Made by a program: the position numbers and the translations under genes. From a virus: a DNA stretch of 31,984 nt. The notes under the pieces are model-generated. The model was not told the DNA's origin. It saw only the letters and a program-made list of their open reading frames with translations, and made no database searches. Location: positions 1 through 31,984 of the IMG/VR virus record IMGVR_UViG_3300020391_000012. One strand, given 5' to 3'. Below are positions 1-31,984 of this stretch, piece by piece. Position 1 is the stretch's first letter, and each line of letters begins with the position of its first letter.

Positions 1-870
1 CCTGATGAATTTGGAAAATCTTACAAAATAGCTATTGGCTCAACTGGTGAAACTGTTGGTACTACTGAACAACAATACATAAGATACAAAATTGAAGGAC
101 AAGATTTACAACAATTAAAACATGGAACATCATCTGCTGAGTCTATGACTTTATCTTTTTATGTAAGGTCATCTGTAACTGGCACATATGCAATTTCATT
201 TTATAGTAATGACTCTAATAAAAACCATGTTAAAACATACACAGTTGATAGTGCAAATACTTGGGAGAGAAAGTCTGTAACAGTTTCAGGAAATACCTCT
301 GATGCTTTTGACAATGATAATGCTGTAAGTTTATCAATACATTGGATGCTTACTCAAGGTTCAAATTATTTAGGAGATAATTCTTCACTTAATACTTGGG
401 TAACTTATGGTAATACTAATTTTGCAGGAAATGTAAACACAGGCTTTGGTACTAATGCAAATGCAACATTCTTTTTAACAGGAGTACAACTAGAAGTAGG
501 CTCACAAGCCACACCATTTGAGCATAGGTCATTTGGGGAAGAACTAGCTTTGTGTAAAAGATATTTTCATCAAATCGGAACTGGTGAGGCTAATTATACA
601 CCAATTGCTGTTGGTAACAATGAGGAAAGTTTTTCTAATTTGGTCATATTTTATCCAGTAAAAATGAGAGCCGTACCAACTCTTACTTATAATGGTTTAC
701 AAGTTTTTGATGCTTCTGTAAATACTGGAATAACCTCTACTCGTTCTATGTACGGCGGTACTCAAACGGCAAACTTGCAACTATTTCATGGTAATTTGAC
801 TAGAGGTCGTGGTGTTTATTGCAGTTTGACTGGCACTACATCTTATATGCGTTTAGACGCAGAGTTATAA
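1..870 (+). CDS. Phage tail fibre / receptor-binding protein, C-terminal part (5' end outside window)
   Basis: The reading frame is open from base 1 and ends at TAA 868-870, so only the C-terminal ~289 residues are present; the first in-frame ATG at 145 is internal, because coding continues upstream of it. The visible part is Ser/Thr/Asn-rich and beta-rich. It contains the motif LEVGSQATPFEHRSFGEELA near codons 166-185, followed by a Cys-Lys-Arg-Tyr-Phe motif. From memory this segment is typical of carbohydrate-binding-module-like C-termini of tail fibres in marine phages. Probable role: contact with host surface polysaccharide at the tip of the virion. The gene starting at 31929 at the other edge may be its 5' end if the genome is circular. 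No CCWGG site occurs in it, unlike most of the window. Confidence 0.75.
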   Translation, partial: PDEFGKSYKIAIGSTGETVGTTEQQYIRYKIEGQDLQQLKHGTSSAESMTLSFYVRSSVTGTYAISFYSNDSNKNHVKTYTVDSANTWERKSVTVSGNTSDAFDNDNAVSLSIHWMLTQGSNYLGDNSSLNTWVTYGNTNFAGNVNTGFGTNANATFFLTGVQLEVGSQATPFEHRSFGEELALCKRYFHQIGTGEANYTPIAVGNNEESFSNLVIFYPVKMRAVPTLTYNGLQVFDASVNTGITSTRSMYGGTQTANLQLFHGNLTRGRGVYCSLTGTTSYMRLDAEL

Positions 871-889
871 AAAAATGGAAAAAAATTAA

Positions 890-1048
890 ATGAATATTAC
901 ATTAGCAAAATATGGTTTCGATAATTCTTGTATTATAGCAACCATTGATGGTATTGAAATGGTAGTACCACTAGACACTGACAACAGACACTACATAGCA
1001 ATCCAAGAATGGGTAGCTGAAGGCAACACAATAGAAAAAGCTGATTGA
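890..1048 (+). CDS. Small XkdW-like protein, 52 aa
   Basis: This is a short frame, ATG 890 to TGA 1046-1048, lying 19 bases after the fibre gene and sharing a TGATG overlap with the next gene. The protein begins MNITLAKYG and ends with a motif of the type Tyr-x-Ala-Ile-x-x-Trp-Val-Ala-x-Gly-Asn-Thr-Ile, then Lys-Ala-Asp. Such 'W-V/L-A-x-G-N-T-x-x-x-A-D' endings recur in small phage proteins encoded next to tail fibres (XkdW or fibre-assembly-like). A chaperone or assembly role is plausible by position but not shown. The ribosome-binding site is weak. The tight junctions on both sides are the main support for it being a real gene. Confidence 0.6.
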   Translation: MNITLAKYGFDNSCIIATIDGIEMVVPLDTDNRHYIAIQEWVAEGNTIEKAD

Positions 1049-1287
1049 TGGAACTTGATGTGCAAGTCATATGGTCGGCAGTTATAACACTGATCCTGAT
1101 GCCATTCGGTTGGGCTTTTAGCAAAATGTTTTCTGAAGTCAAAAGACAACAAATATTATTATCAAAAACAAGAGAAGAGATTGCATATAATTATGCAAGA
1201 AAAGATGATGTTAGGGATGACATTACAAAACTTATGGATGCCTTACATAGGCTTGAAGATAAATTAGACAAAGTTCTATCAAAATAA
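1048..1287 (+). CDS. Small single-TM protein with C-terminal coiled coil (lysis-associated candidate), 79 aa
   Basis: I chose ATG 1048, which overlaps the previous stop (TGATG), over the in-frame TTG three bases earlier. Residues ~7-27 form one hydrophobic helix (VIWSAVITLILMPFGWAFSK). They are followed by a charged helical region ending RLEDKLDKVLSK that looks like a coiled coil, with a Tyr-Ala-Arg-Lys-Asp-Asp-Val segment. N-terminal-anchored proteins of this size and layout lie beside holin and endolysin genes in many phages and resemble XhlA-like or DUF2730-type proteins. It is probably an inner-membrane lysis accessory. No family can be assigned with certainty. Confidence 0.65.
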   Translation: MELDVQVIWSAVITLILMPFGWAFSKMFSEVKRQQILLSKTREEIAYNYARKDDVRDDITKLMDALHRLEDKLDKVLSK

Positions 1288-1302
1288 TTTAAGAGAAAAT
1301 TT

Positions 1303-2049
1303 ATGTTAGTTGAAGCAGCTGCTGGTATAGCCTTGCTGAAGAGTGCGACTTCAGCAATAAAAGAAGCATTGGACACTGGCAAAGAAGCTGCTGGTATTAT
1401 GAAATTAGTACATCAATGTTTTACAGCTGAACAACAAATTCAAAAACAAAAAAATCATAGTGTCGGTGTCAAAGATCAGCTGGGTATGGAAAACATAGTC
1501 CAACAGCAAATCGACTTAAAATTGGCAGAGGAGATGATGAGTGAGGTACGCAGTCTTTGTAACCTACGTTTTGGGAGTACCTTTTGGGCAGACTGTATTA
1601 GTGCCAGGAACAAGGCAATCGAAGAACAAAAAGAAAGAGAACGAAAAGCCAGGATTAGAAAACAACAAGAAGCAAAAGAAATGCGACAAGGATTGTTTAC
1701 TGTAATTACTATCATTGCTGTGGCTGGTCTGATCTTTGGTGTAGCTATGGTCTATCAAAAAGCATTTGCAAAAGCATATACTTATCAACAAAAAATACAC
1801 CAGGGTAAAATCAAGGAACCAAAGACAACTACTTGCAGATTGTTTTATCAAGAGGTGAAAGAGAACGGCGCAACACGCTGGTGTTTTTATCAAACAAGAA
1901 TTGGTTTTAATCGTAAGTACTCAACAATTACCCAGGATTCAGTAGCAAAATGTCAGCGTGAATTTAAGTGTAGATTAAATGCTCTTACAGATAGTTTGCC
2001 TGGTGAGGTAAACGACACAATGAAAAATTTAAATAAAGGTTTTAAATAA
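1303..2049 (+). CDS. Phage membrane protein of unknown function, 248 aa
   Basis: Starts at ATG 1303 after an AAGAGA purine stretch; its TAA (2047-2049) overlaps the next ATG as TAATG. Residues 1-30 are small and hydrophobic to amphipathic (Ala-rich). Residues ~100-129 are highly charged (Glu/Lys/Arg). One clear transmembrane helix lies at ~131-150 (FTVITIIAVAGLIFGVAMVY). The C-terminal ~95 residues contain five Cys (in TTTCRLFY, RWCFY, AKCQREFKCRL), which could form disulphides if outside the membrane. I do not recognise the family. It lies between the fibre-associated genes and the holin, so lysis or a virion/membrane role are both possible. Confidence 0.7.
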   Translation: MLVEAAAGIALLKSATSAIKEALDTGKEAAGIMKLVHQCFTAEQQIQKQKNHSVGVKDQLGMENIVQQQIDLKLAEEMMSEVRSLCNLRFGSTFWADCISARNKAIEEQKERERKARIRKQQEAKEMRQGLFTVITIIAVAGLIFGVAMVYQKAFAKAYTYQQKIHQGKIKEPKTTTCRLFYQEVKENGATRWCFYQTRIGFNRKYSTITQDSVAKCQREFKCRLNALTDSLPGEVNDTMKNLNKGFK

Positions 2050-2414
2050 TGTTACCGATATTAAACGCTGTAGCTGGTTTAGCTGGTACATGGCTAGAAG
2101 GTAGACAAGAAAAGTCTAAGATGAAACAAAAACTTGAGGTGGCTAAAGTACAAGCTCAAGTTAAAAGAGTTGAGCAAGAAGGCTCCTGGGATGAGAAAGC
2201 AATGGATGCTTCTGACAATTCCTGGAAGGATGAAGCATGGACAATCACATTTATAATATTAATTGTTGCGTGTTTTGTTCCAGCTCTTCAGCCTTACATA
2301 TCTGATGGATTTAAATTTTTAAGAGAAGATTGTCCTGAATGGTTGAGCTATGGAATACTTGCATCTATAGCAGCTTCTTTTGGTTTAAAATCTATAGCCA
2401 AGTTAAAAAAATGA
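2049..2414 (+). CDS. Holin, 3-TM / GTA-holin-like, 121 aa
   Basis: ATG 2049 overlaps the preceding stop (TAATG), and the TGA 2412-2414 overlaps the endolysin start. An N-terminal hydrophobic segment (LPILNAVAGLAGTWLEG) is followed by a charged linker. The sequence SWKDEAWTITFIILIVACFV then starts a transmembrane helix at ~61-80, and a last hydrophobic segment (~98-117) ends ASFGLKSIAKLKK. The order 'helix, charged linker, NSWKDE + helix, terminal helix ending in a basic tail' matches the 'holin of 3 TMs' (GTA holin) family. It would form pores in the inner membrane to release the M15 endolysin encoded immediately downstream. Confidence 0.8.
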   Translation: MLPILNAVAGLAGTWLEGRQEKSKMKQKLEVAKVQAQVKRVEQEGSWDEKAMDASDNSWKDEAWTITFIILIVACFVPALQPYISDGFKFLREDCPEWLSYGILASIAASFGLKSIAKLKK

Positions 2415-2857
2415 TGTTGTCGAAAAATTTCTCATTAGCTGAAATGACAAAAAGTCAAACAGCTGAAAGAAAAGGTATTGATAATTTACCTAATGCTGAT
2501 CACATTTTTAACCTTACAGCATTGTGTGAAAATATATTACAGCCAATACGAAATGAGTTTGGATCATTTATTGTTTCAAGTGGTTTTCGTTCACCTGAAT
2601 TATGTTTAGCTATTGGATCAAAGTCTACCAGCCAACACGCAAAAGGTGAAGCGGCTGATTTTGAGGTAGCTGGTATGGACAATCATAAACTAGCAACCTG
2701 GATAGAAAACAATTTACCTTATGATCAATTGATCCTGGAGTTCTATAAAGGTGGTAATAGTGGCTGGATACATTGTTCATACATCCCTGATGGTAGAAAA
2801 GAAACACTAACAATAAACTCTAATGGTACAAGAAGAGGTTTGATTTATGGCGGTTAA
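2411..2857 (+). CDS. Endolysin: M15-family zinc peptidase (Peptidase_M15_3-like), 148 aa
   Basis: Start ATG 2411 overlaps the holin stop; a second ATG follows at once (2414), and the open frame further upstream is only the holin read in another frame. The zinc-site pattern of M15 D,D-peptidases is complete. There is Ser-x-His-x-x-Gly-x-Ala-x-Asp (SQHAKGEAAD, His76 and Asp83), preceded by SGFRSPELC, and a late Gly-Trp-Ile-His (His121). Family knowledge: these enzymes cut peptide cross-links of peptidoglycan. Length (~148 aa) fits single-domain phage lysins, and no signal peptide is seen, so export depends on the holin. It is translationally coupled to the holin, and its end overlaps the next small gene. 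Confidence 0.9.
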   Translation: MMLSKNFSLAEMTKSQTAERKGIDNLPNADHIFNLTALCENILQPIRNEFGSFIVSSGFRSPELCLAIGSKSTSQHAKGEAADFEVAGMDNHKLATWIENNLPYDQLILEFYKGGNSGWIHCSYIPDGRKETLTINSNGTRRGLIYGG

Positions 2858-3017
2858 TGCAGCTGGTAATTATACAAAACCAGGTATGAGAAAAAGATTA
2901 TATAAATCTATTTTAGGTCGAGCTACTCATGGTACAGCTGCTGGTAAATGGTCAGCCAGGAAAGCACAACTACTAGCTAAAACATATAAGGCAAGAGGTG
3001 GTGGTTATAGATCATGA
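2847..3017 (+). CDS. Small basic protein, 56 aa
   Basis: ATG 2847 lies inside the end of the endolysin gene; TGA 3015-3017 overlaps the next ATG (ATGA). The protein is Lys/Arg-rich with the segment KWSARKAQLLAKTYKARGGG near its C-terminus. I recall this type of 'WSARKAQ-x-x-A-x-x-Y...GGGY' motif from small proteins of environmental phages and some giant viruses, but cannot give a certain family name. Function is unknown. It is the first of six consecutive tiny basic genes, so nucleic-acid binding or head packing is a reasonable guess only. Confidence 0.75.
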   Translation: MAVNAAGNYTKPGMRKRLYKSILGRATHGTAAGKWSARKAQLLAKTYKARGGGYRS

Positions 3018-3259
3018 GCCTAGCCAAGTCACAACAAAGCCTGAAGAGCTGGGGCAGTCAGAAATGGCGCACTAAGTCAGGCAAAAAATCTAGCGTAACT
3101 GGTGAAAGGTATTTACCTGAAAAGGCAATCAAAGCTCTTACACCAGCTGAATACGCTGCAACTACAGCTGCTAAAAGAAAGTCAAAGAAGGCTGGTAAGC
3201 AGTTCTCTAAACAGCCTGAATCAATAATGAAAAAAACAAGACAATATAGGAGTATATAA
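3014..3259 (+). CDS. Small basic protein, 81 aa
   Basis: ATG 3014 overlaps the preceding stop (ATGA). The sequence begins SLAKSQQSLKSWGSQKWRT, continues with TGERYLPEKAIKALTPAEYA and ends KKTRQYRSI; about a quarter of residues are Lys or Arg. The block 'TGERYLP-x-K-A-I-x-A-L' followed by a Lys-rich region and KQPESIMKKT is, to my memory, a conserved small domain widespread in phages and nucleocytoplasmic large DNA viruses and called DUF5872. I could not check that name. Function is unknown. The gene belongs to the basic-protein cassette between lysis genes and the integration site. Confidence 0.75.
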   Translation: MSLAKSQQSLKSWGSQKWRTKSGKKSSVTGERYLPEKAIKALTPAEYAATTAAKRKSKKAGKQFSKQPESIMKKTRQYRSI

Positions 3260-3260
3260 A

Positions 3261-3431
3261 ATGCCTGGTATGATGAAAGAAAAATTAGAAAAGTCTCTAA
3301 TGGCAAAAGCCAAACAAAAAGGTTTGAAGGGCAAAGCTGCTGATAGTTATGTATATGGTACTATGACAAAGATCGGTGGATCTAAGTTTGCCAACAAAGC
3401 ATCAAAGATGGGTTCTGTTAGATCTACATGA
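3261..3431 (+). CDS. Small basic protein, 56 aa
   Basis: ATG 3261 follows the previous TAA by one base; TGA 3429-3431 overlaps the next ATG (ATGA). The protein is rich in Lys, Met, Ala and Gly (begins MPGMMKEKLEKSLMAKAKQK) and ends SKMGSVRST. No domain is recognised. It is supported by the perfect head-to-tail packing with its neighbours and by composition matching the other cassette members. Confidence 0.65.
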   Translation: MPGMMKEKLEKSLMAKAKQKGLKGKAADSYVYGTMTKIGGSKFANKASKMGSVRST

Positions 3432-3709
3432 GTAGCATTCTAAAAAGAATGAAGGTTAGTGGTTTTAATAAACCAAAGCGAACACCGAATCATCCTACAA
3501 AAAGTCATGTTGTTGTTGCCAAGTCAGGTGACAAAATAAAAACAATAAGGTTTGGTCAGCAAGGAGCTGATACAGCTGGTGCGCCTAAAAAAGGTGAGAG
3601 CGAAAGGATGAAGAATAAACGAAAAAGTTTTAAGGCAAGACACAGTAAGAATATAGCTAAAGGTAAAATGTCAGCTGCGTATTGGGCAGACAAAACTAAA
3701 TGGAGTTAA
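3428..3709 (+). CDS. Small basic protein with RKSFKARH...YWADK motif, 93 aa
   Basis: ATG 3428 overlaps the preceding stop. The N-terminal half is Lys/Pro-rich, the middle reads IKTIRFGQQGADTAG, and the C-terminus has KRKSFKARHSKNIAKGKMSA followed by AYWADKTKW. The combination 'IRFG...RKSF-x-ARH...YW-x-x-K-x-W' is a recurring small phage domain, also seen in T4-like cyanophages with Cys residues in place of Ala/Asn. Here the usual Cys are absent, so a zinc site is unlikely. Function is unknown; a virion or DNA-binding role is possible. Confidence 0.8.
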   Translation: MSSILKRMKVSGFNKPKRTPNHPTKSHVVVAKSGDKIKTIRFGQQGADTAGAPKKGESERMKNKRKSFKARHSKNIAKGKMSAAYWADKTKWS

Positions 3710-3711
3710 TC

Positions 3712-3903
3712 ATGGCAGTAGGAAAACATTTTTTTAAAGATGGTAAACCTTATATGGGTAAAACACATAAGATGGATGGACAGATACATACTGGCGCTTC
3801 ACATAGTGCTGCATCCAAACAAGTATTTCATCCAAAAGATTTATCAAAAGCAGCTCAATCAAAAGCAATGTCATTAATGAAAAAAATGAAAGGAAAGAAA
3901 TAA
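3712..3903 (+). CDS. Small basic protein, 63 aa
   Basis: I chose ATG 3712 rather than the in-frame ATG at 3700, which would overlap the previous gene. The protein starts MAVGKHFFKDGKPYMGKTHK, has TGASHSAASKQVFHPKDLSK, and ends in a Lys/Met tail (MKKMKGKK). Its TAA shares bases with the following ATG (TAATG). The 'HFFKDGKxYxGxTHKMxGxxHTG' opening is familiar from short proteins of marine phages, without a known function. Confidence 0.75.
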   Translation: MAVGKHFFKDGKPYMGKTHKMDGQIHTGASHSAASKQVFHPKDLSKAAQSKAMSLMKKMKGKK

Positions 3904-4007
3904 TGTATCATAAATCTTCAGGCGGTAAAAAAATGACTATGAAAAAAAAGCCTATGAAAAAAGATGGCAAAAAAAAGAAATCTATTATGGGCAAATATAA
4001 ATCCTGA
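3903..4007 (+). CDS. Very small Lys-rich protein, 34 aa
   Basis: ATG 3903 overlaps the previous stop (TAATG); TGA 4005-4007 is followed immediately by the first TGTACACA element. The peptide MYHKSSGGKKMTMKKKPMKK followed by DGKKKKSIMG has about 16 Lys in 34 residues. It could be a genuine polycation or only a chance open frame in A-rich DNA; the exact stop-start overlap favours a gene. It is the last member of the basic cassette before the integration site. Confidence 0.5.
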   Translation: MYHKSSGGKKMTMKKKPMKKDGKKKKSIMGKYKS

Positions 4008-4027
4008 TTGTACACATTTTGTACACA
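4008..4027 (+). repeat. Tandem TGTACACA element, copy 1 (P side of attP)
   Basis: The sequence is TTGTACACATTTTGTACACA: two TGTACACA octamers in direct orientation with an 11-base period, about one helical turn. It is identical over 20 bases to the copy at 4228-4247 and matches the copy at 11872-11891 except in the spacer and first base. It ends 87 bases before the tRNA-derived core. It is a candidate integrase arm-type site or a site for another DNA-binding protein. Confidence 0.7.
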
Positions 4028-4061
4028 CTTTTTCGAGGGAATGAGTGGGAACTCTATAGCC

Positions 4062-4087
4062 GTATTTCCAAGAATACCCACCTTTTT
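4062..4087 (+). terminator. Possible weak terminator
   Basis: GTATT (4062-4066) pairs with AATAC (4073-4077) around a 6-base loop. Four more bases (CCAC, 4078-4081) could pair with upstream GTGG (4045-4048), and a run of five T follows at 4083-4087. It lies downstream of the basic gene cassette. The stem is short and AT-rich, so termination is uncertain. Confidence 0.3.
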
Positions 4088-4114
4088 ACACTTCACGCAT
4101 AGATATTTATCGAA

Positions 4115-4159
4115 CTGTCACGCCGGAGGTCGCGAGTTCGAGTCTCGTCACTCTCGCCA
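4115..4159 (+). other. attP core: 3' half of tRNA-Asp(GTC)
   Basis: The segment reads as the 3' part of a tRNA: anticodon loop CTGTCAC (4115-4121, anticodon GTC), 3' anticodon-stem strand GCCGG, 5-base variable loop, T arm GCGAG-TTCGAGT-CTCGT (4132-4148), acceptor strand CACTCTC, discriminator G and CCA (4157-4159). The bases before 4115 do not complete the anticodon stem, so homology begins in the anticodon loop. Integration through such a fragment restores an intact host tRNA gene. The host gene's acceptor 5' strand should therefore read GAGAGTG. Confidence 0.85.
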
Positions 4160-4227
4160 TTATATCCCCAGTAATATCAATGGCTTATCCCCCAAAAGAC
4201 CTTTCCCAAAACTTACATAAATTTAGC

Positions 4228-4247
4228 TTGTACACATTTTGTACACA
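4228..4247 (+). repeat. Tandem TGTACACA element, copy 2 (P' side of attP)
   Basis: TTGTACACATTTTGTACACA again, identical to 4008-4027 and in the same orientation, 68 bases after the tRNA-derived core. It is followed by a run of T. Its position opposite copy 1 across the core suggests integrase or recombination directionality factor binding, but the third copy at 11872-11891 argues for a wider role. Confidence 0.7.
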
Positions 4248-4272
4248 TTTTTTTCTGTTGTTCTCTTGTAAA

Positions 4273-4302
4273 TGTGACAGTAGCTGTTATATATATGATA
4301 TA
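4273..4302 (+). promoter_or_regulatory. Putative operator and promoter of the integrase operon
   Basis: The imperfect inverted repeat TGTGACAGTAGCTGTTATA (4273-4291) has the same half-site spacing (5 bases) and core (TGACA/TGTYA) as the three operators around the repressor gene. GTGACA (4274-4279) could serve as -35 with GATATA (4297-4302) as -10 at 17 bases; TTGTAA (4266-4271) with ATATAT (4289-4294) is an alternative. Repressor control of integrase is inferred from this match only. Confidence 0.5.
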
Positions 4303-4328
4303 AGGTGTTAACAAAAGCGGAGAAAAAA

Positions 4329-4478
4329 ATGTCATATAGAATAGGTAACTGGTATGTTTATCATGTTGAAGCAAACAAAGAATGGGTAGCTAGATCTCAA
4401 GATCAAGTTCATGTTTTTTCAAGAAAAAAAGACGCAGTAGATTTTGCTAATACTCAATTTATGATAGGAGCTAAGTAA
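4329..4478 (+). CDS. Small protein upstream of integrase, 49 aa
   Basis: ATG 4329 follows a GCGGAGA ribosome-binding site at a suitable distance, and TAA 4476-4478 overlaps the integrase ATG (TAATG), so the two are probably co-translated. The peptide starts MSYRIGNWYVYHVEANKEWV and ends FANTQFMIGAK. Its style, an aromatic-rich 'how the protein reads its substrate' repeat, resembles the N-terminal arm/AP2-like motif at the start of the integrase itself (VRYWEARKHWVIDARL). It could be a detached DNA-binding arm, but this is a guess; no family is recognised. Confidence 0.65.
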   Translation: MSYRIGNWYVYHVEANKEWVARSQDQVHVFSRKKDAVDFANTQFMIGAK

Positions 4479-5626
4479 TGAAAGATCTTAAAGTAAGATA
4501 TTGGGAAGCTAGAAAGCATTGGGTAATTGATGCAAGGCTAGTTGGTCTTAACAATAGATATGGTAACTACCCATCACAAAAAGCAGCTATTAAAGAAGCT
4601 GAATTACTTAAAGCTAAATTTATTACTGGTGCGATTGCAGAAAAAGTTGACGTAGTAAAAGTATCCCAGGCAGTAGAAAAATTTTATCATCATCAAACAA
4701 CCAGGCAAGAAAACAAAGAGGTATCTATTTCTTTTTTCAAAGAGATTAAAACTTCATTAGATTATTGTTTGGCTATCAAGATTGATGGCAAGAAATTTTT
4801 AGATCAAAGTTTTGATATTATTAAAAGAGAAAACAAATCTGAATTAGTTACAGCTTTTGTAAAAGGTATTACTGACGAAGGTAAGTCAAAAGCTACAGCT
4901 GAAAAAAGAATAAAAGTTTTAAAAATGTTTTTAAATTATTGTGATCTTAAAGGTTGGATTACAATTAACCCTCTTGATAAAGTATCATTAGGTATGTCAG
5001 CCGAGATCGGAGATAGGGCGCCAAGAATACAGCCTGAGACAATTCAAAAGATTGTTAGTGACGGATTACCAGCTGAAACTCTTTATGATCAGTGTATGGT
5101 GCTTACAGCTCTTGCAAGTGGTATGAGACAAGGTGAGCTGCGTGCATTGAAGTGGGGCAACATTGATTTTGATGATTTAATAATTAATGTTGAAGGTGCA
5201 GTTAAACACGGCACAATGGTTATTGGTGATACTAAAACTAAAAGAGGTAGAAGACAAATACCTATTGATGCGCAGACTATGAAGAAACTTAAAGAGCTAA
5301 AGATTGCATCAAAGTTTAGCGCACCTGGTGACATTGTTTTTGCAAGCTCTAACGGTACACCAAAAGTACAAAAGATATTGATCAAACTAATTAAAAGAGT
5401 TTGTAATACAGCTGGTGTAAAACCTATTCTATGGGGCGATATGAGACACTTTTATGCTTCAGATAAGTTAAGCACCCTAGGTGAAGATTGGACAGAAGTA
5501 GCAGCTCTTATGGGGCATTCAAACCCAAACTTTACTTACAAGCAGTATGGTCACTTTATCAAAAACAAATCAAAGCAAGATAAGGTTAGACAATCATCTG
5601 CTTCAGCAATGTATGGCGGAAATTAA
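4478..5626 (+). CDS. int: Tyrosine integrase, 382 aa
   Basis: Site-specific recombinase expected to insert the phage at host tRNA-Asp. An N-terminal arm-binding region (~1-50) and core-binding SAM-like domain (~60-165) are followed by the catalytic domain. Visible catalytic residues are Arg217 (SGMRQGELRALKW), Lys253/255 (TKTKRGRR), Arg323 (WGDMRHFYAS), His347 (LMGHSNPNF) and the nucleophile Tyr357 (YKQYGHF). Where the first His of HxxR is usual (H-D-L-R-H), this protein has Gly320, in WGDMRH. Length is normal for phage integrases. The start overlaps the preceding 49-aa gene. The gene is convergent with the excisionase, and their stop codons share bases. Confidence 0.95.
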   Translation: MKDLKVRYWEARKHWVIDARLVGLNNRYGNYPSQKAAIKEAELLKAKFITGAIAEKVDVVKVSQAVEKFYHHQTTRQENKEVSISFFKEIKTSLDYCLAIKIDGKKFLDQSFDIIKRENKSELVTAFVKGITDEGKSKATAEKRIKVLKMFLNYCDLKGWITINPLDKVSLGMSAEIGDRAPRIQPETIQKIVSDGLPAETLYDQCMVLTALASGMRQGELRALKWGNIDFDDLIINVEGAVKHGTMVIGDTKTKRGRRQIPIDAQTMKKLKELKIASKFSAPGDIVFASSNGTPKVQKILIKLIKRVCNTAGVKPILWGDMRHFYASDKLSTLGEDWTEVAALMGHSNPNFTYKQYGHFIKNKSKQDKVRQSSASAMYGGN

Positions 5627-5632
5627 TCCGCC
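5615..5632. terminator. Stem-loop at convergent int/xis ends
   Basis: GGCGGA (5615-5620), loop AATTAA, TCCGCC (5627-5632): a perfect 6-bp GC-rich stem whose loop contains both the int stop (TAA 5624-5626) and the xis stop (TTA 5623-5625). There is no T run on either side, so it is not a textbook intrinsic terminator. It may still separate the two convergent transcripts or protect their 3' ends. Confidence 0.4.
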
Positions 5633-5823
5633 ATCATTTCAGATTCAATGCGTAATATTTCAGACTTAGGAATAAAATATACTCTTGAATCTTTGATAGA
5701 TTTTATTTTACCAGTTTGTATCCAGCGATATATTCTCTTTCGATTTGTATCACCAAAGTCACCAAACAATCTTATAGCTACTTCTTTAGGTCTAAGCAGA
5801 GATCTACCTTCCAGGGAAACCAT
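5623..5823 (-). CDS. xis: Excisionase / AlpA-like HTH protein, 66 aa
   Basis: Small winged-helix DNA-binding protein: LLRPKEVAIRLFGD, then RKRIYRWIQTGKIKSIKDSR and VYFIPKSEILRIE. This is the pattern of excisionase/MerR-like HTH_17 proteins (helix-turn-helix, then a wing with 'G-x-I...'). The 5' end has three ATG in a row (5829, 5826, 5823); AGGAG lies directly before the first, so 5823 has the best spacing (6 bases) and is chosen. It is last in the leftward operon and faces integrase. Role inferred: with Int, directs excision when the leftward promoter is active. Confidence 0.8.
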   Translation of the reverse strand: MVSLEGRSLLRPKEVAIRLFGDFGDTNRKRIYRWIQTGKIKSIKDSRVYFIPKSEILRIESEMMAD

Positions 5824-6100
5824 CATCATCTCCTATAGGTGTTGAGCTGCTTTGAAACATTGCTTTTTTCTCATCAGGTAAAAATAGATTAGCGCTACCC
5901 ATATTTGTATAAGTATCTATCTCTTTCCTTTGCAGTTGTATTGATGGTGATTTATTTGCTATAGCATAATACTTTTCTAGCTGGTCAACTAAATTTTGAT
6001 CATCAATATTAAACCAAAAACCAACTGATATTTGATCTGTTGCATTTATAGATCCATTCAATCTTAATTTACTATTCTTCATATTAGGCGCTGACGGCAT
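5804..6100 (-). CDS. Unknown phage protein in recombination operon, 98 aa
   Basis: ATG 6100 has a good ribosome-binding site (AAAGGAAA) and overlaps the end of the annealing-protein gene by 17 bases; its end overlaps the excisionase start. The protein reads KLRLNGSINATDQISVGFWF, then INDDQNL-like acidic segments, and has a Gly/Asp-rich C-terminus (GDDDGFPGR). The acidic tail after a small beta-rich domain is reminiscent of single-stranded-DNA-binding proteins, but no OB-fold signature is evident. I do not recognise the family. Confidence 0.7.
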   Translation of the reverse strand: MPSAPNMKNSKLRLNGSINATDQISVGFWFNIDDQNLVDQLEKYYAIANKSPSIQLQRKEIDTYTNMGSANLFLPDEKKAMFQSSSTPIGDDDGFPGR

Positions 6101-6737
6101 CTTGTTTCCTTTCTTTGTAAGCGTTAAATAATTTTGTGTGTAAGTTTTTATCCAAATCAGCTAATGATTTTAGGTTGTCTGATTCTTGTTGTGTCCAAAC
6201 AACCAGGGCATTTGCATTCATGCTTTGAATTTTTTCTATTTGCTGTTCCACATATTTTGTAGCAGCTGCTAATTTATCTTTAGGATCACCTTCAGGTTTA
6301 GGATTTTTATTCATCTTTTCTTTTTTCCCCTTGGCAATTTCAATTTCATTTAAACTGGCGTATTCACCACCGTGAATAGACAAAGAAGCTAATGCTCGAC
6401 CAATCGAACTTGTCTCTGCTACCTCTAAAGCTGATGTTGTGTTTATATTTTTATCACTTCCAAGCTCATGAAAACCGCCACCAATAATTTCTTCAGCTGT
6501 TCCTGAACCAATTTGAAAACCATCTTTGTTAACAATGGTAGCTTTCATAACAATTTTTTCACCAATTTCAGTGCCATATTTTAAAAGTTCAGTATTTATT
6601 CCATACTCAAAACCAGTATGCTTTCTGAAAACTTCTACTCTTTGTGAGATAACTGAATAATTTTTACCTTTAATATTTACTTTTTTTGCCGCTTGTATTT
6701 CAGCTAAAATATTATTTATTACATCCGCTTCAATCAT
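6084..6737 (-). CDS. Candidate single-strand annealing protein (Rad52/Sak- or ERF-like), 217 aa
   Basis: A GGAAG site precedes ATG 6737. The N-terminal ~130 residues contain YSVISQRVEVFRKHTGFEYG, then IVMKATIVNKDGFQIGSGTA, and residues ~99-118 read NTTSALEVAETSSIGRALAS followed by GGEYAS. The 'TSALE-x-AETS-x-GRALA...GGEYAS' signature is common in phage proteins assigned to Rad52/ERF-like single-strand annealing proteins. Residues ~130-217 are a Lys/Gln-rich, more variable tail. Partner evidence: a PD-(D/E)XK exonuclease starts the same operon, as in Red-type systems. The fold assignment needs a profile search; other DNA-binding roles are not excluded. Confidence 0.65.
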   Translation of the reverse strand: MIEADVINNILAEIQAAKKVNIKGKNYSVISQRVEVFRKHTGFEYGINTELLKYGTEIGEKIVMKATIVNKDGFQIGSGTAEEIIGGGFHELGSDKNINTTSALEVAETSSIGRALASLSIHGGEYASLNEIEIAKGKKEKMNKNPKPEGDPKDKLAAATKYVEQQIEKIQSMNANALVVWTQQESDNLKSLADLDKNLHTKLFNAYKERKQDAVSA

Positions 6738-7068
6738 TACTTCCTTCTACTCCTCTTATCTCAAATACACCTTTGTATTGAGGGTTATTCTTCATCCAAA
6801 GCCGTGAATAATATGCTTTGTGATGATCATTTATTTTAAGTTTTTTATCGTTGTCAGTGTGATCCTGGATGACAACATTAGTTTCCCAGCGTATCCGTTC
6901 CATGATAAGAGCTGCGCCTACCTTACGCATTCCTTTATCTAGACACTCAAGGGTAAATTTATCCCATAGCCTATAAACTATTGGATATCTTTTATGGAAC
7001 TCTAGAAAGCGTGCTTCACGGACGTTTCTAGGTATCTCTAATTTATCAAACATATTGGTTTGGATCAT
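6730..7068 (-). CDS. Conserved phage protein of unknown function, 112 aa
   Basis: I start it at ATG 7068, which overlaps the stop of the 46-aa gene (ATGA). A longer open frame begins at 7143, but that extension only runs across the small upstream gene in another frame. Distinctive residues are RWETNVVI, then KINDHHKAYYSRLWMKNNPQ and YKGVFEIRG at the C-terminus. I recall this 'N-(D)-H...YYARLWM...P-x-x-x-G-x-F-x-x-R' pattern from proteins encoded next to phage recombination genes, with no established role. It is probably a partner or accessory of the recombination module. Confidence 0.8.
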   Translation of the reverse strand: MIQTNMFDKLEIPRNVREARFLEFHKRYPIVYRLWDKFTLECLDKGMRKVGAALIMERIRWETNVVIQDHTDNDKKLKINDHHKAYYSRLWMKNNPQYKGVFEIRGVEGSND

Positions 7069-7205
7069 AGGACTATCAATAAAAAGATAATGAAAGCAAT
7101 GAAGCTGCAAAAGCCAAGCAGCTCTATAAATCCTACAATCCAAAAAGATGTATTGTCTTGTTTGGGTGTAGCCTTTTTAATATGCATATGCAGATACTTG
7201 TTCAT
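7065..7205 (-). CDS. 46-aa single-TM protein in recombination operon
   Basis: ATG 7205 overlaps the exonuclease stop as ATGA, and its TGA (7065-7067) overlaps the next ATG as ATGA. Such double coupling is strong evidence for a real gene. The peptide has a basic N-terminus (MNKYLHMHIKKATPKQDN) and a hydrophobic C-terminal half (residues ~21-46: FWIVGFIELLGFCSFIAFII, then FLLIVL), predicting one membrane helix ending at the C-terminus. Its place among DNA-recombination genes is unexpected. Function is unknown; membrane targeting or a host-takeover/exclusion role are possible. Confidence 0.75.
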   Translation of the reverse strand: MNKYLHMHIKKATPKQDNTSFWIVGFIELLGFCSFIAFIIFLLIVL

Positions 7206-8128
7206 CGGACAAATCCCCATAGTTGTTTTGCTTCTTTCAAAACTTCAGGATGAATATCCCAGGCAAACATATGGCTAAAGTCAGGCTCTACCAGCTGTAT
7301 CAACTCATGAACTGTTTGCGCTGATTTAAGCTGGTTTTCACGGATACGACATTTAGCGACAATGTGGTTCCAAATATTTTTTAGTGATTCAGGAGATAGT
7401 TTTTCACAATTCTCTTCAGTGAATATTCTATATCCATTTTCATTGGCATAAACTATTGCCTGGGGATCTTGCTTATATGCCCAGTAACCAGCCACCTGGC
7501 ATAAATGCGACCAAGTAGGTTGTGAAGGCGTGCTTGGTGATCTCTTGCCTGATTTAGTGTTAGCTACACTTGCCCAGGTTGTCTTCAATTCTATTTGACC
7601 GTTGAAGTCAGGCTTTCCGTTATACTCCAGGTCTAATCCCGGAACTCCAAACATATAATTACGTTCACCTTCTAGTTTATTGATACGCATTTTATTCTGC
7701 GCTTCATCTAAACCTTCTAATGCATTCTTAAATACATCAGCAAAACTATTGATACATAGATCTAGCTGCAATGCATCCTTGCCATCATCCCAGCTCTTAG
7801 GTTTATATTCAGCAAAAATTTCTTTACCAGCATCGATACAATCTTCAATAGTATCTGCTTTATTATGTATTCGGTAATCATCTATTAGGGTTTGTACAAC
7901 TCGACCAGCTGTCATTTTAGCTGCATCATTAGTGTATTTAGTTATTTGAGTAGAAGCCTGATCTTTATCGCCTTCCTTCTCACCTTTTACAATAGACCAG
8001 GCTATATCCAGCTTTGGTCTAATTATACATTTATCAAAGTATGTTCTACATACTGGTCTACTTTCAGGATTTGAATGCCATAAGTAGTTTTTCTTTATTG
8101 CCCAGCTGGGCAGTGTGGGGAACTCCAT
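7202..8128 (-). CDS. PD-(D/E)XK exonuclease (RecB/Cas4-like), 308 aa
   Basis: First gene of the leftward operon, starting at ATG 8128, about 27 bases after the inferred transcription start, with no clear Shine-Dalgarno site. Residues GKPDFNGQIELKTTW give the nuclease core Asp174-x5-Glu180-x-Lys182. The downstream Gln211 in HLCQVAGYW matches the QhxxY-type motif IV of RecB/Cas4-like nucleases. The N-terminal ~150 residues are helical and would carry the upstream Glu/His motif. Cys residues near the termini are not arranged as a clear Fe-S cluster. Role inferred: 5'-3' resection of linear DNA for the annealing protein, for phage recombination or concatemer formation. Confidence 0.85.
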   Translation of the reverse strand: MEFPTLPSWAIKKNYLWHSNPESRPVCRTYFDKCIIRPKLDIAWSIVKGEKEGDKDQASTQITKYTNDAAKMTAGRVVQTLIDDYRIHNKADTIEDCIDAGKEIFAEYKPKSWDDGKDALQLDLCINSFADVFKNALEGLDEAQNKMRINKLEGERNYMFGVPGLDLEYNGKPDFNGQIELKTTWASVANTKSGKRSPSTPSQPTWSHLCQVAGYWAYKQDPQAIVYANENGYRIFTEENCEKLSPESLKNIWNHIVAKCRIRENQLKSAQTVHELIQLVEPDFSHMFAWDIHPEVLKEAKQLWGFVR

Positions 8129-8161
8129 ATTTCTAACCGCATCTGTTAACTATTAGATGGG

Positions 8162-8191
8162 ATTAGAATATAATTGACAGCTGTTGTCAAT
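8162..8191 (-). promoter_or_regulatory. Leftward early promoter with operator (PL-like)
   Basis: On the minus strand, TTGACA (8185-8190) and TCTAAT (8162-8167) are separated by 17 bases, a good sigma70 promoter. The perfect inverted repeat ATTGACAGCTGTTGTCAAT (8173-8191) covers the -35 and half of the spacer, so binding would block RNA polymerase. Transcription would start near 8155 and read the exonuclease-to-excisionase operon. Confidence 0.7.
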
Positions 8192-8198
8192 TTTAAAT

Positions 8199-8864
8199 TT
8201 ATTTTATTTCTATACCTAACAAATCAGGACGTTCAGCTCTTCCTAAAACTGGACACGCCCAGGATAATTCAACGTCAGTTAATATTGCTTGCCCAAATTT
8301 TAGAGGTTCGATGGTGTATTTACCGCTTTGCTGTTTGTGTATAACGGCTTGCCTTATTACTTTTGTTTTAGCGCATTTAAATATACAGCATCGACTTAGA
8401 GCATCTTGAGGTATTGATTCTTGTTGTATTGGACGCATATCTACCCAGGTTACAGATCCATCAAAGTAAGAATTAAATTCAGGTCTGCTATTAGTAAAGG
8501 CGCCAACGTAATTAGCGAATCGTATAACAGATGTATCTATGAAGGTTTCTTTTTCGCTTGAGCTAACCATATCCACAAAAAATCCATCAGTTATATTGCC
8601 AAATACTTTTACTCTGCAAGGATCAAACAAAATAGCAGTAGGATCTATTTGTAATATATCTGCATATTCAATGGCATCCTGGATACTAAAGTTAGACCGT
8701 CCTGATATATGCCTACTAAGGCTTTCAGGCGCTATACCTTTAGCAGCCGCAACCTCGGCATGAGACATTCCTGATAGGCTAATATACTTTTTTAGATTAT
8801 TGACCATATAGCTGTACTTATCCCCTAAAACAGATGATCTATAAAATTGAATTCGTGTGTTCAT
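8199..8864 (-). CDS. CI-type phage repressor, XRE-family HTH with S24-like C-terminal domain, 221 aa
   Basis: Start ATG 8864 has GAGGT (8871-8875) six bases upstream. Residues ~20-80 form an XRE helix-turn-helix (MVNNLKKYISLSGM, SHAEVAAAKGIAPESLSRHI, then SGRSNFSIQDAIEYADILQI). The C-terminal part ends KYTIEPLKFGQAILTDVELS and WACPVLG, similar to the last strands of LexA/CI peptidase_S24 domains. No catalytic Ser-Met or Lys motif is apparent, so self-cleavage is doubtful. It is divergent from the Cro-like gene, with two operators between and a third just downstream at the leftward promoter. It probably maintains lysogeny. Confidence 0.85.
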   Translation of the reverse strand: MNTRIQFYRSSVLGDKYSYMVNNLKKYISLSGMSHAEVAAAKGIAPESLSRHISGRSNFSIQDAIEYADILQIDPTAILFDPCRVKVFGNITDGFFVDMVSSSEKETFIDTSVIRFANYVGAFTNSRPEFNSYFDGSVTWVDMRPIQQESIPQDALSRCCIFKCAKTKVIRQAVIHKQQSGKYTIEPLKFGQAILTDVELSWACPVLGRAERPDLLGIEIK

Positions 8865-8888
8865 ATGTTTACCTCAACTAAAAAAATA

Positions 8889-8917
8889 ATACTATGACAT
8901 AAACTGTCATAAGTAAA
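8889..8917 (-). promoter_or_regulatory. Repressor promoter with operator (PRM-like)
   Basis: On the minus strand, TTTACT (8912-8917) and TAGTAT (8889-8894) are 17 bases apart. The perfect inverted repeat TATGACATAAACTGTCATA (8893-8911) fills the spacer and touches the -10. Repressor bound here would repress its own gene. The transcript would start near 8882, leaving a short leader with the GAGGT site. Confidence 0.6.
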
Positions 8918-8933
8918 ATTAAATAATTAACTG

Positions 8934-8970
8934 TATTGACCGTATCTGTCAATAATATATAATGCAGAAA
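8934..8970 (+). promoter_or_regulatory. Rightward early promoter with operator (PR-like)
   Basis: TTGACC (8936-8941) and TATAAT (8958-8963) are 16 bases apart. The inverted repeat ATTGACCGTATCTGTCAAT (8935-8953, one mismatch between arms) covers the -35. The expected start point, about seven bases after the -10, coincides with the ATG of the Cro-like gene at 8970, suggesting a leaderless message. Confidence 0.7.
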
Positions 8971-9179
8971 TGACATTAAAAGAATTTAAAGATCAAAATA
9001 AAATTAGTTTTGCAAAGTTAGCTGCGTTAATAGGTGCAAGTCATGCAACGGTTGCCAGGCGTTATTGTCTTCCAAAAACCCATAAAGATAGGATGATACC
9101 TAATGCTAAATACATGGCAGCTATCATGACAGTAACTGACGGAGCTGTAACGCCGAACGATTTTTATCGTGTAGATTAG
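8970..9179 (+). CDS. Cro-like HTH regulator, 69 aa
   Basis: A 69-residue protein divergent from the repressor. Residues ~10-35 (KISFAKLAALIGASHATVAR) form a helix-turn-helix, and DRMIPNAKYMAAIMTVTDGA followed by PNDFYR matches the C-terminal signature of short Cro/C1-type phage regulators ('P-x-x-x-M-x-x-I...T-x-G-x-V-x-x-x-D-F'). There is no Shine-Dalgarno site before ATG 8970 and the promoter -10 ends only seven bases upstream. A three-codon frame (8962-8973) overlaps the start as ATGA, but it would lie upstream of the inferred transcript. Role inferred: turns down the repressor and early promoters during lytic growth. Confidence 0.85.
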   Translation: MTLKEFKDQNKISFAKLAALIGASHATVARRYCLPKTHKDRMIPNAKYMAAIMTVTDGAVTPNDFYRVD

Positions 9180-9180
9180 C

Positions 9181-9591
9181 ATGAAAGAATACCAATTTCA
9201 CAAAATGGTTGTGACTTGGTTAGACGTAGCATTGCCCAGGGGATCTATCTATCATCATTCACCCAATGAAGGTAAGCGCCATGTAAACTATCATGTAAAG
9301 ATGAAGGCAATGGGCATGAAGGCTGGTTTTCCTGATTTATGTATATTTGTTCCGCAGCGGTTTTTTTGGGATGGCGTGCCGTGCAGTATATTTTTAGAAC
9401 TCAAAAGACCTGGCGGCAGAACTACATCCCAGCAAAAGAAGATGCATGATCAGCTGCAAGAAGCTGGAGCAGCTGTTGCTGTAATAGATAACTTTCCGAA
9501 AATGAAATTATTTTTATCAAATTTAATTGAATTAAAAGACAACACACAAATGCAAATGATTGAGAAACTAGCCAAGGAGCATGGCGTATGA
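9181..9591 (+). CDS. VRR-NUC domain nuclease, 136 aa
   Basis: ATG 9181 lies one base after the cro stop. The VRR-NUC signature is clear: HSPNEGKR (residues 26-33), then MKAMGMKAGFPDLCIF with Asp52, and FLELKRPGGRTTSQQKKMHD with Glu73-x-Lys75, followed by QEAGAAVAV. Family knowledge: VRR-NUC proteins are PD-(D/E)XK structure-selective nucleases; small phage versions probably resolve branched DNA in replication or packaging. The length is typical of stand-alone phage VRR-NUC proteins. Its stop overlaps the next ATG (ATGA), within the coupled rightward early operon. Confidence 0.92.
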   Translation: MKEYQFHKMVVTWLDVALPRGSIYHHSPNEGKRHVNYHVKMKAMGMKAGFPDLCIFVPQRFFWDGVPCSIFLELKRPGGRTTSQQKKMHDQLQEAGAAVAVIDNFPKMKLFLSNLIELKDNTQMQMIEKLAKEHGV

Positions 9592-9809
9592 AGGTTGATC
9601 AAGATTGGTGGAAAACCTGGTTTAAAAGATTAGAAAAAGATGGGCATCATAATTTGTTGGAATTGTATAATAAATTAAAAGAGAAAAACCCAAAAGAGTT
9701 TCATACGTTGATGGATGAAATTTGGCGTGTAAATTACGGTGTTGTTATTCACTATCATAAAAGCCAACATGAAAAGTTTGTCAAAGCACAAATGGATTTA
9801 TTCCAATGA
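9588..9809 (+). CDS. Unknown small phage protein, 73 aa
   Basis: ATG 9588 and TGA 9807-9809 overlap the neighbours on both sides (ATGA each time), so it is a real member of the early operon. The sequence is charged and aromatic (MKVDQDWWKTWFKRLEKDGH at the N-terminus, HYHKSQHEKFVKAQ near the C-terminus) and probably helical. No family is recognised. Confidence 0.7.
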   Translation: MKVDQDWWKTWFKRLEKDGHHNLLELYNKLKEKNPKEFHTLMDEIWRVNYGVVIHYHKSQHEKFVKAQMDLFQ

Positions 9810-10117
9810 ACTGTACCAGCTGCGGCAAATCTACCCAGGTAAAAGATAGTCGAGCTTTTGAAGATAACCAGGTTAGACGAAGAAGGGTATGTACCAGCTG
9901 TAAATTCTCATTTTATACCCTGGAGACAAGAGAAATAGAAAAAATAAACGTAAATAAGCTCCGTAGAGGGGTCAATCAGGTTACCAGTGGTATGATTAGA
10001 CCTGGGAAAAAGAAGCTATTACCAGCAAAGCGCCAGGAGCCAAGAACAAGATATGATGAGTTTGATGAGCTAAACAATGATGATTATTTAGATTTAAGGG
10101 AGTTAGGCATTGATTAA
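9806..10117 (+). CDS. NrdR-like zinc-ribbon protein, 103 aa
   Basis: The N-terminus CTSCGKSTQVKDSRAFEDNQ followed by VRRRRVCTSCKFSFYTLETRE closely parallels the NrdR zinc ribbon (C-x2-C ... D-S-R ... R-R-R-R-x-C-x2-C-x-x-x-F-x-T-x-E), with Cys3, Cys6 and a second CxxC near residues 29-32. The ATP-cone domain that follows in NrdR is absent; instead a basic linker and an acidic tail (EFDELNNDDYLDLRELGID) follow. It is probably a DNA-binding transcription regulator of the phage, or a zinc-ribbon accessory. ATG 9806 overlaps the previous stop. Confidence 0.75.
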   Translation: MNCTSCGKSTQVKDSRAFEDNQVRRRRVCTSCKFSFYTLETREIEKINVNKLRRGVNQVTSGMIRPGKKKLLPAKRQEPRTRYDEFDELNNDDYLDLRELGID

Positions 10118-10388
10118 ACCAAAACAACTAGCAAAAGAAGCTGCAAGCATACTTGAGCAGCGTGGCAAGCAGTATGGAAATTATGAAGAGGTATTTAAAA
10201 ATTTTGCTGCACGAATCACTTTAGTCCTGGCAAGAAAGTTAAAAGAGGATGTAACACCAGCTGAAGGTGCAAGAATTTTAGACGAATTAAAAGGTACTAG
10301 GTGGGATACTGGGGGATACAAAAGGGATCATGCGGTAGACGGTGGGAATTATAAGTTTATAGCTGGTGCATTGGAAGAAAAAAAATGA
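10110..10388 (+). CDS. DUF6378-like phage protein, 92 aa
   Basis: No ATG is available near the front; TTG 10110 after GGGAG (10098-10102) fits well and overlaps the previous stop by eight bases. The sequence ILEQRGKQYGNYEEVFKNFA, then DVTPAEGARILDELKGTRWD and HAVDGGNYKFIAGALEE matches the pattern of DUF6378 ('RG-x-x-YG...A...dv..i...lK..R.....D...D..gY...a'), a MazG-like helical family common in phage early regions. A nucleotide-related role is often supposed, but not proven. The stop overlaps the next ATG (ATGA). Confidence 0.7.
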   Translation: MIKPKQLAKEAASILEQRGKQYGNYEEVFKNFAARITLVLARKLKEDVTPAEGARILDELKGTRWDTGGYKRDHAVDGGNYKFIAGALEEKK

Positions 10389-10798
10389 TTGACAATAAAA
10401 TTCAAAAAAATAAAATCGTTAGTAGACAGTCTATACAGCAAAGTTTGCGACAGACCTTGGCTGAAAGCATAGACAAACTCCTAGTAAATAATTTAAGTAA
10501 AGAAAATAAAGTAAACTCTACAGCAAAGTTTACTGCAAACTTTACTGTCAGGCAGAATGCCGTTCAGAATATTGTTAGTAAAACCACCAAAAATTTTAAT
10601 GTAAATTATCGTAATGCAAAAGAGCGTAGACGAGCTGATGATATGCAGTTTCGTTTAGATAGAATACTGCGTAAGTTAAGACCACAATATTCAGAACAGA
10701 ATTATATTGTGCTTCTCAAAAGTCTCCAGGATGCATCCTTTTATCAGAAATATGATTTCATTATTGAAATGGAAAAGACCTTTGCCCAGCATAATTGA
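10385..10798 (+). CDS. Unknown basic phage protein with tetrapeptide repeat, 137 aa
   Basis: ATG 10385 overlaps the previous stop. The protein is polar and basic. Residues ~43-54 read VNST-AKFT-ANFT, three tandem tetrapeptides matched by a 12-base tandem DNA repeat (10511-10546). A Lys/Arg cluster (NAKERRRADDMQFRLDRILR) and a helical C-terminus follow. Position between the DUF6378-like and DUF6362-like genes would suit a replication or late-regulation factor, but nothing in the sequence identifies it. Confidence 0.6.
   Translation: MIDNKIQKNKIVSRQSIQQSLRQTLAESIDKLLVNNLSKENKVNSTAKFTANFTVRQNAVQNIVSKTTKNFNVNYRNAKERRRADDMQFRLDRILRKLRPQYSEQNYIVLLKSLQDASFYQKYDFIIEMEKTFAQHN
10511..10546 (+). repeat. 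Three tandem 12-base repeats with internal palindrome
   Basis: GTAAACTCTACA, GCAAAGTTTACT and GCAAACTTTACT follow one another without gaps; the last two differ at one base. Copies 2 and 3 also form an inverted repeat (AAAGTTT 10525-10531 with AAACTTT 10537-10543). The array is in frame in a coding gene, so it may be protein-level only. Confidence 0.6.
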
Positions 10799-11174
10799 TC
10801 TACATGAATTGTTTTTAGAAGCAGCTGAAACTGATAGGAAATTACCGTCAGTTGTTAGAAGGACTAAGATGGCATTTTGGGTTGATTATGTAAAAGATTG
10901 GAATAGTTATGGATGGGATGGTAAGTCTAAAATGAAACTATCAGCTACAGCTGGTGAAATAGATCGGTATGATAAGATTGCTGATTATCTTGCTATTATG
11001 GATGTAAAGGATAGAAAGCTAGTATGGGCAGTTGCTCATTCAGCAGCTTACCGTGATAGAGGTGTACAATGGACAAAGATTGCCAGGATATTACAGCTTA
11101 ATGATCCAAGGATTGTTAAGAGAAGATACCAGGATGTTCTTGTTAAATTGTATTATAAGTTAAATAAAAAATGA
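10752..11174 (+). CDS. DUF6362-like protein with C-terminal HTH, ~140 aa
   Basis: The conserved part starts at DLHELFLEAAETDRKLPSVV, continues FWVDYVKDWNSYGWDGKS, AGEIDRYDKIADYLAIMD, RKLVWAVAHSAAYRDRGVQW, and ends TKIARILQLNDPRIVKRRYQ. This is the order of DUF6362 proteins, whose C-terminal half resembles a sigma-70 region 4-like helix-turn-helix. In many phages they lie just before terminase genes. The start is uncertain: ATG 10752 overlaps the previous gene by 47 bases; TTG 10782 or a start near 10794 are alternatives. A role in late transcription is plausible from position and fold but unproven. Confidence 0.75.
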   Translation: MISLLKWKRPLPSIIDLHELFLEAAETDRKLPSVVRRTKMAFWVDYVKDWNSYGWDGKSKMKLSATAGEIDRYDKIADYLAIMDVKDRKLVWAVAHSAAYRDRGVQWTKIARILQLNDPRIVKRRYQDVLVKLYYKLNKK

Positions 11175-11228
11175 CGAATGTCCTTAAATTAGGTATATTT
11201 AAATTAAGATAACACTAGATGTAGTTGT

Positions 11229-11375
11229 ATGTCGGAACAAGATAATCCCAAATATGAAATATGTTATATCTGTAAGACAGCAATAGTTAATGCTGTTTGC
11301 CCAGTTTGTAAGGTTAATTATGGCGAAGATAGTCAACAAGATAATAATGCAGAACATAGCCAATCGGTTAGCTAA
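11229..11375 (+). CDS. Mini zinc-ribbon protein overlapping terS, 48 aa
   Basis: ATG 11229 to TAA 11373-11375, in a different frame from terS and overlapping its first 56 bases. The peptide has two CxxC knuckles, ICYIC (Cys12, Cys15) and VCPVC (Cys24, Cys27), a compact C-x2-C-x8-C-x2-C zinc site, and an acidic Gln/Asn-rich tail. The spacing of the cysteines makes chance unlikely, but there is no good ribosome-binding site. Function is unknown; possibly a DNA-binding or terminase-associated factor. Confidence 0.55.
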   Translation: MSEQDNPKYEICYICKTAIVNAVCPVCKVNYGEDSQQDNNAEHSQSVS

Positions 11376-11736
11376 TGGCGAAAGCCTGGTAAGCGTTTGT
11401 AAGACTAAAGGTATGCCTAGCTATAGATCTATTACTAGAGCTGTACAAGATGATGAGCAGCTTTGGGAGATCTATCGTAAAGGTAGAGTAATGCAAGCTG
11501 AATACTTTTCTGATCATATCAATGATCTAGCTGTACAACCTTTGCCTGGTAGTATGGATACAAGGTTTCTAAATGCTGAAGTACAAAGAAGACGTTTAGA
11601 GATCGACACTCTTAAATGGACGTTAGCTAGGATACAGCCTTATGGTCTTAGAGATAAGAAGGATGAACCTAGTGTGGCTACTGAGAATAGTATTACATTG
11701 AGCTGGGATAATGGTGAAGTTAAAGTAGCTGGATAG
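11320..11736 (+). CDS. terS: Terminase small subunit (Sf6-type-like), 138 aa
   Basis: I chose ATG 11320, which has AAGG nearby, over an upstream in-frame ATG at 11290. The N-terminal helix-turn-helix region reads NIANRLANGESLVSVCKTKG followed by MPSYRSITRAVQDDEQLWEI. A central helical region has QAEYFSDHINDLA, and QRRRLEIDTLKWTLARIQPY followed by GLRDKK matches small terminases of the Sf6 gp1-like type ('R..v.tr.w.a.kl.P..yGdk'). It recognises phage DNA and feeds it to TerL. The gene is separated from terL by about 250 bases that contain two short frames. Confidence 0.85.
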   Translation: MAKIVNKIIMQNIANRLANGESLVSVCKTKGMPSYRSITRAVQDDEQLWEIYRKGRVMQAEYFSDHINDLAVQPLPGSMDTRFLNAEVQRRRLEIDTLKWTLARIQPYGLRDKKDEPSVATENSITLSWDNGEVKVAG

Positions 11737-11867
11737 CTATATATAAAAGATCTTCTGCTTGTCTTAGCTACACGCGCGAGGATCAATGCCAGGCTGAACG
11801 GCTATTTAGTTCGATGCCCTGGAAAGCTGTAACTCAAGGTGGTATTCAAATATTTATAGAAGGATGA
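11724..11867 (+). other. Open stretch without a start codon between terS and terL
   Basis: The frame is open from 11724 to TGA 11865-11867 and reads like protein (TREDQCQAERLFSSMPWKAV then TQGGIQIFIEG), with two CCWGG sites as in neighbouring genes. Its only ATG is about 30 codons in. It may be a gene with a non-standard start, an extension reached by frameshifting from the end of terS (overlap 11724-11736), or a decayed gene. None of these is demonstrated. Confidence 0.3.
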
Positions 11868-11871
11868 TCTA

Positions 11872-11891
11872 ATGTACACATTATGTACACA
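11872..11891 (+). repeat. Tandem TGTACACA element, copy 3 (between terS and terL)
   Basis: ATGTACACATTATGTACACA: two TGTACACA octamers with the same 11-base period as the copies at 4008 and 4228, followed by a run of A. It lies where pac or cos-like signals often lie, near the terminase genes. The shared geometry implies a common binding protein. Confidence 0.65.
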
Positions 11892-12012
11892 AAAAAAAGG
11901 TCAAATTTCCTACAGCAACACCCTATATACCCAAAGTTGCGGCGCAGAGTCTATATACGTAAATACAGATTGGAGAGTGTCTTACACTCATGCAGATAAC
12001 GATACCCTATAA
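11872..12012 (+). CDS. Possible 46-aa protein overlapping terL start
   Basis: ATG 11872 to TAA 12010-12012, overlapping terL by 23 bases in another frame. The peptide begins MYTLCTQKKGQISYSNTLYT and has no recognisable motif. Its first codons are formed by the TGTACACA element, so the frame may simply be a by-product of that site. It has an AAGGATG context upstream (11860-11866) that could serve as a ribosome-binding site. Confidence 0.3.
   Translation: MYTLCTQKKGQISYSNTLYTQSCGAESIYVNTDWRVSYTHADNDTL
11975..11989 (+). promoter_or_regulatory. Hairpin abutting the terL start codon
   Basis: GAGTGT (11975-11980), loop CTT, ACACTC (11984-11989): a perfect 6-bp stem ending on the base before ATG 11990. 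The only Shine-Dalgarno-like sequence (GGAG, 11972-11975) is at the base of the stem. Folding would bring it next to the start codon or hide it, so terL translation may be structure-controlled. Confidence 0.4.
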
Positions 12013-13273
12013 ACCTAGAAATCTTCAGGCTAAATTACATCAAAACCTGGAGCAGTATAGATGGGGCGTTATTGTATGCCATCGTAGGATGGGTAAAACA
12101 GTTATGGCTATCAATCATTTACTGAGGGCAGCTGTATTATGTCCTAAGAAGGCGCCTAGATATGCGTATTTAGCGCCTACATATAGGCAAGCGAAGGCTG
12201 TAGCCTGGGATTATTTAAAGCAGTTTGCTGGTGGTATACCAGGTATTAAGTTTCATGAGACTGAGTTGCGTTGTGATTTACCTAATGGTGGACGTATAAG
12301 CCTTCTCGGAGCAGAAAATCCTGATAGCCTTCGTGGAATTTACCTTGATGGATGTTTCATGGACGAGGTAGCGGATATGCCTGAGAAGGTATTTCCTGAA
12401 GTTATAAGACCAGCCTTGTCTGATCGTGAAGGTTTTTGTTATTTTGTAGGAACGCCCAAAGGTCAGAATGCATTTTTTGAAATGTATGAACAAGCGACTA
12501 ATAATAATGATTGGTACACGGCTGTTCATAAGGCTAGTGAGACAGCTATATTGAATGCCACTGAATTGCGTAGTGCTAAAGAAGCTATGACGAATGATCA
12601 GTATGCCCAGGAATATGAGTGTAGTTGGGTTGCCAATGTGCCAGGTGCCATTTTTGGTAAAGAGTTAGAAGCGGCTATGGAAGAGGGGCGCATATCGAGG
12701 GTTCCTCATGATCCAACCGTAAAGGTGGATACGTTTTGGGATTTGGGTGTAGGTGATAGTACGGCTATTTGGTTTATACAATCAGTTGGTCGAGCTGTTC
12801 ATTTTATAGATTGTTATGAGAATAGGGGTGAGGGATTGCCCCATTATGTAAGTGTTTTATCTAAGAAGAATTATTTATATGGAGATCATTTTGCACCGCA
12901 TGATATTGAAGTGCGTGAGCTGGGATCAGGTAAATCTAGAAGGGAGATAGCATGGGATTTAGGATTGAATTTCAGGGTTGTGCCGAAGCTGCCCCTGGAA
13001 GATGGATTACACGCAGCGCAGATGTTAATACCCAGGTGTTGGTTTGATGCTGAAAAGTGCAAGCAAGGCTTGGTGGCGCTCCGTCAGTATCACCGTGGTT
13101 ACAATGAAAGAGCGAGGTCTTTCCGCACTACGCCAGTTCATGATTGGTCTTCGCATTTCGCTGATGCGCTTCGCTATACGGCGGTCGGTATTAAAGAAAC
13201 GGTTAAGAATAGTAGACCGCCGCAAGTTCATGCCGAAATGGATTACAACCCTTTTCAACAAGTAGGAGTATGA
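11990..13273 (+). CDS. terL: Terminase large subunit (ATPase + nuclease), 427 aa
   Basis: DNA-packaging motor. The ATPase has Walker A HRRMGKT (residues 31-37), Walker B GIYLDGCFMDE with Asp125/Glu126, and the coupling motif VGTPKGQN (153-160). The nuclease domain starts near 248 with FWDLGVGDSTAIWF (Asp251, Asp255), has HFAPHDIE near 300-307, and ends HDWSSHFADALRY, the third acidic motif. This fits Terminase_6-type large subunits; length is typical. It docks on the portal encoded downstream. Confidence 0.95.
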   Translation: MQITIPYKPRNLQAKLHQNLEQYRWGVIVCHRRMGKTVMAINHLLRAAVLCPKKAPRYAYLAPTYRQAKAVAWDYLKQFAGGIPGIKFHETELRCDLPNGGRISLLGAENPDSLRGIYLDGCFMDEVADMPEKVFPEVIRPALSDREGFCYFVGTPKGQNAFFEMYEQATNNNDWYTAVHKASETAILNATELRSAKEAMTNDQYAQEYECSWVANVPGAIFGKELEAAMEEGRISRVPHDPTVKVDTFWDLGVGDSTAIWFIQSVGRAVHFIDCYENRGEGLPHYVSVLSKKNYLYGDHFAPHDIEVRELGSGKSRREIAWDLGLNFRVVPKLPLEDGLHAAQMLIPRCWFDAEKCKQGLVALRQYHRGYNERARSFRTTPVHDWSSHFADALRYTAVGIKETVKNSRPPQVHAEMDYNPFQQVGV

Positions 13274-13274
13274 T

Positions 13275-13505
13275 ATGGGATTTTTAAGACCTAAACCGCC
13301 GCCCCCACCACCACCGCCGCCGCCACCGCCACCGATTGAGCCTACAGTTACACCTCAAGGATCAAAAGAGCAGCAAAGGGTGAAGACTAAGCAAGCCAGG
13401 AAAAAGGGGCAGATGGCAGCCAGGGTAACTGGTGGTCAAGGTTTATTAGAAGAAGCGCCGACAGAAAAACCAAGTTTATTAGGTCAGAATAAAAGGAATT
13501 ATTAA
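13275..13505 (+). CDS. Small polyproline protein between terL and portal, 76 aa
   Basis: ATG 13275 follows terL by one base; TAA overlaps the portal ATG (TAATG). After MGFLRPK come 13 consecutive prolines (13296-13334), then a Lys/Gln-rich segment and RVTGGQGLLEEAPTEKPSLL with a final GQNKRNY. Small proteins with an N-terminal Met-Gly, Pro-rich stretch and a 'T-x-x-G-x-x...LLG' ending occur at this position in related podoviruses. Function is unknown, possibly virion-associated. The long Pro run should require elongation factor P. Confidence 0.8.
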   Translation: MGFLRPKPPPPPPPPPPPPPIEPTVTPQGSKEQQRVKTKQARKKGQMAARVTGGQGLLEEAPTEKPSLLGQNKRNY

Positions 13506-15163
13506 TGGCTGAAATTGATCAAAGAGCTGCCGTACTGATGAAAAGGTTTGGCAGCCTGAAGACATACAGAAGTAACTGGGAAAGTCACTGGCAAGAAATA
13601 GGTGATTTTGTTGCGCCTAATAAAGGTAACATCACTAAGAAAAGAACGCATGGTGATAAAAACACCGAGCGTATATTTGATGGTACTGCGCAGTTTGCAG
13701 CTGAACTTATGGCGTCAAGTATGCATGGAATGCTTACGAATTCAGGCACGCCCTGGTTTAGTCTTCGATATACTGACGATGAATTCGAAACTGATGATAC
13801 ATCGAAGGAATGGTTAGAGCGTGCAACAGATACAATGTATGTTGAGATCGGTAGATCAAATTTTCATGAAGCTATAAATGAATTATATTTTGACCTGGTT
13901 ACTTTTGGTACAGCCGTTATGTTTGTTGATACTGACAAGGAAGGCACATTAAGATTCTCAACCAGGCACATATCAGAATGTTATGTATCAGAAGATGAGT
14001 TTGGTAGAGTTGATACAGTATTTAGAGAATTCAAAATGCCAGCCAGGGCAGCTATAGCGCAGTTTGGTGAAGAGAATGTAACCCAAAGACTTTTGAAAAA
14101 ATCTCAAAGTGATCCCTATGATATGGTTGAGCTGCTTCATGTAGTGATGCCTAGATATGATAGAGATACAATAAAGATAGATGCTAAGAATAAACCAGTG
14201 GCGTCTATATATTTAGATCCTGGTGATAAAAAAATTATATCTGAAAGTGGTTTCGATGAATTCCCATACATGGTTCCAAGGTTTCGTAAAGCGTCTTACG
14301 AAAATGGGTATGGGAGATCACCAGCTATGACGGCATTGAGTGATATAAAAATGCTTAATGAAATGTCTAAGGCTGTTATTCAGGCGGCTCAATTGCAGAT
14401 CCACCCTCCGCTGCTAGTACCTGATGACGGTTTTATACTCCCAGTTCGTACCGTGCCTGGCGGTTTGAACTTTTACCGTTCAGGAACCAGGGATCGGATT
14501 GAGCCGTTGAATATTGGTGCTAATAATCCATTAGGTGAAAACCAGCTGGAGCAAAGACGAACTGCCATAAGAGCTGCATTTTATGTAGATCAATTAGTTA
14601 CTGGTAATAGACCAGGTATGACAGCTACAGAAGTGATTCAAAAATCTACTGAGAAAATGAGAATACTTGCACCGCTTACTGGAAGGCTGCAATCAGAATT
14701 ACTAAGACCTCTTATTGATAGAATATTTAATTTAATATCTAAGAAAAAAGGTTTTGAAGCAGCGCCTGAAACTATGGCTGGTAATGAAATAGATATTGAA
14801 TATGTATCACCACTAGCTAAAGCGCAGCGCCAGGGTGATGTTCAGGCATCACTTGAGCTGTTTCAGTTTCTTGCACCACTTATGCAAGTTGATCCTAATG
14901 TGGTTGATTTCTTGGATGTAGACGGTCTAGCCAAGCATATAATCAAAACTACTGGAGTACCAGCTAGTGTGGTTAGAGGGGCAGAAGAGGTGGCTGCTAT
15001 CCGTGAGCAGAAGCAGCAAATGCAAGCGCAAATGGCAGCTGATCAAAGAACGGCTATGCTTGCAAAAGCAGCTGGTGAAGGTGCGCCTGGTCTAAGAGCG
15101 GCTGACGATGTAAGTCCTGAAGCGCAAGAAGCAGTATTGAATTTGGTAGCTGGTGATGAATGA
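13505..15163 (+). CDS. Portal (head-tail connector) protein, 552 aa
   Basis: The N-terminus RFGSLKTYRSNWESHWQEIG followed by DFVAPNKG, and ASSMHGMLTNSGTPWFSLRY, are hallmark segments of podoviral head-to-tail connecting proteins (T7 gp8-type family). Later segments FRKASYENGYGRSPAMTALS and FYVDQLVTGNRPGMTATEVI correspond to the wing/stem and crown of portals. Length (552) is normal. It forms the dodecameric ring through which DNA enters and leaves. The start overlaps the previous stop. Confidence 0.95.
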   Translation: MAEIDQRAAVLMKRFGSLKTYRSNWESHWQEIGDFVAPNKGNITKKRTHGDKNTERIFDGTAQFAAELMASSMHGMLTNSGTPWFSLRYTDDEFETDDTSKEWLERATDTMYVEIGRSNFHEAINELYFDLVTFGTAVMFVDTDKEGTLRFSTRHISECYVSEDEFGRVDTVFREFKMPARAAIAQFGEENVTQRLLKKSQSDPYDMVELLHVVMPRYDRDTIKIDAKNKPVASIYLDPGDKKIISESGFDEFPYMVPRFRKASYENGYGRSPAMTALSDIKMLNEMSKAVIQAAQLQIHPPLLVPDDGFILPVRTVPGGLNFYRSGTRDRIEPLNIGANNPLGENQLEQRRTAIRAAFYVDQLVTGNRPGMTATEVIQKSTEKMRILAPLTGRLQSELLRPLIDRIFNLISKKKGFEAAPETMAGNEIDIEYVSPLAKAQRQGDVQASLELFQFLAPLMQVDPNVVDFLDVDGLAKHIIKTTGVPASVVRGAEEVAAIREQKQQMQAQMAADQRTAMLAKAAGEGAPGLRAADDVSPEAQEAVLNLVAGDE

Positions 15164-15386
15164 TCCAGGGCAACAAAAGATTTTATTTAAAGAATTGTTT
15201 GCATCCCCTGAAGGCAAGAAGGTTTTAGAAGATTTGGAAAAAAGATTTAGTTTCAAGTCTTCTACCTTTGTGCCGAATAGTGATGAGACAATATACCGTG
15301 AAGGTCAAAGATCAGTTGTGGTGTTTATACATAGTATGATTGATGATCAAAAACCAATAGAACAAGAAGGAGCTATAAATGTCTGA
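15156..15386 (+). CDS. Bbp19-like small head protein, 76 aa
   Basis: Start chosen at ATG 15156 (GTG 15153 precedes it), overlapping the portal end by eight bases. The sequence LFKELFASPEGKKVLEDLEK, then ETIYREGQRSVVVFIHSMI matches the 'F-x-S-P-x-G-x-x-V-L-x-D-L ... Y-x-E-G-x-R-x-V-V' pattern of Bbp19-like phage proteins, which are regularly encoded between portal and scaffold. Role unclear. Confidence 0.8.
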   Translation: MNDPGQQKILFKELFASPEGKKVLEDLEKRFSFKSSTFVPNSDETIYREGQRSVVVFIHSMIDDQKPIEQEGAINV

Positions 15387-16215
15387 AGAAGGTCAGGTAG
15401 CGGATGCCCCAGTAGATACTGGACAAGCAGCGTCTGAAACAACAGAGTTTAATTTTAGAGATCACATTGATGAAACAATAAGAGATGATCCAAGTCTATC
15501 TACATATAAAGATATTAATGGTATGGCTAAGTCTCTTATCAATGCACAAAAAATGGTAGGTGCAGATAAAGTTGCTATACCAGGCAAGTATACTACACCT
15601 GAAGAAATGGATAGTTTTTATTCAAAGATAGGTAGACCTGATGGCGTAGATGGTTATGAGCTGTCTGCCACGGATACAATAGGTGAGGAAGGTGTAACTT
15701 TTTTTAAGCAGCTTGCTCATAAAAATGGATTAACACAAACCCAGGCAGAAAATATCTTAACAGAATATGGTGGATATTTAGATACAATGGGTGAGAAAAC
15801 AGAAGATCAAATAGAAGAAATACGAGTTGGTCTTGAAAAAGATTTACAGAATGAATGGGGTGATCAATATCAAAAGAATATAGATCATAGTAATGACGTT
15901 GTAAGTTTTTTTGCTGGTGAGAATGATGAAGATATAACAGAAATGAAATTGGCAGATGGCACTAGGATTGGTGACAACCCAATGATCATTGAGATGTTTT
16001 CAAACATTGGTCAGTTTATTGCCGAAAAAATTGGTGAAGATAGTTTTTCAGGAAGAGATAATGTTCCTGGTATGGCTATGGAAGAAGTACAACAAGAATT
16101 GAATAGTATCATGGCACCTGGCACTCCGTATTGGGATAAACAACATCCTGATCATAATAGAGTTGTGCAGCGTGCTTTTCAGCTAAATAGCATGAAAACT
16201 GGTGATGCTGCGTAA
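15379..16215 (+). CDS. Capsid assembly scaffolding protein, 278 aa
   Basis: ATG 15379 overlaps the previous stop. The protein is acidic and largely helical: INGMAKSLINAQKMVGADKV, then IPGKYTTPEEMDSFYSKIGR and PDGVDGYEL, then TFFKQLAHKNGLTQTQAENI. This 'A-K-S-x-x-x-A-Q-x-x-x-G...IG-R-P...Y' pattern is characteristic of podoviral scaffolds. The C-terminus ends TPYWDKQHPDHNRVVQRAFQ, similar to the coat-binding tail. Its place directly before the major capsid gene supports this. Confidence 0.9.
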   Translation: MSEEGQVADAPVDTGQAASETTEFNFRDHIDETIRDDPSLSTYKDINGMAKSLINAQKMVGADKVAIPGKYTTPEEMDSFYSKIGRPDGVDGYELSATDTIGEEGVTFFKQLAHKNGLTQTQAENILTEYGGYLDTMGEKTEDQIEEIRVGLEKDLQNEWGDQYQKNIDHSNDVVSFFAGENDEDITEMKLADGTRIGDNPMIIEMFSNIGQFIAEKIGEDSFSGRDNVPGMAMEEVQQELNSIMAPGTPYWDKQHPDHNRVVQRAFQLNSMKTGDAA

Positions 16216-16368
16216 ATACCCAGTGATGGGTTAATCTATGGATAAGCTCTATGCCCCATAGCTCAAACCTTTGCGTAAGGTGGAGTAATTACCCTTAGTA
16301 ATAGATGGTCTGCGCAAGCAGATAGCCAATCGTAGAAACTTAAATCTTAATTTAAATGGAGAATGTAA
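16216..16368 (+). promoter_or_regulatory. Structured leader of the major capsid gene
   Basis: This 153-base gap holds no gene but three small perfect tetraloop hairpins: ACCCA-GTGA-TGGGT (16218-16231), ACCTT-GCGT-AAGGT (16268-16281) and TCTGC-GCAA-GCAGA (16309-16322). The first and third have GNRA loops. The capsid ribosome-binding site GGAGA follows at 16359-16363. No strong promoter is visible. The structures may stabilise or process the abundant capsid mRNA. Confidence 0.5.
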
Positions 16369-17232
16369 ATGTCTGCGAATCAGATAACTACCGCATTCGT
16401 GAATCAATTTTCATCGAATGTCCAGCTTCTCTCACAACAAATGGGATCACTTCTACGAAATACCGTAGATATTGAAACTGTTAACGGTGAGAAGGCTTTC
16501 TTCGACCAAGTTGGATCAACAGCAGCTGTAGAAAAAACTACAAGGAATGCTGATACACCTTTGGTTGAAACACCTCATGAAAGACGCATGGTCACAATGG
16601 CAGATTATGAGTATGCAACTTTAATCGATGATCAGGATAAAATCAGACTATTGATTGATCCTACATCAACTTATGCCAGGGCAGCTGCCGCTGCTATGGG
16701 CAGAAAGATGGATGACGTTATTATCGCTGCAATGTTTGGTGATGCTAAAACTGGGAAGGATGGCGCAAGCACAACATCATTTCCTTCAGCAAACCAAATT
16801 GCTTCAGGATCAGGCGGTTTGACAATCGCTAAATTAGTTGAAGCAAAACAGAAGCTCGATGAGAATTCTGTTGATCCATCAATCCAAAGATACATCGTAG
16901 TATCACCAAAGCAAATCAGTGATTTGTTAAATTCAACAACAGTAACTAGCGCCGATTTTAATACAGTGCGTGCGTTATCAACCGGAACGATAACATCGTT
17001 CGTTGGGTTTGAATTCATCGTTTCTAACAGATTACCAGTTGATGGTAGTTCTGATAGACGAGTATTTGCTTGGGCAACCGATGGAATGAAGGTGGCACTT
17101 GGCAAAGAACCTCAAGCGAGGATCGATGTTAGAGCTGATAAATCATACGCAACACAAGTCTATTACTGCATGACTATGGGAGCTACTCGCATGGAAGAAG
17201 AAAAAGTAATAGAAATCAAGTGTTCAGAGTAA
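16369..17232 (+). CDS. Major capsid protein, 287 aa
   Basis: ATG 16369 with GGAGA six bases upstream. The sequence includes TTAFVNQFSSNVQLLSQQMG, then ERRMVTMADYEYATLIDDQD, MGRKMDDVIIAAMFGDAKTG, and RVFAWATDGMKVALGKEPQA with CMTMGATRMEEEKVIEI. This is the layout of the HK97-fold 'phage capsid protein' family of short-tailed phages ('H/D-Y-x-x-x-L-I-D-D-x-D' spine region, A-domain end 'G-A-T-R-x-E-x-x-x-V'). It assembles the icosahedral head with the upstream scaffold. Codon use is less AT-biased than average here, as expected for a highly expressed gene. Confidence 0.92.
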   Translation: MSANQITTAFVNQFSSNVQLLSQQMGSLLRNTVDIETVNGEKAFFDQVGSTAAVEKTTRNADTPLVETPHERRMVTMADYEYATLIDDQDKIRLLIDPTSTYARAAAAAMGRKMDDVIIAAMFGDAKTGKDGASTTSFPSANQIASGSGGLTIAKLVEAKQKLDENSVDPSIQRYIVVSPKQISDLLNSTTVTSADFNTVRALSTGTITSFVGFEFIVSNRLPVDGSSDRRVFAWATDGMKVALGKEPQARIDVRADKSYATQVYYCMTMGATRMEEEKVIEIKCSE

Positions 17233-17243
17233 GGGAGAGATAA

Positions 17244-17705
17244 ATGGCTACAGTATATTCTACTCAAAGAACTAACGCTAGAGCAATTCCTTCCGTTAAG
17301 AACAAAGCCAACGAATTAGGTGGTAGAGTTCGTATTGCTCACGGCGTTTTTGAAGCATCATCACTTTCAATTGGTGATGTTATTGAAATGTTTATCCTTC
17401 CTGACGGCGCAAGAATCATTAGTGGTTCTCTTGCTCATGATGCATTAGGTACAAGCACAACTTTAGCAGTTGGTCACGGCGCATATGTAAATGCTGCTGG
17501 TACAACAGTTGCTTTAGATGCTGATGAATTTAAGGCAGCAGCTTCGTCTGCTTCAGCTGGTAAAGCTGATGTAGCAGCTACATTGGCATTAGGATCAGGT
17601 ATTGAGATTGATGCTAATCAGGATGGTTACCCAGTGACAGTTACATTAGCTGGTGCAGCTGCAACTGGTACTATCGAATTAACTATGCTTTATGCATTAG
17701 ATTAA
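17244..17705 (+). CDS. Capsid decoration / head-associated protein, 153 aa
   Basis: AGGGAGAG upstream of ATG 17244 gives a strong ribosome-binding site. The protein starts MATVYSTQRTNARAIPSVKN and is Ala/Gly/Thr/Val-rich (ALGTSTTLAVGHGAYVNAAG), suggesting a beta-rich virion protein. Proteins of this type follow the capsid gene in many podoviruses and are thought to decorate the head. An efficient terminator comes right after, so capsid and this gene form the end of one high-level transcript. Confidence 0.7.
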   Translation: MATVYSTQRTNARAIPSVKNKANELGGRVRIAHGVFEASSLSIGDVIEMFILPDGARIISGSLAHDALGTSTTLAVGHGAYVNAAGTTVALDADEFKAAASSASAGKADVAATLALGSGIEIDANQDGYPVTVTLAGAAATGTIELTMLYALD

Positions 17706-17713
17706 TTAATCCA

Positions 17714-17739
17714 GGGGCAGTTAAAGCTGCCCCTTTTTT
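17714..17739 (+). terminator. Rho-independent terminator after the capsid genes
   Basis: GGGGCAG (17714-17720), 6-base loop, CTGCCCC (17727-17733), then six T (17734-17739). The next gene starts 15 bases later without room for a promoter, so this must be partial, reducing rather than ending transcription. T7 has a partial terminator at the same place after its capsid gene. Confidence 0.92.
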
Positions 17740-17754
17740 ACCTAAAGGTTTATT

Positions 17755-18345
17755 ATGGCTAGTGTTGTTGATATATGTAATTCAGCTTTGAATTTAATTG
17801 GTGCATCTAATATTTTATCTTTAACAGAAGATAGTAAGGCTGCCAGGATTTGTAATCAAAGATATGCATCTATTCGAGATGCAACATTTAGATCTCATCC
17901 CTGGAATTGTTTACTTAGACGAGTGACACTGGCTCCTGATACTGAAACTCCTGACTTTGATTTTTCTAATCAATTTACCCTTCCAACAGATCCATTTTGT
18001 TTGCGTGTATTGCAGCTCCAGGATCAAGACCTGGTTTATAAGATAGAAGGACGAAAGGTATTAGCCAATACAACAGAAGTAAAAATGTTATATGTGGCAA
18101 GAGTTGAAGATCCAAACGAATATGATCAATTATTAATAGAAGCTATATCAGCTAAACTTGCAGCAGATATTTGTTATGCCCTGGTCAATAGTGCCAATCT
18201 TATGGTGCAGTTAAATACAATGTATAAAGCTAAACTAGTTGAAGCTAGGTTTGTTGATGCCAATGAAGGTACACCAGCAACAATGAATAATGAATCTAGT
18301 CTTACAGTTGCAGAAAGTAATATCTTCCTTGCTTCGAGGTTGTAA
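17755..18345 (+). CDS. Tail tubular protein A / adaptor (T7 gp11-like), 196 aa
   Basis: The N-terminal VVDICNSALNLIGASNILSL, then ARICNQRYASIRDATFRSHP and WNCLLRRVTLA are the hallmark of gp11-type tail adaptors ('N-x-A-L-x-x-I-G...R-d-x-x-L-R-x-H-P-W-N'). The central part contains QFTLPTDPFCLRVLQL and MLYVARVEDPNEYDQLLIEA. Length agrees with T7 gp11 (196 aa). It forms the ring connecting portal and nozzle. The stop overlaps the following ATG (TAATG). Confidence 0.92.
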   Translation: MASVVDICNSALNLIGASNILSLTEDSKAARICNQRYASIRDATFRSHPWNCLLRRVTLAPDTETPDFDFSNQFTLPTDPFCLRVLQLQDQDLVYKIEGRKVLANTTEVKMLYVARVEDPNEYDQLLIEAISAKLAADICYALVNSANLMVQLNTMYKAKLVEARFVDANEGTPATMNNESSLTVAESNIFLASRL

Positions 18346-20612
18346 TGGCAAAAATTACAGCTGCAAAACAAAATTTTACATCAGGTGAAATTACACCCAG
18401 GTTGTCAGGTAGAACTGATCTTGGACGTTATGATAATGCAGCACAAACAATTGAGAACTTTTTAGTACAGCCACATGGCGGTTTAGGAAGAAGACCAGGC
18501 ACACAATTTATTAGAGAAGTTAAAACCAGTTCAGCACAAACCAGGTTAATACCTTTTCAGTTTAATGTTGAACAAGCCTATATATTAGAATTTGGTAATA
18601 CATATTTTAGGGTTTATAAGGATGGCGGTATTGTTGTATCAGGTGGTAGTCCAGTAGAGTTTACAACACCATATACCACGGCGCAGTTAGATCAGATAAA
18701 GTTTGCTCAAACAGCTGACGTTATGTACATCGCTCATCCAAGTCACGCTCCTAGAAAGTTAACCAGGACAAGTCATACTGCCTGGACAATCAATGAAGTT
18801 GTCTTGCAGCGTGGTGCAATGTTAGATCAAAATCTAACGACAACCACTCTTACGGCTAACGGTAGAACTGGCAGTGTAACAATAACAGCTAGTGCAAGTA
18901 CCTTTGCATCTACGGATGTAGGGCGCCTGGTAAAGCTGCATAAAGGTTTTGCTAAGATAACTAACTTTAGTAGCGCCACATCGGTTACAGCGACCGTACA
19001 AGAGCTAGAGGACGGTAGATCAGAGCTGATGCCGTCATATGCAGCTAGTACATTATCATTTCATGAAGGTGATCCATCAACTACTGGATTAGAGCATAAT
19101 GATAGAATAGAAGATAGCGCTGGTAATTTTATTACCCAGGGTTTTGAAAATGGCATGAAGATCACTATTAGTGGTACGTCTAGCAACAATGGATCAGGTA
19201 AACTTATAGTCGATGTAACTGATACAGTATTGACGCTTGCGCCTGGTATTGACCTGGCTAATGAAAGTGCTGGTAGTAGTTTTACTTTAAATGGTGATCT
19301 TATTGCTGATAGTAATTTTTCACTTGGTGCATTTTCAGATACAACTGGGTTCCCAGCAGCTGTTGCGTTTTATGAACAAAGGTTAGTATTTGCTGGAACA
19401 AGCAGTCAGCCACAAACAATATTCTTTTCTCAAAGTGGTGATTTTGAAAACTTTGAGCGTGGTACAAATGATGATGACGGTTTGGTTTATACGATAGGAT
19501 CTAATGAGGTAAATGTCATTAGATACCTGGCATCAGGACGGCAGCTGATAGTTGGTACTAGTGGTGGTGAGTTTATTGTTAGGGCGTCAGGTTTTGACGA
19601 ACCATTGAAGCCAAACAACACGCAGATCAAACAACAAACAACATATGGATCATCAGACATCCAACCAATGCAAGTTGGTAATGCTACATTGTTTTTACAG
19701 CGTGCTAAAAGAAAACTGCGTGAATTAGTATTTAGTAATGAAAGCGATAGTTATGTAGCGCCTGATATGACTATCCTGGCAGAACATATAACAGAAGGCG
19801 GTATAACAGCTTTTGCGTATCAGCAAGAACCTGACAGTGTTGCATGGACGGTTAGGACTGACGGTGTTCTATCATGCATGACATATAGACGAGAAGAGCA
19901 AGTTGTTGCCTGGCATAGGCATATTATAGGCGGTGTATTCGGATCAGGCACTGCTGTTGTAGAATCAGTGGCTGTCATACCTGGTGATCTAGATGAAGAT
20001 GAAGTTTATTTAATTGTAAAAAGGACGATAGGTGGAGCAACAAAAAGATATGTTGAAAGAATGTCAGGATTTGATTTTGGATCTGACATTACGGATGCAT
20101 TTTTTGTTGATAGTGGACTAACATATTCAGGCAGCGCTGCAACATCTATATCAGGTCTAGACCATTTAGAAGGACAAACTGTTTCAGTATTAGCAGATGG
20201 ATCACTGCATCCAGACGTTACTGTAAGTTCAGGAGCCGTTACACTCCAGCGATCAGTTACAAAAGCTCACATAGGTTTGCCTTTTACAAGTAAGGTTGAA
20301 ACACTTAGGATTGATGGCGGTAGTGCTTTGGGAAGCTCCCAGGGCAAAGTAAAAAGAATATCTGAAGTAACTATAAGATTATTTAGATCAGTAGGTTTGA
20401 AGGTTGGTACGTCATCTAGTGAATTAGATATTGTGCCATTTAGAGATTCAGGCGATGCGATGGATACAGCAATACCATTATTTACTGGAGATAAAACTGT
20501 AGAATTTAGAGGTGGCTACGATGATGATGCAACGATTGTTATTCAGCAAGACCAGCCATTACCAATGACAATACTAGCTATATTCCCAACGGTATCTGTT
20601 TTTGATAAATGA
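18345..20612 (+). CDS. Tail tubular protein B / nozzle (T7 gp12-like), 755 aa
   Basis: Starts AKQNFTSGEITPRLSGRTDL with GRYDNAAQTIENFLVQPHGG and LGRRPGTQFI, the classic opening of gp12-type nozzle proteins. Further conserved parts are AAVAFYEQRLVFAGTSSQPQ followed by TIFFSQSGDFENF, and RQLIVGTSGGEFIVRASGFD. The length (755) is near that of T7 gp12 (~794). It forms the tail nozzle to which fibres attach. The start overlaps the gp11-like stop. Confidence 0.92.
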   Translation: MAKITAAKQNFTSGEITPRLSGRTDLGRYDNAAQTIENFLVQPHGGLGRRPGTQFIREVKTSSAQTRLIPFQFNVEQAYILEFGNTYFRVYKDGGIVVSGGSPVEFTTPYTTAQLDQIKFAQTADVMYIAHPSHAPRKLTRTSHTAWTINEVVLQRGAMLDQNLTTTTLTANGRTGSVTITASASTFASTDVGRLVKLHKGFAKITNFSSATSVTATVQELEDGRSELMPSYAASTLSFHEGDPSTTGLEHNDRIEDSAGNFITQGFENGMKITISGTSSNNGSGKLIVDVTDTVLTLAPGIDLANESAGSSFTLNGDLIADSNFSLGAFSDTTGFPAAVAFYEQRLVFAGTSSQPQTIFFSQSGDFENFERGTNDDDGLVYTIGSNEVNVIRYLASGRQLIVGTSGGEFIVRASGFDEPLKPNNTQIKQQTTYGSSDIQPMQVGNATLFLQRAKRKLRELVFSNESDSYVAPDMTILAEHITEGGITAFAYQQEPDSVAWTVRTDGVLSCMTYRREEQVVAWHRHIIGGVFGSGTAVVESVAVIPGDLDEDEVYLIVKRTIGGATKRYVERMSGFDFGSDITDAFFVDSGLTYSGSAATSISGLDHLEGQTVSVLADGSLHPDVTVSSGAVTLQRSVTKAHIGLPFTSKVETLRIDGGSALGSSQGKVKRISEVTIRLFRSVGLKVGTSSSELDIVPFRDSGDAMDTAIPLFTGDKTVEFRGGYDDDATIVIQQDQPLPMTILAIFPTVSVFDK

Positions 20613-21049
20613 TTACGATTGATTTTGAAGCTGATCATGCAAAAGAGTTGTATGACGGTATGATTAATGATGACAGAAATAGACCAGCTATAATGATCTC
20701 ACAATTCGTTGATGAGGTAGTTGTAAAAAATTTATCTTTTACAGCTGTTAATAATGGTAAAATAATTTGTTCAGGTGGTATCTATCCAATATGGGATGGT
20801 GTAGGCGATGCCTGGTTTATTGGATCAAACATTATTTATGACTATCCAATTACAGTAACAAAACTTGTTAAAAAAACTTTAAATGAACTTATGGATCTTA
20901 ATAATTTTCATAGAGTTCAAGCATATGTAAGACATGATTGGGAAGACGCTCAAAGGTGGATCAAGGTCTTAGGTATGCAAAATGAAGGCACTGCCAGGAA
21001 ATATAGTACTGACGGTAGAAATCACATACTTTTTGCAAAGGTTAAATAA
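20609..21049 (+). CDS. GNAT-fold protein, T7 gp13-like, 146 aa
   Basis: ATG 20609 overlaps the nozzle stop (ATGA). The sequence AFTAVNNGKI-like beta hairpin (SFTAVNNGKIICSGGIYPIW), then GDAWFIGSNIIYDYPITVTK and VQAYVRHDWEDAQRWIKVLG is the acetyltransferase-like fold of phage gp13/DUF2833 proteins. An acetyl-CoA pyrophosphate-binding loop (Q/RxxGxG/A) is not evident, so enzymatic activity is doubtful. In T7, gp13 is needed for infectious particle assembly. Synteny (after gp12, before gp14) supports the call. Confidence 0.75.
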   Translation: MITIDFEADHAKELYDGMINDDRNRPAIMISQFVDEVVVKNLSFTAVNNGKIICSGGIYPIWDGVGDAWFIGSNIIYDYPITVTKLVKKTLNELMDLNNFHRVQAYVRHDWEDAQRWIKVLGMQNEGTARKYSTDGRNHILFAKVK

Positions 21050-21522
21050 TGGCAGACCCAGTAACATTAACACTAATAGGAGCTGGAGTATCCGCAGCTG
21101 GTACTTTTGCTGCTGCTCAAGGCACAAAACAAGTTGGGCGATATAACAAGCAGATAGCAGATAGAAATGCAAAGGTAGCAGAACAAAAAGCCGAAATGGC
21201 TTTGTTTGATGCATCCAGGAATGCTGTAAAATTTAGAAATGATTTTAGAGGATTAAACGATGCTTCAGCAATGGCAATGCGTAAAAACAATGTAGCTATA
21301 ACTGGATCAGCTCTAGATGTTTTACTTGGTAATGCTTTAAACTTTGAAATAGATAATGAAAATCAAAGACGCCAGGCAGCTGCTACAGCAAGTGATTATA
21401 GAGAAAATGCAGTTAACGAAAGACTAAGAGGACAGCTTGCATATTATGAAGCAAAGCAACAAGCAAGAGCAATGAAGATAGCCGCTATCGGAAAAGCTGC
21501 GACAACCTATGGCAGCGTATAA
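21049..21522 (+). CDS. Internal virion protein, T7 gp14-like, 157 aa
   Basis: ATG 21049 overlaps the previous stop (TAATG). The N-terminus TLIGAGVSAAGTFAAAQGTK is hydrophobic and Ala/Gly-rich (likely inserts into the host outer membrane on ejection). It is followed by a long Ala/Gln/Arg-rich helix with RKNNVAITGSALDVLLGNAL and NENQRRQAAATASDYRENAV. This matches gp14-like internal core proteins in size and composition, and synteny agrees. Confidence 0.8.
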   Translation: MADPVTLTLIGAGVSAAGTFAAAQGTKQVGRYNKQIADRNAKVAEQKAEMALFDASRNAVKFRNDFRGLNDASAMAMRKNNVAITGSALDVLLGNALNFEIDNENQRRQAAATASDYRENAVNERLRGQLAYYEAKQQARAMKIAAIGKAATTYGSV

Positions 21523-23172
21523 ATGAGAGTACCTACATATAAACAACAAACTGGATTTGGTATTCGTGGCGGCGGTGGGCAGCGTTTAACAGCTAGTCTA
21601 AATCCTAATGCAGCTACAGCAGTAGCTAGAACTATATCTAGTATTGGTGATACCGTTACTGAAATAGGTATGAGAAAGCTAGAGATAGAAACTGATACTG
21701 AAGTTAATACAGCAAAAAAAGCGATTGTTGCTGAATTTGAGCAAGAAAAATCTAAAGCGTTAGTTAGTAATAATCCTATCCAGGCTGAAAGAGAAGCCAA
21801 GGGTAAAATGCAGCAAATACTAAAACAGTATTCAATGGGTCTAAAAGTAAATCCGACAACTGGTAAACCTTATTTAAGTTCTAAAAAATCACAATCCAGG
21901 TTTATGGTTGTAGGACAAGAGCTTTATAGTTCTGCAATTATTGATTATGTGAAAAAAAACAATTCTAGAATTATTGAGGTTAATAAAGCAAATATATCTA
22001 GCAGCACTGATGAAGCTGTCAACGCCATAATAAGTGCAGAAAATCCTGGTGATGCATTAGAAAATTTTAAAAAACTTTTTTCTACAAATTCATTTAATCC
22101 AGGTATTTTAAATAAAGCTCTTAGGAATGGTGATTACAATTCAAAAGAATATACAACAGCTTTTGACAATTCTGCTGAAGTACTTGTTGATGGATTAGTT
22201 TTGAAAGAAATGAAAAAATCACCAAGCGCTATGGCTGTCGCTATGGAAATTGTAGACGGCAAAAGTGATAATGTTGTTTTAAATAATGCTATCAATCTTA
22301 TCGGTGATAAAACAAAACTCCGTGATAAAATACTTAAAGCAGCTGAAGAATTTGATGAAGATAGAGAAAAAGCAAAAGAATCTAAAGAAAAAGAATTAGA
22401 AGGTATAAATAATAGTCTTTATGCAAAGGTTATTAATATTGATTTATCTGATCCAAAACAAGTAGAAGGCGCAAGAAAAAATCATCAAATACTTAAATCA
22501 AGAGGTTTTTACGAAACAACTAGCAAAATCAAAGATACAGAATTATTTTTAGGTATAAGGCAGCCTACTACAAAAGGTAGCCAAAAATCTGATAGAGAAG
22601 CAATAATGATACTAAAATCAGCTGATAGAAACAATATTTTGACAGCTAAATTAGTAGAAGATAATGCATCAAAATTATCAGATTCAGACTACAAATCATT
22701 TTTGAGCGCAGTGCAAACGGAGCAAAATGAAGGTTTTAGAGATGCCAAACAATTTTTTAGAACAAAACTAAGTTACAATGAAAATGCAGATACTAGCGGC
22801 GCAGCTGGTAAGTCTTTACAGTTAATGTTTGATGATGCGCAAAATGAGTTGTTTCAATGGAAACTTGATACAATGGCTGATCCTCAAAAGAAAATTACAT
22901 ATGCAAATACTATTGCCAAAGCAAAAGAAATCTATTCTAGAAAAGAAATAGAATTTCGTAAAACAATGAAGCAATCAGCGGTTGATTATTTAACGAGCAT
23001 GAACTCAATGCTGCCAAATCCATTGGTTTTTGACGAAAACAAACCCATTCAATCAACATTAGAATACATGAAAAATAATCCAACATTGTTTAGACCTAGT
23101 GATTTACTTGTACAAAATCTAAGAAAAGAAATTTTAACTTTTAAAAAATTTAGGATTGATAGCATTCAATGA
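21523..23172 (+). CDS. Internal virion protein, gp15-like position, 549 aa
   Basis: Begins MRVPTYKQQTGFGIRGGGGQ directly after the gp14-like stop. It is mostly helical and charged, with long Lys/Glu-rich stretches (DREKAKESKEKELEGINNSL). No enzyme motif is seen. Its position after gp14 and before two very large proteins fits T7 gp15, a component of the ejected DNA-translocating tube, though it is shorter than T7 gp15 (~747 aa). Assignment rests on order and composition rather than on clear similarity. Confidence 0.65.
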   Translation: MRVPTYKQQTGFGIRGGGGQRLTASLNPNAATAVARTISSIGDTVTEIGMRKLEIETDTEVNTAKKAIVAEFEQEKSKALVSNNPIQAEREAKGKMQQILKQYSMGLKVNPTTGKPYLSSKKSQSRFMVVGQELYSSAIIDYVKKNNSRIIEVNKANISSSTDEAVNAIISAENPGDALENFKKLFSTNSFNPGILNKALRNGDYNSKEYTTAFDNSAEVLVDGLVLKEMKKSPSAMAVAMEIVDGKSDNVVLNNAINLIGDKTKLRDKILKAAEEFDEDREKAKESKEKELEGINNSLYAKVINIDLSDPKQVEGARKNHQILKSRGFYETTSKIKDTELFLGIRQPTTKGSQKSDREAIMILKSADRNNILTAKLVEDNASKLSDSDYKSFLSAVQTEQNEGFRDAKQFFRTKLSYNENADTSGAAGKSLQLMFDDAQNELFQWKLDTMADPQKKITYANTIAKAKEIYSRKEIEFRKTMKQSAVDYLTSMNSMLPNPLVFDENKPIQSTLEYMKNNPTLFRPSDLLVQNLRKEILTFKKFRIDSIQ

Positions 23173-25988
23173 CAAGTTATTTAGACCAAATAGAAAATGA
23201 TTATGAAGCAGCAGAAACAGCTGCTTTTTTTAATATTGGCGTTGTAAACAAGCCTAAAGAAAAAGTAGAGCCAGTTGTTGATGATAAAGAAACAATACCA
23301 GGTACAATGGGTCGAGCTACTGTAAAAGGTGCGGTAAAAGGTATGACAGAACTACCTATGAACCTGGCAACAATAATTGGTGCGCCAGTTGATATTGTTA
23401 CAGCTGGATTAAATAAAATAGGATTTGATATACAAAACCCAGTTATGGGTAGTGAGTTCCTACAAGACGGCGTAAAGTCTATTATAAATATTGGTGAACA
23501 ATTAATACCAACCTCACTAAACACACAGTTCAATGAATATTTATCTAAACCATATGACAATCAAATTACTGGTAACTTGACAGAAGCTATATCACAATTT
23601 GGCACAACAGCTATCCCAGCTGCTTCTTTTGTAAAATTAATTACTAATGCAAACGCTTTTACCAGGTCATTAATGTGGGGCGGTATTGCTGACGCTACTG
23701 CATTCAACGCTGATGATAAAACTCTTGTAGGTCAGTTATTGTCTAATCCTGAAGCTGTTGATCAGCAAGACCAGGGCGCTCTAAGAGAAATGCTGGTTGG
23801 TTTATTTACAAAGTATGAAGATGATCCTGAAGCAGTAAAACTTGCGAAGTCTTCTCTTGAAGGTATGGGTATTGGTGGTTTATTAGAAGCCGCATTTAGA
23901 ATTGGTAGAAAAATACCCTGGAAAAGAGTTTTACAAGGTGGAGCTGTAGCAGCTGGATCAACGGCTTCAAGTGAAGCAGAAGCTGGTGTTATAGGTGATT
24001 TAATTAAACGTTTATCTAAAGCTGAAACTGCAAAGCTCAAGGCAGATGCAAAATCAACTAAAGAATATAATTTAGTTAGGGATGAAGCTCTTAGAATAAA
24101 AAACGAATATCCTACAGCTGAAGGCTGGTTACCAATAAACATTGCAGCTGATAGTAAAAATCCGTCTTTTAAAATAGATAAGAACGGTAAAATAGAAATA
24201 AGATGGCAGCAACCAAGTTATGCTTTTCATACACCAAATAATAAAAAGTTTGAAAAATTAAAAGGTGAAAAGAAAACAGCAGCTTTAGCCAACCATAAAC
24301 AAATGTTATCTGATAAAATGGTATCAGATGTAAACGCTGTTTTAGAAAGAGCAAAAAATGGTGATCAGGGTGCTATAGATATTATCAACCAGGCTAATTG
24401 GTATAGATCAATGAGATCTAGGCTTAGAAGAGAGTTTGGTGGTTTATCGGATGTATTCGCTGATATTCTTGGCGCAACGTCAGCAATGACTAATGTACAA
24501 CAAAATTATGAAAATGCTTTAGGTGTTCTAAGGTCATTTGTTCGTGGTGATTTTGATAAACAAATTGAAATGTATAAAAAGATTGCCGATGAAGGCGGTA
24601 ATCTAAGTTCAACGCAACTTACAGCAATGGCTAAAGATGCTAATATTGATTTTGATCTTATTAGAAACGCAGCTGGTAAATTATTTGGTAACAATAGTCC
24701 AGCAGCCACTACAGCGCTTTTAGATATGTTTAGACAAATCAAGCCAGGTAAGGCGCCTAAAACAATAAACTTTACTGGCAACCTTATTGGGTTTGGTAAT
24801 GAAGCAACAATTGATGTTTGGGCGGCAAGATATTTAAGAGATGCAGCTGGTAAACCGAGAATACCACCAGCAGCAGAAAAAGCAGTAGCTGGTAAACATT
24901 TGACTAAGAGTACATTTGAAAATCCACAAATAGGATCTGAGTTTGGCTTTGGTCAAGAGGTATTTTCTGACGCTGCAAATAGATTGAATGCGGAGGGCGG
25001 TATAAAAGCATTTAATGCAAATATTGGTGATATGGGTGCTGATGATCTCCAGGCAGTTGTTTGGTTTTTAGAAAAAGAAAAGTGGACTAAGAACGGATGG
25101 ACAACAAAAGCTGGTGAAGGTGGATCATTAGATTTTGAAAGTGTCTATGGTGGATCAGCTAATCCTGAAAGAGTAAAAGAGCTAAGATCAATTATAAATA
25201 CAGCTGATTCAACTGAAGCTGAAAAAATAAAAGCAGCAGATGAGTTGAAAACTTTAGAAGGTTCACCTGAAAGAACTACAATTGGTGTTTCAAGAGAAAG
25301 ACCTGACAATGTGCCGACTAATATACAACAAGCTGATTTGTCAGCAGAGCTTACCTCACCTCTAAAAAATGATGATACTGTTATGGCTTTTCAAGCAAAC
25401 AGCACATACGGTGAATTTATGGGTGAATTAGAACGCTCTTTAAATTATGAGGTTGTGACAAGAACAAATTTTAATCCAAAACCTATGACAGACAAAGTCG
25501 TTGAAATGGGTCAAAAATATAATCAAGATGCAGTATTTGTATCAAAGGTTGTTGCTGACGGAACTGACGGTGCTAGACCTGGTGCAGAAATATATTTTCA
25601 AAATAGACAAAATGTTGACTTTGCGCAGATCATAACAAATACATTAAGAGCAAGAGGTATCGATGGTTTTACATTTATAACTGATGCAAGATATAAAGAT
25701 AGACCTGATATTATGTCATTAAGCAATGAGCCAACAGCTGGATTAACTGGTATAAGATTCCAATACATTCCTGAATTTGATGAAGCATTTGATCCATCTA
25801 GGGCAAAAGAAATATTTGAGGAAAAAGAAGATTTGTTTTCAGATGTTATTGAGGAAATATCAAAAATAGATGGAATAAGTTTTGCAGATGTAGTAAACTA
25901 TCAGACCGTGGTTTATAAAAACCCATCTGCAACATGGATTAACGGTGGAGTATCATACGATGAGTACTTTGGAACAGCAACTAGATAG
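23169..25988 (+). CDS. Large virion protein (ejection-type), 939 aa
   Basis: ATG 23169 overlaps the previous stop (ATGA). The N-terminal ~260 residues have several amphipathic or hydrophobic segments (KGMTELPMNLATIIGAPVDI; GGAVAAGSTASSEAEAGVIG). Around residues 530-610, TINFTGNLIGFGNEATIDVW and AARYLRDAAGK resemble a module found in large phage virion and polyvalent proteins ('K-x-x-x-F-x-x-N-L-x-G...V-T-x-D-x-W'). No lysozyme or transglycosylase signature is found. It is probably packaged in the head and injected; the function of the modules is unknown. Confidence 0.65.
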   Translation: MTSYLDQIENDYEAAETAAFFNIGVVNKPKEKVEPVVDDKETIPGTMGRATVKGAVKGMTELPMNLATIIGAPVDIVTAGLNKIGFDIQNPVMGSEFLQDGVKSIINIGEQLIPTSLNTQFNEYLSKPYDNQITGNLTEAISQFGTTAIPAASFVKLITNANAFTRSLMWGGIADATAFNADDKTLVGQLLSNPEAVDQQDQGALREMLVGLFTKYEDDPEAVKLAKSSLEGMGIGGLLEAAFRIGRKIPWKRVLQGGAVAAGSTASSEAEAGVIGDLIKRLSKAETAKLKADAKSTKEYNLVRDEALRIKNEYPTAEGWLPINIAADSKNPSFKIDKNGKIEIRWQQPSYAFHTPNNKKFEKLKGEKKTAALANHKQMLSDKMVSDVNAVLERAKNGDQGAIDIINQANWYRSMRSRLRREFGGLSDVFADILGATSAMTNVQQNYENALGVLRSFVRGDFDKQIEMYKKIADEGGNLSSTQLTAMAKDANIDFDLIRNAAGKLFGNNSPAATTALLDMFRQIKPGKAPKTINFTGNLIGFGNEATIDVWAARYLRDAAGKPRIPPAAEKAVAGKHLTKSTFENPQIGSEFGFGQEVFSDAANRLNAEGGIKAFNANIGDMGADDLQAVVWFLEKEKWTKNGWTTKAGEGGSLDFESVYGGSANPERVKELRSIINTADSTEAEKIKAADELKTLEGSPERTTIGVSRERPDNVPTNIQQADLSAELTSPLKNDDTVMAFQANSTYGEFMGELERSLNYEVVTRTNFNPKPMTDKVVEMGQKYNQDAVFVSKVVADGTDGARPGAEIYFQNRQNVDFAQIITNTLRARGIDGFTFITDARYKDRPDIMSLSNEPTAGLTGIRFQYIPEFDEAFDPSRAKEIFEEKEDLFSDVIEEISKIDGISFADVVNYQTVVYKNPSATWINGGVSYDEYFGTATR

Positions 25989-26142
25989 GCAATTACAAAA
26001 AGGTAAAGATGAAAATTCTTTTGTTGTAAAAAACCTTAGAAGACAAATTGAAGCAAAAAAATCAGGTAAGTCATTTGCTGAGTTATATGTAACTGGATCT
26101 GCTAGTCAAAAGCCAAGCGAAAAAAATTCACAAATGTCCTAA
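25960..26142 (+). CDS. Small charged protein, 60 aa
   Basis: ATG 25960 follows GGAG (25947-25950) and overlaps the end of the 939-aa gene by 29 bases; the in-frame GTG at 25945 lies within the ribosome-binding site and is rejected. The peptide begins MSTLEQQLDRQLQKGKDENS and is predicted helical, with a Ser/Lys-rich tail. A terminator follows. No family recognised. Confidence 0.65.
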   Translation: MSTLEQQLDRQLQKGKDENSFVVKNLRRQIEAKKSGKSFAELYVTGSASQKPSEKNSQMS

Positions 26143-26167
26143 AATTTGGTATAAGACTATATATAGT

Positions 26168-26195
26168 AGGAGTGCTTTAGGCGCTCCTTTTTTTT
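26168..26195 (+). terminator. Rho-independent terminator before the 1068-aa gene
   Basis: AGGAGTGC (26168-26175), 5-base loop, GCGCTCCT (26181-26188) with one G-T pair, then a run of T to 26195. GAGGA, the ribosome-binding site of the next gene, follows directly. As after the capsid genes, downstream transcription needs read-through, so it sets expression level. Confidence 0.88.
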
Positions 26196-26204
26196 GAGGA
26201 ATTC

Positions 26205-29200
26205 ATGGCAACACCTGAAGAACAAACGCTAGATGCGTCATCTAGTGGCGTAACTAAATTTGCTGATAAAAGACCTGATGTTAGTAAAAATATTCAAGTT
26301 GCTGGATTAGGAAAAGAAGTATTTGGTTTATTTGGTGAGATACTTAATAGACAAAGTAAAGGCGGTATGGGTACTTCTGTGTCAGGTTCTGACGCAACAA
26401 CAAAAGTTCCTGAACCAAGTACTGAAGGTTTGCTCAAAGATGATGAAACTTACAAAGGTGTACAAAAAGATCTATCAGAAAAAGTATTAACACCTGGTGG
26501 TCAAGAGCGTTTTGCCAAGGGTGGTTTTCAGGCGAAAGTTGCTATTGAGCCTGAAGATGATTTGATTGATCTTGCCAAAAAAGCAGCTGATGAAGAGGTT
26601 AATACAGTTGCAAAAAAAGGTCTTAGAAATTTTAGAACTGGTCTTGCTAATGAAGGTGATGCCTTAGACGTTTTAGAAATTAGAAATAAAGATCTCATAA
26701 CTAGTGATACTGGTTTAGATTTTAATTTTGATAATTTTGAAAGTGGTAGTGATGTAAATAGAGTTATCAACTCAATAAGTGAAATATACAAAAATCCACA
26801 AGAATTAGAAAAAAGAGGTATTAAGACAAACGAGCAAACTCTTGTAGATGCAACAGAATTACTTGCTGATGAAATAGGCTTAACTAAAAAACTACTTAAT
26901 AAAAAGTCAGGTCAATTACTGAACGCTGAAGAAATGACAGCTGTAAGAGTTTTGCTTCAAAAGTCAGCTGCAAGGTTAGAAGAGTTAGCAAAAAAAGTTG
27001 AAACTGGTGATGCAAGTCCAAACGACCTGGTAGCATTCAGGCGTCAAATGTCTATTCATGCTGGTATACAGATGAAGGCAAAAGGCGCACAAACTGAAAT
27101 AGCCAGGGCATTGCAATCATTCAGGATTAAAACTGGTACTAATATTCCTGACGTTCAGGCACAAGTCATTCTTGATGAAACTGGTGGTACTAGACTAGCA
27201 CAAGACATGGCTAAAGGTTATTTAGATGCTTTGAGAACTGGCGGTCAATCGAATGCTAATAAATATGTAGCTGGTGCCTGGTATCAAAAACTTGGTGATA
27301 TTTGGCAAGAGGTATATGTAAATGGTCTTTTAAGTTGGGCGCCTACTCATCTTAAAAATATGTTAGCTACACCATTGTTCATGACATACAATCTTATGGC
27401 AGATATGTTGGCTGCAAGTATAGGAACTGGCGTTAGAACTGGTCAAAGATTAGTTGGTAAACAAGTAAATCCTGAAGGCGTTTATTTTGAAGATCTTTTT
27501 GCCAGGGTATATGGATATTCTAAATCATTAAGAGATGCTTATGTTGTTATGTCAAAAACATTTAAAACTGGTATACCAGCTGATGTTTTGAATAAAATTG
27601 AAAATTCTAATTATAGAGCGATTGATTCTGAAACATTAAATATATCAGGTGAAGCTGGTAAAGCTATTGATACTATAGGCAAACTAATAAGATACCCAGG
27701 TACAGCTCTTCAAGCAGCTGATGATTTTTGGAGAGTTATCTCCAGCCGTGGTGAATTATATGAACAAGCTATAAGAACTGCTAGATCTTCAAAAGCAAAA
27801 GGCAATTCAACAGATGTTGCTGTTGATGATGCTATGATGACTTTATTAGATCCTAAGTATAAATCTGATGAGTTAGATAACGCAGCTAGATATGTGACAA
27901 TGACAGATGATCTTGGAGATGGATTAACTGGCGGAACAACAAAATTAATTAGAAAAAGTTTTCTTGGTAGAATATTAATGCCTTTTGCCAAGGCGCCAAC
28001 AAATAGTATGCTTAGAGTTGGTGAGGGGCATCCATTAATAATAGCTGCTTCAATGATAAATCCAGGCAGCACTATTAGAAAAAATTTGCTTGGTCAAAAT
28101 GGCTCAAGAGCGCAGCAAAAAGCTATGGGTAAAATGTCATTGGGTGCAATGACAATGTCATTGTTTCACGAGTACGCTATTAATGGTCAAGTAACTGGAT
28201 CATATCCAAGAGACAAAGCAACTCAAAAAATGTTGCCCCCTGGATGGCAGCCATACAGTTTAGTATTTAGAGCTGAAGGTTTTCCAACGGACGAAGATGG
28301 TGATCCGTTGCCGATGTACAATGAAAAAACTGGATTGCCCAATGGTAAATTACTTTATGTAAGTTACCAGGGTTTAGAACCAGTAAGTGCTTTTTTAGGT
28401 ATTGCAGCTAGTACAGCTCAATATCAAACAATGTTTTACGACCCTGAAGATAGATTAAATTTAGCATCCGCTGCTACTATAGCTACTGTAGATTATTTTA
28501 GAGATTTACCATTTCTTCAAGGATTAGGATCTATTATAAGAGCGTTTGATTATGGTGATCCTTCTTTAGTTTTGGATAGTCCGTTAGGAAGTATGATTGG
28601 TGCTTTTCCGTTGCCAATGAGTAGTGCGGTAAGGAACATAAAAAAACTTACAGATAGTGAAGAGGGTGTTGAAGGACAAGGTACAATTATACCAAGAAAA
28701 TCACCAGCTACGCCTTCATTATATTATACTGTAGCTGATGTTGATAAACTTTATGAGGATAGTCAAAAAACAGATAATCCTTTTAAAGAAAAACCATATT
28801 CTTTAGTTGGTACTAAAAAAAATATAGATGGTGATTCAGCTGCCACATTTTTCTATGACACGGTTGCATACGGCTGGAATCAGCAAGTTATGACTATACC
28901 TTATGCAAAAGGTGTAGAAGAAAACTTTGCATATAAATACGATATGCTTGGATTTAAAAAAGAAAAAGGCGTTTCTTTTGCTGTTAATCCAACACTTGCT
29001 TTATGGAATAGCATGACGCCATTTAGAATGAGTTATGGTGAAGAAAATATAGAACCTTATTTTGCTGAATTAGTTAGATTAGGTGCGCCATTATCAGAAG
29101 AAAAATCAAGAATTAATGGTGTATCTTTAGATAATATTAGGCGAGGTCAACTGACAGAAATAGCTAAAAACAAAGCGATGCTGCGTCTAAATGTAAAAGG

Positions 29201-29411
29201 CTCCAGGGGCAGCGGTATGTATAGGTTTAGAGATTATTTAAAAGTATTGATGGTGCATCCAGTTTATGTCAGGGCAAAGGATGATGCCAAAATAAGAATG
29301 ATCGTAAAAGCTGAAAGTGATTTTTATGAAGCGGCTTTACCGATAATGCTTGCAATGCCTGGCAATGAAGAATTGCAGCGTGTGTTTCGAGAAAATCAAT
29401 TATTAGATTAG
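26205..29411 (+). CDS. Very large internal virion / DNA-ejection protein, gp16-like position, 1068 aa
   Basis: ATG 26205 with GAGGA eight bases upstream. The protein is helical, with hydrophobic patches around residues 380-420 (WAPTHLKNMLATPLFMTYNL, ADMLAASIG) that could enter membranes, and long conserved-looking segments such as LIRKSFLGRILMPFAKAPTN and YAINGQVTGSYPRDKATQKM. T7 gp16 has an N-terminal transglycosylase; no E-x-x-x-S-x-x-P..G-L-M-Q pattern is present here. Position between gp15-like genes and the tail fibre supports a role in forming the ejection channel. Confidence 0.7.
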   Translation: MATPEEQTLDASSSGVTKFADKRPDVSKNIQVAGLGKEVFGLFGEILNRQSKGGMGTSVSGSDATTKVPEPSTEGLLKDDETYKGVQKDLSEKVLTPGGQERFAKGGFQAKVAIEPEDDLIDLAKKAADEEVNTVAKKGLRNFRTGLANEGDALDVLEIRNKDLITSDTGLDFNFDNFESGSDVNRVINSISEIYKNPQELEKRGIKTNEQTLVDATELLADEIGLTKKLLNKKSGQLLNAEEMTAVRVLLQKSAARLEELAKKVETGDASPNDLVAFRRQMSIHAGIQMKAKGAQTEIARALQSFRIKTGTNIPDVQAQVILDETGGTRLAQDMAKGYLDALRTGGQSNANKYVAGAWYQKLGDIWQEVYVNGLLSWAPTHLKNMLATPLFMTYNLMADMLAASIGTGVRTGQRLVGKQVNPEGVYFEDLFARVYGYSKSLRDAYVVMSKTFKTGIPADVLNKIENSNYRAIDSETLNISGEAGKAIDTIGKLIRYPGTALQAADDFWRVISSRGELYEQAIRTARSSKAKGNSTDVAVDDAMMTLLDPKYKSDELDNAARYVTMTDDLGDGLTGGTTKLIRKSFLGRILMPFAKAPTNSMLRVGEGHPLIIAASMINPGSTIRKNLLGQNGSRAQQKAMGKMSLGAMTMSLFHEYAINGQVTGSYPRDKATQKMLPPGWQPYSLVFRAEGFPTDEDGDPLPMYNEKTGLPNGKLLYVSYQGLEPVSAFLGIAASTAQYQTMFYDPEDRLNLASAATIATVDYFRDLPFLQGLGSIIRAFDYGDPSLVLDSPLGSMIGAFPLPMSSAVRNIKKLTDSEEGVEGQGTIIPRKSPATPSLYYTVADVDKLYEDSQKTDNPFKEKPYSLVGTKKNIDGDSAATFFYDTVAYGWNQQVMTIPYAKGVEENFAYKYDMLGFKKEKGVSFAVNPTLALWNSMTPFRMSYGEENIEPYFAELVRLGAPLSEEKSRINGVSLDNIRRGQLTEIAKNKAMLRLNVKGSRGSGMYRFRDYLKVLMVHPVYVRAKDDAKIRMIVKAESDFYEAALPIMLAMPGNEELQRVFRENQLLD

Positions 29412-29422
29412 AAGGTTGAATT

Positions 29423-30997
29423 ATGACAGTATCTAGTACAACTACCAAGAATAGTTATTCAGGTAATGGATCTACTCATAGCTTTGCTTATGGGTTTAAG
29501 ATATTTGCTGATGCAGATTTGACTGTTATCATCAGATCATCAACTGGTGTAGAAACTGTCAGAACACTAAATACACATTACATTGTTACTAATGCTGGTA
29601 ATGATAGTGGCGGTAATGTTCTGTTTAAATTTAATACTGGTACAAGTAGTGACGCTCATTTTAGCTCAAGTGATTTTAGACCAGCCAGTGGTGAAACTGT
29701 TGTTATTAGAAGAAACTTAACACTTACTCAGGGAACTGATTATGTTGAAAATGATCCATTCCCAGCTGAAAGCCATGAGAATGCATTAGATAGAGTTACG
29801 TTTATAACCCAGCAGCTGCAAGAAGAGCTGGATAGATCTATCAAACTTTCAAGAACAAATACTATTACATCACCTGAATTTACTACGTCATCAACTGATA
29901 GAGCTAATAAAGTACTTGCTTTTGATAGTTCAGGAGAAATATCTGTTACTCAAGAGTTAGGAACTTTTAAAGGTGATTGGGCAGCCAGTACATCATACTT
30001 GGTTAGAGATATAGTAAAAGATACCAGCACTAATAATATATTTATAGTCACAACCGCTCATACATCAAGCGGATCCCAGCCACTTACTACTAATGCTAAT
30101 AGCGCTAAATATTCATTAATTGTTGATGCAGCTTCTGCGACTACAAGCGCAACCAATGCAGCAAGTTCAGCAACCGCAGCTGCAAGTTCAGCATCTACTG
30201 CTAGTACCCAGGCAAGTAATGCTTCATCTTCTGCAAGCACAGCATCAACCCAGGCATCTAATGCAAGCACAAGTGCAACCAATGCAGCAAGTTCAGCAAC
30301 CGCAGCAGCAAGTAGCGCTTCACAGCTAGTTACTTTAATAGATAACTTCGATGATGTATATTTGGGAGCAAAGTCAAGTGAGCCTTCAGTCGATAATGAT
30401 GGTGATGCACTAAATGCTGGTGACTTATTCTATGATACTTCAGTCAATGCACTAAAAGTTTACTCAGGTTCAGCCTGGCAAATCACAACACAGACATCTT
30501 TAACAGAGGTATCAGGAGATAGTACACCACAATTAGGTGGAGATTTAGATGTTCAGACAAATGCTATTGTAACAACAAGCAATCGTAACATTGCACTTAC
30601 ACCAAACGGAACTGGTGTTGTTAGAATAGATGGTAATGTAGATATACAAACTGGTGAGATTGTTCTTAAAAATGGTGGCTCACAGTCAAACATAAAATTA
30701 TATTGTGAATCAAGTAATGCACACTATGCACAACTTACAGCACCAGCACATTCTGATTTTGCAGGAAATATAACTATAGTTTTACCAGCTACAGCAGGAA
30801 CTTTGGCACTTACATCACAGTTAAAAACATCAGGAATATCAAGTGGCAACGTAGCTACCTTTGGATCAGGTGTAGCTGATGATGATTTTCTAAGAGTAAA
30901 TGGCACAACTATAGAAGGTAGAAGTGCTAGTGAATTAGCAACTGATATAGGTGCTACAACAAAAGGTTTTGCAGTGGCAATGGCTATAGCTTTATAG
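29423..30997 (+). CDS. Tail fibre protein with T7 gp17-type N-terminus, 524 aa
   Basis: AAGG lies upstream of ATG 29423. Residues ~1-150 (SYSGNGSTHSFAYGFKIFAD; DYVENDPFPAESHENALDRV) are the T7-type fibre N-terminal domain that binds the nozzle. Residues ~236-301 are an Ala/Ser/Thr-rich stalk with an internal repeat. Residues ~305-340 are a short module (YLGAKSSEPSVDNDGDALNA), and the C-terminal part (LGGDLDVQTNAIVTTSNRNI; LTPNGTGVVRIDGN) resembles shaft repeats of cyanophage and other marine-phage fibres. The last CCWGG site is at 30474, and Gly codons shift from GGT toward GGA after it, suggesting a mosaic junction. Confidence 0.9.
   Translation: MTVSSTTTKNSYSGNGSTHSFAYGFKIFADADLTVIIRSSTGVETVRTLNTHYIVTNAGNDSGGNVLFKFNTGTSSDAHFSSSDFRPASGETVVIRRNLTLTQGTDYVENDPFPAESHENALDRVTFITQQLQEELDRSIKLSRTNTITSPEFTTSSTDRANKVLAFDSSGEISVTQELGTFKGDWAASTSYLVRDIVKDTSTNNIFIVTTAHTSSGSQPLTTNANSAKYSLIVDAASATTSATNAASSATAAASSASTASTQASNASSSASTASTQASNASTSATNAASSATAAASSASQLVTLIDNFDDVYLGAKSSEPSVDNDGDALNAGDLFYDTSVNALKVYSGSAWQITTQTSLTEVSGDSTPQLGGDLDVQTNAIVTTSNRNIALTPNGTGVVRIDGNVDIQTGEIVLKNGGSQSNIKLYCESSNAHYAQLTAPAHSDFAGNITIVLPATAGTLALTSQLKTSGISSGNVATFGSGVADDDFLRVNGTTIEGRSASELATDIGATTKGFAVAMAIAL
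30149..30306 (+). repeat. 32-base direct repeat in the fibre stalk
   Basis: The 32 bases at 30149-30180 recur exactly at 30275-30306, 126 bases (42 codons) later, encoding Ala-Thr-Asn-Ala-Ala-Ser-Ser-Ala-Thr-Ala. It marks duplication within the Ala/Ser/Thr stalk, and recombination between the copies would change stalk length in frame. Confidence 0.85.
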
Positions 30998-31006
30998 GAG
31001 TAAAAT

Positions 31007-31333
31007 ATGGCACAAGATTTTGAAAGAGATAAACAGAGAAATGTAGGAACGTCTGCTGTTACAGTTAGAACTGCAAACTCTGATGATGCACTGGTTGGTG
31101 TAAATATAGCAAACACACATACCTCACAAATAGATGTAGATGTATTCATAAATGATGGATCAAATGACTTTTATCTAGTTAAATCTGCACCAATACCAAA
31201 AGGATCGGCATTATCTTTGTTAGATGGTGGTGCAAAAATTGTAATGCAATCTGGTGATATTCTGAAAGTGCAAAGCACTGTAGCAAGTTCTGTAGATGTT
31301 TGGGTATCAGTAGTTGATACGATTAGTGAGTAG
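31007..31333 (+). CDS. Small fibre-associated virion protein, 108 aa
   Basis: TAGGAG precedes ATG 31007. The protein is beta-rich: VGTSAVTVRTANSDDALVGV, then NIANTHTSQIDVDVFINDGS and PIPKGSALSLLDGGAKIVMQ with SGDILKVQSTVASSVDVWVS. This jelly-roll-like arrangement ('V-x-x-A-N-S-D-D-x-L-V-G-x-N-I-A-N') is common in tail-fibre clusters of marine phages. Its role is probably structural, at or near the fibre. No CCWGG sites. Confidence 0.7.
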   Translation: MAQDFERDKQRNVGTSAVTVRTANSDDALVGVNIANTHTSQIDVDVFINDGSNDFYLVKSAPIPKGSALSLLDGGAKIVMQSGDILKVQSTVASSVDVWVSVVDTISE

Positions 31334-31341
31334 GAGTTGAT

Positions 31342-31911
31342 ATGGGATATATAGGACAAACAATAACAACAGTATTTCCAACGTCTGTTAGCTTAGATAC
31401 TGTAACTGCATCAACAAGTCTTAAAACACCATTAATTGAATTTACTGATGGAGATGATGCGATTGCAATAGCTGATACTGGTGTTGTAACAATGCCAAAT
31501 CAACCTGCTTTTAATGTAAAGCCAAGTTCTGACCAAACTAATTTAGCCACAAGTGGCCCAACTATAGCATTTGGAACTGAAATATTTGATAATAATGCAG
31601 ACTTTTCGTCTAATACTTTTACTGCACCAGTAACAGGAAAGTATTATGTATCAGCACAAATAGGTTTATTACAAGTAGATTCTGCTTGTGCTTTTATAGG
31701 ATTAAGTATTTATACCTCAAATAGACAATATTATTCTCTAATTGACCCTGATTTTGGACAAGACGCATCCTATTGGGAATTACAATGGAATGGTGTTGTG
31801 GACATGGATGCGAATGATACAGTTTATATAATGTGGTTACAAAGTGGTGGTGCAGAACAAATAGATGTAAGTGCTTCACATACAAGTTTTTCAGGCTACT
31901 TAGTTGCATAA
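31342..31911 (+). CDS. Accessory fibre protein with C1q-like domain, 189 aa
   Basis: TAGGAG precedes ATG 31342. A short N-terminal anchor (MGYIGQTITTVFPTSVSLDT) is followed by a linker and, from about residue 53, a C1q/TNF-like jelly-roll: FNVKPSSDQTNLATSGPTIA, then NNADFSSNTFTAPVTGKYYV and SAQIGLLQVDS, ending SASHTSFSGYLVA. The pattern 'F...F-x-x-P-x-x-G-x-Y-x-x-S ... F-x-G-x-L' is typical. The N-terminal MGYIG anchor resembles the MPYIG start of the next gene, so both may bind the same partner. Likely a receptor-binding tip. Confidence 0.8.
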   Translation: MGYIGQTITTVFPTSVSLDTVTASTSLKTPLIEFTDGDDAIAIADTGVVTMPNQPAFNVKPSSDQTNLATSGPTIAFGTEIFDNNADFSSNTFTAPVTGKYYVSAQIGLLQVDSACAFIGLSIYTSNRQYYSLIDPDFGQDASYWELQWNGVVDMDANDTVYIMWLQSGGAEQIDVSASHTSFSGYLVA

Positions 31912-31928
31912 AGGATAGGAAATAAAAA

Positions 31929-31984
31929 ATGCCATATATAGGAACATCTCCTTCCAACGGAGTAAGACGAGTACATACCTATAC
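31929..31984 (+). CDS. Fibre protein N-terminus, cut by window end
   Basis: AGGATAGGA lies upstream of ATG 31929. Only 18 residues are present, MPYIGTSPSNGVRRVHTY, a start I recognise from fibre proteins of marine phages. If the genome is circular or permuted, this may be the 5' end of the gene whose 3' end occupies 1-870. Confidence 0.75.
   Translation, partial: MPYIGTSPSNGVRRVHTY

Follow-up and report, generated by a model that had tools for sequence, protein, structure and literature searches.

The window analyzed here, a stretch of 31,984 nucleotides (IMG/VR record IMGVR_UViG_3300020391_000012), derives from a marine, SAR11-phage-like temperate virus. Phages related to this one rank among the most abundant viruses of the ocean, and to our knowledge little is known about their choice between lysis and lysogeny. 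Searched as a whole, the window matches none of the named phages at the DNA level, nor does its repressor match any of them at the protein level. The portal protein is up to 54% identical to those of HTVC010P-type pelagiphages across 97–99% of the length, and in HTVC034P a relative of the Cro-like gene adjoins annotated nuclease and single-strand-annealing genes. The HTVC010P-related genomes of PMC6811365 were described as lytic and devoid of integrase, whereas the window phage encodes one; HTVC010P-related contigs bearing integrase and att have been noted (PMC3861242).

The cI and cro-like genes are divergent, as in lambda-type immunity regions, and adjoin a leftward operon that ends in an excisionase-like gene, whose stop codon overlaps that of the integrase gene (Table 1). 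The nuclease-like and annealing-protein-like genes of this operon were named from their position, sequence support being weak. A low-confidence model of the repressor (pLDDT 62) matched 186 CI best (PDB 2fjr, 7jvt), as well as lambda CI, with a similar C-terminal beta fold; phage 186 has other operators and another genome type. Pfam and NCBIfam searches at E-values up to 0.1 gave no Peptidase_S24 match in CI, which is consistent with a non-cleaved repressor. The recognition-helix region of CI, APESLSRHISG, is invariant apart from a single I/V difference in A4 and is common to CIs with overall identity of just 47–50%, consistent with one operator family. The helix-turn-helix signal of the Cro-like protein is weak by sequence; its model (pLDDT 74.7) gave P22 c2 as the top, weak Foldseek match (E 0.26; VIA-align Z ≤2.4), and the Z-scores of about 2 for Aca1, ParB and others in its fold list were dismissed as meaningless. 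In a general scan of genes in the region, none stood out as CII-like.

Table 1. Features of the immunity and integration region and of the terL upstream region, in window coordinates (L-numbers denote records used for comparison).
Feature	Position	Strand	Evidence
Arm-type repeats TGTACACA, two pairs (4009/4020, 4229/4240), either side of attP	4009–4247	+	arms covary in relatives
attP core, 3' part of tRNA-Asp(GTC)	4115–4159	+	45 nt, one mismatch vs tRNA-Asp genes in L101, L102, L105, L109, L110
PInt, -35 TTGTAA 4266–4271, -10 TATATA 4288–4293	4266–4293	+	16-bp spacer (18 also possible); both boxes kept across relatives
OInt TGTGACA-N5-TGTTATA, in PInt spacer	4273–4291	+	matrix rank 4 in window; syntenic in L003–L015, L099
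Small ORF between PInt and int	4305–4478	+	absent or different in relatives
Tyrosine integrase	4478–5626	+	PF00589 3.5e-20; phrog_1 3.6e-44
Excisionase-like HTH protein, last gene of leftward operon	5623–5829	-	PF12728 8.4e-6 (just below cut-off); phrog_66 3e-4; TIGR01764 0.008
Leftward operon: nuclease-like 7202–8128, small ORFs, annealing-protein-like 6084–6737	6084–8128	-	ORFs
PL, -35 TTGACA within OL, 17 bp, -10 TCTAAT 8167–8162	8162–8191	-	sequence
OL ATTGACA-N5-TGTCAAT	8173–8191		kept in L003–L005, L007–L010, L022
CI-type repressor, 221 aa	8199–8864	-	PF01381 (HTH_3) 2.7e-5, over cut-off
OM TATGACA-N5-TGTCATA, flanked by TTTACT and TAGTAT of cI promoter	8893–8911	-	syntenic in L003–L005, L007–L010, L021, L022, L028, L029
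OR ATTGACC-N5-TGTCAAT, covers PR -35 (TTGACC-16-TATAAT)	8935–8953	+	syntenic in all close cro-bearing relatives, cI-less included
Cro-like HTH protein, 69 aa	8970–9179	+	conserved in all close relatives
Third arm-type pair TGTACACA-N3-TGTACACA, upstream of terL (11990)	11873–11891	+	phage's own arm type in comparable relatives

The attP core is a tRNA 3' end adjoining int, as expected of a tRNA-integrating temperate phage. No integrated prophage was found in sequenced genome contigs, the sole match in one integrase scan being from Clostridiales (27% identity). In relatives, both arms of the arm-type repeats change together and track integrase residues 25–27, residue 27 in particular, which points to these positions as the probable specificity residues.

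The initial annotation had proposed four matching inverted repeats, three overlapping good sigma70 promoters and the fourth ahead of the integrase operon. All four are present with exact coordinates, and the fourth indeed precedes the integrase operon, its dyad lying in the PInt spacer; PR is strong (11/12), while PL and the cI promoter are weaker than had been claimed. The operators are common to PL and PR and overlap both, as in lambda-type switches. They share the core TGAC-N7-GTCA, with WTGACA-N5-TGTCAW as its best form. Arm complementarity is 7/7 in OL and OM, 6/7 in OR and 5/7 in OInt, the least symmetric of the four. Dyads of 7+7 nucleotides with a 5-nt spacer are not rare in themselves (4 in the whole window vs 3.6 expected per shuffled genome), so the signal resides in the half-site common to the four. 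In the PL and PR sites, the resemblance of the half-site TTGACA to the -35 consensus inflates similarity in one of the arms; the other arm, TGTCAAT, is not accounted for by the promoter. Promoter-like matches are no commoner in the region than in shuffles (17 vs 20.3).

A matrix was trained on the cI/cro/exo-region sites of the window, L004, L005 and L009, with int sites excluded. In the scan of the window, the four sites took the top four places among 31,966 window positions (24.0, 22.2, 20.6 and 16.1 bits; fifth, 9.9). The int site is the weakest, at about 16 bits vs 21–24 for the other three, and scores 6 bits above the fifth-ranked position. A match at least as good is expected with a chance of 0.0475 per order-3 shuffled genome, or of 0.16–0.17 with a matrix built from the three window sites alone, both figures applying before a position next to int is required. 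On window evidence alone the int site is marginal.

Conservation of this site proved extensive. Each of the 14 other records that encode a close integrase (L003–L015, L099) has the dyad ahead of the int operon, even where further genes separate PInt from int, and the arms of the dyad are 95% conserved vs 85% upstream, 70% in the centre and 81% downstream. Absence of the repeats from relatives with the same repressor had been named in advance as counting against the regulon; the int site is present at its syntenic position in those that share the repressor (L003, L005, L007, L008) and in all other close relatives. The L013 copy is degenerate and lies syntenically at 3331; the top matrix match upstream of int in that record (3642) falls within the intervening gene and was rejected. 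The repressor type does not predict the int operator, since L008 (78% CI identity) and L004 (47%) have one variant in common, which fits a shared recognition helix.

Of 11 distant records, with integrases just 21–52% identical, 10 also have the dyad before int; here the operator core sits no more than some 85 bp ahead of int or its operon (L032, L044, L045, L050, L073, L074, L078, L081, L083, L098). The exact 8-base core recurs in five distant lineages, against a chance expectation of 0.0003–0.0025. Shuffles took the place of an all-ORF upstream control contaminated by spurious ORFs beside the switch (exact core in 22/274). The int site of L083, GACATAAAATGTC, corresponds to the reverse complement of GACATTTTATGTC, the cro-side site in that record; cro-side operators lack clear identification in L045 and L050, and the element upstream of int in L037 is at chance level. 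In close and distant records the dyad is mostly within or overlapping the int promoter, which thus carries a conserved immunity operator. Its retention in all close and most distant relatives indicates that integrase is very probably wired to the immunity switch.

A single predicted regulon comprising the leftward recombination/xis operon, cI, cro and int is strongly supported. We consider it likely that the locus is a lambda-like CI/Cro switch with a repressing operator at PL, the cI promoter, PR and PInt, in which integrase is expressed early by default and then locked. From the sites, their positions, conservation and rank, all read from the sequence, we infer binding by CI and Cro, repression and the order of action. 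Soon after infection, with the regulators still low, PInt would be open and integrase made by default; CI (in lysogeny) or Cro (in lytic growth) would then shut PInt, later than PL and PR, its closure coming last because OInt is the weakest site. In the lysogen, xis and int would be silent, and loss of CI would open PL and PInt together, supplying Xis and Int for excision. As the dyad fills the -35/-10 spacer of PInt, a bound protein would be expected to block RNA polymerase. Having int among its four targets, the proposed regulon predicts a simple decision without CII, in which early default integration is followed by a lock, and its operator motif could help to locate switch genes and int promoters among marine phages that have not been cultured. 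Searches of mostly open-access literature gave no previous description of a repressor operator within an int promoter in this kind of phage.

The proposed switch resembles that of lambda in its divergent cI/cro-like genes and in operators at PL, PR and the cI promoter, of one family presumably read by both proteins. The operators of lambda OL and OR are triplets, whereas those found here are single, and the cI-promoter operator here lies within the promoter spacer; lambda int is activated by CII, while int in the window has its own operator-bearing promoter. The repressor of mycobacteriophages L5/D29 acts on several dispersed sites, as proposed here, but in L5 these are about 24 asymmetric, mostly intergenic stoperators (PMC5712189), unlike the four dyads within promoters described here.

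The initial annotation assigned all four sites to one CI-type protein. One operator family at the leftward operon, cI, cro and int was borne out; CI as sole candidate reader was not. No cI match was found in the records L011, L012 and L013 (8.3, 33.7 and 12.9 kb; L011 and L013 are fragments), where OL and OM are lost or degraded and cro is retained with its operator, as is the int operator. CI therefore need not be the reader of the int operator, and the Cro-like protein, probably acting at PInt too, appears at least as good a candidate. These natural cI-less variants separate CI from Cro, and Cro is the best conserved regulator (79–100% identity across all close relatives). It is accordingly conceivable, though rather unlikely, that physiological control of PInt lies with the Cro-like protein instead of CI, integrase being kept off in lytic growth with little effect of CI; two of the three records are fragmentary, the int sites of cI-bearing records are equal or better, and in switches of this kind CI and Cro normally have operators in common.

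Regulation of PInt mainly by att-bound proteins, either excisionase or integrase itself, with an incidental dyad, is improbable. It has a precedent in P4 and KplE1, whose int promoters are repressed by excisionase bound at att (PMC7498355), and the att-adjoining int promoter is similarly placed under phage repression in our proposal; the arm-type repeats are also close to PInt, ending some 20 bp ahead of its -35. However, the site here is an immunity operator, its match to the cI/cro operators would be left unexplained, the dyad is kept where the repeats change, and the direct repeats track Int rather than Xis. Autoregulation by Int at PInt could operate in addition to the dyad. The direction of control is unreadable from sequence, but activation of PInt by the bound protein is very improbable: in most lineages the dyad occupies the stretch between the -35 and -10 boxes, and in L044 it covers the -35, both locations where a bound protein normally obstructs polymerase. 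Chance resemblance of the fourth site, compatible with the ~5% of shuffled genomes that reach its score and with arms pairing in just 5/7 positions, is excluded by its conservation in close (14/14, syntenic) and distant records.

The third arm-type pair was found in 9/9 close records that reach the terL upstream region (window counted), and persists in int-bearing relatives without cI and without the tRNA attP core. An RNA element in the TerS–TerL gap was considered: the gap had no Rfam match, and none of its 40 predicted pairs showed changes on both sides, which makes a DNA element likelier. Tentatively, and with some doubt, integrase, as a member of the CI/Cro regulon, may also bind this pair and so couple terminase expression or packaging to the lysis/lysogeny switch. 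The pair reads TGTACACA in the window, TGTTAACA in the L006/L021 record, TGTTTGCA in L012 and L013, GGGTACA in L044 and TGTACTAC in L098.

Four inverted repeats had been assigned by the initial annotation to the promoters of the left operon (OL), the repressor (OM) and the Cro-like gene (OR) and to a place before the integrase operon (OInt), with the proposal that one CI-type protein could control all four through shared operators; the repeats match the window exactly where they had been placed. Symmetry by itself is no proof, since a shuffled genome should contain 3.6 perfect 7+7 dyads spaced by 5 bases. An operator matrix trained on sites around cI, cro and the left operon in four records, with int sites excluded, ranked the four repeats 1–4 in the window, OInt scoring 16.1 bits and the next-ranked position 9.9. 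With this matrix ~5% of shuffled genomes contain an OInt-grade match somewhere, and with one built from just the window's other three sites ~17% do; judged in one genome, OInt is thus suggestive but short of proof.

The comparison of close relatives covered 13 records from viral-contig scans and the record L099. The dyad was found upstream of int in 14/14 of these close-integrase records, counting those with an extra gene between dyad and int (L010, L012, L013, L015 and L099). OInt is present at the syntenic place in relatives that share the repressor; its absence there would have refuted the annotation's proposal, which on this point stands. Conservation across 12 sequences is 95% in the arms of OInt, 85% upstream, 81% downstream and 70% in the 5-base centre. 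The variant left arm TATGTCA occurs in OInt of L004, L006 and L008 and also in the cI-promoter operator of L005, L007, L008 and L009. OR precedes cro in every close relative of sufficient length, and OL and OM are present in cI-bearing close relatives wherever the sequence covers them. The relatives' repressors are of a close (72–78%) and a distant type (47–50%), with a recognition-helix region identical across both save one I/V, which explains the single operator family. In L009 the int frame is interrupted by a stop at codon 10 (L009:6028-6030) but is otherwise intact, and an ORF from 6064 onwards is open.

A Cro-alignment scan yielded 80 loci, to which an Int-alignment scan added L098. The distant set, whose integrases are 21–52% identical to that of the window and which has other attachment sequences and arm repeats, was inspected at int. 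An exact TGAC-N7-GTCA core lies ≤150 bp from the int operon in L044, L045 (with L050), L073, L074 (with L078 and L081) and L083, where chance expectation is 0.0003–0.0025 matches. L098 carries CTTGACATTAGATGTCATA on the int side, L032 a core copy with one mismatch, and L083 two int sites, one of them the reverse complement of its own cro-side site. Chance could account for the one-mismatch element that is all the L037 int region contains; for L045/L050, whose cro-side operators could not be clearly made out, the int-side match is to the general core only. By our reading of the promoters, the dyad covers the −35 in L044 and occupies the −35/−10 spacer in L032, L074, L083 and the close clade. 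Many records among L035–L068 have a Cro relative, with no cI or int found nearby, and TTGACA-N5-TGTCAA-type dyads before cro and elsewhere, which suggests a Cro-only regulon.

The window, which spans an entire IMG/VR virus record of 31,984 bases, encodes a portal reaching 54% identity to those of HTVC010P-type pelagiphages, and from these relatives we infer that the phage infects SAR11. HTVC010P-related genomes are described as lytic and without integrase (PMC6811365), and related contigs carrying integrase and att have been recorded (PMC3861242). Here a tyrosine integrase adjoins a 45-nt stretch that repeats the 3′ part of tRNA-Asp(GTC), and a CI-type repressor and a divergent Cro-like gene are both encoded. 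The last gene of the leftward operon, excisionase-like, converges on int with overlapping stop codons (5623-5626), so transcripts from the left promoter PL would enter int as antisense; no terminator was seen at this junction. The −10 of the cro promoter PR ends only 6 bases before the cro ATG (8958-8970), so that the cro transcript probably has little or no leader.

Read from the sequence, the simplest arrangement would be a CI/Cro switch in which each of the four operators is present singly. Bound at OL and OR, either protein would mask the −35 of PL and PR, respectively; bound at OM and OInt, it would lie between −35 and −10. As OInt is the weakest site, integrase would appear first and be the last to be shut off; a lysogen would keep xis and int silent together, and induction would open both. 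Precedents exist both for a repressor acting at several operators (PMC5712189) and for a phage protein that represses int (PMC7498355). No earlier report of immunity operators inside int promoters throughout a phage group like this one was found in the open-access literature.

Which protein reads OInt bears on the claim for CI. In L011, L012 and L013 the left operon and cro have no cI between them, and the whole records (8.3, 33.7 and 12.9 kb) yielded no CI match. They keep cro, OR and OInt, with OL and OM lost or degraded. OInt thus persists where CI is missing, which makes the Cro-like protein a putative reader to be taken into account. The best structural match to a model of the Cro-like protein (pLDDT 74.7) was P22 c2 at E 0.26, which did not confirm its fold. 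In the three records the tRNA attP core, too, is missing upstream of the int promoter; full-length integrase and the operator-bearing promoter are retained despite both losses. The window repressor gave no S24 peptidase match, and its low-confidence model (pLDDT 62) best matches 186 CI and lambda CI (E 1.4e-5 to 9e-4), weakly suggesting that it would not be cleaved upon DNA damage.

On each side of attP lies a pair of direct repeats TGTACACA with a distance of 11 bp. Both pairs switch jointly in relatives, to TGTTAACA, TGTAGACA, TGTTTGCA or TGTAC[TC]CA. Integrase residue 27 (R, N, Y, A or K across five arm types) is the sole column among 380 that divides 11 phages in full agreement with the repeats, residues 26 and 25 being next-best, and excisionase variation shows no correspondence with repeat type; the repeats are thus very probably integrase arm sites.

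Positions of the operators, genes and arm-type repeats
Feature	Record	Position
OInt	window	4273-4291
OL	window	8173-8191
OM	window	8893-8911
OR	window	8935-8953
int	window	4478-5626 (+)
Excisionase-like gene	window	5623-5829 (-)
CI-type repressor	window	8199-8864 (-)
Cro-like gene	window	8970-9179 (+)
attP core	window	4115-4159
Arm-type pairs at attP	window	4009/4020, 4229/4240
TerS-TerL gap	window	11737-11989
Third arm-type pair	window	11873-11891
Third pair upstream of terL	L021	4724
Third pair upstream of terL	L030	8953
Third pair upstream of terL	L026	9497
Third pair upstream of terL	L027	7879
Third pair upstream of terL	L116	1501
Own-arm-type pair upstream of terL	L044	9657/9658
Own-arm-type pair upstream of terL	L098	19673

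A third arm-type pair lies between TerS and TerL; 0/400 shuffles gave such pairs, and 9/9 close records reaching that place, the window counted, have one. In the other close records with known attP arms (n=6) it matches their own arms, except in L010 (TGTACACA versus TGTAC[TC]CA at attP). L021 and L022 have almost identical TerS–TerL flanks but different repeats, and L012 and L013 keep the third pair without cI or attP core. No RNA support was found for the conserved non-coding element that the TerS–TerL gap forms in the window, L116, L034, L045 and L074, and which is possibly a packaging site. CGCRCGAGG and CCCTATATACCC-like stretches recur in this gap in distant lineages.
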